From the NCBI RefSeq assembly GCF_007970185.1, contig NZ_CP042431.1, positions 5,456,001 through 5,520,000 on the forward strand: a stretch of 64,000 nt of DNA. The letters run 5' to 3'. Below are positions 1-64,000 of this stretch, in pieces. The first letter of the stretch is position 1. Each line of letters begins with the position of its first letter. A program made the translations under genes and the position numbers. Source of the stretch: Pseudobacter ginsenosidimutans (GTDB taxonomy: Bacteria; Bacteroidota; Bacteroidia; Chitinophagales; Chitinophagaceae). The notes under the pieces are model-generated. The model saw only the letters and a program-made list of their open reading frames with translations, did not search any database and had not been told where the DNA came from.

Positions 1-1
1 C

Positions 2-643
2 CGTTTCGGGAAGGCCCGCGAATTCAGGAATGTGATGGTGATCAATATGGGGTGGGGCATCGGTTTGGGCATGATCATAAACGGACAACTCTATCGCGGC
101 GATGATGGTTTCGCCGGCGAGTTCAGTCATATCCCTATCTCTGAAAAAGGATCACTGTGTTATTGTGGCAAACAGGGATGTCTTGAATCCGAAGCATCAC
201 TGTTAGCAGTAGCCGATAAAGCATTGCAGGGCATCAGTAAGGGAAGGCTCAGCAGGCTGGCTTTTCTGACTGACCAGAATCAGCTGGTGATCGGCAATGC
301 GTTGATGGACCTGGCCAATCAGGGTGATCAATACGCCATCGAGCTCTTCATGGAAGCGGCTTACAAGATCGGAAGAGGCTTATCTATTCTTATTCATATC
401 AATAATCCCAAAGCCATTGTGCTCAGCGGACGTGGCGCCAAAGTGGGCAAGCTGGTGACCGCGCCGATACAACAGGCCATTACCAGTTACTGCATCCCAA
501 GACTGGCCAATAATACTGAATTGCTGATCTCCGATTTCGGTTATGAAGCCGAACTGATCGGTGCCGCCATCCTGGTAATGGAGCATTTCTCTCCCAATAT
601 ATTTGCAACATCTGCAAATTCTGTCCGCAAAATCGGCAAATAA
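2..643 (+). CDS. ROK family protein (5' end outside window)
   Basis: The reading frame is open from base 2, so the N-terminus lies before the window; 213 residues are visible. The family includes sugar kinases and NagC/XylR-type repressors. The ROK signature with its zinc-binding cysteines is clear (CYCGKQGCLE), preceded by a GWGIGLG glycine motif and GFAGEFSH. A later VLSGRGAK segment fits the C-terminal ROK fold. Because the N-terminus is missing I cannot tell a repressor (which would carry a winged helix) from a kinase. It ends 207 bases before a SusC/SusD pair in the same direction, so a role as sugar-responsive regulator of that pair is a reasonable inference. The GTG at 32 is internal to the domain and not a likely start. 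Confidence 0.88.
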   Translation, partial: RFGKAREFRNVMVINMGWGIGLGMIINGQLYRGDDGFAGEFSHIPISEKGSLCYCGKQGCLESEASLLAVADKALQGISKGRLSRLAFLTDQNQLVIGNALMDLANQGDQYAIELFMEAAYKIGRGLSILIHINNPKAIVLSGRGAKVGKLVTAPIQQAITSYCIPRLANNTELLISDFGYEAELIGAAILVMEHFSPNIFATSANSVRKIGK

Positions 644-849
644 ATGCCTGATCCTCAATCGTAATTCACTGATTTTCTGTGAATCGGCATATCATTTATC
701 AAAAAGTGCGTAAAACTTTGTAAGAATTTTAAAAAGTTGCGGGTCTTTTTTATAGATTTATGTTGAAGGAAATGATGACCCTTCGTGACATGGTTTTGTG
801 ACTGTATGACCTTATCATCAACGATTGAACAACCAAAACCTAACATACC

Positions 850-3800
850 ATGCACAAATTGCTAATGCTAGTGCCAATGGCATTGCTATCCATGTATTCC
901 TGGGCGCAGGTGAAAGTGGAGGGCAGTGTCACGGATGCTGCCGATGGGCAGCCGCTTTCCGGGGCCACCGTCCTGATCAAGGGCAAAACAGGTGGCGCCA
1001 GCACCAACTCCGCTGGAAAATTTTCAATTACAGTTCCGAACGACAATGCGATCCTCGTTTTCTCTTCTCTCGGCTTCGTTACCAAAGAAGTACCGGTGAA
1101 AGGGCAGGCAACTTTCAACATCACGCTGAGCAGGGAAGAGTCTGAACTGCGTTCCGTGGTGGTGACCGCATTGAACATCAAGAGACAAAAAGGTGCACTC
1201 GGTTATGCTGTGGCGGAAGCTACAGCCAAAGACATTGCTGGTTTTGGTGAAACCAATGCCATGCAATCACTGGCAGGTAAACTCGCTGGGGTATCCATCA
1301 CCGGTACTACGGCAGGTCCTACAGGATCTTCGCGTATCACTATCCGTGGTGTACGCGAATTACTGGGCAATAACCAGCCACTCTACGTGATAGATGGTGT
1401 GCCGGCAGTGAATGGCAATATCGGCAGCGCCGATCAGAATGGAGGCTTTGACCTCGGCGACGGTCTGTCTGATCTCAACCCCAATGATGTGGAATCCATC
1501 ACCGTTCTCAAAGGCGCCTCCGCAGCTGTATTGTATGGAAGCCGTGCCCTGAACGGCGTTGTGCTCATCACTACCAAGAGCGGCAGAGGAAGAAAAGGAT
1601 TGGGCGTGGAATTCAGCAGCAATATGACCATCGACCGCGTGAACACAAAACTGGATGAAGTTCAGAAATTGTACGGGCAGGGTAATAATGGACTTACTCC
1701 AAGAACTGTTGGTGATGCGCCGAATATCGTAGATAGCTGGGGGCCGCGTTATACTGAAGTGGACTCGATCCTGCAACGCGATGGAACAAAGAGACCTTAT
1801 AAATATCTTGAAGACAATATGAAGGGGTTCTTCCGTAATGGCGTTACCTGGATGAATACCGTTGCCGTTACCGGAGGAAACGAAAATGCCAATATGCGTT
1901 TCTCATACTCCAACATCAGCAATACAGATGTTAATCCGAAAGCTGGTTTCAGCCGGAATACATTTTCGCTTCGCGGGGAATTGAAAGTTACAGAAAAGCT
2001 TACTGTAGAAGCCAAGGGTAACCTCCTGCTGGAAGATGTGACCAACAGACCGGCACTTACGGATGATGTGAATAATATCGGTAATGGCCTGCTTTCCATT
2101 GCAGGCAACTTCGATCAGGCCTGGCTGAAAAACTACCAGAATGAGGATGGTAGTTATATCAATTACACGGGCAATCCCTATCGCGCAAATCCTTATTGGA
2201 CCATCAACAAAACCACCAATAACAGTGATAAGAAAAGGGTAGGTGGCGCTCTAACGGCGAAGTATCAGTTTAATGAAAAACTGAGCGCACAGGTGAGTGC
2301 GGGTACAGATTTTTATACTTTCAATTTCGAGAACTTCTACGACAAATACACTCCTTCCCGCGATGGCGGTGTTCTTCAGCTGAGAAGCATTTCCATGAAG
2401 GAAGAGAACTACCAGGCCATGATCAATTATGTTACGCCGCTCTTCGGTGATTTCAAACTGAATGCAATGGCGGGTGGCAACCTGATGCGGGCCAGGAACA
2501 CCAACCGTGAGATCACGGGGCAGGAAATAGTAGAGCCAGGCAAGAATATCATTGCCAACTTCAAATCCATCAGGGTGATCGATGCGCCTGCCGGTAATAC
2601 CAGCAGGGCTATTCATTCCGTATTCGGTAATGCTGAATTCAGCTGGAGAGACCAGGTCTTCGTTAATTTCCAGGCAAGGAACGACTGGTCTTCAACCCTG
2701 CCACCCAGCAACTGGTCTTATTTCTATCCATCACTCGATCTGAGCTGGGTAGTGTCAAAGAGCCTGGATCTTTCGAATACCCCTGTCAGTTATGCCAAGC
2801 TGCGTGCTTCTTTCGGTAAGGTGGGCAGCGATGCTATTCCGGGCAGCGCCGATTTTTATTATGCATTAACAGGGTTGACTTTCGACGGGAAGCCAATGGG
2901 TGAGATCCTTGGCACAACGGTACCCAATGATAATATCAAACCAACTTTCAAAGTATCGCAGGAACTGGGTGCTGAGATCGGATTCCTCAAAGACCGTCTC
3001 AGTGTTGATTTCACCTGGTACAATGAAGAAACTAAAGATGCTATCGTGATCCTGCCGATTGCATCTTCTTCAGGTTACAATGATGCGTTGCTGAATGCAG
3101 CCACGCTGAAAAACCAGGGTGTAGAGATCCTCGTAAGAGCAACGCCGGTTAAGCTGAGTGACTTCCGCTGGGATCTTTCTTTCAACTATGCACGGAACAG
3201 GAACAAGGTGGTTAAACTGGCCGAGGGACTGGAAACATTCACCATTGCCCAGGCCCGTTGGGCCGGCGCTACCATCACAGGTGATGTAGGTGAAAAATTC
3301 GGATCGATCTATGGCGTGGATTTTACGTATAACGATAAGGGAGAAATGATAATCGCCGGAGATGGCAAACCTGTGTATTCTTCAACACCCATGTTGCTCG
3401 GCAATACAACGCCTGACTGGACCGGTGGTATCACCAACAGTTTTACCTGGAGAGGTCTTGAACTGAGGGCTGTGATCGATATCAGGGTAGGCGGCGATCT
3501 GTTCTCCATGAGCAACCTCAATATGTATGGACAGGGCACAGCGCCAGCAACTTTACCAGGACGTGATGGATGGAATGAATACAGCCGTGAGATCCGTGCC
3601 TGGCAAGACGGCGGTAGCGTAGGCGCTGAGCCGACTCAGCAGAACCGCGGCTATATTGCGCCCGGAGCGAAAGATGATGGAACACCCAATGATGTGGCCA
3701 TCAGCCCTTCTGTTTATTGGAGATCCGTTTCTGAGACCACACCCAGGCCTTTCATCTATGACGGAGGTTTTGTAAAGCTTCGTGATATCGGCCTCAACTA

Positions 3801-4005
3801 CACTTTGCCGAAATCCCTTTACAAAAGAGTTCCTGTGCAAAATATAACAGTGGGACTGATCGGGCGTAACCTTTGGATCATTTCAAAGAATACACCCAAT
3901 ATCGATCCTGAATCCAACTATAATAACGGTAATGGTCAGGGTTTTGAATATGGTTCATTGCCGGGCAGAAAACGTTACGGATTCAATGTGCTGATCAAAC
4001 TCTAA
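850..4005 (+). CDS. SusC/RagA-family TonB-linked outer membrane transporter
   Basis: 1051 residues. This is an outer-membrane beta-barrel that imports a glycan or other large nutrient together with its SusD lipoprotein, driven by TonB. A signal peptide ends near residue 20 (MYSWAQ), followed by a carboxypeptidase-regulatory-like domain (about 22-105), a plug domain (about 110-240, with YVIDGVP and VLYGSRALNGVVLITTKSG) and a long barrel ending in RKRYGFNVLIKL, whose terminal aromatic/hydrophobic pattern suits outer-membrane insertion. There is no N-terminal STN domain and no sigma/FecR pair nearby, unlike the second SusC in this window, so regulation is probably by another route, perhaps the ROK protein upstream. 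SusD follows 19 bases later. The substrate cannot be read from sequence. Confidence 0.96.
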   Translation: MHKLLMLVPMALLSMYSWAQVKVEGSVTDAADGQPLSGATVLIKGKTGGASTNSAGKFSITVPNDNAILVFSSLGFVTKEVPVKGQATFNITLSREESELRSVVVTALNIKRQKGALGYAVAEATAKDIAGFGETNAMQSLAGKLAGVSITGTTAGPTGSSRITIRGVRELLGNNQPLYVIDGVPAVNGNIGSADQNGGFDLGDGLSDLNPNDVESITVLKGASAAVLYGSRALNGVVLITTKSGRGRKGLGVEFSSNMTIDRVNTKLDEVQKLYGQGNNGLTPRTVGDAPNIVDSWGPRYTEVDSILQRDGTKRPYKYLEDNMKGFFRNGVTWMNTVAVTGGNENANMRFSYSNISNTDVNPKAGFSRNTFSLRGELKVTEKLTVEAKGNLLLEDVTNRPALTDDVNNIGNGLLSIAGNFDQAWLKNYQNEDGSYINYTGNPYRANPYWTINKTTNNSDKKRVGGALTAKYQFNEKLSAQVSAGTDFYTFNFENFYDKYTPSRDGGVLQLRSISMKEENYQAMINYVTPLFGDFKLNAMAGGNLMRARNTNREITGQEIVEPGKNIIANFKSIRVIDAPAGNTSRAIHSVFGNAEFSWRDQVFVNFQARNDWSSTLPPSNWSYFYPSLDLSWVVSKSLDLSNTPVSYAKLRASFGKVGSDAIPGSADFYYALTGLTFDGKPMGEILGTTVPNDNIKPTFKVSQELGAEIGFLKDRLSVDFTWYNEETKDAIVILPIASSSGYNDALLNAATLKNQGVEILVRATPVKLSDFRWDLSFNYARNRNKVVKLAEGLETFTIAQARWAGATITGDVGEKFGSIYGVDFTYNDKGEMIIAGDGKPVYSSTPMLLGNTTPDWTGGITNSFTWRGLELRAVIDIRVGGDLFSMSNLNMYGQGTAPATLPGRDGWNEYSREIRAWQDGGSVGAEPTQQNRGYIAPGAKDDGTPNDVAISPSVYWRSVSETTPRPFIYDGGFVKLRDIGLNYTLPKSLYKRVPVQNITVGLIGRNLWIISKNTPNIDPESNYNNGNGQGFEYGSLPGRKRYGFNVLIKL

Positions 4006-4024
4006 CCTTTAAAAGTCTGAAAAA

Positions 4025-5626
4025 ATGAAATGCATTCAATATATAACCCTTGCCGGATGTATACTCGCCATTCAGGCCTGTACAAGGGGATTCGAAGATC
4101 TGAACGTGAACAAAGCCGGCTACACGCAGTTGGATGGGCAATACCAGCTTACAAAAGTGCAGGCTGATATGAGTGGAGACAGGGAAGATGTATGGAGATA
4201 TGATCTCGGTATTGCCTCTCCACTTATTCAACATCTTGGCGGTTCCTGGTGGACGCAGCATGGAGGCATGTACCAGATAGCCGACAAGACCCATTGGTAC
4301 AGTCACTGGGAAACTACTTATCCCCGCGAATTGAAAAACCTGCAGGACATGATCGAGAAAACTGCCGGTGATCCTAAACAAGTGAACCTGCATGCAGTGG
4401 CGAGGATCGTAAAAGTGATGGTGTTCTCCAAAATAACAGACTTGTATGGAGATGTGCCCTATACAGATGCGATGCAGGGTTACCCCATCAGGAACTTCCT
4501 GCCCAAATACGATAAGCAGGAAGATATTTACAAAGACTTTTTCAAGGAGCTGGATGAGGCATTCAAAGAACTTGATGTGAATGGACCAGTCATCAATGGT
4601 GATCTCTGGTTCAATGGCAATGTGACCAAATGGAAAAAACTCGCCAACTCCATGAGAATGCGCCTCGGCTTCCGCCTCACCAGACGTGATCTTGCTGAAG
4701 CGAAAAAACAGGTAGAAGCTGCTATCGCAGGTGGTGTAATGACAGATATGGCAGATATCTGCATGACCCGTCACGAAGCATTTTCCTGGGTGTCCGGATC
4801 AGGTGATAGTCGTGGTAACGGCCGCTCACAGGTATTCAAAGCCTCTCCAAGATCTGAAGGCTTCCGACTGGTAAGAACCCTGGTGGATACACTGGTGAAA
4901 TACCAGGATCCCAGGCTCTACATATATGGCGGAACTTATTTCGGCAACAAGATCATAGGTGATCCTACTTTGATGGACATCAGTGGACTGATGCCTGCAA
5001 TCGGTACATCACCCGGCGCTATGGCCTGGAATGAATGGGGAGATTATGGTACTGTGAATTTACCTGGTGGAGGATCCATCTGGGTTGGCCAGGACGACAG
5101 GTTCATGCAACCCAGCAAATATGTTTCCGCACTCAATGCACCTTTCTTCCATGTAACGCCTGCCGAAGTGGAATTCCTGCTGGCAGAAGCTGCCCTCAGG
5201 GGATGGGGTGGAATTACCGATGCCGAAGGACATTTCAAAAAAGGATTACAATTCGCCTGCGAAGCTGCTCAGTTCTATCCGGGTGTGCCGGCGATGGGGC
5301 AGGCAGCTATCGACAATTTCAAAAGTAAATTCGATCCATTCCCCACGATTTATGATTCTGCCATGAACAGGATCCACACGCAGATGTGGGTGAATTTCTT
5401 CCTCAATGGAACTGAAGCTTATGCCAACTGGCGCAGGACCGGACTCCCTGACCTGAAGAGATTCAAAGGCGTTGACTGGTATGCTCCCGGAGCTGATACC
5501 ATTCCACGCAGGTTCTTCTATCCGGAATCAGAATTTCTGCAGAATCCGAAGAACTACCAGGAAGCCATCGGCAGGATGGACAATAAAAATGATATGATGA
5601 CGCCCGTATGGTGGGATAAACAATAG
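4025..5626 (+). CDS. SusD/RagB-family nutrient-binding lipoprotein
   Basis: 533 residues. It is the surface lipoprotein that caps the SusC barrel and binds substrate. It begins with a lipoprotein signal (lipobox AIQAC, Cys19) and has the mostly helical SusD fold; the segments KVMVFSKITDLYGDVPYTDA and TPAEVEFLLAEAALRGW are typical of the SusD-like_2 branch, which resembles peptide/unknown-substrate SusDs more than starch SusD. The start is the only ATG that gives the signal peptide, 19 bases after the susC stop, so the two form an operon. Confidence 0.95.
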   Translation: MKCIQYITLAGCILAIQACTRGFEDLNVNKAGYTQLDGQYQLTKVQADMSGDREDVWRYDLGIASPLIQHLGGSWWTQHGGMYQIADKTHWYSHWETTYPRELKNLQDMIEKTAGDPKQVNLHAVARIVKVMVFSKITDLYGDVPYTDAMQGYPIRNFLPKYDKQEDIYKDFFKELDEAFKELDVNGPVINGDLWFNGNVTKWKKLANSMRMRLGFRLTRRDLAEAKKQVEAAIAGGVMTDMADICMTRHEAFSWVSGSGDSRGNGRSQVFKASPRSEGFRLVRTLVDTLVKYQDPRLYIYGGTYFGNKIIGDPTLMDISGLMPAIGTSPGAMAWNEWGDYGTVNLPGGGSIWVGQDDRFMQPSKYVSALNAPFFHVTPAEVEFLLAEAALRGWGGITDAEGHFKKGLQFACEAAQFYPGVPAMGQAAIDNFKSKFDPFPTIYDSAMNRIHTQMWVNFFLNGTEAYANWRRTGLPDLKRFKGVDWYAPGADTIPRRFFYPESEFLQNPKNYQEAIGRMDNKNDMMTPVWWDKQ

Positions 5627-5649
5627 TTGCTTCAAAAAACAATAAGTGC

Positions 5650-5669
5650 CGGCGGATGCAGATCCGCCG
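5650..5669. terminator. 8-bp hairpin between susD and the sulfotransferase-like gene
   Basis: A perfect inverted repeat CGGCGGAT / ATCCGCCG with a 4-base loop (GCAG) sits 23 bases after the susD stop and 22 bases before the ATG at 5692. There is no strong T-run after it, so it may only reduce read-through or protect the susCD mRNA 3' end instead of ending transcription fully. It also argues against using the ATG at 5656, which lies inside the stem. Confidence 0.45.
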
Positions 5670-5691
5670 CACTTCATTTTATCTATGTGAT

Positions 5692-7026
5692 ATGAAACAA
5701 TGGCTTTTCATCATTTGTACCATCAGCCTCTTTGCCTGCAAAAAGAACGGGGGTGAGGTTGCCATCAGTAAGCTCGTTGTTTTGAACGACTCAGCATCCG
5801 CGCTCAGCGCAAGGATAAAATTTACGCTCAACCGCCTGACAGACGCCAGTATCAGCATAACAGATCAAAGCACCGGAGAAACGAAACGTACAGCCATTTC
5901 GAAAGAAAAGATCAATCACAATATCACTGTTACACAACTCAAAGAGAATACTACTTACAGTTTTCGTGTACACGTTCCCGTAGGTGGCGCCGGTGATGAA
6001 TGGAGCAGTGTTGAACAAAGTTTTACCACGGCCAGGATCCCTGCATTTGTGAAAGCATTCTATGATCCGGCTGTCAATACATTGAATGAATCTGAAGGCA
6101 GTCATTTTCTTTTCAATAACAGGGGAACGCCCAGGGGCTGCATTTACATGATCGATCACAAAGGCAGGATGGTCTGGTACCGTACCACAAAAAATCCTTT
6201 GAAAGTGGTGAGGCTCACAAATAAGAACACCCTGCTTTGCCTGGAAGACGAAAACAATACTCCTTATGGCGATGGCAATGTGATCATGGAGCTTAGTCTG
6301 GGTGGCGACACATTATTCTATGTGAAACAAAACACGAAGGATTTCACCAGGTCTGCTCACCATGATCTCTGCCGCAATCACCGCGGTAATATCGTGGCAG
6401 TTACCAATGTAATAAAATCCGGCGGCAGCATACCGGGCGATGGGCTCCTGGAACTTGATCGCAATGGAAAGAAAGTATGGGAGTGGACAACCTTCGATTC
6501 ACCCGATGCAGCGGAGACCGGTATCCACAACCAGCCCTGGATCAATTCTGTGGTGCAGGATTCTGACAACAATTACATCGTGTCGCTCCGTTCATTCTCG
6601 CAGGTCTGGAAGATCAGGGCATCAGATGGCGTTATCATGTGGAAGCTTGGCAAAGGAGGAAATGTGGAGATGAATGCAGCTGATGAATTCATGTTCCAGC
6701 ATTATGCTCACCGGAATCCGGCAGGGGACCTGATGTTGTTCGATAATGGCAGTGCGGAGCGGCCACTGAGCAGGCTGATGAGTTTCTCCATCGATGAACA
6801 ACAGAAAAAGGCAACTACTAAAATAAAAACAGTTTTGCCATCTTCTCTTTATTCAAATATCATGGGCAGTTCCATGCTATTGCCTGATCAAAATTTACTT
6901 ACGGCCAGTTCCACCAATAGTAAGTTTGTGAAGACCGATGCAGCAGGCACTGTGCTCTGGAGCATCAAGGTAGCAGAGCCTTTTTATCGCGCTGAATTCG
7001 TTGGCAACCCTTTCGCTAATCTATAA
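5692..7026 (+). CDS. Arylsulfotransferase (ASST)-family lipoprotein
   Basis: 444 residues from the chosen ATG. That start gives a good lipoprotein signal (MKQWLFIICTISLFAC); an ATG 36 bases upstream would bury it. The N-terminal part (about 25-115) looks like a fibronectin/Ig-type domain. The rest is a beta-propeller typical of arylsulfotransferases, with repeated blocks such as CIYMIDHKGRMVWYR, GLLELDRNGKKVWEW and VIMWKLGKGG, and histidines in SAHHDLCRNHRGN and FMFQHYAHRN in the places where this family keeps active-site histidines. Known members move sulfate between phenols without PAPS; many Bacteroidota members are uncharacterised. Its position after susC/susD suggests it acts on the imported compound at the cell envelope. 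The family call is firmer than the activity. Confidence 0.8.
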   Translation: MKQWLFIICTISLFACKKNGGEVAISKLVVLNDSASALSARIKFTLNRLTDASISITDQSTGETKRTAISKEKINHNITVTQLKENTTYSFRVHVPVGGAGDEWSSVEQSFTTARIPAFVKAFYDPAVNTLNESEGSHFLFNNRGTPRGCIYMIDHKGRMVWYRTTKNPLKVVRLTNKNTLLCLEDENNTPYGDGNVIMELSLGGDTLFYVKQNTKDFTRSAHHDLCRNHRGNIVAVTNVIKSGGSIPGDGLLELDRNGKKVWEWTTFDSPDAAETGIHNQPWINSVVQDSDNNYIVSLRSFSQVWKIRASDGVIMWKLGKGGNVEMNAADEFMFQHYAHRNPAGDLMLFDNGSAERPLSRLMSFSIDEQQKKATTKIKTVLPSSLYSNIMGSSMLLPDQNLLTASSTNSKFVKTDAAGTVLWSIKVAEPFYRAEFVGNPFANL

Positions 7027-7032
7027 AAAAAA

Positions 7033-7056
7033 CAGCCTCCGGATTTCCGGAGACTG
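7033..7056 (-). terminator. Rho-independent terminator for the TPR gene
   Basis: An inverted repeat with core CTCCGG/CCGGAG and outer CAG/CTG pairs is followed, in the minus direction, by eight T residues (the A-run at 7025-7032). It lies about 50 bases after the stop of the minus-strand TPR gene and overlaps the very end of the convergent plus-strand unit. Confidence 0.75.
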
Positions 7057-7106
7057 CCTGGTGCTTACACCCCTGTTTTTCGATGGAATGACAATTCAAT
7101 AAAAAA

Positions 7107-8732
7107 TTATTTTCCGCCGGGTGTAGGTTGTTTTGATCCAACATTTTTTTCCAGTACGGAAATATATCGTTGAGCGTCTTTGTTATCGGGATCGATAGCC
7201 AGGATTTTCTGGAGGTAAGTGATTGCTTCCGGGAAGTCCTTTTCTTTATTGGTTTCATAAGCCGCTACATAACCATATGCTTCGATCAGCCATTTTTTAT
7301 TGGTGGCATTGCTGGTATCTTTTTCCAGGATAGCGATCAGGTTATGATAATGGGGGATGGCAGTACCTGCTTCCATGGTGGAATCGTGCATGGAGTTGGC
7401 GCGCGCACGCCAGTAGTAACCGAATGCCTGCTCCGGATATTTGGCGATATAAGAACCAAACACCGTATCGGCCTGAATATATTCTTCCGCTCTGAAATGC
7501 GCCAGGCCCCAGTTGAAGAGGTCCAGGTTGGTGGCCTGATCATTGCCGGTATAGAACCTGCCTGAGTATTTCGCTTCGAGGCTATAGTTCTTCAGTTTCT
7601 TGCTGATGTCTGTGAGTTTCTTATAATAAGCGTAAGCAGCAGTGCTGTCTGTCTGACGTTCGGCAGCTTTCTCGTAATAGGCGATGGCGCTGTCTTCCAT
7701 GCCGGCCTGTGTGCCGTACAGCTCGGCCATCGTTTCAAAATCCTTCGCTACATAATTGCTGTCGTGACCCGTTGCGAAATACTGTTTCATGGTAGACATG
7801 GCAGTAGCAGTATCGCTGAGGCCGAGATAGCTATAAGCAAGGAGTTTGTACAGTCTCGCATTGTTGGGAGAAGTAGCGATGAGTGTTTTTGCTTTTTCGA
7901 TAGCCGGCTCATAATTCTTTGTGAGGTAGAGCAGGTCTGTGAGCTGGTATTCATTATCATCGCTGGGATCGCTGTGGCGTTTGTATTTGAGGAAATAGCT
8001 CATAGCCTCTGGCAGATCGCGGTAATAATAATGATAGTAAAGTTCGTAGTAAGCGGGCGCGTACAATGAATCTGCAGCGATGGCTTTATCGAAATATTCT
8101 ACGTAGAGCTGGTCGTTCTTCTGGGCAACGAAGATCTTGCCCAGTTGATAGAGTGCAGCTGCACAATCCTTGTTCTTGTTCAGCGCTTCGGAGTAGGCTT
8201 TGTAAGCGGCGGTACCGTCGCCGATCCTGCGCCATGCATCACCCTGCAATGCGGAGAGCTCAGCATCTTTCTTTTCGCGCTTGATGGCTTTATCCAGCAC
8301 TGCGAGTGCAAACTGGGGGTCGCCGTTCTTTGCGTCCAGGTGGGCATTGGCTACACCGGCCAGTACGTTTGCATCTTTTTCTTTAGTAGCTTCCATGGCG
8401 TGGTTGAAGAGAGCAGCGGCGCTGTCTTTCTTATCTTCCTTCAGCAGCAGGGCTCCGTAAGCCACTTCGAACATGGGTTGGTTACGAACCTCAGCAGGTG
8501 CTGCATTGAGCTCCTGGCGAAGGGCAGCAGCGTTGTCGTTTCCCGGAAAGGTCTGGGAGAGCAGATACCAGTTACCCGCATTGTTGGGGTCGGCTTTCAG
8601 GGATGCGTGTAAAACCTCGCGGGCGCTGGTATAGCGCTGATGGTAAATGAGATTCTTTGCATCTGGTTGTTCCTGTGCAAAGCTGCTGGTGGCGCCGCAG
8701 ATCAGCGCAATAGCTGTAACAGTTTTTTTCAT
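7107..8732 (-). CDS. Secreted tetratricopeptide-repeat protein
   Basis: 541 residues with a cleavable signal peptide (cut after FAQ, about residue 19), then TPR helices through most of the protein; recognisable units include AAYKAYSEALNKNKDCAAAL, DKAIAADSLYAPAYYELYYH and AITYLQKILAIDPDNKDAQR. No catalytic domain is visible. Such proteins usually act as periplasmic scaffolds or assembly factors. It is a single-gene unit, divergent from the response regulator at 8917 and with its own terminator. The binding partner is unknown. Confidence 0.85.
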   Translation of the reverse strand: MKKTVTAIALICGATSSFAQEQPDAKNLIYHQRYTSAREVLHASLKADPNNAGNWYLLSQTFPGNDNAAALRQELNAAPAEVRNQPMFEVAYGALLLKEDKKDSAAALFNHAMEATKEKDANVLAGVANAHLDAKNGDPQFALAVLDKAIKREKKDAELSALQGDAWRRIGDGTAAYKAYSEALNKNKDCAAALYQLGKIFVAQKNDQLYVEYFDKAIAADSLYAPAYYELYYHYYYRDLPEAMSYFLKYKRHSDPSDDNEYQLTDLLYLTKNYEPAIEKAKTLIATSPNNARLYKLLAYSYLGLSDTATAMSTMKQYFATGHDSNYVAKDFETMAELYGTQAGMEDSAIAYYEKAAERQTDSTAAYAYYKKLTDISKKLKNYSLEAKYSGRFYTGNDQATNLDLFNWGLAHFRAEEYIQADTVFGSYIAKYPEQAFGYYWRARANSMHDSTMEAGTAIPHYHNLIAILEKDTSNATNKKWLIEAYGYVAAYETNKEKDFPEAITYLQKILAIDPDNKDAQRYISVLEKNVGSKQPTPGGK

Positions 8733-8904
8733 TTAAGCACTTTTATTGTCCCTTCAGCAGGGCTGAATGGGGGATGACTACTAAATTCAGAGAACGCTAA
8801 AATTAAAAATCTCAATTCAGTGTTGAATTAATATAGGATTAGAATGATATTAGAATTGCCGCTTACCCGTTCTGCGGACCGTCTATAGGTTATTTTTAAG
8901 CATG

Positions 8905-8912
8905 TAACTTTG
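8905..8912 (+). promoter_or_regulatory. Bacteroidota -7 box (TAACTTTG) at the response regulator
   Basis: The box matches TAnnTTTG exactly and ends only 4 bases before the ATG at 8917, so the expected transcription start falls on or beside the start codon, which would give a leaderless message. No clear -33 TTG is present at normal spacing. Confidence 0.4.
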
Positions 8913-8916
8913 TACA

Positions 8917-9612
8917 ATGGAGGAAAGGAAAATATTGATTGTGGAAGATGAGAAAAAGATCGCGGACACACTGAAGATCGGTCTCATCGAAAACGGCTAT
9001 CACGCTGAAGTGGCTTATGACGGAAAGATCGGGGAAAGGCTGTTTTTTCAACACGATTTCAACCTGGTAATACTGGATATCAACCTGCCCGGTATCAATG
9101 GATACGAGCTTTGCCGGATCATCCGCGCCCACCATCCCGGCATCCCCGTGATCATGCTCACCAGTCTCAGCAGGCTGACGGATAAGGTAGAGGGCTATAA
9201 TGCCGGAGCTGACGATTACCTGGTGAAGCCTTTCGAATTCAAGGAACTGCTGCTGAAGATACAGGTTTTGCTAAAAAGAACCATGTACCAGCAGATACCT
9301 GTTGGAAACCTGCTCCGGGCAGGCGACCTGGAAATGAACCTCGACAATAAGGAAGTCCGCCGCGGCGAACGCAGGATCAATCTCACCGCCAAAGAATTCC
9401 AGCTGCTGGAGTTCCTTTTGCGTAACAAGAACAGGGTGGTGAGCCGTGCCGATATTTCCATCAATGTCTGGGATATCGATTTCGATACAAATACAAATAT
9501 CATCGACGTATACATCAGCTATCTCCGGAACAAGATCGATAAGGAACACAATCACAAGCTCATTCAAACACAGATCGGAATGGGGTATATCTTAAAAACG
9601 ACTGAACGATGA
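8917..9612 (+). CDS. OmpR/PhoB-family response regulator
   Basis: 231 residues. Receiver domain 1-120 with the acidic pocket (Glu10-Asp11), phospho-acceptor Asp54 in LVILDINLPG and the conserved Lys in YLVKPFEF. DNA-binding winged helix about 135-228 with LTAKEFQLLEFLLRNKNRVV and the C-terminal QTQIGMGYIL hairpin. It binds DNA when phosphorylated by the kinase encoded immediately downstream; the two genes overlap by 4 bases (ATGA), which implies translational coupling. Target genes are not shown by the sequence; ftsE follows on the same strand after the kinase. Confidence 0.95.
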   Translation: MEERKILIVEDEKKIADTLKIGLIENGYHAEVAYDGKIGERLFFQHDFNLVILDINLPGINGYELCRIIRAHHPGIPVIMLTSLSRLTDKVEGYNAGADDYLVKPFEFKELLLKIQVLLKRTMYQQIPVGNLLRAGDLEMNLDNKEVRRGERRINLTAKEFQLLEFLLRNKNRVVSRADISINVWDIDFDTNTNIIDVYISYLRNKIDKEHNHKLIQTQIGMGYILKTTER

Positions 9613-10988
9613 TGCCTGTTCGCATACGGATCACCGTTCTTTTCGGCAGCATCGTGTTTGTGCTGCTGGCGCTTGTATGCAGTGCAGTTTTCTATTTTTA
9701 TTATACCAACCGCGAACACGATATCCGGAGAAGGCTCACCAACCGCGCCATCACCACTGCCCGTATGCTCCAGCAGCCGGAAGTGTTTGATCCACGCACC
9801 CTGCAGAAGATCGATTCCAGCACGGCCATGACCATGAAGAAAAAAGTGATGGAAGTGTATACCGGCGATGGTCAGCTGATCTATCGTTCCAGCGATCAAC
9901 CCAACGACACACTGAGCTTCGATCCCTCCATCTTTGAGCAGGTGAAGAAGAAAAGTCCTGTCTATTTTTTTTCCGGCGTCAATGACGCCATTGCCTGGAG
10001 ACCGGCAGACAGTACAGTGAATATGGTGATGGTATCCGCCGCCTATGATGAAGATGGGCTTACCAAACTCGGGCAGCTCAAGATCATTCTCTGGCTTTGC
10101 TTTGGTGGCGGAGTAGTGGCCGCTTTTGCCGCCGGTTATATTTTCTCCGAAAGATTATTGCGTCCCGTCCGACAGATCACAGACGATATCAAAGATATCT
10201 CCGCCCGCAACCTCGCACGGCGTATCAATACCGGAAAGGTGCGCGACGAATGGTTTTACCTGTCGGACACCCTCAACAAATTGTTGAACCGCCTGCAGGA
10301 GAGCTTCGAGATCCAGCGTCGTTTCATCGCCAATGCATCTCACGAGCTGAGCACGCCGCTTACCGCTATTTCCAGTCAGCTCGAAGTCAGCCTGCAGAAG
10401 AACCGCGAAGCCGGTCAGTACCGCGGCACCATGGAATCCGTTTACCAGGACGTGCAATACCTAAGCAAGCTCACGCAGACCCTCCTGGAATTTGCACAGG
10501 CTTCAGAAGATCCCGGCGGACTGGAAATTGAACAGATACGGATAGACGAAATCCTCATGCAATTGCCTGCCGCATTGAACAAACTGAACCTTCAATACAG
10601 CATGGTATTGAGTTTCGAAGGTTTGCCCGAGAAAGAGGAACGTTTGATCGTGGCCGGAAATGCAGAACTGCTTTTCTCCGCCATCAAGAACCTGGTGTCC
10701 AACGCCTGTAAATATTCATCCGATCACAAAGCCTGGGTAAGGCTTTCCGTGGAAGAGGAAAATATCATCATTACTATCCGCGACAAAGGCAAGGGCATTC
10801 CCAAAGAAGACCTTCCCTATATCTTCCAGCCTTTTTACCGGGGCGCGAATACCTGGGAGGAAAGTGGTTTCGGATTGGGGCTTTCCCTGGTGAGCCGCAT
10901 CATCAAACTCCACAAGGGCGAGCTTTCCGTGGCATCCTCCGAAGGCGAGGGCTCTGTATTCACCATCACTTTGCCATCGCATTATTGA
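9609..10988 (+). CDS. Sensor histidine kinase (HAMP, HisKA, HATPase_c)
   Basis: 459 residues. First membrane helix about 9-32, a periplasmic sensor region of roughly 125 residues, a second helix about 157-178, HAMP about 180-232, HisKA with the phospho-acceptor His245 in ANASHELSTPLTA, and an ATPase domain with N box (KNLVSNACKYSS), G1 (IRDKGKGIP) and G2 (GFGLGLSLV). It is the partner of the OmpR-type regulator that it overlaps. The periplasmic part has no motif that I can tie to a ligand. Confidence 0.95.
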   Translation: MMPVRIRITVLFGSIVFVLLALVCSAVFYFYYTNREHDIRRRLTNRAITTARMLQQPEVFDPRTLQKIDSSTAMTMKKKVMEVYTGDGQLIYRSSDQPNDTLSFDPSIFEQVKKKSPVYFFSGVNDAIAWRPADSTVNMVMVSAAYDEDGLTKLGQLKIILWLCFGGGVVAAFAAGYIFSERLLRPVRQITDDIKDISARNLARRINTGKVRDEWFYLSDTLNKLLNRLQESFEIQRRFIANASHELSTPLTAISSQLEVSLQKNREAGQYRGTMESVYQDVQYLSKLTQTLLEFAQASEDPGGLEIEQIRIDEILMQLPAALNKLNLQYSMVLSFEGLPEKEERLIVAGNAELLFSAIKNLVSNACKYSSDHKAWVRLSVEEENIIITIRDKGKGIPKEDLPYIFQPFYRGANTWEESGFGLGLSLVSRIIKLHKGELSVASSEGEGSVFTITLPSHY

Positions 10989-11052
10989 CATTCGTGCAAA
11001 AATTGCTGTACCAATCCTGCCGCCAAATAGGGAAACCATAATGATCTTTCTG

Positions 11053-11060
11053 TACATTTG
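11053..11060 (+). promoter_or_regulatory. -7 box (TACATTTG) upstream of ftsE
   Basis: Exact match to TAnnTTTG in the 95-base gap after the kinase gene, 23 bases before the ATG. It would let ftsE be transcribed apart from the two-component genes. No good -33 TTG is seen at standard spacing. Confidence 0.4.
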
Positions 11061-11083
11061 TTTCTTATTAAGGCACTTAACCT

Positions 11084-11773
11084 ATGCAGGAAGCAATCAT
11101 CGAGCTCAGGCACGCAAATATCTACCAGGGCAAAAACCTGGTACTGCAGGATGTGAACCTCCGTGTCAACCGCGGCGAATTCGTGTACCTGGTTGGAAAG
11201 ACAGGCACCGGTAAATCAAGCTTACTGAAAACGCTTTATGGCGATCTCCCGCTCAAAGAAGGAGACTGTACCGTAGTGGGTTTCGATCTCAATAAAATGG
11301 ACTGGAAGAAAGTTCCTTTCCTGCGCCGCAACCTGGGCGTGGTTTTCCAGGACTTCCAACTGCTCACAGACCGTAACGTGAACGATAACCTGAAATTCGT
11401 GCTGAGAGCCACCGGCTGGAAAGACGAAAAACTGATGGATGAAAAGATCGTTGACGTACTGGACAAAGTAGGGCTGAAAGCAAAAGGGTTCAAAATGCCA
11501 TACGAGCTTTCCGGCGGAGAGCAGCAAAGGGTAGACATTGCCCGGGCGCTCCTCAACTCACCCAAACTGATCCTGGCGGATGAACCTACAGGTAACCTCG
11601 ATCCGGAAACCTCCGACGAAATCATGCAATTACTGGTGCAGATCAGCCGCGATTACGGCACTGCTATCGTAATGGCAACACATGATTACATCGTGATCAA
11701 TAAATTCCCTGCCCGTCTCGTGCGAACAGAGCGCGGCCGTGTGATTGACAATGCCTCCATCTCTATGAGTTAA
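11084..11773 (+). CDS. ftsE: Cell-division ABC ATPase FtsE
   Basis: 229 residues, the normal FtsE length. Walker A GKTGTGKSS (about 38-46), Q-loop VVFQDFQLL, ABC signature ELSGGEQQRVDIARA, Walker B LILADEPTGNLDPE and switch histidine MATHD. FtsE pairs with the membrane protein FtsX to activate peptidoglycan hydrolases at division; in Bacteroidota the two genes are often apart, and no ftsX is visible here. LolD-type lipoprotein exporters are close relatives, but the spacing and the QDFQLL/RNVNDNL region resemble FtsE. A structured repeat begins 11 bases after the stop. Confidence 0.82.
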   Translation: MQEAIIELRHANIYQGKNLVLQDVNLRVNRGEFVYLVGKTGTGKSSLLKTLYGDLPLKEGDCTVVGFDLNKMDWKKVPFLRRNLGVVFQDFQLLTDRNVNDNLKFVLRATGWKDEKLMDEKIVDVLDKVGLKAKGFKMPYELSGGEQQRVDIARALLNSPKLILADEPTGNLDPETSDEIMQLLVQISRDYGTAIVMATHDYIVINKFPARLVRTERGRVIDNASISMS

Positions 11774-11783
11774 TTGCCATCCC

Positions 11784-11940
11784 GCAGTTGCAAAGGGATA
11801 TGAACCGGCGATGTGAAAACAAACCGCCGCGGGAGGATGTCTTCTGAGCTTTGTGGGGAAAGATGAGGAGGTTGGTAATGCTATTGGACTGTTTCGCTTA
11901 TGTTTTCAAGACGCCTTGTCCATATCCCTTCGACAACTGC
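11784..11940 (+). repeat. Structured 3'-UTR element, copy A
   Basis: A non-coding unit of about 157 bases whose ends pair: GCAGTTG / CAACTGC outermost, then AAGGGATATG, GGCG and TGAAAACA against their complements, leaving an interior with the core blocks ACCGCCGCGGGAG and TTCGCTTATG. It starts 11 bases after the ftsE stop, in the same direction. Its first 49 bases match copy B with three differences, and a 17-base piece (11889-11905) recurs exactly in copy C at 62436-62452. Function unknown; it may be an RNA structure or a short mobile/REP-like element. Confidence 0.75.
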
Positions 11941-11991
11941 TCTTCGAGAGTGCAGCTTCAAAAAAAGAAATCATTAAGACATAGATAAAAA

Positions 11992-12027
11992 AGTAACGGC
12001 CATCTGCACTTACAGATGGCCGTTACT
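11992..12027 (-). terminator. Strong hairpin terminator between element copies A and B
   Basis: A perfect 15-bp stem (AGTAACGGCCATCTG and its complement) with a 6-base loop. On the minus strand it is followed by a run of six T, so it most likely ends the glycosyltransferase operon, about 220 bases past its last stop codon and downstream of element copy B. It may also stop plus-strand read-through from ftsE. Confidence 0.75.
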
Positions 12028-12082
12028 ATTAATAAGGTTTCCAGAAATATTTATCATTAGGGCCACGCACTATCGGGTAACT

Positions 12083-12235
12083 GTTGACAAAGTGATATGG
12101 ACAAGGCGTCTTGAAAACATAAGCGAAGAAGCCTGGCTCTGCACCACCGCTCAATCCAACCAATTACAGCCCATCAATATTCTCCCTCGGCGGTTTGTTT
12201 TCACATCGCCGGTTCATATCCTTTGGCAACTACAA
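12083..12235 (-). repeat. Structured 3'-UTR element, copy B
   Basis: Inverted relative to copy A, it begins about 15-20 bases after the stop of the glycosyltransferase gene and in that gene's sense. The ends again pair (GTTG...CAAAG.GATATG.AC..GGCG...TGAAAACA with the complement). Where B differs from A in the outer stem, the partner arm of B differs in a compatible way. The central 55 bases are poorly conserved. Same conserved blocks as A: ACCGCCGAGGGAG and TTCGCTTATG. Confidence 0.75.
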
Positions 12236-12249
12236 AGCAGATAAGAGCA

Positions 12250-13392
12250 TTATCCGGTAACTCTTTCCTGCCAGATCACCTGACTAAGCTGCCTTGCATT
12301 TCGTTCGTTATTGAACATCGGTTCCAACAATTGCTGACGAAGCGTAATTTCTTCCTGCGTAAAAGGATTGTGATACAATTGCGCCACGATCTGTTTGAAG
12401 GATTCGGCATTGGTGCCGATATGACAAGCAGGACTGATACTACTGTCTTTCACAGCGGCATCATTCACCACGCAGTGACGCCCATTGAAGAGGGCATTGA
12501 GCAGTTTCAGTTTTACACCGGTGCAGTTGAAACTGGGAAGGATATTGATCTGTGCTTTGCTGATCATGTCCTGCATTTCATCTTCCGAAGGATTGGCCAC
12601 CACGCAGGCATGACCTGAACGTTCAGCCGCTTTTTCCAGTTTGCGGGAAGGATCTTTTCCTGCCACGATGAAGTGAGCGGGAATTTCATTGAATACTTCC
12701 TCGATGAGCCAGATGGCAGCCTTTTCATTTTCGTCAACGGAAAGATTGCCCTGGTATAGACAAAAACAGCCGATGCCTTCTTTGGAGCTGATATGATTGT
12801 AGGGAAGGAACACCGGCAGGTGCATGATATTCTTTACTCCAAATTTGGTGCGATAGGTCTGTACGTCCTGCTCCGATACGGCCAGGATCACAGAAGCCTT
12901 TTCAGCAATGGCTGCTTCGTATGAGCGTAGCAGTTTGCTTTCGTGGAGATAGTATAATTTTTTGAAAACGGAATGAGTGGAATCGGCCAGCTGGCGGTAG
13001 TACTGGTATTCCACATTGTGCAGGCGGAGGATGGTCTTGCGTCTGGCAAAACGTTCATCCTGCAGGATGCTGCTGCAATGAATGCCTTCGAGGAGGATGG
13101 GATGTTCATCGTTCAGCAGATTGTTCACCAGCTCTGCGCTGCAGCGGGAAGCTACAATGTAGGGCAGTTTGTGCGAGAAGCCCTTGTGGCCGCACTGGCG
13201 TTCATAATACTGTACCGATGCGCAATACTGTTCCAGCTCGGGTTGTGGGCCGCGGCCATATTCGAAACAATGCAGGTGGATCTTCACACCTGCCTGGTGC
13301 AGGGCCACGAGCTTATAAAAGAGATCGAACATCCCACCGTGATTAACGGGATAGGGTACGTCCAGGGAAACGATATGTAAGTGCCTTTCCAA
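12250..13392 (-). CDS. Glycosyltransferase (GT4-like)
   Basis: 380 residues. A GT-B fold is suggested by the N-terminal LDVPYPVNHGGMFDLFYKL (start of the acceptor domain, common in GT4 enzymes) and by the C-terminal VNPSEDEMQDMISKAQINILP-type region with CTGVKLKLLNALFNGR, which corresponds to the nucleotide-sugar binding part. It is the last gene of a three-gene operon, 5 bases after the preceding gene, with another glycosyltransferase and a sugar oxidoreductase, so it probably adds a sugar to a cell-surface polysaccharide or glycolipid. The donor and acceptor cannot be inferred. Confidence 0.8.
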   Translation of the reverse strand: MERHLHIVSLDVPYPVNHGGMFDLFYKLVALHQAGVKIHLHCFEYGRGPQPELEQYCASVQYYERQCGHKGFSHKLPYIVASRCSAELVNNLLNDEHPILLEGIHCSSILQDERFARRKTILRLHNVEYQYYRQLADSTHSVFKKLYYLHESKLLRSYEAAIAEKASVILAVSEQDVQTYRTKFGVKNIMHLPVFLPYNHISSKEGIGCFCLYQGNLSVDENEKAAIWLIEEVFNEIPAHFIVAGKDPSRKLEKAAERSGHACVVANPSEDEMQDMISKAQINILPSFNCTGVKLKLLNALFNGRHCVVNDAAVKDSSISPACHIGTNAESFKQIVAQLYHNPFTQEEITLRQQLLEPMFNNERNARQLSQVIWQERVTG

Positions 13393-13397
13393 AATGC

Positions 13398-14483
13398 TTA
13401 AAAAATATTAGAATAAAATGAGATTAGTTTTTTTTCTTCTTCCTGCCAGTTGAGTTGGGTCCTTGCTTTCAGACAGTTTTCCTGCAGCTCTTTGTATAAT
13501 TGTTCATCATTCAGCAGTGTGTTCAGGCCTTTTGCGATTGTGTCCGGTTCCAGATCGTGAATAAGAACAGCAATTTGGTACTGATTGTTTATTTCACGGT
13601 AAACGGGATAATCAACGCATAATTGTGGGAGGCCCGAATGGAAATAATCAGAGAACCTGTTGGCCAGGGAGAAATAGTTGCTAATGCCTTCTTTATCAAA
13701 GAGTGTTACACCTGCCCAGGCGTTATGTGTGATGCTGCTGAGCTCTTCAGGAACGAGCTTGCCAAGGAAAATTATTTTTTCTTCCAAACCATGTTCCTTC
13801 GTCAGTTGTATGGCCTGTTCCATGAAATTTCCATTGCCGCAGATCAGGAGTTGGGCATCCACCATTTTCATGGCGGGGATCAGTGTTTCGAAGCTCCTGC
13901 CTTCATTCACCGCTCCCTGGTAGAGGATATATTTTTCCTTTTTTTCCGGGATGGTCAGCGGGCGGAGTACAGGCATGTTGCGGATCACTTCGAACTGTTT
14001 CCCGTACATTTTCCTGAATTCATCTGCAATGGGCGTATTCACTGTATAGTTATGATCGAAACGGGGAACGCTGATGCGTTCGATGCGTTTCCAGAACTTA
14101 TAGATGCCGGGCCTGGTGGCTATTTCCTTCATTTCACAGAAAAGCTCGTGTGCATCATAAACTCTTTTGCTGCCTTTCAGTTTGGTGGCCATCAGCACGG
14201 GCAGGATGGTGTCCAGGTCTATCGCGCAAACCAGGTCGGCTTTCCGGAACAAGAGGTAAAAAAACAGTCGCAGGTTGTATTCGATATAAAAACTTTTTCC
14301 TTTCCGGAAGAAACAGTTGAGGCGTTTTTGCCGGAATGGTTGTTCTTTCAGGGGTATGGAATTCTTTTCTTTTCTTCCTACCAGTTCCACTGCATAACCT
14401 GCACGGGCAAGCGAAGTACAGATCCGGATCATGCGTTGATCGAAAGTACAGTCGTTGGTGATGGTGAAGATCAGTTTTTTCAT
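13398..14483 (-). CDS. Glycosyltransferase family protein
   Basis: 361 residues with a GT-B type layout: an N-terminal Rossmann-like segment (TNDCTFDQRMIRICTSLARA), a DAHELF motif near residue 120 that is frequent in this group, and a C-terminal donor domain (YILYQGAVNEGRSFETLI, LICGNGNFMEQA, IFLGKLVPEELSSI). No membrane helix or signal peptide, so cytoplasmic or peripheral. It is 13 bases from the oxidoreductase gene and 5 bases from the next glycosyltransferase, hence one transcript for glycan assembly. Confidence 0.83.
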   Translation of the reverse strand: MKKLIFTITNDCTFDQRMIRICTSLARAGYAVELVGRKEKNSIPLKEQPFRQKRLNCFFRKGKSFYIEYNLRLFFYLLFRKADLVCAIDLDTILPVLMATKLKGSKRVYDAHELFCEMKEIATRPGIYKFWKRIERISVPRFDHNYTVNTPIADEFRKMYGKQFEVIRNMPVLRPLTIPEKKEKYILYQGAVNEGRSFETLIPAMKMVDAQLLICGNGNFMEQAIQLTKEHGLEEKIIFLGKLVPEELSSITHNAWAGVTLFDKEGISNYFSLANRFSDYFHSGLPQLCVDYPVYREINNQYQIAVLIHDLEPDTIAKGLNTLLNDEQLYKELQENCLKARTQLNWQEEEKKLISFYSNIF

Positions 14484-14496
14484 CGAAGGCCTGAAG

Positions 14497-15513
14497 TTAG
14501 GGAATCAGCGGGGAGGATTGATAGATATGTTCAATCAGCCGGATAGTATGCAGCGCTTCTTCCGCTTCCAGCAGGTATTGATTGGGGTCATTCAGCGCTG
14601 CGATCAACTGATCATATACTTTATCGTGATTGCTCATGCTGCCCTGGTAGTGGCCGTAGTTGTTGGCGCCATTGCCTACGGGAAGATGAGGCCGTTCCAT
14701 TCCTTCCACGGAAAAATGTTCCAGTTCATTGAGGTATTGTCCACCTACTTTCACTGTGCCTTTTGATCCGAAGACAGTGATGGATCCTTCCATATTGGAA
14801 GCATGACTATTGATACTGTACTGAAGGGTGCCGCGTGCGCCATTGGAAAGCTGGAGAATGGCAGCGCCGCTGTCTTCGAACTGGATCACGCCCTGGTGCA
14901 AAGTATTCTGGCGAAAACCGCTGACAACGGTTGTATCACCGAGCAGCCAGTAAAGCAGATCAATAAAATGACTGAATTGCGTATAAAGGATGCCGCCATC
15001 AAGGTCCATAGTGCCGTGCCAGCTGTTGGCGAAGTAGGAGGGGGGGCGGTTCCAGAAGCAGTTGAGCTGGAAGCCGAGTATTTCTCCGAGTTTGTTTTCA
15101 ACCAGCAATTGTTTGAGCGCCATTACCGGCGGATTGTACCGGTTCTGTTTCACTACAAAGAGTTTTTTGCCTGTTCTGCGGGCGGTTTCGGCCATTAGCT
15201 GACCGCTGGCGGTGCTCAGGCTCATGGGTTTTTCGCAAAGAACATGGCAACCGGCTTCCAGGGCTTCGATGGCATGGGGGGCATGGAGGCCGTTGGGGGT
15301 ACAAACACTCACCAGGTCCGGTTGCTGGTGATGGAGCAGTTCCGTGAAAGAATGGTAGCTTTGGGCTCCGTATTCGCGGGCCAGCCGGCCGGCTTTTTCC
15401 GGGTCGATATCACAGACGGCCAGCAGATTACCATGGCTGGCGATCTGGGCAGCATGGCGGGCGCCGATACGGCCGCATCCGAGAAGGGCAAAACGGTAAC
15501 TCATTGTATTCAA
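14497..15513 (-). CDS. Gfo/Idh/MocA-family sugar oxidoreductase
   Basis: 338 residues. N-terminal NAD(P)-binding Rossmann fold with GCGRIGARHAAQI, the family motif CEKPMS near residue 95 with the conserved lysine, and a C-terminal alpha/beta substrate domain. These enzymes oxidise or reduce sugars or nucleotide sugars; next to two glycosyltransferases the likely job is making a modified nucleotide sugar for polysaccharide. A second ATG three codons in (MSYRF) is an equally good start. It is the first gene of the operon. Confidence 0.88.
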   Translation of the reverse strand: MNTMSYRFALLGCGRIGARHAAQIASHGNLLAVCDIDPEKAGRLAREYGAQSYHSFTELLHHQQPDLVSVCTPNGLHAPHAIEALEAGCHVLCEKPMSLSTASGQLMAETARRTGKKLFVVKQNRYNPPVMALKQLLVENKLGEILGFQLNCFWNRPPSYFANSWHGTMDLDGGILYTQFSHFIDLLYWLLGDTTVVSGFRQNTLHQGVIQFEDSGAAILQLSNGARGTLQYSINSHASNMEGSITVFGSKGTVKVGGQYLNELEHFSVEGMERPHLPVGNGANNYGHYQGSMSNHDKVYDQLIAALNDPNQYLLEAEEALHTIRLIEHIYQSSPLIP

Positions 15514-15578
15514 GAACGGAATGGCTTCTTTTTTTAAAAAATCAGGCCAGCAAGATATTAAAATCAGGATTAATTACA

Positions 15579-15586
15579 TACCTTTG
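15579..15586 (+). promoter_or_regulatory. -7 box (TACCTTTG) of rpsO
   Basis: Exact TAnnTTTG match 51 bases before the rpsO ATG, giving a predicted leader of about 45 bases. No convincing -33 TTG. Confidence 0.5.
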
Positions 15587-15637
15587 CCGCCAAAATAAGA
15601 AGAAGCAATCTTTGGATGCATTTAAAAAAAATTTGAG

Positions 15638-15910
15638 ATGCCGTATTTAACAAAAGAAAAAGTAGCTGATATTTTCACAACTTATGGTGGCAATGCCGCT
15701 AACACTGGTTCTATCGAAGGCCAGATCGCTTTACTGACAGAGCGTATTAACAGCATTTCCAAACATCTTCAGCAAAACAAACACGATTTCTCTACTCACC
15801 GTGGACTGATGAAACTGGTTGGTCAGCGCAAGCGCCTCCTGACCTATCTCAGCAAGCACAACCTGCAAGGTTACCGTGCGCTGATTGAGAAACTCGGTAT
15901 CAGAAAGTAA
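15638..15910 (+). CDS. rpsO: 30S ribosomal protein S15
   Basis: 90 residues, the usual S15 length. The family core is evident: EGQIALLTERINSISKHL, the HKHDFSTHRGLMKLVGQRKR-type region (here NKHDFSTHRGLMKLVGQRK) and LLTYLSKHNLQGYRALIEKLG. It binds the 16S rRNA central domain early in 30S assembly. It lies directly before pnp, a very widely conserved order, with a hairpin between them. Confidence 0.98.
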   Translation: MPYLTKEKVADIFTTYGGNAANTGSIEGQIALLTERINSISKHLQQNKHDFSTHRGLMKLVGQRKRLLTYLSKHNLQGYRALIEKLGIRK

Positions 15911-15933
15911 CCATCGGATAATGATAATAACTA

Positions 15934-15971
15934 ATTCCCAACCTCAGACCTGGTTGGGAATAGTTCTTTTT
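15934..15971 (+). terminator. Hairpin between rpsO and pnp
   Basis: A 9-bp stem TTCCCAACC/GGTTGGGAA with an 8-base loop, followed shortly by TTCTTTTT. It probably ends or attenuates the rpsO transcript before pnp. Confidence 0.65.
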
Positions 15972-16076
15972 ATCCGGAGGTTTTTTGCGTTTTGTATTTA
16001 AGTTTTTAACCAGGCTGTTGGTCCTGCAAATTCGATTCCCGCCTTTTCTGATCAGCAGTCTTAAATTGAGATTACT

Positions 16077-18233
16077 ATGCTCTCACAACCTACAGGTGTG
16101 ACCTTCGACATAGGTGGCGGCCGTATGGTTACCGTTGAAACCGGTAAACTCGCTCGCCAGGCACATGGTGCCGTAACCGTTCGTCAGGGCAACTGCATTA
16201 TCCTCGCTACTGTTGTAGCCAACAAAGAACCCAGAGAAGGACAAGAGTTCTTTCCCCTGGTAGTGGATTATAATGAGAAATTCGCTTCAGCAGGCCGTAT
16301 CCCTGGCTCTTTCTTCAAACGTGAAGGAAAGCTCAATGATTACGAAGTACTGGTAAGCCGTCTGATCGACCGTTCCCTTCGTCCATTATTCCCTGAAGAT
16401 TATTTCTGCGATGTACAGGTACTGGTTACCCTGGTATCTTCCGACAAGGAAGTGATGCCGGATGCACTGGCCTGCCTGGCTGCATCTGCCGCCCTCGCAG
16501 TTTCTGATATTCCCATTAAAGAGATCATTTCACAGGTTCGCGTTGCGCGCGTGGAAGGTGAGTTCATTGTGAACCCGCTCCGTGCACAGCTCGAGAAAGC
16601 TGATATGGATTTCCTCATCGCAGCAACTGAAAAGAACCTGATGATGGTGGAAGGCGAAGCAGAAGAGTGCGCTGAAGAGGACCTGGTGAAGGCCCTCGAG
16701 ATCGCTCATGAAGCTATCCGCATCCAGATCAAAGCTCAGGCTGAACTGCGCGACAAAGCCGGTGTTGCCGGAAAACGCGACTATACCAAACCGGTAGTAA
16801 ATGAAGAACTGCAGGCTAAAGTGAAAGCTTTCGCCGGCGATCAGATCTCTGCCATCGCACGTTCTGCCTCCGGCAAGAACGAGCGCTCCGATGCATTCGA
16901 TACGCTGAAGAAAGCGCTGATCGAAAGCCTCGGCGAAGAAGTGGAAGATGATGTGAAGAAACTGGCCAAGAAATATTTCGAGGACCTGAAATGGGAGAAC
17001 GTTCGTAACGTGATCCTCGATGAGCGCATCCGCCTCGATGGCCGTAAGCTGGACGAGGTCCGTCAGCTGGCAATGGAAGTAGATGTTTTGCCTTCTCCGC
17101 ACGGTTCTGCACTCTTCACCCGTGGTGAAACACAATCGCTCACTACCGTAACCCTGGGTACTCCCCTGGACGAACTGCTGGTAGAAAGCGCTGCCACTTC
17201 CGATTACACTAAATTCATCCTTCACTATAATTTCCCTCCCTTCTCAACCGGTGAGGTGAAAATGATGCGTGGCCCCGGCCGCCGCGAAGTTGGTCACGGT
17301 AACCTGGCCATGCGCTCCCTGAAGCAGATGATGCCCGGAACTGAATATCCTTACACAGTTCGCATAGTGAGTGATATCCTGGAATCCAACGGTTCCTCTT
17401 CCATGGCAACAGTTTGCGCAGGTTCACTGGCGCTGATGGATGCAGGTGTTCCTTTCCCCAAACACGTAGGCGGTATCGCCATGGGATTGATCACCCGCGC
17501 TGACAACAAATACGCGATCCTGTCTGATATCCTCGGTGATGAAGATCACCTCGGAGATATGGACTTCAAAGTTACCGGTACACGCGAAGGTATCTGCGGC
17601 GTACAAATGGACATCAAGGTGGATGGTCTCAGCATGGACATCATGCGCGAAGCGCTTGATCAGGCCCGCAGAGGACGTCTTCATATCCTGAGCGCCATGT
17701 ACGAAGCATTGCCTGCTCACCGCGAAGAGGTTAAACCTCACGCTCCACGTATGGAGAAACTGTTCATCGATAAGGAATTCATCGGTGCAGTGATCGGACC
17801 ACAAGGAAAGATCATCCAGGAGATCCAGCGCGAAACGGGTACTACCATCAATATCGAAGAAGTAGGCAACTACGGTGAAGTAAGCGTATTCAGCCCTGCG
17901 AAAGAAGGTCTGGATAAAGCTGTTGCCTGGATCAAGGGTATTGTTGCAGTTCCTGAAGTAGGTTCTGTTTACGAAGCCACTGTGAAAGGTATCAAGGAGT
18001 TCGGCGCATTTGTTGAGTTCCTGCCTGGCAAACAAGGTTTGCTCCACATCAGTGAGATTTCATGGAAACGTCTCGAAAGCATGGAAGGTGTATTGAAAGA
18101 AGGCGATAAAGTGAAAGTGAAACTGATCGGTATCGATCACAAGACCGGTAAGTTCAAGCTGAGCCGCAAAGCGCTCATGCCTAAGCCGGAAGGCAAACGT
18201 CCTGAGAATAACGGAGCGCCTGCAGGAGAGTAA
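16077..18233 (+). CDS. pnp: Polyribonucleotide nucleotidyltransferase (PNPase)
   Basis: 718 residues, full length. Two RNase PH-like domains (about 10-230 and 320-555, the second with RGPGRREVGHGNLAMRSL and SSSMATVCAGSLALMDAG), then a KH domain (IGAVIGPQGKIIQEI, about 565-625) and an S1 domain (about 635-705, with EFGAFVEFLPGKQGLLHISE). It degrades RNA 3'-5' by phosphorolysis as a trimer. It follows rpsO after 166 bases and has its own terminator. Confidence 0.98.
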   Translation: MLSQPTGVTFDIGGGRMVTVETGKLARQAHGAVTVRQGNCIILATVVANKEPREGQEFFPLVVDYNEKFASAGRIPGSFFKREGKLNDYEVLVSRLIDRSLRPLFPEDYFCDVQVLVTLVSSDKEVMPDALACLAASAALAVSDIPIKEIISQVRVARVEGEFIVNPLRAQLEKADMDFLIAATEKNLMMVEGEAEECAEEDLVKALEIAHEAIRIQIKAQAELRDKAGVAGKRDYTKPVVNEELQAKVKAFAGDQISAIARSASGKNERSDAFDTLKKALIESLGEEVEDDVKKLAKKYFEDLKWENVRNVILDERIRLDGRKLDEVRQLAMEVDVLPSPHGSALFTRGETQSLTTVTLGTPLDELLVESAATSDYTKFILHYNFPPFSTGEVKMMRGPGRREVGHGNLAMRSLKQMMPGTEYPYTVRIVSDILESNGSSSMATVCAGSLALMDAGVPFPKHVGGIAMGLITRADNKYAILSDILGDEDHLGDMDFKVTGTREGICGVQMDIKVDGLSMDIMREALDQARRGRLHILSAMYEALPAHREEVKPHAPRMEKLFIDKEFIGAVIGPQGKIIQEIQRETGTTINIEEVGNYGEVSVFSPAKEGLDKAVAWIKGIVAVPEVGSVYEATVKGIKEFGAFVEFLPGKQGLLHISEISWKRLESMEGVLKEGDKVKVKLIGIDHKTGKFKLSRKALMPKPEGKRPENNGAPAGE

Positions 18234-18255
18234 TTCTGCAGCGTTTTGAAAGATA

Positions 18256-18292
18256 AAAGGGAGCTTCATTCAGTTGAAGCTCCCTTTCTGTT
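18256..18292 (+). terminator. Terminator after pnp
   Basis: A 13-bp perfect stem (AAAGGGAGCTTCA and complement) with a 6-base loop, then TTTCTGTTTTG. It lies 23 bases past the pnp stop, ahead of the convergent gene at 18315. Confidence 0.85.
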
Positions 18293-18314
18293 TTGATTAC
18301 AACAAGGTCTATTG

Positions 18315-18785
18315 TTATAGTTTCTTTGACTTCTTACCTGATAGTTTTTGCAGTGTTATAGTGAATGTTTTTTCCTGTGGCGGAAAACACATTTCGTCAT
18401 TGCATGCCTGGAAATACAAAACTCCTTTGATCAATGCAGGTGTCCGTTTGGCTTTTCCTGTAAACCTGCAAATGATCGTATGTCCCTCTCCGGTATACAC
18501 TTCACCACCTCCCGTTAAAACAGGTTCCGGCCATTGGTGGTCAGGAAATAGCACTAACCCTTCCGGAATACTATCTATATCCAGTTTCATGATGATGTAT
18601 CCCTGTGACTGGTTGAGGGAAGATGGAGCATACACATGCATTCCCGGTGCAACGTCAAACATTAGCCTTAATTCAAGCGTGTCAGCCTTTTGTTGCGTAT
18701 ATGTTTTGATCGTTATCACTTCCTGACCTATCAGCAGGGCAGACGCAAAGCATAACGCCAGGCTAAGCATTCCTTTCTTCATCAT
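18315..18785 (-). CDS. DsbD alpha-domain-like periplasmic protein
   Basis: 156 residues with a signal peptide (cleaved about residue 20, LLIGQ). The rest matches the N-terminal domain of DsbD: GMHVYAPSS, PEPVLTGGGEVYTGEG and the cysteine pair FQACNDEMCFPPQE, equivalent to the redox cysteines that receive electrons from the membrane part of DsbD. The membrane and C-terminal thioredoxin domains are absent, so it is a stand-alone domain. It follows a VCBS protein and SusD/SusC on the same strand after 13 bases, so it may be the last gene of that locus; its role there is unclear. Confidence 0.78.
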   Translation of the reverse strand: MMKKGMLSLALCFASALLIGQEVITIKTYTQQKADTLELRLMFDVAPGMHVYAPSSLNQSQGYIIMKLDIDSIPEGLVLFPDHQWPEPVLTGGGEVYTGEGHTIICRFTGKAKRTPALIKGVLYFQACNDEMCFPPQEKTFTITLQKLSGKKSKKL

Positions 18786-18798
18786 ACATTTGATTTTT

Positions 18799-20241
18799 TT
18801 ACTTCTTGCCTAAGAAAACATACACGTAGCCAACATGCTTCAGCGTTTTGTATTCGGATTTAACATAGGCGTTATTGAAGATGCTTTTACTGGAAACAAA
18901 ACGTTTTGCATCCAACTCTTCTTCTGTAAGCCCTGTTTTTTTGCGGGCTGCGTCAGCTGCTTCCATTTCTTTCTTCAGTCTTCTTTTACGAGGTTCGGTG
19001 AAGTAGCCAGGGTTCAACTGGTAGATGCCGGTTTCTAACTCCCATTGCCAGGAGAGGGCTGCATCGAACTGGTCGTTGAGGGTAGCAACTGCGGTGCCCA
19101 TCACGATATCCATTACGCCATCTCCATTCCAGTCGGTGATGGTGATGGCTGGGTGGCTGCCGGGCAATGCCTTACCTCCATCATTGGCGGTGATCAATGG
19201 AATGCCTTTTTCAAAGCGGAATTCGCCATTTTGTTTAACGCCTTTATAGAACATGATGGTGGCACTAGCCCTACCGAGATAAGCGAAGGTGGCCAGCAGA
19301 TCAGGTATGCCATCATTGTCCCAGTCGAATATAACCGGATTGATCGCGCCACCATGTTGTTCACCATTTTTACCGGATGCTACTGTGCTTCCATCAGTAT
19401 GCAGTAGTGGTTTTCGCAATCCAAACCTGGGATCTGTTTTTGTACCGATATTTTTGCTGATCCGGATGCAAGAACCGCCGAGGATCAGATCGTCGAGACC
19501 ATCGCCGGTGAGATCGGCCACAGCAACAGTGTTGTAATACCAGTACATGGAGTTTTCCGGGTTGATGTCTTCATCATCACCCTCGAATTTCTTTTTACCG
19601 AGCGGGTCGCCTTCCTGGAAAAGCCTGTCCCCCGGCATGTAACCTTTTTTTGTGCCTTTGAAGAGGATGATATCTCCGGGGTTATATTGTCCGGCAACAA
19701 TATCTGTGATCCCGTCATTATTCAGGTCTGCAAACGTTGGCTTGAAACCCATACAGCACCAGACCCACAAACTGAGTGGGGTGCCATAGCCATAATCATT
19801 ATCAGGTCTCAGGTAATAGAACTCGTCGTCGAATGCAGGTATGCCTTTACCGTTTTCGGAGATATTGGGATAGACCCTGATGAAATTGCCAACAGGACGG
19901 CCATGCTCGAGGCCGGAACCGAATTCTCCTATCAATAGGTCTTTCTTTCCATCCTGGTCCATATCTCTGAATTCGGGATAGGCCCAGCCAGTGCCCCTGG
20001 TTTCAACAGGGCCGTATTGGGTTGTTACCATAGTGGGGGGCGTTAATGTAGGAGCGCCTTTTATTTTTGCAAATGTCAGCGGCGGGAAATCGACAGCTTT
20101 CAAATGGCTCCTTGCCTTGATCTGTTCATCGGTTGAAATTTTTCTGATCGGTATCTTCTGCGCTTGCACTTCTGCGTTATGTAACGTACATAACGATACC
20201 ATGCAGCCGGTGACGGCCGCAAACAATGAATGTTTTTTCAT
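18799..20241 (-). CDS. Secreted VCBS/FG-GAP repeat protein
   Basis: 480 residues with a signal peptide (about 1-27). At least five FG-GAP/VCBS repeats with calcium-loop sequences are present: FRDMDQDGKKDLLIGE, FADLNNDGITDIVAGQ, VADLTGDGLDDLILG, IFDWDNDGIPDLLATF and ITDWNGDGVMDIVMG. They should fold as a beta-propeller that binds calcium and a ligand. It begins 5 bases after the susD stop, so it is an extra component of this uptake locus, probably exposed at the envelope and binding the substrate or host polymer. Confidence 0.85.
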   Translation of the reverse strand: MKKHSLFAAVTGCMVSLCTLHNAEVQAQKIPIRKISTDEQIKARSHLKAVDFPPLTFAKIKGAPTLTPPTMVTTQYGPVETRGTGWAYPEFRDMDQDGKKDLLIGEFGSGLEHGRPVGNFIRVYPNISENGKGIPAFDDEFYYLRPDNDYGYGTPLSLWVWCCMGFKPTFADLNNDGITDIVAGQYNPGDIILFKGTKKGYMPGDRLFQEGDPLGKKKFEGDDEDINPENSMYWYYNTVAVADLTGDGLDDLILGGSCIRISKNIGTKTDPRFGLRKPLLHTDGSTVASGKNGEQHGGAINPVIFDWDNDGIPDLLATFAYLGRASATIMFYKGVKQNGEFRFEKGIPLITANDGGKALPGSHPAITITDWNGDGVMDIVMGTAVATLNDQFDAALSWQWELETGIYQLNPGYFTEPRKRRLKKEMEAADAARKKTGLTEEELDAKRFVSSKSIFNNAYVKSEYKTLKHVGYVYVFLGKK

Positions 20242-20245
20242 GACA

Positions 20246-21646
20246 CTATTTTAAATTGGGATTAAGTAATTTTTGTTTTTCAGATATGGGGAAGTCGATG
20301 TCTGCGTCTGTCCAGTTTGGCTTTTTGGGACCCAGCACCTGTGTGATGGTGCCAGTACGTTTCAGGTCGAAGAAGCGGTGTGCATATTCACAGAAGAGTT
20401 CATGTCTTCTTTCCTGCATAACGGCTTCGCGTAAGGAAGCTTTGTCGGCGGCTGTTGTGTTGGGAAGCCCGGCTTTGCTTCTGATGGCATCGATATCTTC
20501 CTGGGCCCCCGGGAAATTTTCTCTTTCGGCCCTTGCTTCGGCTCTTATCAGGTACATCTCACTCAGGCGCATCACAATATAGATTTCAGGAGAACCGGTA
20601 GAGACCATTTTTGTTTCTTTGTATTTGTATACAAAATTCCAGCTTTTGGGACCAAGGGTAAAAGTGCCTGTCCAGTTTGTTTTTCGTTTATCTCCTGTTT
20701 CAAAACTGTTCATCAGGTCATCGGTAAGTACGCCATAGGCAACATTGTCTTCAGGCGACACATTAAGTCTATAAGCAAGCGCATCCTGCGTAGGAACGCC
20801 TGGGTTGGCTTCTGCAAACTGCCAGATGGCTTCTTTTGAATCTTTTAGAAAGGTTCTGTTGATATCGGTTTCCAGGCTATACGTACTGCTGGCTGAAATG
20901 AGGTTGGTGGCCATTTCTTCGGCTTCCTTCCATTGTTTTCTGAATAAATAGATCTGCGCCAGAAAAGCCTCCGCGCATTTTTTATTTACCCTTACACGCC
21001 CTGTTGTGGGATAATTGTCGGGTAATAAGGTAGCAGCGAGCTCTACATCTTTCTGTACCATTTCAAATACTTTTTCCCTGGGCGATTTCACAGCATTGGT
21101 ATTCACTCTGTAATCGGTGGCAGTGATATAAGGCACATCGCCAAATGTATTGGCCAGCCTCCAGTATAACAATGCCCGGAGAAACAATGCTTCCCCTTTC
21201 AGTTGGTTCCTGGAAGCAGTAGCTAGTTTGCCGGCGTTTTCCAGGCCGGCAAGCAATTTGTTGGCTTTGTAAATAGCGCTATACGGCACGTCCCAATGAA
21301 CGGCTAGTTCGGATTCATCGGTTTCTGCAAGCAGGTTATTGAAAAACTTGTATGTGCCATGTGTAGGATCATTACTGTAACAATGCATATCATCTACATA
21401 GAATTGAAAATTGCGTCCGGTGCTGTTGGCAAGATAACTGGAGCGGAGATCGATGTATACCTGTAACAGGGCGGTTTCTGCTGTGCCGAAATCCTGGAAA
21501 ACGAGGGAGTCGAGCAACTGTGTTTTGGGGTGGCCAACATCCACGAATTTTTCGCAACTGGTAAAACTCATGCTGGAAAAAAGCAGCATTACAAACCAGG
21601 CAACGCCTGTCTTTGTGATGGATTGTATCATGATAAATGAATTCAT
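20246..21646 (-). CDS. SusD/RagB-family nutrient-binding lipoprotein
   Basis: 466 residues. Lipoprotein signal with lipobox SFTSC near residue 30. Classic RagB/SusD pattern: ALFLRALLYWRLANTFGDVP, a SEMYLIRAEARAE TPR-like helix and the C-terminal HELFCEYAHRFFDLKRTG. It binds the substrate and passes it to the SusC encoded 10 bases upstream. The start could also be the ATG five codons later (MIQSI); both keep the lipobox. Confidence 0.95.
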   Translation of the reverse strand: MNSFIMIQSITKTGVAWFVMLLFSSMSFTSCEKFVDVGHPKTQLLDSLVFQDFGTAETALLQVYIDLRSSYLANSTGRNFQFYVDDMHCYSNDPTHGTYKFFNNLLAETDESELAVHWDVPYSAIYKANKLLAGLENAGKLATASRNQLKGEALFLRALLYWRLANTFGDVPYITATDYRVNTNAVKSPREKVFEMVQKDVELAATLLPDNYPTTGRVRVNKKCAEAFLAQIYLFRKQWKEAEEMATNLISASSTYSLETDINRTFLKDSKEAIWQFAEANPGVPTQDALAYRLNVSPEDNVAYGVLTDDLMNSFETGDKRKTNWTGTFTLGPKSWNFVYKYKETKMVSTGSPEIYIVMRLSEMYLIRAEARAERENFPGAQEDIDAIRSKAGLPNTTAADKASLREAVMQERRHELFCEYAHRFFDLKRTGTITQVLGPKKPNWTDADIDFPISEKQKLLNPNLK

Positions 21647-21656
21647 GGTGTCTGCA

Positions 21657-24600
21657 TTAAAAAATTAAGGATGCCCCGAACGTGATCGTTCTTAAAGTGG
21701 GGAGATAATTGAATTCTGTTTCCGGATCGGCTCCCGGATACCTGGAGATCGTCAAAAGATTCTGTCCCTGCAAAAACAGTTTGCATCCAATGGACGACTT
21801 GCCCAATTCAGGAATGGAGTAAGCGAGCGACAGGTTCCTTAGCTTCACATAGTTTGCGGAAACAGGACTGAGCGTGGAGCTGTACGACATCGTATTGGCC
21901 GTTAAAACTGCAGGGCTGTAAGCAATAATGCCCGCACGCTGATACGTACCTGTTTTTGCACCCGGAATACTTCTGTCTGTAAGGACCTCCGGCAGGTTGG
22001 ACATATTGCCGATAACGCCGGTATAGGCAGAAACGAAACGTTTGTTTTGTTGAACGTACTGAAAGAAGAAGTCGAAGCTCCAGTTCTTAAATGTGAACTG
22101 ATTTCCCATACCACCTGTGAATAAAGTGCCCAGTCTGCCTACCTGCGTTCTGTCGACAATATTATAGACCCCATCTTTATTTACATCTTTAAATGTGTAC
22201 AGCCCGGTATTGAAATCGATGCCGGTAAATTCATAGAGTCTTAAAATGTCAAGAGGCTGGCCAACGATATATTTGCTGGCATTGGTAGAGTAGGCGAGAT
22301 CGGGGTAAGACAACAGTTTGTTGCGTGGGATGGAAGCGTTGAGATACGTCCTCCATTTGATATTTTTCTTATCGATATTGATCGTATTCAATTCAAATTC
22401 CCAACCTGAGTTTTCGATCAGTGCGCCGATATTCTGCAACACATTATTGAAACCCGTGATGGAAGGAAGTGGATAACTGAGCAGTTGGTTTCCAGATCTG
22501 TTACGGAACCAGGCAACGGAAGTAGTGATCCTGTCGTTGAACAGGCCGAGCTCAAGGGCTATTTCCAGTTTTTTGTTTTCTTCCCATCCGAGCACGGGAT
22601 TTTCGAATCTGACGGGTCCCAGGCCGGTTCCTGTCTGGTATTTTTCCTGACCGCTTGCATACACGCTGAGGTAAGAATAATCAGCTATCTGATCGTTACC
22701 GGTAGTGCCATAGCTGGCTCTCAGTTTTCCAAAATTCAGGAAAGGAAGAAGACGATCGATGAATTTTTCACGGCTGAATATCCAGGCGCCTCCGATGGCG
22801 GCAAAATTAGCCGAACGGTTTTCGGGCCCGAACCTGCTGGATGCATCTCTTCTGGCAGTGAGGTTCAGGATATATTTGCCATCGTAATTATAATTGATCC
22901 TGCCGAAACCTGCGCTGTAAGCATATTTGATGTCATCTGCCGAATAGATGGAGGAAGTGAGTGCGGCTTTGAAATCATAGATGAGGTAATCGCTGGGGAA
23001 GCCTATAGCAGATCTGGTGGTTCCGCTGGTAATACTTTTCTGGAAACTCATACCTGCCAGCAACTCAATTCTGCTGCGTCCGAAATCCTTTCCGAAATTC
23101 AGTTGCGGCTCGAAGTTCCAGTTGCCTCTATTACTGATATTGGCATAGGTAGAAGAACTGGCGCTGGAAGGATTCAGGCCCGGATTGAACAACAATGTGT
23201 AAGGGAAAATTCTTTGTTCGTCGAGCCGGTAATCTGAGTACCCTGCGCTTACTTTGGCTGTGAGATTTTCCAGGAATTTATATTCGATGGTCGCATTCGT
23301 GTTAAGGCTTTTGGCATGCGACTCATAACGCTGATTGAGGTTTCTCAGCGGATTTTCTCTGGAGCCGAGATCCCAGTTAAGGCTACCGTCTGGCAACAAC
23401 AGGTCGGGCGTATTGGGGGGAAGTGATAGGGCATACCTGTACAGGTCTACTGCTATAGCGTTGTTGTTGTCGGAACTGTACATAGCGGAAAAGTTGATCG
23501 AGAATTTATTGTCGGTCGACCGGTGATTGATATTCACCAATCCCGATCCTCTTCCATATTTCAGGTTGCCGGGGAATACGGTGGTTTCCCTTTCATAGGT
23601 CCCTTTCAGCAATAACCGGGTTCTGTCTGTACCTCCGGAAATGGAGGCGTAATACCTGCTCCGGCGGGCAGTATTGCCCGCCAGTTCTTTCTGCCAGTCA
23701 GTGTTTTTTGTATCACCCCAGGTTCCATTTACATCCGGGTCGGCAGCGCCGGGTGTTTTGCCTTCATTGGCGAAAGCTTCCCTGCGCATTTGCAAATATT
23801 GTTCGGTATTCATCAACTTGGTACGGCGGCTGATTTTACTGAAGCCGGCTGAATATCCAACTTCATATTTCGTTTTTCCGCCAGTGCCTTTTTTGGTGGT
23901 GATGAGGATCACCCCATTGGATCCTCGTGAACCATAGATTGCGGTAGCATCCGCATCTTTTAATACTTCGATACTTTCTATGTCTTGCGGGTTGATAGAA
24001 TTCATCGGACTGATAGCGCCAATTCCAACGCCGGAGACCAGATGTAATGATACCTGTGAGCTACCAATGGATTCAAGTGGAAAAGGGACGCCATCGATAA
24101 TCATCAGAGGGTTGTTACCAGATGAGATACTGTTCTGCCCGCGGATCTGCACTTTGAAGCCTGCTCCTACTTGCCCGCTTGCCTGCACGATCTCCAGTCC
24201 GGGTACCCGGCCTGCCAATGCAGACAAGGGATTGGTGACTGGTTGTTGCTCGATTGTTTTGGTGGATACTTTCGAGATGGAACCCGTGCGCTCTCTTGCT
24301 TTGACCGTATAATACCCCGCATTCACTTTCACCTCATTCAATTCAGCCAATGCCTTGTTGAGTGAAACGCTGATCATTCCCGAAGAGATCATAGCTGCAG
24401 TGATCTTAATTTCCTTGCTTTCATGCTCCACATAACTGATCACGATCACATCTCCTTCATCAACATTTACAGAAAAACTACCATCAGCTTCTGTGATGCC
24501 AACAGTCTTTGCGTTCTTTACTGAGATGGAAGCGCCTGCCAGTGCTTGTCCGTTCTCATCGGTCACTTTTCCGCGTACCGGTTTGGGAGGAGCGAAGAGT

Positions 24601-25025
24601 ACAAGGCCCGGGGCTTTAGCCACAGGAATTATTCTCGTTGAAAGGATAATTGTTTTCCCCTGGATAATATATTCGATGGGCCGCTCCCTGAAAAGCAAAT
24701 CCAGCAAAGAAGGGACCGGCATATCCTTTACCTGCAGAGAGACCTTCCTGCTGATCTCATCAAACATATCCTGGTTGAGAAAAACTACATAGCCTGTTTG
24801 TTTTTCTACCGAAGCAAACACCTGTTTTAAAGTGAGCTCCTTACCATTGATACTCACATTCTGGGCAACTCCTTCTGCCTTTACAGAAAGGAAAGCAACA
24901 AAAAGGAGAAAAGAAAGCATCCTCATAATTCTCAGCATTTGAGCCGGCAGCCGTATTCCCAACCCTGCCGGCGCTTTGGAAATGCCAACAGGAAATAACC
25001 AACTACCATAAGCAGTTTTTTGCAT
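21657..25025 (-). CDS. STN-containing SusC/RagA TonB-dependent transporter
   Basis: 1122 residues from the ATG at 25025. I prefer this to an upstream start (25193) because MQKTAYGSW followed by a hydrophobic signal segment (MLSFLLFVAFLSVKAEG) is the normal beginning of Chitinophagaceae SusC proteins. Order: signal about 35-55, STN (secretin/TonB short N-terminal) domain about 58-120, carboxypeptidase-like domain about 145-220, plug (MIIDGVPF, AIYGSRGSNGVILITTKKG), then the barrel ending in TFGASLIF. The STN domain is the part that contacts FecR, so this transporter also signals: substrate binding should release the ECF sigma factor encoded upstream. Confidence 0.95.
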   Translation of the reverse strand: MQKTAYGSWLFPVGISKAPAGLGIRLPAQMLRIMRMLSFLLFVAFLSVKAEGVAQNVSINGKELTLKQVFASVEKQTGYVVFLNQDMFDEISRKVSLQVKDMPVPSLLDLLFRERPIEYIIQGKTIILSTRIIPVAKAPGLVLFAPPKPVRGKVTDENGQALAGASISVKNAKTVGITEADGSFSVNVDEGDVIVISYVEHESKEIKITAAMISSGMISVSLNKALAELNEVKVNAGYYTVKARERTGSISKVSTKTIEQQPVTNPLSALAGRVPGLEIVQASGQVGAGFKVQIRGQNSISSGNNPLMIIDGVPFPLESIGSSQVSLHLVSGVGIGAISPMNSINPQDIESIEVLKDADATAIYGSRGSNGVILITTKKGTGGKTKYEVGYSAGFSKISRRTKLMNTEQYLQMRREAFANEGKTPGAADPDVNGTWGDTKNTDWQKELAGNTARRSRYYASISGGTDRTRLLLKGTYERETTVFPGNLKYGRGSGLVNINHRSTDNKFSINFSAMYSSDNNNAIAVDLYRYALSLPPNTPDLLLPDGSLNWDLGSRENPLRNLNQRYESHAKSLNTNATIEYKFLENLTAKVSAGYSDYRLDEQRIFPYTLLFNPGLNPSSASSSTYANISNRGNWNFEPQLNFGKDFGRSRIELLAGMSFQKSITSGTTRSAIGFPSDYLIYDFKAALTSSIYSADDIKYAYSAGFGRINYNYDGKYILNLTARRDASSRFGPENRSANFAAIGGAWIFSREKFIDRLLPFLNFGKLRASYGTTGNDQIADYSYLSVYASGQEKYQTGTGLGPVRFENPVLGWEENKKLEIALELGLFNDRITTSVAWFRNRSGNQLLSYPLPSITGFNNVLQNIGALIENSGWEFELNTINIDKKNIKWRTYLNASIPRNKLLSYPDLAYSTNASKYIVGQPLDILRLYEFTGIDFNTGLYTFKDVNKDGVYNIVDRTQVGRLGTLFTGGMGNQFTFKNWSFDFFFQYVQQNKRFVSAYTGVIGNMSNLPEVLTDRSIPGAKTGTYQRAGIIAYSPAVLTANTMSYSSTLSPVSANYVKLRNLSLAYSIPELGKSSIGCKLFLQGQNLLTISRYPGADPETEFNYLPTLRTITFGASLIF

Positions 25026-25229
25026 AATTTGTGAATAGTTTAGGTTGTAAAAATGGTGACAAGTCATTCGATCAGCCCAAACATTGCCGGGAGTGTTCGT
25101 TGCACTTCCGGTTTGTTTTTTTACGGACAGACCATTTTGTTTTTCATGGCAATAAAAAGATGCAATGGTCATGCTGCTACGGCATGATGCCATTTCAATT
25201 TCATATGATAAGTGTATTGAGGGTGAATG

Positions 25230-26405
25230 CTAGGGCAGTACTACCAGTGTTCTGTTGTTTTCCATCTTGAAATGTACCTTTGTCTTTTCCAGGGCAATCA
25301 GCATACCGCTGAGTGGAACATCCCTGGTGATCTTTCCCCAGAATTTTATATCAGGTATTCCATTCTTGTAAATTACATCGATATCATACCATCGTTCAAT
25401 CTCTTTCATAACATGCTCCAGGGAAGCATTCTCGAAATTGAAGACACCGTTTTTCCAGGCCATCACTTTCTCTACATCCACATTGCTGTTGAGTGTTAAT
25501 GCGGAGCCATTTGCCTGTACAGCCTGCTGTGCAGGTTTTAATATTGTACTGTTACCTGATTGTGCAGCAGTAACCCGTACGGCGCCATCGATCAAAGTTG
25601 TATAGCTGTTATTATCATCCTGGTATGCGTTTATATTGAAACTGGTGCCCAATACCGCTACCTTCATTCCGTTGTCTACTGTCACCCGGAATGGTTGTGA
25701 CGAATTCTTCGCCACTTCAAAATATGCTTCCCCGCTTATCTGTACATTGCGTTCCTGGCCTGTAAACGCCGTAGGATATTTGATAGAGCTGGCAGCATTC
25801 AGCCAAACCTTTGATCCGTCTGGTAAGGTCAGTTGATATTGCCTGCCTTTGGGAGTGGACATAGTATTGTACAATATTCTATTTCCTTTGCCTTCGTACA
25901 CAAGTGCGCCATTTACCACTTTTGCAGTAACGCCATCCTGCAAAGCAACAATTCCATTCCGCACTGAGTCAAGCGATAACCGGCTTCCATCTGCCAGTGT
26001 GAGTATGGCGCCATCGCGGCCCGGTTGTATCTGTGCTGCGTTGACCGATGCCACCGGCTCTTGCGGGCCATTCCTGTTTTCCATTAATAAGTAAGCACCG
26101 ATACCCAGCACAAAGATTACCGATGCCGCTATCCATTTCCATTTGTTCATACGCAGTATCCGGCCGGGGGAAGTTGTCTTCTGCTCCTGGATAAATTGCT
26201 CCAGCTGTGTGCTGATCCTCTTATTCCGTTCAGTACGGTCCCTGAATTCAAGTGCGATCTGCTCAGCGCTGCTGTATTGATCGTACAGTTGCTGATTGGC
26301 CTCAGAGGATTGCCTCCAGGCTTCCAGTTCCTGTTTTTCCGTTTCAGTCAATGTGCCCAGCAGATCCCTGATGATATAGGATGCTATTGTTGCTTCGTTG
26401 GTCAT
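25230..26405 (-). CDS. FecR-family anti-sigma factor
   Basis: 391 residues. Cytoplasmic N-terminal helices (about 1-85) that would hold the sigma factor, one membrane helix (about 90-108, WIAASVIFVLGIGAYLL), then the periplasmic FecR domain (TLPDGSKVWLNAASSIKYPT, VEVAKNSSQPF-type region) and a C-terminal DUF4974-like domain (VMAWKNGVFNFENASLEHVM). It passes the signal from the STN-type SusC to the sigma factor. It lies between the two genes, 67 bases after the sigma gene. Confidence 0.95.
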   Translation of the reverse strand: MTNEATIASYIIRDLLGTLTETEKQELEAWRQSSEANQQLYDQYSSAEQIALEFRDRTERNKRISTQLEQFIQEQKTTSPGRILRMNKWKWIAASVIFVLGIGAYLLMENRNGPQEPVASVNAAQIQPGRDGAILTLADGSRLSLDSVRNGIVALQDGVTAKVVNGALVYEGKGNRILYNTMSTPKGRQYQLTLPDGSKVWLNAASSIKYPTAFTGQERNVQISGEAYFEVAKNSSQPFRVTVDNGMKVAVLGTSFNINAYQDDNNSYTTLIDGAVRVTAAQSGNSTILKPAQQAVQANGSALTLNSNVDVEKVMAWKNGVFNFENASLEHVMKEIERWYDIDVIYKNGIPDIKFWGKITRDVPLSGMLIALEKTKVHFKMENNRTLVVLP

Positions 26406-26472
26406 GCATGTGATTATTCTAACCTATTACAACAGGCTTGCATGATTGTCACACGCAAAAACAAAGTTTTTT

Positions 26473-27048
26473 TTAGAATAACTGGCAGAACATGATCCAG
26501 GAGCGGAAACTGAGACGTAATTGTTTCAATGCCTGGCTCTTTTGGTTGCGTACGGTATGTTCATTGATATTGAGCAGGGCCGCAATCTCCTGGTTGGACC
26601 TGCCTTCCAGGAAGGCCATCGAAAAGATATTTGCGGTTTGTGGGGATAGTCTTTTCAGCGCGGTTTCTATCTCGCGCATTAATTCTTCCATGAATTCATG
26701 CGCAGCAAAATCATTTTCCCCGCCGGCATGTAAGAGGCGAAGGGCTTCAGCTTCCCTCGCTGTTCTTCGTTGCGATAATTTCAAATGATTGAGACAAAGA
26801 TTGCGTGCAACGGTATATAGCCAGGGACGTAAGGGTTTCTGCGGATCGATGGAATTCTTTTGCAGCCAGAGTTTCTGGAACACGGAAGAAGTGAGGTCTT
26901 CTGCATCCTGCAGGATGAAAATATACTTGCGGATAAAATAGAAAATAGCGTCCAGGTGACGATGATACAATACTGTATAAGCCTGCTCATCACCGTCGAT
27001 AATGCGCCGGAGAAGTCTGTTCTCATCATATGTTTGGTTGTCTGACAC
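26473..27048 (-). CDS. ECF RNA polymerase sigma factor
   Basis: 191 residues, GTG start. Region 2 covers about 22-95 (YHRHLDAIFYFIRKYI, PWLYTVARNLCLNHLK) and region 4 about 125-180 (SMAFLEGRSNQEIAALLNI, EHTVRNQKSQALKQLR). It belongs to the Bacteroidota FecI-like group paired with FecR. Activated by the anti-sigma factor downstream, it should direct transcription of the SusC/SusD/VCBS genes. It is divergent from prmA. Confidence 0.95.
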   Translation of the reverse strand: MSDNQTYDENRLLRRIIDGDEQAYTVLYHRHLDAIFYFIRKYIFILQDAEDLTSSVFQKLWLQKNSIDPQKPLRPWLYTVARNLCLNHLKLSQRRTAREAEALRLLHAGGENDFAAHEFMEELMREIETALKRLSPQTANIFSMAFLEGRSNQEIAALLNINEHTVRNQKSQALKQLRLSFRSWIMFCQLF

Positions 27049-27188
27049 CTTAACCGGGTACCTGGATTTATTCGTTACATTGGAACGTAAAGGAAAATTA
27101 TTTCAATTGAAAGGGAAAAAAAGGAAGGATAAGTGGCTGCATTATACACAAAAAAAATCGAGAGTACGTAAAATGTAAATGGATATTT

Positions 27189-27196
27189 TATTTTTG
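27189..27196 (+). promoter_or_regulatory. -7 box (TATTTTTG) of prmA
   Basis: Exact TAnnTTTG match 21 bases before the prmA ATG. No TTG at the usual -33 distance. Confidence 0.45.
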
Positions 27197-27217
27197 CGGC
27201 TTACTTAATATATCATC

Positions 27218-28033
27218 ATGAATTACTGGCAATATTCATTCAGGCCATTGGGGCAGGAGCAAAGAGAGGTTTTTGTAGCGCAATTGTCTATGATCGGTTT
27301 CGAAGGATTTGAAGAAGCAGGGGACACGCTGCATGCATTCATTCCCGAGCAGGACCTTAATGAAGCTGCGCTGAATGAATTGCTTTCAGAAGGACTGGAA
27401 GTTTCCAGGAAGCTGATCCCGCCCACCAACTGGAATGCTGAATGGGAAAAGGATTTCGAGCCGGTGATCGTACATGATTTTGCAAGCATACGTGCGCATT
27501 TCCATGCGCCCATTCCCAATGTGCAGCATGAAGTGATCATCACACCGAAAATGAGTTTCGGCACCGGACACCATGCCACTACTTTCATGATGATCGATTA
27601 TATGCGCAGCATCGATCTAAATAATAAAACGGTTCTCGATTTCGGTACAGGTACCGGGGTACTGGCCATTCTCGCAGAAAAACTCGGTGCAAAAGAAATT
27701 GTGGCGATCGACAATGACGACTGGAGCATCGATAATGCAAAAGAGAACATCGAAGTGAACGCTTGTAAAAAAATAGAATTATTGAAAGCTGATTCACTTC
27801 ATCTGGGCAGGACCTTTGATGTGATCCTTGCGAATATCAACAAAAACGTATTACTTGTTAATATGACGGGAATCAGACAACATTTGCAGGATGGGGGTGT
27901 TGTAATCATGAGCGGGTTACTGAGTGGCGACAGAAAGGATATCGAAGCAGCAGTAGTGAAAGAAATGTTAAAGGTGGATGATCAGAAGGACCGGCAGAAC
28001 TGGATAGCCCTGCAAATAAGTGGAAAACCTTAG
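27218..28033 (+). CDS. prmA: Ribosomal protein L11 methyltransferase
   Basis: 271 residues. N-terminal substrate-binding domain (about 1-95) and a SAM-dependent methyltransferase domain with motif I VLDFGTGTGVLAILAEKLGA, the acidic loop IVAIDNDDWS and the PrmA-type LANINKNVLL motif. The linker MSFGTGHHATT is typical of PrmA. It trimethylates ribosomal protein L11 in the cytoplasm. Single gene, followed 96 bases later by plsY. Confidence 0.95.
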   Translation: MNYWQYSFRPLGQEQREVFVAQLSMIGFEGFEEAGDTLHAFIPEQDLNEAALNELLSEGLEVSRKLIPPTNWNAEWEKDFEPVIVHDFASIRAHFHAPIPNVQHEVIITPKMSFGTGHHATTFMMIDYMRSIDLNNKTVLDFGTGTGVLAILAEKLGAKEIVAIDNDDWSIDNAKENIEVNACKKIELLKADSLHLGRTFDVILANINKNVLLVNMTGIRQHLQDGGVVIMSGLLSGDRKDIEAAVVKEMLKVDDQKDRQNWIALQISGKP

Positions 28034-28129
28034 TTCAACAGGATTTTCCGGTGATTTAGTTACCGGAAAGACAATAAGTTGAGTGGTTTTTCCGTATTTT
28101 CGTTTTCCAACTTCAACTTAAACTATTCA

Positions 28130-28795
28130 ATGAAAGAGGTACTACTCATTGTAATAGCGTATTTGATAGGCTCTGTTCCGACCGCAGTTTGGGTCAGTAA
28201 GGCTTTCTTCGGTATTGACATCCGCGAATATGGAAGCGGCAATGCCGGCGCTACGAACACATTCCGCGTTTTAGGTCCCCGCTGGGGAACTTTCGTGATG
28301 GCAATCGATGTTATCAAGGGAGTTATCGCTACAAGTCTCTACATCGTTTTACCGTATTATATGACCAATGAGTGGGACAGGACCAACCTGATGATCGGTT
28401 TGGGACTGGCTGCTGTATTGGGACATATCTTCCCCATCTGGGCTGACTTCCGTGGAGGAAAGGGGGTAGCTACTTTGTTCGGTATGATCCTGGCCATTCA
28501 GCCACTGGTGGCTGTTTGCTGTGTGGGCGTTTTCCTGCTGGTACTGTACCTGACAAGGTTCGTATCACTGAGCTCCATCCTTGCCAGTGTTGCCTTTGCC
28601 GTTCTCATCCTTTTTATTTTCAGGGCTGAAGAACCACTGTACAGAGCCTTTGCCATTGCGGTGGCCCTGTTGGTGATCCTGACGCACCAAAAGAATATCA
28701 CCCGTTTACTCAGGGGCAGCGAAAGCAAAGTGCCCATCCTGAAATACCGCGACCGCCGTAAGAGCCGCCGCAGGGAAAGTAAGGGAGAGGAGTAA
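28130..28795 (+). CDS. plsY: Acyl-phosphate:glycerol-3-phosphate acyltransferase PlsY
   Basis: 221 residues from the ATG at 28130, which gives the normal N-terminus (MKEVLLIVIAYLIGSVPTAVW); an earlier TTG would add 17 polar residues. Integral membrane protein with about five to seven helices and the three conserved PlsY motifs: GSVPTA, EYGSGNAGATNTFRVLG and ADFRGGKGVATLFG. It makes lysophosphatidic acid from acyl-phosphate, the first step of phospholipid synthesis. The basic C-terminus (RDRRKSRRRESK) is cytoplasmic. Confidence 0.95.
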   Translation: MKEVLLIVIAYLIGSVPTAVWVSKAFFGIDIREYGSGNAGATNTFRVLGPRWGTFVMAIDVIKGVIATSLYIVLPYYMTNEWDRTNLMIGLGLAAVLGHIFPIWADFRGGKGVATLFGMILAIQPLVAVCCVGVFLLVLYLTRFVSLSSILASVAFAVLILFIFRAEEPLYRAFAIAVALLVILTHQKNITRLLRGSESKVPILKYRDRRKSRRRESKGEE

Positions 28796-28882
28796 GGTTT
28801 ACTTATAATTTCCATTTGTCATTTGTTTCAATTTCACCCTTTTTACAGTGCAAGGTTAGGGTAACTATCAATATTTCACTGA

Positions 28883-28911
28883 TTGGTACAAGAATTGATT
28901 TTCTAACTTTG
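28883..28911 (+). promoter_or_regulatory. Promoter of the M48 peptidase gene
   Basis: TTG (28883-28885), an 18-base spacer and an exact -7 box TAACTTTG (28904-28911). The ATG is 14 bases downstream, so the leader is very short. One of the best promoter matches in the window. Confidence 0.6.
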
Positions 28912-28925
28912 TCAAAACATCCTCC

Positions 28926-29735
28926 ATGCAAAAGACACTCATTGCGGCTACGCTGGCGTTAGGGCTTGTAAGCTGCAGCCAGAATGCCATCACCGGTAAG
29001 AATCAGCTCACACTTTACAGTGATGCTGACATTCAAAACATGGCCGCACAACAATATCGTCAGTTCCTTTCAGAAAACAAGGTGGTGAGCACCAGTACCA
29101 GTAAAGATGCTGAAATGGTGAGGAGAATCGGTCAGCGACTGACAACAGCCATCAACAATTATTATACTCAAAAAGGTCTTGGCTCAGAGCTTTCAGGCTA
29201 CCAGTGGGAGTACAACCTGGTGAATTCGAATGAGGTGAATGCCTGGTGTATGCCTGGAGGTAAGATCGTCGTTTATACCGGACTGTTACCTATCACACAG
29301 AATGAAGCGGCCCTGGCTGTTGTAATGGGTCACGAGATCGCACATGCGCTGGCCAAACATGGTAATGAGCGCATGAGCCGCGCTTCACTGGCAGAACTGG
29401 GTGGTCAGGCTTTATCTGTTGCATTGGCCAACAAAAGTCCGATAGCCCAGAATATTTTCATGAGCGCTTATGGTGTAGGAACCAATGTGGGAGTGATGTT
29501 GCCATTCGGCAGGAACCAGGAACTGGAGGCAGATAAGTTCGGACTGATGTTTTCCGCTATGGCAGGATACAATCCACAGGAAGCAATTCCATTGTGGGAA
29601 AGAATGGAAAAAGCAGGCGGAGGCAATAAACCACCTGAGTTTTTGAGCACTCACCCATCAGAGGGAAGACGCATAGAAGAGCTCAAAAAGCTGATGCCTG
29701 AGGCACTTACATATTATAAGCCGGTTGGCAAATAA
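28926..29735 (+). CDS. M48-family metallopeptidase, lipoprotein
   Basis: 269 residues. Lipoprotein signal with lipobox LVSC (Cys17), so it is anchored in the periplasm. The zinc-protease motif is HEIAH (136-140) with the third ligand glutamate in NQELEADKFGL (about 200), the pattern of the BepA/LoiP/Oma1-type M48 family. These enzymes clear misfolded outer-membrane proteins. Monocistronic, with its own promoter and a strong terminator. Confidence 0.92.
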   Translation: MQKTLIAATLALGLVSCSQNAITGKNQLTLYSDADIQNMAAQQYRQFLSENKVVSTSTSKDAEMVRRIGQRLTTAINNYYTQKGLGSELSGYQWEYNLVNSNEVNAWCMPGGKIVVYTGLLPITQNEAALAVVMGHEIAHALAKHGNERMSRASLAELGGQALSVALANKSPIAQNIFMSAYGVGTNVGVMLPFGRNQELEADKFGLMFSAMAGYNPQEAIPLWERMEKAGGGNKPPEFLSTHPSEGRRIEELKKLMPEALTYYKPVGK

Positions 29736-29763
29736 TTATATAAGAACTTAATCAGATTTTAAG

Positions 29764-29803
29764 AAAAGCCCGTCCAGTCTCACTGGTACGGGCTTTTGTT
29801 TTT
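29764..29803 (+). terminator. Terminator after the M48 peptidase gene
   Basis: Stem AAAAGCCCGT/ACGGGCTTTT extended by CCAGT/ACTGG, then TTTTGTTTTT. It lies 28 bases after the stop. Confidence 0.88.
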
Positions 29804-29834
29804 AAAATAAGTTTCACTTATTATATTTTTTAAC

Positions 29835-29842
29835 TACCTTTG
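29835..29842 (+). promoter_or_regulatory. -7 box (TACCTTTG) of the DUF3052-like gene
   Basis: Exact TAnnTTTG match 47 bases before the ATG at 29890, right after the previous terminator. No clear -33 element. Confidence 0.45.
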
Positions 29843-29889
29843 CAATCCCGTCTTTTTAAACCCTAAGCAATATCAAAAACTTCTCAGGC

Positions 29890-30354
29890 ATGTCGCAAAA
29901 CTTATTAGATAAGCTTCAGCTCCAGGAAGAAAAGAATGTACTGATTCAGGGTCTTCCTTCTTCAATTGAGAAACAATTCGTGAAATTGTCTTTCGCCAAG
30001 AATGTAACGCCATTGTTGAAATCGCGTAAGATCGATTTTGCACTGGTATTTGCGGTGAACGAGAATCAACTGAGCTGCATTCTCAAAGATGTGCTTCCGG
30101 CACTGAGAGAGGAAGGCAAATTCTGGATCGCTTATCCCAAATCAACCTCCAAGATCGTGACAGACCTCAACCGTTCATGCAGCTGGAACTGCGTGTGCGA
30201 TGCAGGTTTTGAAAGATCAGAAGAAGTGGCCCTCGACCATGTGTGGGTGGCCATTCGTTTTAACCGGGTGAATATGACGAAGCCGGCAGCCACGCCAGCT
30301 ACACGTCGCGTGAGTGCAGGCAAGAGAGCTCCGTCTCCGGTGATGGCAGAGTAA
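29890..30354 (+). CDS. DUF3052-like protein
   Basis: 154 residues, no signal peptide or membrane helix. The arrangement VLIQGLPSS (start), FALVFAVNENQLSCILKDVLPAL, GKFWIAYPKSTS, DLNRSC and C-terminal DHVWVAIRFNR resembles DUF3052-type proteins, small cytoplasmic proteins of unknown function that keep a K-to-W...DDxWSALRF-like ending. The basic Pro/Ala-rich tail (about 130-154) is disordered. Single-gene unit with its own promoter and terminator. Function unknown. Confidence 0.7.
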   Translation: MSQNLLDKLQLQEEKNVLIQGLPSSIEKQFVKLSFAKNVTPLLKSRKIDFALVFAVNENQLSCILKDVLPALREEGKFWIAYPKSTSKIVTDLNRSCSWNCVCDAGFERSEEVALDHVWVAIRFNRVNMTKPAATPATRRVSAGKRAPSPVMAE

Positions 30355-30384
30355 TTGTTATTGTGTTCAATAATTTTAGATGTT

Positions 30385-30423
30385 GAAGGGTTCCTGTTGT
30401 TCCGGGAACCCTTCATTTTTTTT
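30385..30423 (+). terminator. Terminator after the DUF3052-like gene
   Basis: Stem GAAGGGTTCC/GGAACCCTTC with a loop of about 10 bases, followed by eight T. Confidence 0.85.
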
Positions 30424-30533
30424 GCCCTTCCCATACTTCTTCACCTCATTGGTTAAGCTATCTTCCCCAACCGTTAAGTACAGGTGAGCCAGCTTCGGTG
30501 TGCAGACTAATTTGCCTCCACAATCAAACCTTT

Positions 30534-33500
30534 ATGAAGAAGTTATACTTTCTTGCGCTTACCCTCACCGTTACGCTAACAGGCATGGACGCCTTCTCCC
30601 AGGGGATCTACCAGTTCTGGGGCGTAACTCCGTTAGGTGGCGGATCAAATGACCAGGGTGCATTGTATTCCGCCCGCTTCGATGGAACGGGTATCACCGG
30701 CAGAAAGGCTTTTGAAATTTATACGCACCAGTCAAGTTATTTTGCCAAGGGCTTTAAGGCGCTCAATGGCAAAATATATGGTTTCCTGGAGAACGAAGGC
30801 CCATACGCAAAAGGGATTATCTATGAATTTGATCCTGCCAATAATACCTACACAAAAAAACTGGACCTCGCATCCTATGATCTCTTTAGTTACTCGGAGT
30901 TTGAATTTGAATACAACAACAAATTATACGGCACCACCAGCGGCAATAAATTCTATGAATATGATCCTGCTGCCAATACACTTGTATTAAAGGGAACTGC
31001 AGATTCTTACTATTCCAGCTTCACTTTTTACAATAATAAATATTACGGAACAACCTACCTGGGAGGCGCCAACAATTATGGATACATCTTCAGTTTCGAC
31101 CCTGCCACGCTCACCACTACCAAGCTGATGGACCTTCCACTTTGGAGTGGCAAGGTTCAAGGCTTTGTATTGTTCAACAACAAACTGTATGGTATAGCCG
31201 AAAAGATCAACCAGGACTTTGAAGGCGGTATAGTGGAGTACAATCCTGCTACCAATCAGCTCATTGGAAAGGCCCCATTTGGTGATGCCGGAGGCCAGGA
31301 CGGCGTTATGCCATTGCGCTTATTGAATGGAAAGATCTATGGCACCACTGCCAAAAACCTGCCTGGCGATCCAACGGGCGTGGTGTTTGAATATGATCCC
31401 CTTCAAAACACGATGGTGAAGAAAATGGATATTACTGCATCCAATCCCATCATCAATTTTCCGGTGATGGTCAATAATAAGTTCTATGGCGTTACAATGA
31501 GCGGAGGAAACTTCGATAAGGGCCTTATTTACGAATACGATCCTCTGGCTAATACCTATACCAAGAAGATCCATTTCTCTGGGCTCCTGGGAGAAAAACC
31601 GCATCCTTTATTTACACAGATCGGAGGAAAGATTTATGGCCTCACTGCGGCAGGCGGACAATACAAAGGAGGAGTCATCTATGAATATAACCCTGTAGCC
31701 AATTCCATTGGCCCAAAGGTGAATATGGGATACAGCAATGGGTACCGGCCTTACGGCAAGCTGCAGTACTTCCAGGGGAAACTGTTCGGTTTCACAACAA
31801 ATGGCGGTTACAACAACAAGGGAGTGATCTATGCTTATGACCTCGCTACGCACTCTTATAGCGCGTATCACCATATGCAGGAGGCTACAGGTTATGGCGT
31901 TCAGGAAGGATCACTGGTGTTGCACAACAATAAATTTTATGGAGTTACCCAATCCAGCACCAATGGAAGAGGCGTTATTTTCGAGTATGATCCACTGAAC
32001 TTTACATATACAGTGAAGCATGAGTTCGATGGCCCTTCGGGAGCAAGCCCCAAAGGCAGACCTGTAATTCATAACAACAAAATATATGGTACTACCATCT
32101 TTGGGGGCAATACCAACAGTGGTGTATTGTATGAATATGATCTTGCTACCAATACATACGCAGTGAAACTCCATTTCAGTAATGCATTCGGCACCAATCC
32201 TCATGCTACGCTCTGTTTGTATAAAAACAAACTCTATGGAGCCTGCTCCAATGGCGGCACCTACGGTAATGGCACTTTGTTTGAATACACACCGGCCATC
32301 AATGGCATCGTTATCAAACATCATTTTACAACAGAGGAAGGCAATTCACCAACATCCGGAATGACGGTACTGAATGATAAACTGTATGGTACGCTGGATC
32401 AGGTTGATCCACAGGTTTACATCGGTGCCCTGTATGAGCTGGAACCTGTTTCAGGAGTAGTGGCCATCAAACATAAATTCACATATCCTGCCGGCAGCTA
32501 TCCAAAGAACGATCTGATCACACATAACAAAAAACTTTACGGAGTAACTGCAGCAGGTGGTGGTATCGATTACGGAGGCGTTTTCTTTGAGTTTGATCCT
32601 GCGCTAAACAAATGGACAGCCAAAGAAGCTTTCAATTTTGATAACGGCCGTTTCCCGCAGTCAACTGCTCCTACACTGGTTCCTGCGCTGGTTTCACCAG
32701 GAGATCCCGGCACATGCATGGCCACTAATGCAGCGCTTATCAACACTACCAATGCAAATGACTGGATCGCTTTTACAGACAAGGAAGGCAATGCTGTAAT
32801 GGAGATCAATGCCAACGGAAATCTTCTGGGTTCTGTTCGCGTGTCATTCTATGTTCATGATGGAGAAACGAGAAAAGATCAGGCCAATCGATTTTACCTC
32901 AACAGGAATATCTCGGTTACAGTGGAAAACCAGCCTGCCACGCCTGTGAGCATTCGTTTGTATATCCGCAAAACGGAATTTGAAGCGCTGAAGAATACAG
33001 CAGGCTCTGGCGTGCAGGCTTTAAGTGATATCACTGTTTTCAAGAATGAGGACGTCTGCTCCAATAGCATCCAATCCCTTGCTGTTCCTGTAAATGCTAC
33101 CGCTACAACATGGGGGATCGACTATGTATACTCGGCACAGGTGTCTTCTTTTTCATCTTTTTATTTTGCCAGCAAGGCCTATACATCACTTCCGGTAAAA
33201 CTGGAATATTTCAAAGGCAGTGCAGAAGCGAACAGGAACAAACTGGAATGGAAAGCATCCTGTACAGACAATGCGGAATTCAGGATCGAAAGGAGTGCAG
33301 ACGGAATGCAATTCAGTGAGATTGGATCAGTACAGGCAACGGCAGGAGACTGCAATTATCCTTTTACATTTTTTGACCAGCAACCAGTTAATGGAAAAAC
33401 ATACTATCGCGTGCAGATGAAAGATGAAAAGGGAGTGATCAGTTATTCAAATATCGTAATCATAGACAGAAGGAATGCACAGGAACTGGTGATCTTGCTT

Positions 33501-33734
33501 CATCCCAACCCGGTGCAGGGGGGCATCGCCAATTTCAGTATTCAAAGCCCCGAACATTGTACAATTCCTGTTGCTATTTACGATGTCAGCGGACGCATGA
33601 TCACAAGGAAAGAATGGACCATATCGAAAGGATCACAAACCAGACAGATCGATCTGCAGCATACGCCACCGGGCATGTACACGGCAGTGTTCCCGGGCTC
33701 AACGCAAAAGCCTGTAAAGTTCATAAGGAAATAA
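30534..33734 (+). CDS. Large secreted repeat protein with T9SS sorting domain
   Basis: 1066 residues from the ATG at 30534, which begins a clear signal peptide (MKKLYFLALTLTVTLTG...FSQ); an ATG 12 codons earlier adds no signal features. About 15 repeats of roughly 45-50 residues fill residues 25-720, each with KLYGTTxxGG followed by GxIYEYDPxxNTYxxK. They resemble the Gloeo_Verruco (TIGR03803, GloVer) repeats and should form beta-propeller-like blades. A middle all-beta part follows (about 730-880), then a YFKGSAEANRNKLEWKAS domain and a type A T9SS C-terminal domain (HPNPVQGG...SGRMI...PPGMYTAVF). It is therefore exported to the cell surface or medium. Function unknown; adhesion or polymer binding is plausible. 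Confidence 0.85.
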   Translation: MKKLYFLALTLTVTLTGMDAFSQGIYQFWGVTPLGGGSNDQGALYSARFDGTGITGRKAFEIYTHQSSYFAKGFKALNGKIYGFLENEGPYAKGIIYEFDPANNTYTKKLDLASYDLFSYSEFEFEYNNKLYGTTSGNKFYEYDPAANTLVLKGTADSYYSSFTFYNNKYYGTTYLGGANNYGYIFSFDPATLTTTKLMDLPLWSGKVQGFVLFNNKLYGIAEKINQDFEGGIVEYNPATNQLIGKAPFGDAGGQDGVMPLRLLNGKIYGTTAKNLPGDPTGVVFEYDPLQNTMVKKMDITASNPIINFPVMVNNKFYGVTMSGGNFDKGLIYEYDPLANTYTKKIHFSGLLGEKPHPLFTQIGGKIYGLTAAGGQYKGGVIYEYNPVANSIGPKVNMGYSNGYRPYGKLQYFQGKLFGFTTNGGYNNKGVIYAYDLATHSYSAYHHMQEATGYGVQEGSLVLHNNKFYGVTQSSTNGRGVIFEYDPLNFTYTVKHEFDGPSGASPKGRPVIHNNKIYGTTIFGGNTNSGVLYEYDLATNTYAVKLHFSNAFGTNPHATLCLYKNKLYGACSNGGTYGNGTLFEYTPAINGIVIKHHFTTEEGNSPTSGMTVLNDKLYGTLDQVDPQVYIGALYELEPVSGVVAIKHKFTYPAGSYPKNDLITHNKKLYGVTAAGGGIDYGGVFFEFDPALNKWTAKEAFNFDNGRFPQSTAPTLVPALVSPGDPGTCMATNAALINTTNANDWIAFTDKEGNAVMEINANGNLLGSVRVSFYVHDGETRKDQANRFYLNRNISVTVENQPATPVSIRLYIRKTEFEALKNTAGSGVQALSDITVFKNEDVCSNSIQSLAVPVNATATTWGIDYVYSAQVSSFSSFYFASKAYTSLPVKLEYFKGSAEANRNKLEWKASCTDNAEFRIERSADGMQFSEIGSVQATAGDCNYPFTFFDQQPVNGKTYYRVQMKDEKGVISYSNIVIIDRRNAQELVILLHPNPVQGGIANFSIQSPEHCTIPVAIYDVSGRMITRKEWTISKGSQTRQIDLQHTPPGMYTAVFPGSTQKPVKFIRK

Positions 33735-33749
33735 TTGAAGCTAAACGTA

Positions 33750-33795
33750 AACAGCCCCCTGTTCTTGTTATGCAAGCAGGAGGCTGTTCAATTAT
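33750..33795. terminator. Bidirectional hairpin between the repeat-protein gene and dnaG
   Basis: AACAGCC...GGCTGTT with inner CCTG/CAGG pairs and a loop of about 14 bases, in the 74-base gap between two convergent genes. The T-runs on either side are weak. Confidence 0.55.
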
Positions 33796-33808
33796 TTAAT
33801 TATGAGTA

Positions 33809-35896
33809 TTATTTCATGATCACTGTGCCCAGTTTCTTCACCAGTTCAATTTCCATTTGTTTGAGATGCACATGGGTTTGCAATAATACCAATTGTTCTT
33901 CGGGCGTATGTTCTTTAGCCATATCGCGCTGGTTCTCTTCCATGATCCTCCTGATCTTGCGGAGTTTGAGATAATGGATACAGGAGTTCACGGCATTCAG
34001 GTGCGTGGCTTCCTGTTCTTTGAAGCTTTGCTGGTCCAGTACTTCCGTCCACTTTCCACTCAATTCATAGGGGAAGTCCATTATTTTCACAATCAGTTGC
34101 GATAACTGCTGGTCTTCGTGATAGAGAAAGTTCTTTACACCGGGTTCCAGCCCTGCTTCATACCAGGTCTTATACATTTCCAGGATACGCATATATTCCG
34201 GGTTGTCCAGCAACTGGTTTTCCAGTACTTCAGCGATCATATAACTGGCAACAGTACTCGCTTCTTCCCAGGCTTTGCTTCCATGTTCCAGCAATACCTG
34301 GATCACGGCCTTCTCGCTTTGCTCGTCTTTGGTGAGTAATGCGAGGGTATCGTCTCCGGGAAACTGACCAGTGGATGCAGGCGCTCCACCACCATCAGGA
34401 AAAGAACCCTGGTCCCAGTCGCCGTCCTCGGCATAGAAAGTATCTTCAGGAAAGAAGCCATCTTCGCCGGTGGGAGCAGCGTTGAAATTATGAGGCTGCC
34501 CTGCAGCGCCTTTATTGCCGGTGCTGCGATTTCCCTGTTGTTGCTGGGCTTGCTGTTTCTGCTGTTGCTGATTCTCTTTGGTGACCTTGTCGCGGATGAA
34601 TTTGTTCACCAGGTTATTGAAACCATCTTCTTCCACGCGTAAAAGCTCGGAGCAGCGACGGATATAATCCTGCTGCTTGGTAAAATCCTCAGCCTTATTG
34701 AGTTTGGAGATGGTCTCGGCCATCTGGTTTACCACAGCAGCCTTCTTGTTGGTATCGTTACCGGCATCTTTCAGCATCACTTCCAGCTGGAAGATGATGA
34801 ACTCTTTCTTGTTGGCCTTTACAAATTCCTGGAAAGCGGCTGCGCCCACTTTGTTCACGTAGCTGTCCGGATCCTCATTGTCAGGGATCAGCACCAGCTG
34901 AACATTCAGTCCTTCCATGAGCGCGAGCTCAAGACCGCGGAGTGCCGCTTTTACACCGGCACCGTCGCCATCGTAAATGATGGTGAGGTTATTGGTGTAT
35001 TTGTGAATGAGTCGGAGCTGATCGGGCGTGAGAGAAGTGCCGCCGGATGCCACTACGTTCTCGATACCTGCCTGGTGCAGGGAGATCACATCGGTATAGC
35101 CTTCCACCAGCAGGCATTCATCGAGTTTGTCGATCGACTGGCGGGCCTGGTAGGAACCATAGAGGATCTTGCTTTTATGGTAGAGCTCGTTCTCCGGTGT
35201 GTTGATGTATTTGGGAGCGCGTTCGGCTTTGCCGATCACGCGTGCGCCAAAGCCAATGATCTTACCGCTCTGGTTGTGAACGGGGAAGATGATACGGCCT
35301 CTGTAATTATCGTAACTGCGTCCGTCACGCTGGGCAACCAGGCCGCTCTTCACCAGCAGTTCGATATTGTATTGTGCGTTGAGAGCAGTGGTAACGAAGC
35401 TCTGACTATCCTGCAGGCTGTAACCCACCTGGAATTTGCGAAGGACCTCTTCGCGGAAGCCGCGCTCTTTGAGATAGGAGAGTGCGATATCCTGACCTTC
35501 ATCCGAATTGAAAAGTTTCTCCTCGAAGTATTTCTGTCCGAACTGGTTGATGATATAAAGACTGTCCGCCACCTGGCGCTGAGCCACTACTTCCGGACTG
35601 ACAGCCGTTTCCTCCACTTCAACCCCATACTTGTTGGCGAGCCAGCGAAGGGCTTCCACATAGGAGTATTTCTCCAGGTCCATGAGAAAGCCGATGGCAT
35701 TGCCGCTCTTGCCGCAACCGAAACATTTGTAGATCTCCTTGTTGGCGGAGACGGTGAAACTCGGTGTTTTCTCATTGTGGAACGGACAAAGCCCAAGGTA
35801 GTTGATACCCCGCTTCTTGAGTTTCACATAACTGCCCACGATCTCCACGATATCGATGCGGCTGAGGATCTGTTGTATGGTATGCTGACTGATCAC
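33809..35896 (-). CDS. dnaG: DNA primase
   Basis: 695 residues from a GTG at 35896; this gives the typical MISQHTIQQILSRIDIVEIV beginning. A TTG 12 bases upstream is possible but lies inside a promoter-like box. Zinc-ribbon CHC2 domain (CPFHNEKTPSF...CFGCGKSG), TOPRIM domain (VEGYTDVISLHQAGI, IIYDGDGAGVKAALRG) and the helicase-interaction C-terminal part after residue 540. A glutamine-rich low-complexity linker (about 445-475) precedes that part, as in other Bacteroidota primases. It makes RNA primers for replication. Confidence 0.95.
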   Translation of the reverse strand: MISQHTIQQILSRIDIVEIVGSYVKLKKRGINYLGLCPFHNEKTPSFTVSANKEIYKCFGCGKSGNAIGFLMDLEKYSYVEALRWLANKYGVEVEETAVSPEVVAQRQVADSLYIINQFGQKYFEEKLFNSDEGQDIALSYLKERGFREEVLRKFQVGYSLQDSQSFVTTALNAQYNIELLVKSGLVAQRDGRSYDNYRGRIIFPVHNQSGKIIGFGARVIGKAERAPKYINTPENELYHKSKILYGSYQARQSIDKLDECLLVEGYTDVISLHQAGIENVVASGGTSLTPDQLRLIHKYTNNLTIIYDGDGAGVKAALRGLELALMEGLNVQLVLIPDNEDPDSYVNKVGAAAFQEFVKANKKEFIIFQLEVMLKDAGNDTNKKAAVVNQMAETISKLNKAEDFTKQQDYIRRCSELLRVEEDGFNNLVNKFIRDKVTKENQQQQKQQAQQQQGNRSTGNKGAAGQPHNFNAAPTGEDGFFPEDTFYAEDGDWDQGSFPDGGGAPASTGQFPGDDTLALLTKDEQSEKAVIQVLLEHGSKAWEEASTVASYMIAEVLENQLLDNPEYMRILEMYKTWYEAGLEPGVKNFLYHEDQQLSQLIVKIMDFPYELSGKWTEVLDQQSFKEQEATHLNAVNSCIHYLKLRKIRRIMEENQRDMAKEHTPEEQLVLLQTHVHLKQMEIELVKKLGTVIMK

Positions 35897-35905
35897 TTTG
35901 ACCTG

Positions 35906-35913
35906 CAAATATA
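35906..35913 (-). promoter_or_regulatory. -7 box (TATATTTG) of dnaG
   Basis: Exact TAnnTTTG on the minus strand, ending about 10 bases before the GTG at 35896, so the leader would be only a few bases. It overlaps the alternative TTG start and is one reason to reject that start. Confidence 0.4.
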
Positions 35914-36137
35914 TGCTTTAGAGGTGCATATCCCGTGCATAATTTAATCTTCGATCCTTACCCAAATACCCTCAATCTTTAGTAATTTAGATCAACTTAC
36001 TTACCCATTATTCTTACCAGGTCGAAAACAAGCAGCAGCACACTCCAACATGCTCTTCCTTCCCTTATTGCGCTGCAAGCCCGATCCTATCCATAGAAGG
36101 CTATCAGTTCTTTATTTCTTCACTTAAATTTTTCCCC

Positions 36138-36518
36138 ATGGTTACTACTGATGTTGCACAGCTTTCAAGAGAATGCGATGCCTGGCGGGAGACATTGCGT
36201 TCCAACAAAGCATCCGTCTCTGAATTAGACACCCGCCTCCAGGAAATGGCCGGAAAACAAAGTACTGAAGAAGTACTCATCGAGATTGATCATTATCACA
36301 ACCAGTTCTACATCCAGAAACTGAACATCCACGATCTCAAACACGCCATCCGCTCTCATCAACAACAGATCGACGCCGAAATGAAACTCCATCACGGCCA
36401 GGTGAATGACGACACAATCAATGATCACGAAAGGCTTTACGACAACTTCCAGCAACTGGAACATACCCTCAAGGACCTGAAGGACGATTTCGCCGTGTTC
36501 ATAGACCGGAACCGATAG
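36138..36518 (+). CDS. Predicted coiled-coil protein of unknown function
   Basis: 126 residues, highly charged, helical throughout, with heptad-like spacing (LDTRLQEMAGKQSTEEVLIE, LHHGQVNDDTINDHERLYDN). No signal peptide, membrane helix or known motif. Rich in His, Gln and Asp. It precedes the EF-G paralogue by 123 bases on the same strand; whether they share a transcript is uncertain. I do not recognise a family. Confidence 0.65.
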   Translation: MVTTDVAQLSRECDAWRETLRSNKASVSELDTRLQEMAGKQSTEEVLIEIDHYHNQFYIQKLNIHDLKHAIRSHQQQIDAEMKLHHGQVNDDTINDHERLYDNFQQLEHTLKDLKDDFAVFIDRNR

Positions 36519-36641
36519 CTTATTATTTTGAATGGCCAGACCCAGCCATGGCAACACCTTCAGGGCAGTTGCCAACTGTTCCGTATTCCCTTGCGGACAA
36601 GGTTTGCTAATCATTCCATTTCACTATAAAAATCTATTGCT

Positions 36642-38774
36642 ATGCCAGAATTTGATACCTCACACGTAAAAAATATTGTCTTGCTGGGGCATGCCGGCTC
36701 CGGCAAGACAACTCTAGCGGAATGCATGCTATTCGAAGCAGGCATCACCAACCGCCGCGGTTCCATTGCGGAACGCAATACCACCGGAGATTATCATGAA
36801 CTGGAACAGGAGAGGGCCAGTACTGTTTTCTCCAAACTTCTTCACACCAAATGGAGAGGCTACAAGATCAATATCATCGATACACCGGGATACGACGACT
36901 TTGCCGGTGAAGTAGTATCTGCACTTCGTGTAGCCGACACCGGTATCATGCTGCTCAATGCCGCCAATGGTGTGGAAGTGGGCACAGATATCATCTGGAA
37001 CTACACCGAAGCATTCAGAACGCCCATGATCTTTGCCGTGAACAAACTGGATGACGACAATGCAGATTTCGATGCCACCGTGGAAGAAGCCAAAACTCAT
37101 TTCGGCAGCAAGGTAGTGGTGGTGCAGTATCCGCAGCAGCAGGGCGTGGGCTTCCATGCCATCATCGATGTGCTGCGCATGACCATGTACAAATTCAAAG
37201 ATGCCGGCGGCAAACCGGAAAAACTGCCCATTCCTCCCGAAGAAAAAGAGAAGGCTGATGCACTGCACCGCGAACTGGTGGAAGCTATCGCCAGCAACGA
37301 TGAATCCCTGATGGAAAAATATTTCGACAAAGGCGAGCTGGACGAAGATGAAATGAAGGAAGGCATGAAGAAAGCCATGATCAATCATGATCTCTTCCCG
37401 CTGTTCTGCCTCTCTGCAGAACGCAATATGGGCAGCGGCAGGTTGATGGGCTTTATAGATAATGTTTGTCCATCTGCCAATGAAATGCCTCCGCAAACCA
37501 CGCGAAGCGGCGCTTCACTCACCTGCGATGCCAAAGGACCAGCCTGCATTTTTGTTTACAAGACCGTCTCTGAACCGCATGTAGGCGAGCTCAGTTTCTT
37601 CAAAGTCTATTCCGGCACCATCAAGAGCGGTTCAGAACTGGTGAACGAAACCACCGGCGCTTCCGAAAAGCTTAACCAGCTCTTTGTAGTGGAAGGCAAC
37701 AAACGCACAGCAGTGAATGAACTGGCTGCCGGCGATATCGGCGCCACGCTCAAACTACGGAATACACATGTGAACAATACCCTGCATGAAAAAGGAAAGA
37801 ATATCGAACTGGAGCCGATCGTTTTCCCCGTTTCAAATATGAGCATGGCCATCGAATCCCTGAAGAAAGGAGAGGAAGAGAAATTATCTGTGGCCCTGCA
37901 CCAACTGCTGGAAGAAGATCCCACGGTGAAGATCGAATTCTCGCAGGAGCTCAAACAAACCATCATTCACTGTTTGGGTGAACTGCACCTGAGCGTGATC
38001 CGCTGGAAGCTGGAACATTTACACAATGTGGAAGTTCGTTTTGTAAGGCCGCGTATCCCTTACCGTGAGACCATCCGTAAAATGGCGGAGAGCAATTATC
38101 GTCACAAAAAACAATCCGGAGGAGCAGGTCAGTTTGGAGAAGTATTCATGCGGATCGAGCCCTGGTATGATGGCATGAATGATCCCAAAGGACTGAACGT
38201 GCGTGCCCGTGAAGAATTCCCGCTGGATTGGGGCGGCAAGCTCGTATTCTATAATTGCATTGTGGGAGGCGCCATCGACGCGCGTTTCCTGCCTTCCATC
38301 CTCAAAGGGGTGATGGAAAAAATGCACGAAGGCCCGTTGACCGGATCCTATGTACGCGATGTACGCGTGAGCGTTTATGATGGAAAAATGCACCCGGTGG
38401 ATTCCAATGATATCTCTTTCAAGATCGCCGGACTGATGGCATTCAAACAGGCATTCCAGGAAGCTGATCCGCAGATCCTGGAGCCGATCTGTCATGTGGA
38501 AGTGCTCTGCCCGGAAGATCTTACCGGATCTGTGATCGGTGATCTGCAGACGCGACGTGGCATCGTGGAAGGAATGGAAAGTGAAGGACATTTCACCAAA
38601 GTGATCGCGCATGTTCCGTTGTCTGAGATGCATGATTATTCATCATCACTACGGTCCATAACGCAGGGGCGCGCCAGGTTTACGATGAAGTTTAAAGAGT
38701 ACCAGACTGTTCCTTTCGAGATCCAGAAGAAATTGCAGGAAGATTATATGAAGCTGGCAAAGGAAGAAGTGTAA
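36642..38774 (+). CDS. Elongation factor G-like protein (EF-G2 type)
   Basis: 710 residues with the full EF-G layout: G domain (about 1-280), domain II (about 300-380), III, IV (about 480-600) and V (from about 605). The GTP-site motifs are not those of the housekeeping EF-G: the P-loop is GHAGSGKTT, switch I has ERASTVFS in place of RGITI, and switch II is DTPGYDDF, with Tyr84 where EF-G has the catalytic histidine. NKLD and SAERN motifs remain. These changes mark the EF-G2-like subfamily; a Bacteroides EF-G paralogue has been described that supports translocation without GTP hydrolysis. It is probably a paralogue used in particular growth states. Confidence 0.9.
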   Translation: MPEFDTSHVKNIVLLGHAGSGKTTLAECMLFEAGITNRRGSIAERNTTGDYHELEQERASTVFSKLLHTKWRGYKINIIDTPGYDDFAGEVVSALRVADTGIMLLNAANGVEVGTDIIWNYTEAFRTPMIFAVNKLDDDNADFDATVEEAKTHFGSKVVVVQYPQQQGVGFHAIIDVLRMTMYKFKDAGGKPEKLPIPPEEKEKADALHRELVEAIASNDESLMEKYFDKGELDEDEMKEGMKKAMINHDLFPLFCLSAERNMGSGRLMGFIDNVCPSANEMPPQTTRSGASLTCDAKGPACIFVYKTVSEPHVGELSFFKVYSGTIKSGSELVNETTGASEKLNQLFVVEGNKRTAVNELAAGDIGATLKLRNTHVNNTLHEKGKNIELEPIVFPVSNMSMAIESLKKGEEEKLSVALHQLLEEDPTVKIEFSQELKQTIIHCLGELHLSVIRWKLEHLHNVEVRFVRPRIPYRETIRKMAESNYRHKKQSGGAGQFGEVFMRIEPWYDGMNDPKGLNVRAREEFPLDWGGKLVFYNCIVGGAIDARFLPSILKGVMEKMHEGPLTGSYVRDVRVSVYDGKMHPVDSNDISFKIAGLMAFKQAFQEADPQILEPICHVEVLCPEDLTGSVIGDLQTRRGIVEGMESEGHFTKVIAHVPLSEMHDYSSSLRSITQGRARFTMKFKEYQTVPFEIQKKLQEDYMKLAKEEV

Positions 38775-38798
38775 AACCTCTATCAATATACGCGCCGC

Positions 38799-38833
38799 AA
38801 GTCACTCGCTCCACGCAGTGACTTTTTCTTTTA
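38799..38833 (+). terminator. Terminator after the EF-G paralogue
   Basis: Stem AAGTCACT/AGTGACTT with a 10-base loop followed by TTTTTCTTTT, 25 bases past the stop. Confidence 0.85.
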
Positions 38834-38923
38834 TCCGGGTGCCCACCCGCTCGCCTCTGGCGAGTGAAGTTTATACCGCCGGTGCTGGTGAAATAGTGTT
38901 GGGCGGAGGCGGGCAAACAGAAA

Positions 38924-40120
38924 TCACCCGCGGGGACGCGAGCTATCTGGTAAACCTGGAGTAATAGCTTTCAGGTAAAGGAATCCTGCGGCTCCTGCAA
39001 TCACAGATGCGCTGAGTACGGCTATCTTGGCATTCACGATAGTAGTGGCATCATTGAACGCCAGTAAGGTAATGAAGATGCTCATGGTGAAGCCAATCCC
39101 TGCCAGCATGCCTGCGCCTGTAATATGCTTCCAGCTTAGTTCTGAGGGCAGACGGCATATTTTCGTTTTCACTGCTGCATAACAGAAAAGGAAGATGCCG
39201 ATGGGTTTTCCCAGGATCAGTCCGCTCATGATGCCCAATGTATTTTTTGTGCCGAAACCTTTCTGCCATCCTGGCTCAAACACAATTCCTGTATTTGCTA
39301 AAGCGAAAACAGGAAGAATGAAAAAAGCGACAGGCTTGTGCAGGAAATGCTGCAGCTTGTAGGAGATTGACTTCTCACTGCCATCACCAAACGGGATGGC
39401 AAAAGCCAGGAGTATGCCGGAGATAGTAGCATGCACGCCGCTCTTCAGCATGAAGTACCACATGAAAACTCCCGGTATCAGGTATACGATAAGATAGTTG
39501 ATACGAAGCCGGTTGAAGATGATCAGCAAAGTGAAGATGCCCATGGCCGATCCGAAATATGCGAGGGAGAATCCTTCTGTATAGAATACAGCAATCACAA
39601 TGATGGCGCCCAGGTCATCGATGATGGCGAGGGCCGCGAGAAATATCTTCAGCGATGCCGGCACCCTGTTGCCGAGCAATGAAAGTATGCCCAATGCAAA
39701 AGCGATATCCGTGGCCATGGGAATGCCGATACCAGCTTGTTCGGTTGTGCCGTGGTTCCACAAAAAATGGAAAAGTGCAGGGGTGAGCATACCGCCCATT
39801 GCGGCTATTACCGGTAATAGAGCATTGCGCACATTCGATAATTCACCGGCATATAATTCCCTTTCAATTTCCAGGCCGATCATGAGGAAGAAGATAGCCA
39901 TCAGGCCATCATTCACCCAATACTCCACCGGGTGATGCATATCGATGCTGCCCACATTGAAGCCGATGCTCTGGTGCCAGAAATGAAGGTAAGTTTCTCC
40001 GAAAGTGGAATTCGCGATCAGGATGGAGAGCACCGTACACACTATCAAAACTATTCCGCCTGTTTTTTCGCTGTGAAAGAAGTCTGTGAATAGTTTCGAT
40101 AACTGGATCCGTTTCATCAT
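38924..40120 (-). CDS. nhaA: Na+/H+ antiporter NhaA
   Basis: 398 residues, about 12 membrane helices. NhaA landmarks are present: YWVNDGLMAIFFLMIGLEIERE, GIPMATDIAFALGILSLLG with the two ion-binding aspartates in LAIIDDLGAIIVIA, and GKPIGI. It exchanges sodium for protons across the inner membrane for pH and salt control. The histidine kinase gene lies 6 bases upstream on the same strand, so both may be on one transcript. Confidence 0.95.
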   Translation of the reverse strand: MMKRIQLSKLFTDFFHSEKTGGIVLIVCTVLSILIANSTFGETYLHFWHQSIGFNVGSIDMHHPVEYWVNDGLMAIFFLMIGLEIERELYAGELSNVRNALLPVIAAMGGMLTPALFHFLWNHGTTEQAGIGIPMATDIAFALGILSLLGNRVPASLKIFLAALAIIDDLGAIIVIAVFYTEGFSLAYFGSAMGIFTLLIIFNRLRINYLIVYLIPGVFMWYFMLKSGVHATISGILLAFAIPFGDGSEKSISYKLQHFLHKPVAFFILPVFALANTGIVFEPGWQKGFGTKNTLGIMSGLILGKPIGIFLFCYAAVKTKICRLPSELSWKHITGAGMLAGIGFTMSIFITLLAFNDATTIVNAKIAVLSASVIAGAAGFLYLKAITPGLPDSSRPRG

Positions 40121-40126
40121 GCTGCT

Positions 40127-41764
40127 TTATTTTTCTTCCTGAATTCCTGGCGGGACCTCCGAGATGGTGAAGTAGAATGTACTTCCGATGCCGGGTATGG
40201 ATTCTACCCAGATCTCTCCGCCGTGCAATTCTACGATTTTTTTACAATGCGCCAGCCCGATACCTGAGCCTTCATAGTCCTTTTTATTGTGAAGACGCTG
40301 GAAGATCACGAAGATCCTGTCCCGGTGCTGCTGATCGATACCAATGCCATTATCGCTTATAGCAAATTTCCAGAAGCCGGGGATCTTCGTAACAGTGATG
40401 CTGATCTCCGGTTGAACGCCGCGCTTCCTGAATTTGATGGCATTGCTGATCAGGTTCTGGAAGAGCAGTTTCAGTTCAGTAGGGAAGGTATAGAGTACAG
40501 GCAGTTGTTCTGTATGGATCTTTGCCTTGTTCTCTTTTATATTATTGTCCATATCCGCCAGCACTTCATGCAAAAGGATATTGCAGTCAGCCAGCACAAA
40601 TGCGATGGCCCTTCCAATGCGCGAATACACCAGCAGGTCCTTGATCAGTGTTTTCATCCGGTCTGATGCATTCAGGATATATTCGAGGTATTTATCTGCA
40701 TTCTCATCCAGCCGGCCTTTGTATTGTTTATTGAGCAGACCAACAAAGCCGGAAACAGTTTTGAGTGGTTCCTGAAGATCGTGTGAAGCAACGTAAGCGA
40801 ATTGTTCCAGCTCTTTGTTCTTCCGCTCCAGTTCCATTGTTCTGCTTTCTACTTTTTTCTCCAGGTCTGCATTGGCTTCCTTGATCTCGTTCTGTAGTTT
40901 CTCCAGTTCGAGGGCCATGGCATTGAAATCATTCGCCAGCACACCGATCTCATCTTTGGAATATACTTTGGCTTTCACACTGAAGTCTCCTTTACCAACA
41001 GCATTTGCTGATTTTAGAATGGTATCGATACCCTTGGATATGCCCCGGCTTACTACGATGGCAAGGATAAGACCTGTGAATTCAACGGTAATAGCGATAC
41101 CAAGCAGGATACGCAGGATCAGCCTTTCCAACCAACGGGAGCCTTCACCCAATTGCATGCTGAACTCATTCTCAAGTATGGTAAACCGGTTGTTCATGGT
41201 TTCCATTTCATCCATAATGGCGTTTATACGTTCCTGTGAGCGGGCAGGATTTTTGATTTCGGCGTGCAGCTTTTCACCAATAGCAATAAATTGGGGCAAC
41301 ATGCCATCTGCTTCCATCCAAGCAACGATGGCTTTATTTATATATTTCACCCAGTAAAAACGGGAGAACAGGTTGAGCATGCCTGTACCATCGTCCGGAT
41401 GATTACCGCCTTCAATGAAACTCTCCCTGATGATAGATTCATTCCGCTCACCGGCAGGCTTGCTGAACTCCACAAGAGCTTTATGGTCTGCAATCGGAAC
41501 AGCCAGGCTCAGTTTGAATTTTGTAAAATTATCTTCATTGTAGGTACGTGCATAACTAACCAGTTGATATAAAGCATCCTTCTGTCCTTTGGACCAGAGA
41601 GCCTCACCGTTCACATAGGCCCGCACGGAAGATAGAGTATGAATTGAAAAGGCCAATGCCACCAGTTCAATGGCGATCAAAGCAGCCATAATTCCCACTG
41701 TGAAATACAGTTTTGTTTTGATGGATAGGTTCTTGAACCACCTGCCTATTGATTTTTTTGCCAT
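40127..41764 (-). CDS. Sensor histidine kinase with HAMP domain
   Basis: 545 residues. Membrane helix about 19-40, a large periplasmic region to about 215 of mostly helical character, second helix about 215-238, HAMP about 240-292, a short coiled coil (about 285-315), HisKA with YVASHDLQEPLKTVSGFVG (phospho-acceptor His) and an ATPase domain (FQNLISNAIKFR, ISDNGIGIDQQHRDRIFVIF, YEGSGIGLAHCKKIVELHGG). The kinase core resembles phytochrome-like Bacteroidota kinases. No response regulator is adjacent, so it is an orphan kinase; nhaA follows after 6 bases. Confidence 0.93.
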   Translation of the reverse strand: MAKKSIGRWFKNLSIKTKLYFTVGIMAALIAIELVALAFSIHTLSSVRAYVNGEALWSKGQKDALYQLVSYARTYNEDNFTKFKLSLAVPIADHKALVEFSKPAGERNESIIRESFIEGGNHPDDGTGMLNLFSRFYWVKYINKAIVAWMEADGMLPQFIAIGEKLHAEIKNPARSQERINAIMDEMETMNNRFTILENEFSMQLGEGSRWLERLILRILLGIAITVEFTGLILAIVVSRGISKGIDTILKSANAVGKGDFSVKAKVYSKDEIGVLANDFNAMALELEKLQNEIKEANADLEKKVESRTMELERKNKELEQFAYVASHDLQEPLKTVSGFVGLLNKQYKGRLDENADKYLEYILNASDRMKTLIKDLLVYSRIGRAIAFVLADCNILLHEVLADMDNNIKENKAKIHTEQLPVLYTFPTELKLLFQNLISNAIKFRKRGVQPEISITVTKIPGFWKFAISDNGIGIDQQHRDRIFVIFQRLHNKKDYEGSGIGLAHCKKIVELHGGEIWVESIPGIGSTFYFTISEVPPGIQEEK

Positions 41765-41882
41765 GAAAGAATCGTTGTTTAAACCCAGACGGGGAGAAAG
41801 TTATGGAATTTAAACGAAAAGAGGAAGTAATGGGCTGTGGTTGCCCGTAGGTCAATTGGCAGGGGCAATTGCGTAAAAAAGA

Positions 41883-41907
41883 AAAACCCGCCAGGAGAGC
41901 GGGTTTT
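41883..41907 (-). terminator. Terminator after the gluconate dehydrogenase small-subunit gene
   Basis: Perfect 9-bp stem AAAACCCGC/GCGGGTTTT with a 7-base loop; on the minus strand it runs into TTTTTCTTTTTT. It lies 6 bases past the stop codon. Confidence 0.88.
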
Positions 41908-41912
41908 AATAT

Positions 41913-42575
41913 TTAATGTTTAACGCATTCGTTCAATTCCTTCTCCGTGTACGCCACGCCGTATTGTTTGAGCACGTCCCCGGGAACTCCGTTCCACTGG
42001 TTGGGCGCATTGCCGGTGTATCCAACATCCTTTACACCTATTTCAGTGGTGTAAAAGCCACTGGCGGTGAGATTACGCATCAGGTTGAAGAAGGCCACGC
42101 CCTGTGCAAACCGGGGTTTGGCTTTTGCAGGCCAGGCAATATCATCCACCACCTGCAGTCGCTGCTTTTCATCACAGTCCACAAATGTTTTTTCGAAACG
42201 GTTGAGGCATTGCAGGTCCAGCCAGCGGAGACCTCCGCGCATGGGTGTCTGGTGCTGGGGCATATCTTTCACGATGAACTCGATCCATTCCGGCACTTTG
42301 GCATCGGAAGCGCTGCCGCTCACTTCATCGCGTGGGATAATGATATCCGCGAGTATGGTAATGGTAGCCATTTCGTGTTGGGTGAAGAATGTTTTCGAAA
42401 CAACTTCTTTATAATGTTCCACTTCTTCCTTCATCCTGTCGATGTTGGAAGCGTCGCCGGTAGTGACGGCAGGAGTGGTGGTCTTTGCTTGTTTATCATC
42501 TTTACAGGCTTCCAGCAGCACACCTGAAGCGATCGTACCGATGGCCAGCGCTTTGAGTGATTTCCTTCTATCCAT
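41913..42575 (-). CDS. Gluconate 2-dehydrogenase subunit 3-family protein
   Basis: 220 residues. The N-terminus DRRKSLKALAIGTIASGVLLEAC combines a Tat-like twin arginine with a possible lipobox, so it is exported and probably lipid-anchored. The body has the subunit-3 pattern: MATITILADIIIPRDEVSGSA, VPEWIEFIVKDMP, LRWLDLQC. In known enzymes this small subunit is needed for export and assembly of the large FAD subunit, here encoded 36 bases upstream. No cytochrome c subunit is adjacent, so the electron acceptor is encoded elsewhere. Confidence 0.88.
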   Translation of the reverse strand: MDRRKSLKALAIGTIASGVLLEACKDDKQAKTTTPAVTTGDASNIDRMKEEVEHYKEVVSKTFFTQHEMATITILADIIIPRDEVSGSASDAKVPEWIEFIVKDMPQHQTPMRGGLRWLDLQCLNRFEKTFVDCDEKQRLQVVDDIAWPAKAKPRFAQGVAFFNLMRNLTASGFYTTEIGVKDVGYTGNAPNQWNGVPGDVLKQYGVAYTEKELNECVKH

Positions 42576-42611
42576 ACAAATCTGATTTTGGGGTGATGAT
42601 TGACGTTATGA

Positions 42612-44357
42612 TTACAATTGCTGCTTTTTCATTTGGTCCATGATGTATTCACTGGCGCGCATGGAAAGGGCCAGGATGGTCCAGGTGATGTTCTTATCGG
42701 CCTGGCTGGTAAATTGTCCGCCATCCACACAGAATACATTCTTACAATCATGCGCCTGGCTCCATTTGTTGAGCGCCGATGTTTTGGGATCGTTGCCCAT
42801 GCGCACAGTGCCTGCTTCGTGGATGATCCGGCCGGGTGTTTCCAGTCCATAATTACTTTCTTTTCCTGCAATGCCCCAGGTGATCACGGCGCCCATTTCA
42901 TGCATGATCTCCTGGAAGGTCTCCTGCATATGTTTGGCCTGGTTGATCTCATGTTCGCTCCATTTTACATCGAAGCGAAGAACGGGGATACCGTATTTGT
43001 CCACCACATTCGGATCGATCTCACATTTGTTGTGTTCGTAGGAGATAGCTTCACCTCTGCCAGCCATTCCAACACTGGCGCCATAGAAGAAACGGAAATC
43101 TTCTTTAAGTGATTTACCATAGCCACCGGCTTCTTTTTGCTGACCATTCACCAGGTATTTACCGTTGAGACTTTCCACGCCCCATCCGAATCCGTATGCA
43201 GGCTGGCCCATGCCGCCCCAGTATTCGATATGATAGCCGCGTGGGAAATCGAGTTTCTTATTGTCCAGCCACCAGGGAGAGTATACGTGCATACCGCCTA
43301 CACCGTCTTCGTTGTATCGTTTTCTACCGAAGAGTTGTGGAAGAACGCCACCCATGGCAACGCCGGTGGAGTCGTGCAGGTATTTGCCCACTACATTACT
43401 GGAGTTGGCGAGACCGTTCTCGTGACGGACTGATTTTGAATTGAGGAGCAGACGTGCGGATTCGCAGGCGCTGGCAGCGAGGATCACAACGCGGCCACTC
43501 ACCTGGTATTCCTGGAGATCGTCTTTGCTCACATAGGAAACGCCTGTAGCCAGACCTTCTTTATTGGTGAGCACTTCGCGTGCCATTGCATTGGCAACAA
43601 CATCTACATTGCCTGTCATCAATGCAGGTTTCACCAGTACGGAACTGGAAGAGAAATCTGCATACATGGTACTGCAGGCGCGCGCACATTGTCCGCAGTA
43701 AATACAAACGCCGCGTTCGATAGTGCTTTCGATGGGTTTGGTAAGAATACTGAGGCGGGAGGGGATCACGGGAACGCCCGCCTTCACCGCGGCATTCTTC
43801 ACGAAGATCTCGTGCAGCCTGGGTTTGGGAGGAGGAAGAAAGAATCCGTCAGGATCATTTTCCAATCCCTCGTTGGTGCCGAACACACCAATGAGTTTAT
43901 CTACGCGATCGTAGAATGGTTTGATATCATCATAACCGATGGGCCAGTCTTCACCGAGACCATCGATGCTTTTGCGTTTGAAATCTTTAGGACCGAAGCG
44001 GAGTGAAATTCGTCCCCAGTGATTGGTGCGGCCACCGAGCATCCTGGCGCGGAACCAGTCCCATTGTGTGCCGCTGGCTTTGGTGTAGGGCTCACCTTCG
44101 ATTTCCCATCCGCAGTAACAGGCGTCGAAATCCCCGAATGGACGGAACTTGGTAGCGGCGCCGCGGCGTGGAGAATCCCATGGATTTTTGAACTGGGTAA
44201 CATTGGTCTTGGGGTCGTACATCGGACCGGCTTCGATTAAACAAACTTTCAATCCGGCCTTTGCCAGCATATAAGTTGCCATGCCTCCACCAGCGCCGGA
44301 TCCCACAATAACTACATCGTACTGCTTTGCATTTTTCTTGATCTGCAGATCTCCCAT
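42612..44357 (-). CDS. GMC-family FAD oxidoreductase (large subunit)
   Basis: 581 residues. FAD-binding Rossmann motif VVIVGSGAGGGMATYMLA near residue 15, ARMLGGRTNHWG, and a C-terminal GMC signature with HEAGTVRMGNDPKTS and the active-site region (SQAHDCKNVFCVDGGQF). A cysteine cluster GVCIYCGQCARAC near residue 225 resembles the iron-sulfur cluster seen in the three-subunit FAD sugar dehydrogenases. No signal peptide of its own, so it would be exported folded with the Tat-type small subunit. Substrate is probably a sugar or sugar acid in the periplasm, but it cannot be named. Confidence 0.9.
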   Translation of the reverse strand: MGDLQIKKNAKQYDVVIVGSGAGGGMATYMLAKAGLKVCLIEAGPMYDPKTNVTQFKNPWDSPRRGAATKFRPFGDFDACYCGWEIEGEPYTKASGTQWDWFRARMLGGRTNHWGRISLRFGPKDFKRKSIDGLGEDWPIGYDDIKPFYDRVDKLIGVFGTNEGLENDPDGFFLPPPKPRLHEIFVKNAAVKAGVPVIPSRLSILTKPIESTIERGVCIYCGQCARACSTMYADFSSSSVLVKPALMTGNVDVVANAMAREVLTNKEGLATGVSYVSKDDLQEYQVSGRVVILAASACESARLLLNSKSVRHENGLANSSNVVGKYLHDSTGVAMGGVLPQLFGRKRYNEDGVGGMHVYSPWWLDNKKLDFPRGYHIEYWGGMGQPAYGFGWGVESLNGKYLVNGQQKEAGGYGKSLKEDFRFFYGASVGMAGRGEAISYEHNKCEIDPNVVDKYGIPVLRFDVKWSEHEINQAKHMQETFQEIMHEMGAVITWGIAGKESNYGLETPGRIIHEAGTVRMGNDPKTSALNKWSQAHDCKNVFCVDGGQFTSQADKNITWTILALSMRASEYIMDQMKKQQL

Positions 44358-44447
44358 AATTGCAATTTGTTTGGGGGTATTATGTCCTTAAAATAACATG
44401 AGGAGGTAAATATAATGGAAAAGGTTTTAAAATGCTGTAAAGCGCGT

Positions 44448-44463
44448 GCTAAATCAATTTAGC
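44448..44463. promoter_or_regulatory. Palindrome upstream of the GMC operon (possible operator)
   Basis: GCTAAAT-CA-ATTTAGC, perfect 7-base arms, 91 bases before the GMC start and between it and the dodecin terminator. It could be a regulator site or chance. Confidence 0.3.
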
Positions 44464-44532
44464 TATTGAAAGGGGAGTAGTACAGATCGTTATGGATTGA
44501 TGGTAAAATTGAGGCGGGACAGGTAGTACAGA

Positions 44533-44570
44533 AAAACTTCCGTCATGCCGGGTTGGATGGCGGAAGTTTT
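44533..44570 (-). terminator. Terminator after the dodecin gene
   Basis: Stem AAAACTTCCG/CGGAAGTTTT, in minus-strand sense ending in TTTTTC, 37 bases past the dodecin stop. Confidence 0.75.
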
Positions 44571-44606
44571 GCTGATAAAAAAACATTGGGAATGAATAAT
44601 ACTTCA

Positions 44607-44810
44607 TCATTCATCAACCCGGAAAGCCACTTTGCAGATCACGCCGAAAGAAGTGATCTTGTCGCCCTTCACATGGGCCTTGATGTCTTTCACGTAAATG
44701 GAATCGATGTTACGGACAGTTTTGGAAACTTCTTTGAGGCCATTCTTCACGGCATCGTCGATACTCTTTTCGGAGGAGGCGATTACTTCAATAACTTTAA
44801 CGATAGACAT
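44607..44810 (-). CDS. Dodecin (flavin-binding protein)
   Basis: 67 residues, the normal dodecin size. SIVKVIEVIASSEKSIDDAVKNGL and the tail TSFGVICKVAFRVDE match the family; the usual flavin-stacking Trp of archaeal dodecin is replaced here by the DSIYVKDIKAHV segment, as in many bacterial forms. Twelve copies assemble into a hollow shell that stores riboflavin/FMN or CoA. Single gene with its own terminator. Confidence 0.93.
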   Translation of the reverse strand: MSIVKVIEVIASSEKSIDDAVKNGLKEVSKTVRNIDSIYVKDIKAHVKGDKITSFGVICKVAFRVDE

Positions 44811-44984
44811 AGCATTCCGGTTTTAATAGTTAAGAAATAAAGGAAGCCGTTGACGGAGTGGGAGGGAGGTGGGATTCAGGGAATTAAAGCTACTATTTTT
44901 TATGGAGATGAGTGGCTTAAACAATTTTATTTCAACTGGTTCGTTGTAAAATACGACCAATTCCATTGAAAACCCACTGACCCT

Positions 44985-45239
44985 ATGAGCCCGTTTACCC
45001 AAAACGACCAGGACTACCTGGCTGAAAGATTTCAGATACTGGAAAACCATATTGTCCATTCCAGTAAGATCGCGTTATTGAAGATCCAGAGCTGGAAATT
45101 TGCGATGCGCACGCCTGAGGTAGGCAGCAATTACCAGCAGGCAGCAGAAGCCATGGTGAGGGAATCCCTGCTGAGTATTGTTCCCAATTCATTTGTATTG
45201 TGCGAAGAGGGCTATTACCTGAGCCCGACGGATAACTGA
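44985..45239 (+). CDS. Small protein of unknown function (84 aa)
   Basis: 84 residues, cytoplasmic, with a helical first half (DYLAERFQILENHIVHSS) and a C-terminal segment NSFVLCEEGYYLSP. Base composition and codon use look like its neighbours. No recognised family. Convergent with the small membrane-protein gene at 45253. Confidence 0.6.
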   Translation: MSPFTQNDQDYLAERFQILENHIVHSSKIALLKIQSWKFAMRTPEVGSNYQQAAEAMVRESLLSIVPNSFVLCEEGYYLSPTDN

Positions 45240-45252
45240 GACTGTGGCCGGG

Positions 45253-45531
45253 CTATTTGCCTTTGGCCGCCATCCTGTCCATACCTTGTCCTATAAAATA
45301 TCCTGTTACTGCGCCCAGCAGTGCGCCGCCGGCGATCCAGGTGGTATTTGCTCCTGCTGAAAGGAATGCTATCCCTGCTCCGAAAATGGCCAGCAGCACT
45401 ACCATGATGGTAACGGCGCTGCGGCGGGCTTTTGTGTTGGTGGCTGCATGAGCTGCATGACCTTGTTTCGGTTGTGCTTTGGGGTGGTATTGGTGGTGCT
45501 TGTGTTTGCGCCTGTTTTTACTGATAGGCAT
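45253..45531 (-). CDS. Small two-helix membrane protein with basic N-terminus
   Basis: 92 residues. The first 37 are very basic and His/Lys/Gln-rich (KNRRKHKHHQYHPKAQ), then two membrane helices (about 38-60 and 65-82) with glycine-zipper spacing (GALLGAVTGYFIGQG). Glycine-zipper two-helix proteins of this size often sit in the inner membrane; the basic tail would stay in the cytoplasm. Function unknown. Confidence 0.65.
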   Translation of the reverse strand: MPISKNRRKHKHHQYHPKAQPKQGHAAHAATNTKARRSAVTIMVVLLAIFGAGIAFLSAGANTTWIAGGALLGAVTGYFIGQGMDRMAAKGK

Positions 45532-45574
45532 AAAGTCTTTTTTTTATAAGGTACAAAATATTAAAGGAAATGTC

Positions 45575-45597
45575 AACCGGCTGAAGGCCGGTTTTTT
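45575..45597 (+). terminator. Orphan plus-strand terminator
   Basis: Stem AACCGGC/GCCGGTT with a 5-base loop and six T. No plus-strand gene ends just before it: the nearest stop is at 45239, with a minus-strand gene in between. It may end antisense read-through over the gene at 45253-45531, or a very short RNA. Confidence 0.6.
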
Positions 45598-45728
45598 GAT
45601 TTCAGGGCAGGAACTGCCAGCACTCCGAGGATTTAGTACTGTTCTATTGGGCACAGCCCGCCACATTTTGTCAGTCAGAAAAGCAGGCAGGATTTTGGTA
45701 TGATATATTCAAACCAAATAATCCGATT

Positions 45729-46451
45729 ATGAAGCATGAGACAAAATCAATGTCTGCCAACTGGCATGAATCAGAAGAGTCCCATGATTACGACAGAAAG
45801 GAACACGTGATCAATGTTGGTGACACAGAAAGGGTAATATCCGGCATTGCAGGTGGTTACCTGCTTTACAGCGGACTTTCAGGCGTGGGAAGGAACCCCG
45901 TGGGTGGATTGCTCAAAACCCTGATCGGTGGATTCCTGCTGTACAGGGGTGCATCCGGTACTTGTCCGGTATATACAGCATTGGGCAAAACGGAAAATGT
46001 TCACAGGACGAAAGCGATGACCGTACGCAGCTCCATTGTTGTTGAAAAACCGCGTGAAGAAGTGTATGCTTTCTGGCGCAAACTTGAAAATCTTCCACTG
46101 TTCATGAAGCACCTGATCCGGGTGCAGGAACACGATGAGATCAATTCCACCTGGAGTGCAGACCTGCCGGGATTTGGCCGATTGATCTGGGATGCCGAGA
46201 TCGTAAAAGATGTTCCGGGTTTCCTGATCGGGTGGGTTTCCACCGAAGGCGCTCCCATGGAAAATGCAGGAAAAGTGGAATTCATGGATGCAGGTCCGGG
46301 CCGCACACAGGTAAAGGTGATCATCACTTACAGACCGCCGGCAGGCGATATCGGTGTAGTGATTGCCAGTGCGCTCAATCCTTCTTTCAAAAAAGTGGTG
46401 CAGGATGAAATTGCAGGTTTCAAGGAAAGGATCGAAAAAGTGGTATGGTAA
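45729..46451 (+). CDS. DUF2892-type membrane domain fused to an SRPBCC domain
   Basis: 240 residues. After a polar N-terminus there is a two-helix DUF2892 (YgaP-like) domain (about 34-85: RVISGIAGGYLLYSGL, LIGGFLLYRGASGTCP). Residues about 97-240 form an SRPBCC/polyketide-cyclase fold (VRSSIVVEKPREEVYAFWRKLENLP). This fusion is common in Bacteroidota and Proteobacteria; the SRPBCC cup binds small hydrophobic ligands, but no ligand is known here. It sits among stress-type small genes and is convergent with the S41 peptidase. Confidence 0.85.
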   Translation: MKHETKSMSANWHESEESHDYDRKEHVINVGDTERVISGIAGGYLLYSGLSGVGRNPVGGLLKTLIGGFLLYRGASGTCPVYTALGKTENVHRTKAMTVRSSIVVEKPREEVYAFWRKLENLPLFMKHLIRVQEHDEINSTWSADLPGFGRLIWDAEIVKDVPGFLIGWVSTEGAPMENAGKVEFMDAGPGRTQVKVIITYRPPAGDIGVVIASALNPSFKKVVQDEIAGFKERIEKVVW

Positions 46452-46470
46452 AAAATATAATGGTTAATGA

Positions 46471-47502
46471 TTACAAACTCTGCAGCCACATCACAGCTGC
46501 GATCCTCGCCGCATCTTCGGAAGTGGAAGGCGCAATCCTGTCGTCCGGCTGCAGCTTTCCTTCCACTATCACTCCCTTCCTGTCAGCTTCCCTGCAAACA
46601 GATAAGATCAGCAGGGAGCCATCCAGCATTGTATAGGGAGCATTGCCGGTGGTGAGGCCAGCTGTTGGTTCTCCCATAGTACGCACATTGGGCATGCCGC
46701 GGAATGCCAGCGCCAATATCTCTCCGGCGCTGCTGGTTTTTGGTCCTGTAAGTATTACAATATTCTTCTTTTCCATTTCCGATAAAGTAAGAGGCGATGA
46801 CACAGTGCACATGGCAGTTTTGCCATGCCAGGCTGTTCCATTATTGTAACTGATGGTGGTGCTGCGATCCGGTTTTACAAAATAGCCGCATACGCCTTCG
46901 CCGATCAATGGCCCCATGCCGGCAAGCATGGGCCAGCAATTGCCGCCGGTATTGCTGCGGAGATCGATGATCCAGTTCACAGCTCCCTGTTGGGCCAGTT
47001 TCCTTATTTGTTTTTGAAGACTGTCCGCCAGCAGGCGGCAACTGGCCTCGTCTGTAGTGCTGATATAGGGAACGCTGATATAACCAACGCCATCCGCAGT
47101 AAGCTCTGCCTGTATCTTACCCACCAGCTCACGTAATGCAGGTGTTCTTTTGAGTGTGACTGTATCGTTTGAATAAACAGATACTTTGGCCTTCGGCATG
47201 AGGAAACTGTGATTGAGGTTAGCCTGTGCAGCGCACCAGTTGATCACGGCATGCGCATCCTTACTGCAACTGGCAGTGATGAGTTGGTTGCGGGCAGCAG
47301 ATTTCAGTGAATCCCAACCGATGGCCGGTTTGCTGAACGGGCTCCTCTGCATCAGCTCCAGCGCATCTTCCAGTAATGCATAAGCGCTATCCTGTCCCCT
47401 CATACTGGTATTGGCAGCAAAGGAGCTGCCGGTGGATGATTGTGCGTTTACACAGCAAATAGAAAACAGTAAAACTGAAATGAGGGAAACAGCTCTGATC
47501 AT
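46471..47502 (-). CDS. Secreted S41-family peptidase
   Basis: 343 residues with a signal peptide (cut about residue 21, VNAQ). The tail-specific protease core is clear: GYISVPYI, VNWIIDLRSNTGGNCWP and the nucleophile region TGPKTSSAGEILALAF (Ser-Ala-Gly-Glu), followed by TMGEPTAGLTTG. No PDZ domain is visible, as in the nisin-resistance-type/interphotoreceptor branch of S41. It acts in the periplasm or at the surface on C-terminal ends of proteins or peptides. Confidence 0.9.
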   Translation of the reverse strand: MIRAVSLISVLLFSICCVNAQSSTGSSFAANTSMRGQDSAYALLEDALELMQRSPFSKPAIGWDSLKSAARNQLITASCSKDAHAVINWCAAQANLNHSFLMPKAKVSVYSNDTVTLKRTPALRELVGKIQAELTADGVGYISVPYISTTDEASCRLLADSLQKQIRKLAQQGAVNWIIDLRSNTGGNCWPMLAGMGPLIGEGVCGYFVKPDRSTTISYNNGTAWHGKTAMCTVSSPLTLSEMEKKNIVILTGPKTSSAGEILALAFRGMPNVRTMGEPTAGLTTGNAPYTMLDGSLLILSVCREADRKGVIVEGKLQPDDRIAPSTSEDAARIAAVMWLQSL

Positions 47503-47571
47503 ACGGGTGTTTTCAGTGATGGATGTTGGAAGATGGGATGCAACTATTCTTAAATTCCATACTGACTTGCA

Positions 47572-48483
47572 TTATCGTATCAGTTCCAGCTGAACATTCC
47601 GTTGAATGGTGAATGGGAAAGTATTTTGACAATCAGAATAATCTGTATTACAATTCAGTTTCAGATTAAGGCGGAGCGTATTGTTCATGGCGGCTGTGTG
47701 CAGTTTCCCATCTTTCAGATCCACTGTGCTGGCGATGGTGAATACTTCTTTACCATAGAAGAGGTTTACCTTGCTGGGGCCTGCAAAGCGTACCATCTGG
47801 AAATTATTGATGGTGTCTCCGGCTACCGGTTGCCTCATATCAGGTGAATAGTAGTTGAGGCAGGTGTCGGCAGGCGCCTTGAATTCAGTTTTGATCCATG
47901 CCTGCGCGAAATCTGTTTTGAGCAAGGTGCTGGTGACAGCAAGGCAATCTTCTCCTTTGAGGATGTCTTTGCCATTGGAGAAATTACCTTTTACTGGTTC
48001 TGGTTTGAAGAAAGTATCCTTCGCTTTGTGCAGATCATTGATGCCGAGTTTTGGACTGATGGCCACGAAGAAAGTATTGAAGTCTGTGATCTCACCGGTC
48101 ATGCCGGCATCCTGTATAACAGGTAAGTCCAGTTTCCCATTTTTATGTAATGAAATACGATAAGGGGATGTGTTCCGGATCTCATCGTCATGATCAGTGG
48201 TATCCCTTGTGGTGTACACTTTTTTCGAAATCCATTTTATTTCGTCATAGGGAATTTGGGCGCTATCTGTTACAACCGTGAGTTCACAAACGGCAATGAT
48301 TGAGCTTTGCCATTTACCGTTATGCATAACATCGGTGGTCATGCGATATCGATAGGTTTCTCCGGATTTGTATCGCCGGGCAAGTGATAATTGTTGAGAC
48401 AGGGAACAGAGTGGAATGATGATTGAAAGTAAAGGCAGGAGCAGCACTATAGCAGAACGTAACATCGGTAAGGTTTTAAACAA
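47572..48483 (-). CDS. Exported protein of unknown function
   Basis: 303 residues. Signal peptide about 1-30 (an ATG at codon 7 would shorten it). The mature part is mainly beta strands: SGETYRYRMTTDVMHNGKW, KNGKLDLPVIQDAG and VDLKDGKLHTAAMN. The pattern resembles the DUF6263-like secreted proteins of Bacteroidota, but I am not sure. It is 69 bases upstream of the S41 gene on the same strand and may be co-transcribed. Confidence 0.6.
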   Translation of the reverse strand: MFKTLPMLRSAIVLLLPLLSIIIPLCSLSQQLSLARRYKSGETYRYRMTTDVMHNGKWQSSIIAVCELTVVTDSAQIPYDEIKWISKKVYTTRDTTDHDDEIRNTSPYRISLHKNGKLDLPVIQDAGMTGEITDFNTFFVAISPKLGINDLHKAKDTFFKPEPVKGNFSNGKDILKGEDCLAVTSTLLKTDFAQAWIKTEFKAPADTCLNYYSPDMRQPVAGDTINNFQMVRFAGPSKVNLFYGKEVFTIASTVDLKDGKLHTAAMNNTLRLNLKLNCNTDYSDCQNTFPFTIQRNVQLELIR

Positions 48484-48626
48484 ATCTACCTAAAGAATCG
48501 ATACATTGCAGGTAAATCCGGACACGCGCAGGTATTGCCGCGATCGCCATCCAACGGCATAATCCGGAAATGTTCCCATCGTAAAGCTGAATACTCATTC
48601 CTGCATGGCAGGCAATAAACAATAAT

Positions 48627-49139
48627 ATGAAACCTGTTATCCCGTCCAATCTTACCATCCGCCATGATCTTCGTCCGGGTGATCTGGGATCTGTGATCCA
48701 TCTTCATGGCGTGCTGTATGCTGAAGAATACAATTTTGGAATTGCTTTTGAATCCTATGTTGCAGCAGGGCTTGCGGAATTCTACCAGCAATATGATCCG
48801 CTTCGCGATAGAGTATGGATTGTTGAAGACGAAGGAAAGATGGTGGGCTTCATGCTGCTGATGCATCGCGGTGGAAAATCATCACAGCTTCGATACTATT
48901 TGCTCCTGGCTCCGTACCGTGGCATTGGCCTCGGCAAGAAACTGATGGAAGATTATATGCAATGGCTGGAAGAGAAGGGATATGATCATTCTTATCTCTG
49001 GACCACCAATGAACTCCCGGCAGCAGCTTCTCTCTATACCCGCTATGGTTTTACACTTACAGAAGAAAAACCTTCTGATACTTTTGGAAAGCCAGTGACT
49101 GAGCAGCGCTACGATTGGTATTTGAGCCCCGGATATTAA
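48627..49139 (+). CDS. GNAT-family N-acetyltransferase
   Basis: 170 residues. Acetyl-CoA site LLAPYRGIGLGKKLMEDYM (motif A, R/Q-x-x-G-x-G/A) and the C-terminal LYTRYGFTLTEEKP. The tail resembles the acetyltransferase part of MarR-GNAT fusions, without the MarR domain. It transfers an acetyl group to an amine; the substrate is unknown. It ends 5 bases before a palindrome that belongs to the thiolase promoter region. Confidence 0.9.
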   Translation: MKPVIPSNLTIRHDLRPGDLGSVIHLHGVLYAEEYNFGIAFESYVAAGLAEFYQQYDPLRDRVWIVEDEGKMVGFMLLMHRGGKSSQLRYYLLLAPYRGIGLGKKLMEDYMQWLEEKGYDHSYLWTTNELPAAASLYTRYGFTLTEEKPSDTFGKPVTEQRYDWYLSPGY

Positions 49140-49144
49140 CTAAA

Positions 49145-49168
49145 TTTCACTAACAACTGTTAGTGAAA
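49145..49168. promoter_or_regulatory. Palindromic operator upstream of the thiolase gene
   Basis: TTTCACTAACA / TGTTAGTGAAA, two perfect 11-base arms around 2 bases. It lies 6 bases upstream of a -7 box, so it covers the -33 region. The CTAAC/GTTAG half-sites and size fit a TetR-type repressor site. A loop of 2 bases is too small for an efficient terminator. Confidence 0.6.
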
Positions 49169-49173
49169 ATAAT

Positions 49174-49181
49174 TATCTTTG
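49174..49181 (+). promoter_or_regulatory. -7 box (TATCTTTG) of the thiolase gene
   Basis: Exact TAnnTTTG match, 52 bases before the ATG and just after the palindrome. Confidence 0.5.
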
Positions 49182-49233
49182 GTCTTTGCCAACTTAATCG
49201 TAAACCTTCAAAAGCATTTATAAAGCTCTGTAT

Positions 49234-50418
49234 ATGAATAAACGCGAAGTGTATATTATTGCGGCTGTACGTACTCCGATAGGTAGTTTCGGCGGAAAGC
49301 TCAAGGATTTTACTGCAACCCAGCTGGGTGCATTTGCCATCAAAGGCGCGCTGGAGAAAGCGGGTGTAAAACCCGAACAGGTGCAGGATGTACTGATGGG
49401 CTCTGTGATCCAGGCCAATCTCGGACAGGCGCCTGCCCGCCAGGCAGCGAAGTTTGCCGGTCTTCCCAACGAAGTGAATTGCACAACAGTGAACAAAGTT
49501 TGCGCAAGTGGTATGAAAGCCATTTCACAGGCAGCACAGAGCATTGCCCTCGGCGATGCGGACATTGTTGTTGCCGGTGGTATGGAGAGCATGAGCAATG
49601 TTCCCTTCTATGTAGAGAACCTGCGCTGGGGCAACAAATATGGAAATACGAATCTGATCGACGGTCTTGCGAAAGACGGTCTTACTGATGTATACGATGG
49701 TAAGGCAATGGGTAATGCTGCTGAGCTCTGCGCGCGTGAATGTGGTATCAGTCGTGAGGACCAGGATACATTTGCCATCGAAAGCTACAAGCGTTCACAG
49801 GCGGCCTGGAATGAAGGTAAATTCACAGAAGAAGTGATCCCTGTTTCCATTCCTTCCCGCAAAGGCGATCCGGAGATCTTTTCAAAAGATGAAGAGCCTT
49901 TCAATGTGAAATTCGATAAGATCCCTGAGCTGAAACCTGCATTCCAGAAAGACGGTACCGTTACTGCCGCCAATGCCTCCACGATGAATGATGGCGCGGC
50001 TGCACTGGTGCTGATGAGCAAGGAAAAAGCAGATGAGCTGGGATTGAAACCAATTGCTAAAGTAGTATCTTATGCAGATGCAGAGCAGGCGCCCGAGTGG
50101 TTCACAACCACGCCTGCAATTGCTGTTCCGAAAGCAGTGGCCAAAGCAGGACTGAAGATGGAAGATATCAGTTATTTCGAGCTCAACGAAGCATTTGCAG
50201 TGGTTGGGATCGAGAATACAAAACGCATGAAACTGGATCCTTCCAAAGTGAACGTGAATGGTGGTGCAGTAAGTGTGGGTCATCCTTTGGGAGCCAGCGG
50301 CGCCAGGATCATCGTTACACTGATCAATGTTCTGAAGCAGAACAAAGCGAAGTACGGCGCTGCAGGGATCTGCAACGGCGGCGGCGGCGCAAGCGCGATG
50401 GTGATCGAGAATGTGTAA
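49234..50418 (+). CDS. Acetyl-CoA C-acetyltransferase (thiolase)
   Basis: 394 residues, normal length. Nucleophile Cys90 in [14 protein letters not shown], His350 in [16 protein letters not shown] and the second cysteine Cys380 in [11 protein letters not shown] complete the thiolase active site. It joins two acetyl-CoA or cleaves acetoacetyl-CoA, in fatty-acid or branched-chain amino-acid breakdown. Length and the NGGGGAS ending favour the acetoacetyl-CoA type over the trifunctional FadA type. Monocistronic, apparently controlled by the upstream palindrome, with its own terminator. Confidence 0.94.
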
Positions 50419-50446
50419 ATAGAGAAATGGAATTAGAGAAAGATAG

Positions 50447-50468
50447 AAAGGGCCTTCGGGCCCTTTTG
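50447..50468 (+). terminator. Terminator after the thiolase gene
   Basis: AAAGGGCC-TTCG-GGCCCTTT with a stable UUCG tetraloop, followed by TTTGTTATTTT, 28 bases past the stop. Confidence 0.88.
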
Positions 50469-50780
50469 TTATTTTGCGAAAAGAGCAGAGAATTCCTGTT
50501 TTCGAAATTTCTACTTTTCTGAATATTTTACTGTGTATGTCTGGCCGGCAAATATTGGAATGCTGGCAATCTTTCGCGTTTCGGCAGCTCACAATATTCC
50601 GGAAAGCGGAGTTGATGAGGATGCTTTTTGTTGAAGCCCGCATAAAAATGATTGTCCTGATCCTACCACTGAATCCGTGTTTTGACAAATTCATACCTCG
50701 GGTCTTATGAGTAATTGGCTTTAAAAGCCTGTTGAGGGCTGCATTTGCTCAAACTTCTCCGGTTTATTTAAGAGGTGAAT

Positions 50781-50800
50781 CAACGCAAACAATTGCGTTG
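50781..50800. promoter_or_regulatory. Inverted repeat at the GlxA-type regulator promoter
   Basis: CAACGCAA-ACAA-TTGCGTTG, perfect 8-base arms, directly before a -7-like box TAATTTTA (50801-50808) and 24 bases before the ATG. A candidate self-regulation site. Confidence 0.5.
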
Positions 50801-50823
50801 TAATTTTATTCAAAATTCCTCTC

Positions 50824-51822
50824 ATGAAAAAGCTCATCATTGTTGTGCCGGCAGGACAGAACAATCTCAGCAGTGTGGTTGGTCCTTATAAATTCTTCGT
50901 GAAGGCCAACGAGTATTTTAAAACGAGAGGATTGCCGCGGGTATTTGATGTGCAACTAGCTGGAATAAATGAAAAAGAAGAATTGTACGATGGCTTGTTT
51001 TCGATAAAACCGCATACATATATCCGTTTGATTGACAAGGCAGATTTTGTGATCATTCCTGCGCTGGCCCATCATAATCTTTTGGAAGTAGTGAGTATGA
51101 ACCAGGAACTTATTGCCTGGTTGAAGCAACAATACAATCTGGGCGCTGAACTGGCCAGTATCTGTACCGGAGCTTTTATTCTTGCATCAACCGGGCTGCT
51201 GGATGGGAAAAGCTGCTCTACTCACTGGAACGCAGCAGCGCTTTTCAGACAAGCTTTTCCGGAAGTACAACTTCAGACTGATAAGATCCTCACGGATGAA
51301 CAGGGTATTTACACTAACGGTGGCGCTTACTCTTTTCTCAATCTCATGCTCTACCTGGTAGAAAAATATTACGACAGGGAAACAGCCTTGTTCTGCGCCA
51401 AAGTCTTCCAGGTTGATATCGAAAGGAACAGCCAGTCGGTCTTCATCATGTTCAACGGGCAAAAAGACCATATGGATGATGTGATCCGCGATGCGCAACA
51501 TTATATCGAACAAAACTTCCAGGAGAAATTCTCCATGGAGGAACTGGCCGGCAGGTTTGCATTGAGCCGTCGGAATTTCGACAGGCGGTTCTTGCATGCA
51601 ACCGGCAATACGCCGGGGGAATACCAGCAAAGGGTAAGAGTAGAGCAGGCGAAGAAGATGCTGGAATCGGGTCGTAGCAATGTTTCTGAGGTAATGTATG
51701 AAGTGGGGTATACCGATCTGAAGGCTTTTCGCGGCACATTCAAGAAAGTTACCGGTCTTACTCCACTGGATTACCGGAACAAATTCAGCAGGCGATCCAT
51801 TGCTGTGGTGAAATCAGATTAG
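50824..51822 (+). CDS. GlxA-type AraC-family regulator (DJ-1/PfpI domain plus HTH)
   Basis: 332 residues. N-terminal DJ-1/PfpI (GATase1-like) domain about 1-190 with the cysteine loop LASICTGAFILASTGLLDG; C-terminal AraC DNA-binding domain about 220-320 (MEELAGRFALSRRNFDRRFL, YEVGYTDLKAFRGTFKKVTG). The first domain senses a small molecule by an unknown mechanism. The gene is followed 46 bases later by a DoxX gene and a GNAT gene, which may be co-transcribed. Confidence 0.92.
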   Translation: MKKLIIVVPAGQNNLSSVVGPYKFFVKANEYFKTRGLPRVFDVQLAGINEKEELYDGLFSIKPHTYIRLIDKADFVIIPALAHHNLLEVVSMNQELIAWLKQQYNLGAELASICTGAFILASTGLLDGKSCSTHWNAAALFRQAFPEVQLQTDKILTDEQGIYTNGGAYSFLNLMLYLVEKYYDRETALFCAKVFQVDIERNSQSVFIMFNGQKDHMDDVIRDAQHYIEQNFQEKFSMEELAGRFALSRRNFDRRFLHATGNTPGEYQQRVRVEQAKKMLESGRSNVSEVMYEVGYTDLKAFRGTFKKVTGLTPLDYRNKFSRRSIAVVKSD

Positions 51823-51868
51823 GGTTTCCCGGGGTAATTGTGTAGTTTATAGGTCTAAACCTTTACTT

Positions 51869-52285
51869 ATGCCACGCTTCTTTCAATGGCTGGATCGCAA
51901 CAGCGATACCGGGATTTTCCTGCTGCGGCTTTTTGTTGGCTTCAGGTTACTGGAGGGAGTTTTTGATAATATTCTCAGCTGGCAGCGAATGCAGGAGTTC
52001 AGTGATTTCCTGGATAAATTCAGCTTCCCTTTTCCACTTTTTTGTGCTGTGTTGTCTGTATACGCCCAGGCAGTTGCCGGGCTGATGATCATTCTCGGAT
52101 GGCAGATACGGTATGCAGCAATGCTGATGATCATTAACTTTGCGGTGGCATTGATAATGGTACACTGGGGACAGAGCCTGGAAGAAATGACCGTTCCATT
52201 ATTACTGTTATTTGTTTTTGTGCTTTTTCTGTTCCAGGGCGCGGGGAGTATTACGGTTTCCTCGCTGTCAGGGAAGAAACGTTAA
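51869..52285 (+). CDS. DoxX-family membrane protein
   Basis: 138 residues, four membrane helices (about 15-33, 55-75, 80-98, 108-128). Arg20-Leu-Phe-Val-Gly in the first helix and the overall size fit the DoxX/TQO-small-subunit family, often linked to redox or sulfur stress. Between a GlxA-type regulator and a GNAT gene on the same strand; its stop overlaps the next start by one base (TAATG). Confidence 0.85.
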   Translation: MPRFFQWLDRNSDTGIFLLRLFVGFRLLEGVFDNILSWQRMQEFSDFLDKFSFPFPLFCAVLSVYAQAVAGLMIILGWQIRYAAMLMIINFAVALIMVHWGQSLEEMTVPLLLLFVFVLFLFQGAGSITVSSLSGKKR

Positions 52286-52821
52286 TGTATAACCGGATTT
52301 GTATGTCAGATGTTTTGATCAGGTATGGTACCCGCGAGGATGCCATGGAAATTGCGGCCCTCAGCAGGGAGACATTTTACAGCGCGTTTGCAAAGGATAA
52401 CAGTGTAGAAGACATGGAGAAATTCATGACGGAGCAGTTTAGCACGGCACGACTGATGGCGCAGGTAGGTGCGCCGGGGAATATCTTTTTGCTGGCTTAT
52501 GTGGGCGAGCAGCTGGCGGGATATGTACGATTGCTGGATGGATTTCCGCCGTCGGAATTGAAGGATTTTCCTACGATCGAGATAGCCAGGATCTATGCCA
52601 GGCAGGATGCAATAGGCAAAGGAGTGGGGAGAGCGCTGATGCAGAGATCCATAGAAATTGCAACCAGTATGAATAAGCGCAGTATCTGGCTGGGCGTTTG
52701 GGAAAAGAATGACCGGGCTATTGCGTTTTATACAAAATGGGGATTTGAGAAATTTGGGGAGCATGATTTTTTACTGGGTAATGATGTGCAAAGGGATTGG
52801 ATGATGCGAAAGTTGTTATGA
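52285..52821 (+). CDS. GNAT-family N-acetyltransferase
   Basis: 178 residues. Acetyl-CoA motif IYARQDAIGKGVGRALMQRS and the downstream LGVWEKNDRAIAFYTKWGF are clear. It belongs to the RimI-like group of acetyltransferases, often acting on small amines or peptides. The start at 52285 overlaps the doxX stop; an ATG six codons later (MSDVLIRYG) starts closer to the conserved fold and is an alternative. Confidence 0.9.
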   Translation: MYNRICMSDVLIRYGTREDAMEIAALSRETFYSAFAKDNSVEDMEKFMTEQFSTARLMAQVGAPGNIFLLAYVGEQLAGYVRLLDGFPPSELKDFPTIEIARIYARQDAIGKGVGRALMQRSIEIATSMNKRSIWLGVWEKNDRAIAFYTKWGFEKFGEHDFLLGNDVQRDWMMRKLL

Positions 52822-52882
52822 AGGCTTTGACCTGGAATTAATAAAGTCCGCATCCGGCTCCGGTTGATGCCTGATAAAACAA

Positions 52883-52907
52883 AAGGCCGCTCCATCGGAA
52901 CAGCCTT
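52883..52907 (-). terminator. Terminator after the lipocalin-like gene
   Basis: An 11-bp stem with G-U pairs (AAGGCCGCTCC/GGAACAGCCTT) and a 3-base loop; in minus sense it is followed by TTGTTTTAT. It lies 25 bases past the stop at 52932. Confidence 0.7.
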
Positions 52908-52931
52908 CTGTTTTTCGCATAACGAAGCGGT

Positions 52932-53420
52932 TTACCTCGTAAACGTATAATTGATATATACGGTCTTTCCTTCAAAGTTCACGGCGCTTTGCAGCAGCAT
53001 GCTGTTAGCGGTGAGTGATTTCAGTTCGAGGCGGTAACCTTCAGATACCCTATTGGGTTTTACACCTGTGCCCAGGTTCTTGAACTGGAAGTATTTCACA
53101 CCACCGATGGTTTGAACACTCCAGTAGATATTACGCTGACCACCGGTGCAATCGCCGGAAGCGGGAACGGTGTAGGAGCCGTTGCCATTGGGGACCAGGC
53201 TCCACTGGCTACCTATGTAGCAGGTATACAGAGCATCATCAAACACAGTTACTTTAAATCCGTTCTTGGAAACGCCGTCCAGGTCTACATTGCTCACCGT
53301 CCAGGTACCTTTCAGGTTTACCTTGTCTCCCTCAGGGCTGGCTACTTTGCTGGGTGAACAGGCTGTGAAGAACAGGACCAGGCTCAGGGATGCTGCGGCT
53401 AACAACTTAATTCTTTTCAT
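52932..53420 (-). CDS. Lipocalin-like lipoprotein
   Basis: 162 residues. Lipobox FFTAC near residue 21. The mature part begins with KVNLKGTWTVSNVDLDG, a lipocalin-type G-x-W opening, and continues as beta strands (YTCYIGSQWSLVPNGNGSYT, NIYWSVQTIGGVKYFQFKNL). It should be a small beta-barrel in the periplasm or outer-membrane leaflet binding a hydrophobic ligand. Monocistronic. Confidence 0.8.
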   Translation of the reverse strand: MKRIKLLAAASLSLVLFFTACSPSKVASPEGDKVNLKGTWTVSNVDLDGVSKNGFKVTVFDDALYTCYIGSQWSLVPNGNGSYTVPASGDCTGGQRNIYWSVQTIGGVKYFQFKNLGTGVKPNRVSEGYRLELKSLTANSMLLQSAVNFEGKTVYINYTFTR

Positions 53421-53808
53421 AGTCGTCTTGTTTTTTGTGATTAATGCAGGTTAACGAATACAAATCTGATACCAGTATTACTGATAATACAAAGATATAA
53501 GATTTCCAATTCGTTAGGAATAATCCCCACAGGAATCGACCGCCCCATTCCCATAAATGAAGAGGCGGATATGGAAATATCCGCCTGGTAAAAAACTGAC
53601 TGTATTGTTAATTCGTGCTACCACGGAATTGTTCTTTTTTTAATATCAGAACAGTTTTCCTCATGCACTTACTTAAATGTAGGCTACTTGCTACAGTAAG
53701 GAAAACTTAATCAACCAGGCACGTGTATGCGTCAACAGACGACTGTCCTGTTTTATCATTTTCCTTTTGTGTACTTTCTTATGTGATTGGTAGGGAAGAA
53801 ACGGAAGT
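53421..53808. other. Intergenic region with an isolated hairpin
   Basis: 388 bases between two genes on the minus strand. The only clear structure is a hairpin at 53563-53586 (listed separately). The open frames here are short and carry no family signal. Confidence 0.6.
53563..53586. terminator. 10-bp hairpin downstream of the LytTR regulator gene
   Basis: AGGCGGATAT-GGAA-ATATCCGCCT, a perfect stem with a GNRA-type tetraloop. T-runs beside it are weak. It could end transcripts coming from the LytTR gene (stop at 53809), 220 bases away, or be a free element. Confidence 0.45.
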
Positions 53809-54519
53809 TCATTTTTTCAGCAGGCGGTTATTGATGATCTTTTCCATCACTGCTTCGCGCAGGTATTTCGATACCGGCACCTGGTACTCCCGTATATGCA
53901 GTACATTGCCTTCGATAGCGCGAATGGCATCAAGGTTGATAATATATGATTTGTGAGGTTGAATGAAATTGACAGCAGGCAAACTATCCAGCAAAGATCT
54001 CATTGTTGAGTGAATGATGAGTTTACGGCTTTCTGTATAAATGCGCACATAATTTTCCATCGCTTCAGCAAACAAAATCTCAGCAAAGAAAAGTTTCTCC
54101 AGCCGGTTATCGACTTTTACAAAAAGATAATCCTGTTTTCCTTCTGATTGCTGCAGGCGGAAATAATCGTAAGCCTTGTTGGCAGCTTTGAGGAAACGTT
54201 CAAACGCGATCGGTTTCCACAGGTAGTCCAGCACATCCAGCTCATAACCACTCAGCGCATACTGGTCATAGGCAGTGGTGAAGATCACGCGTGGCGGGTT
54301 TATGGCATTCTTCAGAAAATCGATACCTGATAAATAAGGCATTTCAATATCGAGGAACAACAGATCGGCGCTTTGTGTTTTGAGCAGCTGGTTCAATTGC
54401 AGGGCATCTTCACAAACGCCGGTGAGCGTGAGGAATCCTGTTTTTTCGATATAACCCTGCAGGCCCTTTCGGGCCATGGGTTCGTCGTCTGTAATGATGC
54501 ACCTGATTGGTGTTGTCAT
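53809..54519 (-). CDS. LytTR-family response regulator
   Basis: 236 residues. Receiver domain 1-118 with Asp11-Asp12 and phospho-acceptor Asp57 (LLFLDIEMPYLSG), and a LytTR DNA-binding domain about 135-232 (YLFVKVDNRLEKL, FIQPHKSYIINLDAI). It is the partner of the kinase encoded 14 bases upstream; together with the acyltransferase gene they form an operon, so it probably regulates cell-surface functions. Confidence 0.94.
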   Translation of the reverse strand: MTTPIRCIITDDEPMARKGLQGYIEKTGFLTLTGVCEDALQLNQLLKTQSADLLFLDIEMPYLSGIDFLKNAINPPRVIFTTAYDQYALSGYELDVLDYLWKPIAFERFLKAANKAYDYFRLQQSEGKQDYLFVKVDNRLEKLFFAEILFAEAMENYVRIYTESRKLIIHSTMRSLLDSLPAVNFIQPHKSYIINLDAIRAIEGNVLHIREYQVPVSKYLREAVMEKIINNRLLKK

Positions 54520-54533
54520 AGTCGATATATCGG

Positions 54534-55556
54534 TTAATGAAGTGGTATGATCAGCTTCGCGATGAATGTATCGTTTTCTCTTTTTACATCTAATTTTGCA
54601 TTGCCGGGATACAACAGGTCTAATCTTCTTTTTACATTTTCCAGTCCGATGCCACTGGCGCTGTGTTGCGGAACCTCCGATGGAACTGCGTTGGCAACAG
54701 TAAATTCCAGGTGATCATTCTCCAGTGTTGCATTGATATCAATGGTCCAGCTGCCGCCTGCATATTTGAAAGCATTCTCCACCAATGGCAAAAGCAGGAG
54801 CGGGTAGAGCTGCTGCTGTTGCAGACCCGGATCAAAATTAACGGATAGTTGCAGCTTTTCCGAGCTCCGTATTTTTTGTAAATCGATAAATTGCTGCAGG
54901 TAACCTAGCTCTTTGCTGATAGTTACGGTCTGTTGCTGATCATACAATTGATAGCGCAGCAATCCGCTGAACTGTTCAATGCTTCGCTTGGCGCCGGGCA
55001 GGTCTTCATCCATCTGGAAATAGATGGTGTTAAGTGCATTGAAAAGGAAATGCGGATGGTATTGTGCTTTCAGGAATTTCAATTCTGTCTGCAACTGGTC
55101 GTTGGTGATGCGTTCGAGTTTTAATTGCTGATCGATATAGGCCTGCACAAAATTGTTTCCCCGCGCGATGGAATAATATAAAAGGATATACAGGGCCACT
55201 ACTACATTGGCGATGCTGAAATCACTCAAGGTTACAGGGTCTTCGATGAGGTAATGAATGAAGAACAGCATGGGATTCATACTCAGCAGGGCAACCAGCA
55301 GAATAATGAAGAACTCGCGCATCACATTACCGATATTGAACACCGATGTTCTTTTACTGAATTGCTGAACCAGTTTATGTAAAAATGGAAGAGTGATACA
55401 GGTGATAATTACCACGCAGACGATCTCGATGGCGTTTTGTTTCCAGGGCCTTAACCAGAACTTCGTTCCATCATTGGTATCGGTAACCACCCGGATGGAA
55501 AAATAGATCAGCAGGCCGAACACTACCGGGAATGCATATCTCCAGAACCATTTCAT
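54534..55556 (-). CDS. LytS/YehU-type sensor histidine kinase
   Basis: 340 residues. Four membrane helices in the first 135 residues, then the His_kinase domain (PF06580 type) with the phospho-acceptor in QYHPHFLFNALNTIYFQM and an ATPase domain (LPLVENAFKYA, GIGLENVKRRLDLLYP). Its ATG overlaps the stop of the upstream acyltransferase gene by one base (TAATG), so translation is coupled. Confidence 0.94.
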   Translation of the reverse strand: MKWFWRYAFPVVFGLLIYFSIRVVTDTNDGTKFWLRPWKQNAIEIVCVVIITCITLPFLHKLVQQFSKRTSVFNIGNVMREFFIILLVALLSMNPMLFFIHYLIEDPVTLSDFSIANVVVALYILLYYSIARGNNFVQAYIDQQLKLERITNDQLQTELKFLKAQYHPHFLFNALNTIYFQMDEDLPGAKRSIEQFSGLLRYQLYDQQQTVTISKELGYLQQFIDLQKIRSSEKLQLSVNFDPGLQQQQLYPLLLLPLVENAFKYAGGSWTIDINATLENDHLEFTVANAVPSEVPQHSASGIGLENVKRRLDLLYPGNAKLDVKRENDTFIAKLIIPLH

Positions 55557-56695
55557 TATTGTTGTTTTAGGTTACCGGCTTTCATCCCGAACAGCCATCT
55601 GCTCAATCCAAATGGCCGGATGAATACATGAATTAAAATTATACTAATGAAGAATGTCAGCAAAACAGTGAACAGGTATTTCATCAGGATCGTATCTGTG
55701 GTGCGGATCACGTAAAATGTAAGGATCACGATCACGGTCTGGTGCAAGATATAAAAAGGATACACCATTTGATTGAGATAATTCAGGCTGCGGTGCGGAC
55801 GATTAAGGTATCGTTTTCCATATCCTACCAGCGAGAAAACCCAGGCATAGGCCATTACCGGATACACGGCAGTATAAAATTTGGTATGGATCCCATCTTC
55901 CAAACCATTCCATCTCCAGTAATTGATAAAAAGAATGCTGGCGATGCCAACAGCCAGTGAAATACGCCGATTGCGTTCCAGGCTGTTCATCAGACCGGGA
56001 TAGCAAATGCAGATGAATCCGGTGAGCAGGAAGAAGAGCCAGTAGAAGAAATAACAGTAATCGTGGATCAGATCGTTGGTGGCAGGATTATCCCAGGCGA
56101 AAAAAGTGTAAATCAGAACACCGGGAATGGCCAGCAGGTAAATATTCCATCCGGTGGACAACCAGTTGAACAGTTTTGTCAATCCCGGCCGCTGGTGGTT
56201 GCGCACCATCCAGCTGAAGAGTGGCGCAAAGATCACATCATAAACGAAGAGATAGGCGATGAACCAGAGATGGTGCCAGCTGAAATTGCCATTGGGATAG
56301 GGCTGGAATTTGAAAACAGAAGGGTAGAAGTCCCGGTAGCTACCGGTATAGCCCTGCGAAACCCTCTCCAGGTACACCTGGGGTGGCACAATCAGGAGCG
56401 TACCGGCCAGCAGGGGAATGAACAGCCTGCGGAAACGGAGGCCGATAAAGGCCGTTCCGTTTCGTTTCTGGAGCATGAACCAGGTTACGGTGCCTGAAAT
56501 GAAGAAAAGAAGGGGCATTCTGAACCTGCTGAGCCAGAAATTAAATTCCATCAGCAAGTTACTGGTCTGGTTATTCTTGAGGTGCCAACCCCATTCAGCC
56601 ACGTAGGGCATGGCGGAATGGAAGAAGAGAACACCGAGGATGGCGAGGATCCGGAGCCAGTCCAGATAAGCCTGACGGGCGGTTTGTGTTTGCAT
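55556..56695 (-). CDS. Acyltransferase family 3 membrane protein (OpgC/MdoC-like)
   Basis: 379 residues, about ten membrane helices. The acyltransferase-3 signature is at the N-terminus (YLDWLRILAILGVLFFHS), with a later RMPLLFFISGTVTWF and SWHHLWFIAYLFVYD. OpgC/MdoC members succinylate periplasmic glucans; others O-acetylate surface polysaccharides. Being the first gene of a kinase/LytTR operon, it may be part of, or controlled by, that envelope signalling unit. Confidence 0.88.
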   Translation of the reverse strand: MQTQTARQAYLDWLRILAILGVLFFHSAMPYVAEWGWHLKNNQTSNLLMEFNFWLSRFRMPLLFFISGTVTWFMLQKRNGTAFIGLRFRRLFIPLLAGTLLIVPPQVYLERVSQGYTGSYRDFYPSVFKFQPYPNGNFSWHHLWFIAYLFVYDVIFAPLFSWMVRNHQRPGLTKLFNWLSTGWNIYLLAIPGVLIYTFFAWDNPATNDLIHDYCYFFYWLFFLLTGFICICYPGLMNSLERNRRISLAVGIASILFINYWRWNGLEDGIHTKFYTAVYPVMAYAWVFSLVGYGKRYLNRPHRSLNYLNQMVYPFYILHQTVIVILTFYVIRTTDTILMKYLFTVLLTFFISIILIHVFIRPFGLSRWLFGMKAGNLKQQ

Positions 56696-56798
56696 ACATT
56701 GGTTGTTTCAGCAAACTTAATCCCGGGCCGGGGAGGGGTAAAATGCGTTTGACGACAGGACGGTTTGAGCTGACAACAGGAAAATGTATTGTGTACGA

Positions 56799-56830
56799 TT
56801 TGTTTATCTGACACATGACCAGTAATTTTG
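56799..56830 (+). promoter_or_regulatory. Promoter of the pyruvate dehydrogenase E1 beta gene
   Basis: TTTG (56799-56802), a 20-base spacer and an exact -7 box TAATTTTG (56823-56830); the ATG is 25 bases downstream. Best full match to the Bacteroidota promoter consensus in this window. Confidence 0.68.
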
Positions 56831-56855
56831 CCCCTCTTTAAAACCATAAAACCGG

Positions 56856-57842
56856 ATGGCAAGAATAATAGCATTTCGTGATGCACTGCGGGAAGCAATG
56901 AGCGAAGAGATGAGAAAAGATCAGAATGTGTTTCTGATGGGAGAGGAAGTTGCTGAATACAACGGTGCATACAAAGTAAGCCAGGGCATGCTGGATGAAT
57001 TCGGCCCCAAGCGCATTATCGATACCCCGATTGCAGAATTGGGCTTTACAGGTATTGCAGTAGGCGCTGCCCAGAACGGGCTTCGCCCCATTGTAGAGTT
57101 CATGACCTGGAACTTCGCTGTTCTGGCAATGGACCAGATCCTGAATACAGCATCCAAGATGCTGGCGATGAGTGGCGGTCAGATCAGTTGTCCGATCGTA
57201 TTCCGCGGAGCCAATGGTTCTGCCGGACAGCTCGGCGCTCAGCACTCTACAGCTTTCGAAAGCTATTATGCCAATATCCCGGGCATCAAAGTGATCTCTC
57301 CCTCCAATCCATATGACGCGAAAGGCTTGCTGAAAGCAGCTATCCGCGACAATGATCCCGTAGTGTTCATGGAAAGTGAAGTGATGTACGGAGAGAAAGG
57401 TGAAGTTCCTGAAGAAGAGTATATCATCGAGATCGGAAAGGCCGACATCAAAAGACCAGGCACCGATGTTACCATCGTTAGCTTCAATAAAATGATGAAG
57501 GTTGCCCTGGGTGCTGCTGCCGAACTGGAAAAAGAAGGCATCAGTGCTGAGGTGATAGATCTTCGCACCATCCGTCCGCTGGACTGGTACACGATCCTCG
57601 AGAGCGTGAAGAAAACCAATCGCCTGGTGATCGTGGAAGAGCAATGGCCTATGTGCGGTGTTTCTGCCGAGATCGCTTATCGGATCCAGAAAGAAGGATT
57701 TGATTATCTGGATGCTCCGATCCGTAGGATCACAGCTGCTGATGCTCCGCTGCACTACGCACCAAACCTGGTGGCAGCTGCATTGCCTGATGTGCCACGT
57801 ACAGTGAAGCTGGTTCAGGAAGTGATGTATATGAAGAAGTAA
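56856..57842 (+). CDS. pdhB: Pyruvate dehydrogenase complex E1 component, beta subunit
   Basis: 328 residues, the standard length. Transketolase-type pyrimidine-binding domain (FRDALREAMSEEMRKDQNVF, MGEEVAEYNGAYKV) and a C-terminal transketolase domain (VIDLRTIRPLDWYTILES, IVEEQWPMCGVSAEIA). It pairs with the alpha subunit to decarboxylate pyruvate to acetyl-CoA. The alpha gene is not adjacent, which is usual in Bacteroidota. Related acetoin or branched-chain dehydrogenase subunits are possible, but the GEEVAEYNGAYKVSQG and FMTWNF parts match the pyruvate type. Confidence 0.9.
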   Translation: MARIIAFRDALREAMSEEMRKDQNVFLMGEEVAEYNGAYKVSQGMLDEFGPKRIIDTPIAELGFTGIAVGAAQNGLRPIVEFMTWNFAVLAMDQILNTASKMLAMSGGQISCPIVFRGANGSAGQLGAQHSTAFESYYANIPGIKVISPSNPYDAKGLLKAAIRDNDPVVFMESEVMYGEKGEVPEEEYIIEIGKADIKRPGTDVTIVSFNKMMKVALGAAAELEKEGISAEVIDLRTIRPLDWYTILESVKKTNRLVIVEEQWPMCGVSAEIAYRIQKEGFDYLDAPIRRITAADAPLHYAPNLVAAALPDVPRTVKLVQEVMYMKK

Positions 57843-57861
57843 AAGAGAAGAATATTAATAG

Positions 57862-57890
57862 AAAATCCCGGATCATATCCGGGATTTTTT
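57862..57890 (+). terminator. Terminator after pdhB
   Basis: AATCCCGGAT-CAT-ATCCGGGATT followed by TTTTTGTTTTT, 20 bases past the stop. Confidence 0.9.
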
Positions 57891-57905
57891 GTTTTTAGGA
57901 AGCGA

Positions 57906-57936
57906 TTGGATATCCCTGTTTTTACCCTTAAATTTA
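57906..57936 (+). promoter_or_regulatory. Candidate promoter of the 66-aa gene
   Basis: TTG (57906-57908), 20-base spacer and TAAATTTA (7 of 8 matches to the -7 box), 15 bases before the ATG at 57952. Confidence 0.4.
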
Positions 57937-57951
57937 TCTAAATTGAGAATT

Positions 57952-58152
57952 ATGAAAACATCAGGGAAAGGGACTTTTTTGAAAATGGAAGATGGGCTCA
58001 TAGCAGAATTCGAATGGTGGAAGGATAAAACGATTGTAAAGGAAATACGCACCAGATATGATGCCTGGGCTGCTGGAAAGGAGAAAGGATATACCCAGGA
58101 CCAATTAAATGCGTCAATTGAGGAATTAAGGAAAAGACGCTTGTCCGAATGA
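57952..58152 (+). CDS. Small protein of unknown function (66 aa)
   Basis: 66 residues, cytoplasmic, with a first half GTFLKMEDGLIAEFEWWKDK that looks like beta strands and a second half of charged helix (RTRYDAWAAGKEKGYTQDQ, IEELRKRRLSE). An in-frame upstream extension exists but ATG at 57952 follows a promoter-like site. Its size and location beside an MNT-HEPN gene, convergent with 4 bases between stops, are reminiscent of antitoxins, but no family is recognisable. Confidence 0.6.
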   Translation: MKTSGKGTFLKMEDGLIAEFEWWKDKTIVKEIRTRYDAWAAGKEKGYTQDQLNASIEELRKRRLSE

Positions 58153-58156
58153 ACAA

Positions 58157-58987
58157 TTAATAGGTCTCAGTTTTTTGGACTTCTCTGAAGTAGAATACCT
58201 GATCAGCCATTTGCTGGAGTTTATTAAGCTCAGAAAAGTAATAATTGATATCATCTTTACCAATTATTATGTCCGAATGGTATCGATAGGAGATATAGGT
58301 CTTTCTCAGTAATAATAACCGATCCCTTTCCTGTGAAGTTTCTTTCGAAAACACACTGGCGGCTTCGTCATTATGAAAGCGAAGTATACATAGCATTCTG
58401 TCCAGATTATGCAACCCATACCTGAATCCTGTGATATTCGCAAACAGCATGATCAGTAATTGCTCTACTGCCTGATGTATACAAAAGGCAGCCATCCCAA
58501 AATTGCCGAATCGAAATTGTACACCTGCCATTTGGCTGAATATTTGCGATCTTTCGTACCAGGGGAAGAGTTCCGATTTGTCTGCTTGTGTTTCCGTTTT
58601 TTTATTGATGGCGGTTTGGATATGGTCAGCCGGTTGCCATTTTTGATAAAGGATTGTGCCGGATTGAAGGGCGCGGATTGCAAAAGGAGTATTTTGTTCA
58701 AGTTGATTGTTGAATGCAGCAGGAGATACCCATATGATTGCGAGTCGGCATAATGTTTTACATCGTTGTTCAAGCATATCCAATACATTGTTGCGATCAA
58801 TATTGCTGCAGTCTGCAATTACTAGCAGGTTCATATCTTCCGGATCATTTATTTCACTGAATGAATGATCGAAAATTGAGAATCTTTTTCTGTGCTTATC
58901 GATATAACCTAATACAATAATTTTATCAGGAGATATAGTATTGACAATTTTACTGAGGATTGTTTCTAAGATTGGATTCAAATTCAT
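58157..58987 (-). CDS. Fused nucleotidyltransferase-like (MNT) and HEPN protein
   Basis: 276 residues. N-terminal about 1-125 looks like a minimal nucleotidyltransferase, but the active-site motifs are degraded: the GS loop is LGYI and the acidic pair reads PEDMNLLVI. C-terminal about 150-260 is a HEPN domain (GMAAFCIHQAVEQLLIMLF, RYGLHNLDRMLCILRF, KTYISYRYHSD). A strict R-x4-6-H RNase motif is not evident. MNT-HEPN pairs are toxin-antitoxin modules in which MNT AMPylates the HEPN toxin; here both are in one chain and may be inactive or repurposed. It follows the 83-aa gene by 6 bases. Confidence 0.78.
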   Translation of the reverse strand: MNLNPILETILSKIVNTISPDKIIVLGYIDKHRKRFSIFDHSFSEINDPEDMNLLVIADCSNIDRNNVLDMLEQRCKTLCRLAIIWVSPAAFNNQLEQNTPFAIRALQSGTILYQKWQPADHIQTAINKKTETQADKSELFPWYERSQIFSQMAGVQFRFGNFGMAAFCIHQAVEQLLIMLFANITGFRYGLHNLDRMLCILRFHNDEAASVFSKETSQERDRLLLLRKTYISYRYHSDIIIGKDDINYYFSELNKLQQMADQVFYFREVQKTETY

Positions 58988-58993
58988 CTTCGC

Positions 58994-59245
58994 TTATTTT
59001 GTGGTTAGTAAATGCGCAGCTTCTACTAAACCAGCAATTCGACGGAGAAATTCTATAAGCAGCCATTTGTCTTCTTTGTCTAATTCGCCATAAGATTCGG
59101 TAATCGTTGTATCACGGAGCTGTTCAAGGTCAATGCGGATCTTTTCGATGGAATCGCCGTTGAAGAATTTTTGGATCTGAAGAAGAGATTCGGAGAGCGT
59201 TTCGTTGTTTGGCAATAGAGGAGCCGTGTTTGTAGTAGATTTCAT
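58994..59245 (-). CDS. Small helical protein of unknown function (83 aa)
   Basis: 83 residues from the ATG at 59245; an upstream start would add 17 residues that look non-coding. Acidic, helical (SESLLQIQKFFNGDSIEKIR, KEDKWLLIEFLRRIAGLVEA). It shares an operon with the MNT-HEPN gene 6 bases downstream and faces the XRE regulator across a 209-base gap with an inverted repeat. It could be an antitoxin-like partner, but nothing in the sequence proves that. Confidence 0.6.
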   Translation of the reverse strand: MKSTTNTAPLLPNNETLSESLLQIQKFFNGDSIEKIRIDLEQLRDTTITESYGELDKEDKWLLIEFLRRIAGLVEAAHLLTTK

Positions 59246-59314
59246 GCAGAGAGATTTTGAAGTGAATGAAAGGAGATAATTGATTTTCTCCAACAAAGAA
59301 ACGGTGCATGAAAG

Positions 59315-59348
59315 CCGTAACCTACCGCCGGACTGCCGTAGTTTACGG
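59315..59348. repeat. Inverted repeat in the divergent MNT-HEPN/XRE promoter region
   Basis: CCGTAACCTAC and GTAGTTTACGG, 10 of 11 bases pair, with a GC-rich 12-base middle (cGCCGGACTGCc) that can also pair in part. It lies in the region where both divergent promoters should be, so it may be a regulator site or a leader structure. Confidence 0.45.
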
Positions 59349-59427
59349 ATAAAAAAAGATTTGCCTGACGCTATTGTGTAGCCGTTTTCCCGATGTTAAT
59401 CCACAGTCATAATTCGATTGGATTTAA

Positions 59428-59446
59428 TATATTTGTTCTAATAGAA
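59428..59446 (+). promoter_or_regulatory. -7 box (TATATTTG) and small palindrome of the XRE gene
   Basis: Exact TAnnTTTG at 59428-59435, then TTCTA-A-TAGAA at 59436-59446, covering the predicted transcription start. It could be a self-regulation site for the HTH protein. The ATG is at 59455. Confidence 0.45.
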
Positions 59447-59454
59447 AATTAATC

Positions 59455-59883
59455 ATGGAACAATCCTTCGCCAAACGCCCGGTTCATATGGGCCAAAACA
59501 TTCAGAAGTTCAGGCTTATTCGTGAGAAAAGTCAGGGTGATGTTGCCGCAGAGCTGGAGGTTAAGAGAGGTAAGGCAGTGAGCCAGCAATTTGTTTCTGA
59601 TCTGGAGAATAAGGAAACGATAGAAGATGATGAGTTGTTGAGGCAGATTGCAGAGATATTAAGAGTAGATCCTGAGGTTATAAAATCTATGGATTGGAAT
59701 GCAGCTATTAATATTATTAGTTGCACGTTCAAGGATAACTCAAATGCAGCCCATACAGTCAATCAAACAATCTATCCGTTAGATAAACTCCTGGAATTTT
59801 TCGAGAAAGAAAAGAAAGAATGGAAGAGTGAAACTGAAGCCCTCAAAGCAGAACTTGCAAAACTTAGAGGAGAAATGAAATAA
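59455..59883 (+). CDS. XRE-family transcriptional regulator
   Basis: 142 residues. HTH_3 DNA-binding domain about 12-75 (IQKFRLIREKSQGDVAAELE, VSQQFVSDLENKETIED), a short linker, then a C-terminal coiled coil (about 108-142: LLEFFEKEKKEWKSETEALK) that probably drives dimerisation. It faces the MNT-HEPN operon and may regulate it. It has its own terminator. Confidence 0.9.
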   Translation: MEQSFAKRPVHMGQNIQKFRLIREKSQGDVAAELEVKRGKAVSQQFVSDLENKETIEDDELLRQIAEILRVDPEVIKSMDWNAAINIISCTFKDNSNAAHTVNQTIYPLDKLLEFFEKEKKEWKSETEALKAELAKLRGEMK

Positions 59884-60441
59884 AAAAATTGAGCCGTCCA
59901 CGTGGACGGCTTTTTCTTTCTTAAGGATGGGACAGGAGGATCAGAGTAGAAAGTAAAATTTGGCCTCGATAACAACCACCACAGGAATCTCATTTTTTCC
60001 AGACACTTGGAATCTCATTTGACAGCACTATACCCGCACTACAAGTTATTACCAACTTCATACGTCGATCATTCTACTGTCATTCTAATCTCTCACTACC
60101 TTACAGTGTATATTTCTGCGGTGTTACTGGGAGTATATATTACTTACTGTCAGGATAATCTAAGGAAACACGTAGAGATCAGGTGGACTTGATCAGAAAT
60201 TGTAATGAAGGGGAAATGGATAGCAATAAAATGAAGATGGGGAGCTGATAAATAAGAGATTGTTGCAAGATGGTAGTGTGATTTAGCAAGAAAATGTGCG
60301 TTAGGATTGAAATGGAAGTGAAGAAGTGTAGGATAATGCAATAATCCTGTCGCATCGGCAATAGAAGGCTTAGGGAAGAATGTCCCGGAAGTAAGTTTCG
60401 ATACCAGATTCAATAAAAAAAATCTTTTCCGAAGCGTTTAC
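59884..60441. other. Gene-free region between the XRE gene and the unknown gene at 60442
   Basis: 558 bases. Apart from the XRE terminator there is a short direct repeat GGAATCTCATTT (59984 and 60009). The rest is AT-rich and oddly base-biased, with open frames (for example 60007-60192) but no codon bias or motif. It looks like decayed or non-coding DNA. Confidence 0.6.
59892..59916 (+). terminator. Terminator after the XRE gene
   Basis: Perfect palindrome AGCCGTCCAC/GTGGACGGCT followed by TTTTCTTTCTT. Confidence 0.85.
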
Positions 60442-61329
60442 CTATTCCAGTTGCTCTAAAGTACCTGCAATATGAGAAGCGGCAGACCAGTTGACATATA
60501 CGATCGGATCGATAGTAACCTTTCGGTTGAAATTATTGGAAGTATGTTGCAGCGGTTCTCTCTTATTCAACAGCATCGGGCGATGCTTACCTGGCCAGGG
60601 TCTGGCAAGCTTCTTTTTATACTTTGTTCCGGCCTGTTGTGTTACAGGAGTTAATACCGCAATCAGGTCAGCGGCAAAATACCGTCTGTCTTTCGTGAAC
60701 CAGCTTGAATTTGCCGGTGCTTTTGGATCACGCCTTTCTTTGGCGGGAAGATCACTATGGATCAATCTGACCTGTAAAGTCATCATGAGAGTTCCATTGC
60801 CATTTACCTGCGCTTCCATATTCAAGCCGGTAAATGGCAGATCAAGGTTGATAATAGCCACGGTACTAACGGAGTCTATTACCCGCCGTGTGGTAAAATC
60901 GATTTTCACAGCGATGAGCTTAACCTCCAGGCTGGCCGCTTTTATCGAAAACCCAGGCAATGTTTGCGCAGGAATATGAAGGTTGTTGTTTTCATCCAGG
61001 ACAGGAGCAGTCCTGAAGAATTTGCGGATACTGGTAAACTGGTTGAACTGGTAGCCCTGCAAGCCCTGTATTTCTGATTCGATCAGAGTTTTGTTGAGCC
61101 GGTTCACGCGTCCCCTGTCTCCGTAAACATCCAGATGCTGCGCAAATGCTCTTCGGACCAGGCTGCCTTTACTACTGGCAATACCGAAATTTTTTGCGGC
61201 CTTTCTGGTGGCAATGGTCTGTTGTACTTCATCGGGCATGCTCCGTATGAAATGAACGCCATTGCGCTTATATCCGATCACATTTCCGATCCTTCCCGTG
61301 AAAGGGAATTGTCCTGTTTGTTTAGCCAT
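60442..61329 (-). CDS. Bacteroidota-specific protein of unknown function
   Basis: 295 residues, no signal peptide. The N-terminus TGRIGNVIGYKRNGVHFIRS followed by RKAAKNFGIASSKGSLVRRA matches a recurrent Bacteroidota family that I know from memory (MAKQxG..G.IG...FY..., xxFGxASxxGxxxRxAF, later GLQGYQFN) with no known function and often present in several copies per genome. The C-terminal half is beta-rich. Its neighbours are a gene-poor region and the zeta-like kinase, so it belongs to the accessory stretch. I cannot assign a role. Confidence 0.65.
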   Translation of the reverse strand: MAKQTGQFPFTGRIGNVIGYKRNGVHFIRSMPDEVQQTIATRKAAKNFGIASSKGSLVRRAFAQHLDVYGDRGRVNRLNKTLIESEIQGLQGYQFNQFTSIRKFFRTAPVLDENNNLHIPAQTLPGFSIKAASLEVKLIAVKIDFTTRRVIDSVSTVAIINLDLPFTGLNMEAQVNGNGTLMMTLQVRLIHSDLPAKERRDPKAPANSSWFTKDRRYFAADLIAVLTPVTQQAGTKYKKKLARPWPGKHRPMLLNKREPLQHTSNNFNRKVTIDPIVYVNWSAASHIAGTLEQLE

Positions 61330-61575
61330 AACGAAATGGTTTTACAGTTTAATCAGTAATGATTTTTAGTGGTCGGGAGTGAGGGGAAGTTAGTATGAGT
61401 ATCTCAGAGATTATCCAGTAACGATATACGGTAAAAAGAGCAGATCTTCAGCAATAGGGGGCTAAAACATTAATAATATCCTGAATATTATTATGCCCAA
61501 TATCAAAAAAGAGGGACTTTAATTGTTGAGCATTTGAACAGAAATTATTAGCAAGGCATTGGCACTTTCATAAAG

Positions 61576-61758
61576 TTATTTCTGTAGTGTCTCCAATAAG
61601 TCCTTTGCTGGGATTCTTTTGATATTACCATCCTTATCCCCAATAACTAGAGACTCACCATTAGCTGCGCTGGTTTCAACAAGTTTACGCAAAGCTTTTC
61701 CAATTCCTTGTAAAAGCTTTTCTGATAGTTCGGCAAAATTAGCAGGTTTATTTTCCAT
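61576..61758 (-). CDS. Small protein overlapping the zeta-like kinase gene (60 aa)
   Basis: 60 residues, helical first half (LSEKLLQGIGKALRKLVETS) and a short beta pair ending in GNIKRIPAKDLLETLQK. It starts inside the last 11 bases of the zeta-toxin-like gene, so the two are translationally coupled. Zeta-type kinases are usually kept harmless by a small partner protein; this gene is the obvious candidate, although it comes after the toxin and does not look like the classical epsilon antitoxin. Confidence 0.7.
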   Translation of the reverse strand: MENKPANFAELSEKLLQGIGKALRKLVETSAANGESLVIGDKDGNIKRIPAKDLLETLQK

Positions 61759-62332
61759 GTTGCTTGCTTTGAATTCGAATTACTTCCCAAATATCGGCTT
61801 TTTCGATCATAGTTTCGGTGAGGAAGCCTCCCTGAGCTATCATAACAGGCTGAATATATACATTATTGACAACTATCCAGTTGTTGCAAATTGGGATATA
61901 AAGATTGAGAAGATTAAATATTCCACGATAGTATCTTCGTTTAATTACATCGACGGGAATGTTATGCCCTCCCTTCCTCACTCGCTCAGCAACTCTTTCA
62001 GTTGCTAATTCCGGAGAGTGTAGCCAAAAAAACAGCAAAGTTACCTCATACCCATTTGCTTGAGCTCTTTTAATAAATGAGGTATAGCTTCTGGTTGCTA
62101 ATGTAGTCTCAAATGCGAAATCAATTCTCTCATCAATTAATTGATTTATTCGATGAAGCATAATTCTGCCTGATTCGAACGAAACGCTTTCGGGATTAAA
62201 AGGGGATAGGCCTGCAGCGATACTATCCGCATTTACAAATTCTTTGCAGTTGAGAATTTCCGGGAGTATGGTATAGCTTGCCGTCGTTTTCCCAGCACCA
62301 TTGCATCCTGCTATTATGTATAGATTGGGCAT
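61748..62332 (-). CDS. Zeta-toxin-like P-loop kinase
   Basis: 194 residues. Walker A GCNGAGKTT at residues 9-17, then FVNADSIAAGLSPFNPESVSFESGRIML, FAFETTLATRSY and a switch arginine region (RVAERVRKGGHNIPVDVIKRRYYR). This is the zeta/ATPase-like kinase family; studied zeta toxins phosphorylate UDP-N-acetylglucosamine and block wall synthesis, but chromosomal relatives may phosphorylate other nucleotides. It lies just downstream of structured repeat copy C. Confidence 0.85.
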   Translation of the reverse strand: MPNLYIIAGCNGAGKTTASYTILPEILNCKEFVNADSIAAGLSPFNPESVSFESGRIMLHRINQLIDERIDFAFETTLATRSYTSFIKRAQANGYEVTLLFFWLHSPELATERVAERVRKGGHNIPVDVIKRRYYRGIFNLLNLYIPICNNWIVVNNVYIQPVMIAQGGFLTETMIEKADIWEVIRIQSKQHGK

Positions 62333-62406
62333 TCTTCAATTTATGCCTTTATTCTTAATCCCATTATGTTACCGAGTAAGTATTATTAAATCAGAGTGCC
62401 CCTGCG

Positions 62407-62547
62407 ACGAGCATTTGTAAAAATGAGGCCTCGGAAACATAAGCGAAACAGCTGAAAAAAGATCTTCTGTCCCATCTTTCCATCCACAGTCAAATTCATA
62501 TTCTCCTGCGGCGGTATGTTTCCCAGTCTCATTTTTACAATGCGAGG
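62407..62547 (-). repeat. Structured 3'-UTR element, copy C
   Basis: About 141 bases, starting about 7 bases after the stop of the gene at 62554 and in the same (minus) sense. The outer arms pair over about 15 bases (GCATTTGTAAAAATGAG with CTCATTTTTACAATGC) and the inner arms are GGAAACATA/TATGTTTCC. The inner core is shared with copies A and B: ACCGCCGCAGGAGAATAT and the exact 17-base AAACATAAGCGAAACAG (62436-62452). The outer stem sequence is unlike that of A and B but still complementary, so the pairing, not the sequence, is kept. Confidence 0.72.
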
Positions 62548-62553
62548 AGTCAA

Positions 62554-62862
62554 TTAATTAGGCTGCAGCCTGCTATCCACCGGATCGCCCCATTCCACAG
62601 AATCCAGGCAAGGCACAAAATTAGGATACCTCGGAGTCACCCATTCTTTGAACGCTTCAGCAGTTTTGATGATCGTTCGCTCATGCGTTACATCGTCCAC
62701 AATCGTAAGTGTGAAATCACCAGTTCTCAACACCTGGTAAACAGTAAAGAACCTTCTTGCTCCGGTAGAAAAATAGACTTTCTTGTTATTGTAGTAATCG
62801 TCAGGCCAAAGGCTTTCGAGCCAAACATCATTGATGTACAATTTGTACTGTGGGTTTAACAT
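62554..62862 (-). CDS. Protein of unknown function (102 aa)
   Basis: 102 residues, cytoplasmic, mixed alpha/beta (KLYINDVWLESLWPDDYYNN, FFTVYQVLRTGDFTLTIVDD, TAEAFKEWVTPRYPNFVP), rich in aromatic residues. No family recognised. It is followed directly by element copy C and preceded by a separate terminator at 62909, so it is its own unit. Confidence 0.65.
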   Translation of the reverse strand: MLNPQYKLYINDVWLESLWPDDYYNNKKVYFSTGARRFFTVYQVLRTGDFTLTIVDDVTHERTIIKTAEAFKEWVTPRYPNFVPCLDSVEWGDPVDSRLQPN

Positions 62863-62908
62863 GGGATTGATCCGGGTGTTGTGTTAATGAAAAAACGTAT
62901 AAAAACAA

Positions 62909-62944
62909 AAACATGCCGGCGCTTCTACGCAACCCGGCATGTTT
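62909..62944 (-). terminator. Terminator after the 47-aa membrane-protein gene
   Basis: Stem AAACATGCCGG/CCGGCATGTTT, 11 pairs, with a T-rich tail (TTTTTGTTTTTAT) in minus sense. Confidence 0.85.
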
Positions 62945-62966
62945 GCTTGCTGATATGTCAGATCGA

Positions 62967-63110
62967 CTATTCTAAGATCTTAAAAGCGGTAGAACACAGT
63001 AGAAGGAATGCATAGATGCATCCGAGTACTAATCCGCCTAATATTGTTAATCGCATTACAACCTTGCCAACTCTTGGCTGCGGTTGAAGGTTCAAATGGG
63101 TAGCCTTCAT
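62967..63110 (-). CDS. 47-residue single-span membrane protein
   Basis: A short gene with an ATG at 63110 and a TAG at 62967. After a basic N-terminus (MKATHLNLQPQPRVGKVV) comes one hydrophobic helix (about residues 21-41, LTILGGLVLGCIYAFLLLC). It sits in a compact unit with a promoter-like site (63166-63196) and a strong terminator (62909-62944), giving a transcript of about 250 bases. Size and topology match small membrane regulators or type I toxin-like peptides, but no family is recognisable. The coding call rests on this arrangement, not homology. Confidence 0.55.
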   Translation of the reverse strand: MKATHLNLQPQPRVGKVVMRLTILGGLVLGCIYAFLLLCSTAFKILE

Positions 63111-63165
63111 AAGGACATTTTGGGGTTAATAATTGTTTTCAAAGGATCTTGATTCTGTAACAGCT

Positions 63166-63196
63166 CTAAAATACTATTACCGCTTCGTTTATGCAA
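63166..63196 (-). promoter_or_regulatory. Candidate promoter of the 47-aa gene
   Basis: On the minus strand: TTG (63196-63194), 20-base spacer, then TATTTTAG (63173-63166), 7 of 8 matches to the -7 box. Predicted start about 50 bases before the ATG. Confidence 0.45.
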
Positions 63197-63231
63197 GGGA
63201 GTTTTACTATCTTATTGTTGTTTTTTTACGG

Positions 63232-63999
63232 TTACCATCTTTTCAGCTCATCTTTATAAAAACCCCATTCCGGCGTGGAAATGAGCCTGTTAGCCTGTTG
63301 AACATCATACCAGGGACTACCATCTTTATTGGCGTAATTCTTCAATATATGAATGCTTTGAGCAGGCATATAGCTCTGGGCCAGCATATAGTATTTTTCG
63401 TTCATATTATTGTTGTTAACTACCACGTCCATTACTATCACTGCATGGCCGGGAGACCCGCCGCGGATCAACACGTCGCCGGGTTGAATGTCGTTGAACC
63501 AATGTACAGTTCGCAATTGCTGTGCCAGTGAAATGGTGCCGCACCAGGAGTAGACCGTTTGCAGGTAGCGTTCAAATGCGGAGGAATCGGGGGAAGGTGG
63601 ACAAACATACATCCTTCCATTATTGTCCGCGAATCTGATCTCATCGTACCGCCCCTGGCTAAACAACCAGGAGGCGCGGAGGCGCATTACGGCATCGGCG
63701 CATTGCTGAAGGTCTTTATGGCCAACGGGAATGTCCAGCACTGCATATTGGGCATCCTGGTTGCCTTTGAGCTGACCGTTGTAGAGGTAAACGGCATTAT
63801 CTTTTTTGAGGGAAACATTTCGGAGCCAGGTGGCGAAGCCGGTATCGGTTCCATTGTAGCGCCTGCAGCCTTCCGGCGGCGGGATCTCTGAAACCCGTGT
63901 GGGGACTGACTTTGACGAAGTCTTTCCTGATTGTCGGCCGGCGGTGGAAGCTGCTTCCTGACAACTGCTTAAAACCGGCAAAATAATTGATAGTAAGAA
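63232..63999 (-). CDS. DUF4846-family lipoprotein (5' end outside window)
   Basis: The frame stays open to the window edge, so the true start is beyond it; about 256 residues are visible. The leading segment FLLSIILPVLSSCQ is the end of a lipoprotein signal with lipobox LSSC. Then come IPPPEGCRRYNGTDTGFATWL, VYLYNGQLKGNQDAQYAVLD, DLQQCADAVMRLRASWLF and a C-terminal catalytic-looking region DVLIRGGSPGHAVIVMDV, which match DUF4846, a secreted Bacteroidota family of unknown function with an NlpC/P60-like look. A TTG at 63981 is an internal codon. Confidence 0.85.
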   Translation of the reverse strand, partial: FLLSIILPVLSSCQEAASTAGRQSGKTSSKSVPTRVSEIPPPEGCRRYNGTDTGFATWLRNVSLKKDNAVYLYNGQLKGNQDAQYAVLDIPVGHKDLQQCADAVMRLRASWLFSQGRYDEIRFADNNGRMYVCPPSPDSSAFERYLQTVYSWCGTISLAQQLRTVHWFNDIQPGDVLIRGGSPGHAVIVMDVVVNNNNMNEKYYMLAQSYMPAQSIHILKNYANKDGSPWYDVQQANRLISTPEWGFYKDELKRW

Positions 64000-64000
64000 G

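What the first reader, a model, noticed from the sequence alone, without database searches (positions are those of the whole stretch)
62407..62547. Third copy of the element with a different outer stem: covariation
Copy C keeps the inner core of A and B (ACCGCCGCAGGAG and an exact 17-base block shared with 11889-11905), but its outer stem is made of unrelated sequence that still pairs with itself. Keeping pairing while changing sequence is the classical sign of selection on folded RNA, or on single-stranded DNA as in REP elements. It also obeys the same position rule: about 7 bases after a stop codon, in the gene's direction.
Basis: partly seen in the sequence, partly recalled or inferred. Interest (0 to 1): 0.82.

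Follow-up and report, generated by a model that had tools for sequence, protein, structure and literature searches.

The report
Genus-specific DNA hairpins with changeable stems
The feature is real: it is one of more than a hundred dispersed hairpin elements in this soil bacterium, most with a stem sequence of its own that still pairs letter for letter, often set as facing pairs between genes; it looks more like a DNA repeat family than a folded RNA, and what spread and preserves it is unknown.

Summary
Confirmed and extended. Copy C (62402-62547, read on the minus strand) is one of 114 copies found in its own genome. The family was found only in Pseudoflavitalea (Chitinophagaceae) and a MAG of the same genus group. 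Each copy is a ~150 bp hairpin: copy-specific outer stem (median 23 aligned bp), conserved inner stem, loop of nearly constant length. Stem covariation is strong and recurs in a second subfamily.

Against the RNA reading: stem mismatches are G·T 39, A·C 65, other 204 beside 4186 Watson-Crick pairs; no loop helix covaries; stems are as good where the upstream gene points the other way. For it: one gene context shows G·T above A·C (9 to 4), and arms change slowly in place.

New: copies within 2 kb of each other are always convergent: 38 of 38, 39 of 39 and 20 of 20. 52 of 53 G004 copies have a G000 counterpart. Best reading: a REPIN/MITE-like, non-autonomous DNA repeat family, now nearly static, mobiliser unknown. 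RAYT and integron tests fail. The stop-codon rule holds only in part.

The parts
62402..62547 (-). Copy C, whole hairpin element (model hit 62423-62529)
   Evidence: 93.8 bits, E 9.0e-21
62527..62547 (-). C: outer left arm (5' arm on the element strand), copy-specific
   Evidence: Fold; arm alignment
62407..62429 (-). C: outer right arm (3' arm on the element strand)
   Evidence: Fold; arm alignment
62515..62523 (-). C: inner stem, 5' side (GGAAACATA on the element strand)
   Evidence: covarying pairs across copies
62433..62441 (-). C: inner stem, 3' side (TATGTTTCC on the element strand)
62500..62516 (-). C: conserved left box TACCGCCGCAGGAGAAT at the start of the loop
62434..62451 (-). C: conserved right box, TTCGCTTATGTTTC on the element strand; TTCGCTTATG is slow to change between species
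62390..62406 (-). C: start of the 3' tail; homology with G004 stops at about 62398, where G004 and G002 go on to CCGCGGGTGCATCAGTG or similar
11786..11940 (+). Copy A (model hit 11809-11917), left member of a convergent pair
12083..12231 (-). Copy B (model hit 12103-12208), right member of the pair; same outer arms as A, different loop
11993..12026 (.). Terminator-like hairpin between A and B (dG -27.6)

Best explanation
C belongs to a genus-restricted family of non-autonomous dispersed DNA repeats that work like REPINs or MITEs. The half-unit is a ~150 bp hairpin element: copy-specific outer stem, conserved inner boxes (GGCTGnnGAAACAAACC ... TTCGCTTATGTTTCnnAAGGCC), loop of fixed length, and in part of the copies a short 3' tail motif. 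The commonest arrangement is two half-units facing each other. Shown: the copies, the covariation, the strict convergent order, inheritance in place, slow change of the arms, and filled against empty sites between species. Inferred: that the family spread in a common ancestor through an enzyme acting in trans on the hairpin as DNA, recognising the inner boxes and the duplex rather than the stem's letters; that it is now nearly immobile; and that stem mismatches are removed by selection or by copying from the other arm.
For: 114 copies in G000; found only in 4 of 6 genomes of one genus and 0 of 33 genomes of other genera, in 65 stretches of one genus group plus 2 unsupported hits in one genome per 84,980 species, and in 3 of 244 family genomes, all in the genus, with a second model. 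All close pairs convergent: 38 of 38, 39 of 39 and 20 of 20, also between tandem (17) and divergent (2) genes (tally). A/B site filled in G000, G004, G002 and empty in G001, G003, G005. Few G·T pairs. Stem quality independent of gene direction. Tandem repeats of the left arm just outside it in 9 of 114 copies, 0 of 114 on the right, 0 after shuffling.
Against: No mobiliser found: PF01797 shows no link. No target duplication was established. 52 of 53 G004 copies are orthologous to G000 copies, so movement itself is not seen. Slow change of arms at fixed sites suggests a function at each site, which a dead selfish repeat would not need. Two G001 pairs combine the two subfamilies, which fits separate insertions better than one mobile unit. 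Copies whose two neighbouring genes both run with the element show G·T 9 against A·C 4, the direction an RNA reading predicts.
Confidence: 0.5

Rival explanations
1. A structured RNA element in untranslated regions (mRNA end protection, RNase III site or the like) present at many genes; the stem is selected in the transcript, perhaps from both sides between convergent genes.
For: Strong covariation; arms change slowly in place; 78 of 114 copies follow a codirectional gene and 19 of 38 pairs lie between convergent genes (tally); minus-strand fold better than plus; G·T 9 against A·C 4 in copies whose both neighbours run the same way.
Against: Overall G·T 39 against A·C 65 and 2 against 15 in the second subfamily; no covarying helix inside the loop; stems equally good in copies facing away from the upstream gene (p 0.33); no Rfam match.
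Confidence: 0.25
2. The covariation is a by-product of mutation: in long palindromes one arm is copied from the other (quasipalindrome correction, recalled from the literature), so stems stay perfect without any function.
For: Strict Watson-Crick exchanges with few wobble states; double Watson-Crick changes 6, 14 and 20 in three species comparisons, of which 3, 9 and 14 are transversions; tandem repeats of left arms.
Against: My argument, not simulated: copying between arms alone should not lower the rate per site, yet arms change 3-6% against 11-15% in the upstream flank. Single-sided changes outnumber double ones.
Confidence: 0.15
3. An integron attC-like recombination site, whose stem varies while structure is kept.
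For: Variable paired stems with conserved boxes and many positions just after stop codons recall attC (recalled knowledge).
Against: Integron integrase TIGR02249 over its cut-off in 0 of 6 genus genomes; close copies are convergent and never codirectional; no cassette arrays noted at the 76 sites.
Confidence: 0.04

Closest known systems
REPINs, inverted REP doublets with RAYTs (PMC3116915, passages seen)
   Same: Intergenic, about a hundred copies or more, mostly inverted doublets with singlets, taxon-restricted; conserved boxes around a spacer in which length and pairing matter and compensatory changes are common.
   Different: Here each half is itself a ~150 bp hairpin; the conserved boxes are at the inner end of the stem and the variable paired part is outside; no linked RAYT; pairs are 99-912 bp apart.
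Structures flanking TnpA_REP subclass 2.6 genes of Bacteroidetes (PMC6006769, section 25 and passages)
   Same: Same phylum; described as atypical secondary structures without the GT[AG]G foot, with copies elsewhere in the genome.
   Different: The genus genomes with most copies, G004 and G002, have no second PF01797 protein beside the IS200-like one found in all six; no element lies within 9 kb of that gene in G000.
MITE-like small repeats such as ERIC/RU, Correia, bcr1 (recalled; RU seen only as a listing entry, PMC2759123)
   Same: ~100-170 bp intergenic repeats able to fold.
   Different: As recalled, those share stem or terminal sequence between copies; here the outer stem differs between most copies.
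Integron attC sites (recalled)
   Same: Structure kept while stem sequence varies.
   Different: No integron integrase over cut-off; convergent pairs, not codirectional arrays; nearly fixed loop length.

Membership tests
REP/REPIN with RAYT | RAYT (Y1 transposase, PF01797) linked to or co-occurring with the repeats | tested here: not met
   PF01797 in all 6 genus genomes, also in G003 and G005 that have no copies; G004 and G002 hold only the IS200-like protein; in G000 no copy within 9 kb of it
REP/REPIN with RAYT | Inverted doublet arrangement | tested here: met
   38 of 38 close pairs convergent in G000; 39 of 39 and 20 of 20 in relatives
REP/REPIN with RAYT | GT[AG]G at the foot of the hairpin | tested here: inconclusive
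   Not seen as a conserved column in alignment A1, but the foot of these variable stems is not aligned; no dedicated search made
MITE | Terminal inverted repeats shared between copies | tested here: not met
   Arms pair within a copy but differ between copies
MITE | Target site duplication | not tested
   Filled and empty sites seen but too diverged to read a duplication by eye; no formal test
Integron attC site | Integron integrase in the genome | tested here: not met
   TIGR02249 over cut-off in 0 of 6 genus genomes
Integron attC site | Codirectional cassette arrays | tested here: not met
   No codirectional close pair among 38, 39 and 20
Known structured RNA (Rfam 15) | Match at gathering score | tested here: not met
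   0 matches in the window and in 8 loci; one sub-threshold hit judged chance
Structured RNA in general | Covarying helix with G·U tolerance | tested here: inconclusive
   Covariation met; G·U tolerance not seen overall, but G·T 9 to A·C 4 in one gene context
Intrinsic terminator | T-tract directly after the hairpin | tested here: inconclusive
   None noticed by eye after the right arm in the copies printed; no count made

The most novel reading that the evidence does not exclude
A new class of dispersed DNA element read by structure and not by letters: a near-perfect duplex arm of arbitrary sequence joined to conserved inner boxes and a length-measured loop, used as facing pairs and kept letter for letter at each site by an undescribed hairpin-processing or arm-copying machinery of Pseudoflavitalea.
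Probability: 0.25. Interest if true: 0.8.

Novelty: new variant of a known kind. Interest (0 to 1): 0.6.

Why it matters
As far as I recall, dispersed bacterial palindromes share their stem or terminal sequence. Here over a hundred copies mostly carry their own stems, yet pairing is kept with little wobble at orthologous, static sites, so selection, copying between arms and transposition can be told apart by comparing species. The architecture recurs with a different core in a second species, and the fixed convergent order of pairs is a sharp rule that any mechanism must explain.

Tried and rejected
RAYT link: PF01797 in own genome and genus; no link. Integron attC: no integrase over cut-off. 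Rfam: no match at gathering score; one sub-threshold hit. Autonomous version between more distant facing copies (6011295-6016525, 3827863-3834702): only ordinary-looking genes, read by eye from translations. Terminator rule: 5 of 38 pair interiors hold a terminator-like hairpin, 1 in one shuffled set. Coding loop: no formal test; hit length runs 105-110, not in steps of three. Degenerate partners of the 38 solos: none scores above the outer-side control maximum (15 of 20), while about half of the 76 known partners do, so the scan would miss some. Viral contigs, plasmids, phages: 0 matches. Replication-strand bias of solos: 19 leading, 17 lagging, 2 at the skew turning points left out; a hand tally, the skew coming from 76 sampled loci only. 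Literature: seven searches; nothing in their listings describes these repeats. Of PMC6006769 I read section 25 and passages, of PMC3116915 passages; all other papers were listing entries with the start of the abstract.

Limits and dropped rows: one search scored 150 of 2233 first-look candidates, so 114 may be low; counts of 99 are the scoring ceiling; the pattern fits only 47 matches in the 76 G000 loci. One search drops 5 of 114 G000 copies under 50 bits; the relatives' copies there and are hand-pruned from the 145 partly redundant matches (94 typed, 92 kept). Orthologous copies are not independent in the G·T/A·C counts. One search uses 43 of 52, 18 of 26 and 14 of 19 ortholog pairs and defines arms by pairing in one species, which favours low rates; (51 of 52) uses fixed windows. 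One search compares 36 of 38 pairs. The gene caller was my own script; 5 copies overlapped a called gene. One search used stricter filters and did not include G002. In one search the number of pairs and of pair types with changes did not exceed the shuffles (199 and 471 of 500 as high).

Full report
What was checked. The finding says that copy C keeps the inner core of A and B, has a different outer stem that pairs with itself, and sits just after a stop codon. These points hold for C, the core block ACCGCCGCAGGAG with 1 and 2 differences in A and B. The minus strand, on which the element reads, folds far better than shuffles (z -5.85); the plus strand less so (z -3.41).

How many copies, and where. 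BLAST with C and with A gave 19 and 40 matches in the window's own genome G000 (7.80 Mb, one contig). An alignment of 49 distinct copies gave covariance model R1, which finds 114 copies in G000 at E <= 0.01. In 39 genomes including G000, only members of one genus match: G000, G002 and G004 with 99 each (the scoring ceiling), G001 with 12, G003 and G005 with none, and 0 of 33 genomes from other genera. A core pattern searched in one genome for each of 84,980 species gave 65 stretches, all from Pseudoflavitalea rhizosphaerae, Pseudoflavitalea sp. G-6-1-2 and a Chitinophagaceae MAG (BIN25) except two lone hits in Croceitalea and Tepidanaerobacteraceae that R1 does not support. Equal contig lengths tie G004 to P. 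rhizosphaerae and G002 to BIN25; equal R1 scores suggest that G001 is sp. G-6-1-2.

Anatomy. Each copy is: outer left arm of copy-specific sequence; GGCTG; a covarying inner stem (nnGAAACA / TGTTTCnn); a loop that usually starts ACCGsCGCGGGAGGAT and ends TTCGCTTA; then AAGGCC and the outer right arm. The aligned stem is 23 bp at the median (7-34) with 94% Watson-Crick identity at the median. In 24 of 114 copies a motif GTGCAkCA lies 18-75 nt after the hit, against 0 of 114 in the matching stretch before it. Hit length is 105-110 in all 109 copies over 50 bits, although most of the loop changes by 12-24% between G000 and G004.

Covariation. Own arms pair at -32.3 kcal/mol on average, arms of different copies at -16.5. 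For seven inner-stem pairs in 49 copies, 98.3% of cells are paired and the covariation score is 0.449 against 0.189 +/- 0.017 (0 of 500 shuffles), and at most 0.118 when slid; the numbers of pairs and of pair types with changes do not exceed the shuffles, since only four pairs vary. A mutual-information scan of 201 copies puts stem pairs at the top; among its 45 best, the others are columns at most 6 apart, so no loop helix appears. Exchanges are strict at several pairs: A:T 136, G:C 63, G·T 2; C:G 154, T:A 44, T·G 1. One pair does hold T·G in 39 copies.

RNA or DNA. Over 201 copies the stems hold 4186 Watson-Crick pairs and mismatches G·T 39, A·C 65, other 204. A helix selected in a sense transcript should favour G·T. 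The A·C excess (p 0.014, copies not independent) would, if anything, point to the opposite strand. Stem quality is similar for copies close behind a codirectional stop (47, median score 32) and for copies whose upstream gene is opposite (33, median 36; p 0.33). Against this, the counts differ by context: both neighbours running with the element G·T 9, A·C 4; upstream gene with and downstream gene against it G·T 6, A·C 18. Small numbers, but the first is what an RNA reading predicts. A need for the hairpin in RNA of both strands would also suppress both wobbles. I therefore lean to DNA without excluding RNA.

Pairs. In G000, 76 of 114 copies lie in 38 pairs closer than 2 kb, and every pair is convergent, 139-912 bp apart. 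The same holds for 39 of 39 pairs in a hand-pruned list of G004 and G002 loci and 20 of 20 in G001, 99-401 bp apart. By my gene of the 38 pairs lie between convergent genes, 17 between tandem and 2 between divergent genes (tally), so gene direction alone does not force the order. The 38 solos show no partner hairpin above control in a scan that recovers about half of known partners. Pair members are mostly no more alike than random copies: left arms 3, loops 7, right arms 3 of 36 above the 95th percentile; A and B share arms but not loops.

History. 52 of 53 G004 copies have a reciprocal-best partner in G000, and in all 11 G004 loci and 5 of 7 G002 loci tested the flanking genes agree. The A/B site is filled in G000, G004 and G002 and empty in G001, G003 and G005; at the C site G004 has the same stem, G002 a stem changed on both sides, G001 a diverged pair, G003 and G005 nothing. 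Between G000 and G004 fixed windows change by 1-6% on the left (-18 to +11) and 2-8% on the right (-24 to +17), against 11-15% in the upstream flank. Watson-Crick to other Watson-Crick changes number 6, 14 and 20 in the three species comparisons, 3, 9 and 14 of them transversions; single-sided changes are more frequent.

Second subfamily. G001 carries 59 copies found with model R2, built from 23 of its diverged copies: same architecture, different boxes (AAATnTGCCGGGCAG ... GTGCAACAnATTTnAAGGCC). Its stem covaries too: 0.470 against 0.185 +/- 0.022, 0 of 500. In 30 copies own arm is the best partner in 30; Watson-Crick 724, G·T 2, A·C 15, other 38. R2 matched 3 of 244 Chitinophagaceae genomes, all in the genus. 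Two G001 pairs combine one copy of each subfamily.

Odd footprint. In 9 of 114 copies a near-exact 12-mer of the left arm is repeated within 60 nt outside it; 0 of 114 on the right, 0 after shuffling. One of these, at 7634858, is a truncated left end of a second element. This asymmetry is unexplained.

What it is not, as tested. No RAYT or integron integrase goes with it; no plasmid, phage or viral contig matched; no Rfam family matched. I file it as a new variant of dispersed palindromic repeats that works like a REPIN, not as a member of REP/REPIN.

Noticed in passing
window 61748-62332 (-) and 61576-61758 (-): Next to C lies a 194-aa ORF that by its start (GCNGAGKTT) looks like a zeta-toxin-type kinase, with a small ORF behind it. 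In G004 the C tail is intact and the sequence after it differs, so a later rearrangement probably cut off the tail of C in G000. No family search was made for this ORF.
   Followed up: partly
G000:C1:7634858, 7655690, 5454398, 984763 and 5 others: Tandem repeats of the left outer arm just outside the left end only; one is a truncated left end of a second element.
   Followed up: partly
G001:C2:1234883/1235099 and G001:C3:449271/449639: Convergent pairs that join one copy of each subfamily, so pair members can have different origins.
   Followed up: no
L050 1435-1863 (-), G000:C1:7347186: A 142-aa IS200-like Y1 protein (PF01797) lies between ORFs that look like DAHP synthase and AroB (recalled, not searched); a PF01797 protein of similar size is in all six genus genomes, so it may be domesticated.
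   Followed up: partly
window 62554-62862 (-): The 102-aa protein before C has no Pfam match at E 0.001 but is present in all five other genus genomes at 63-100% identity.
   Followed up: partly
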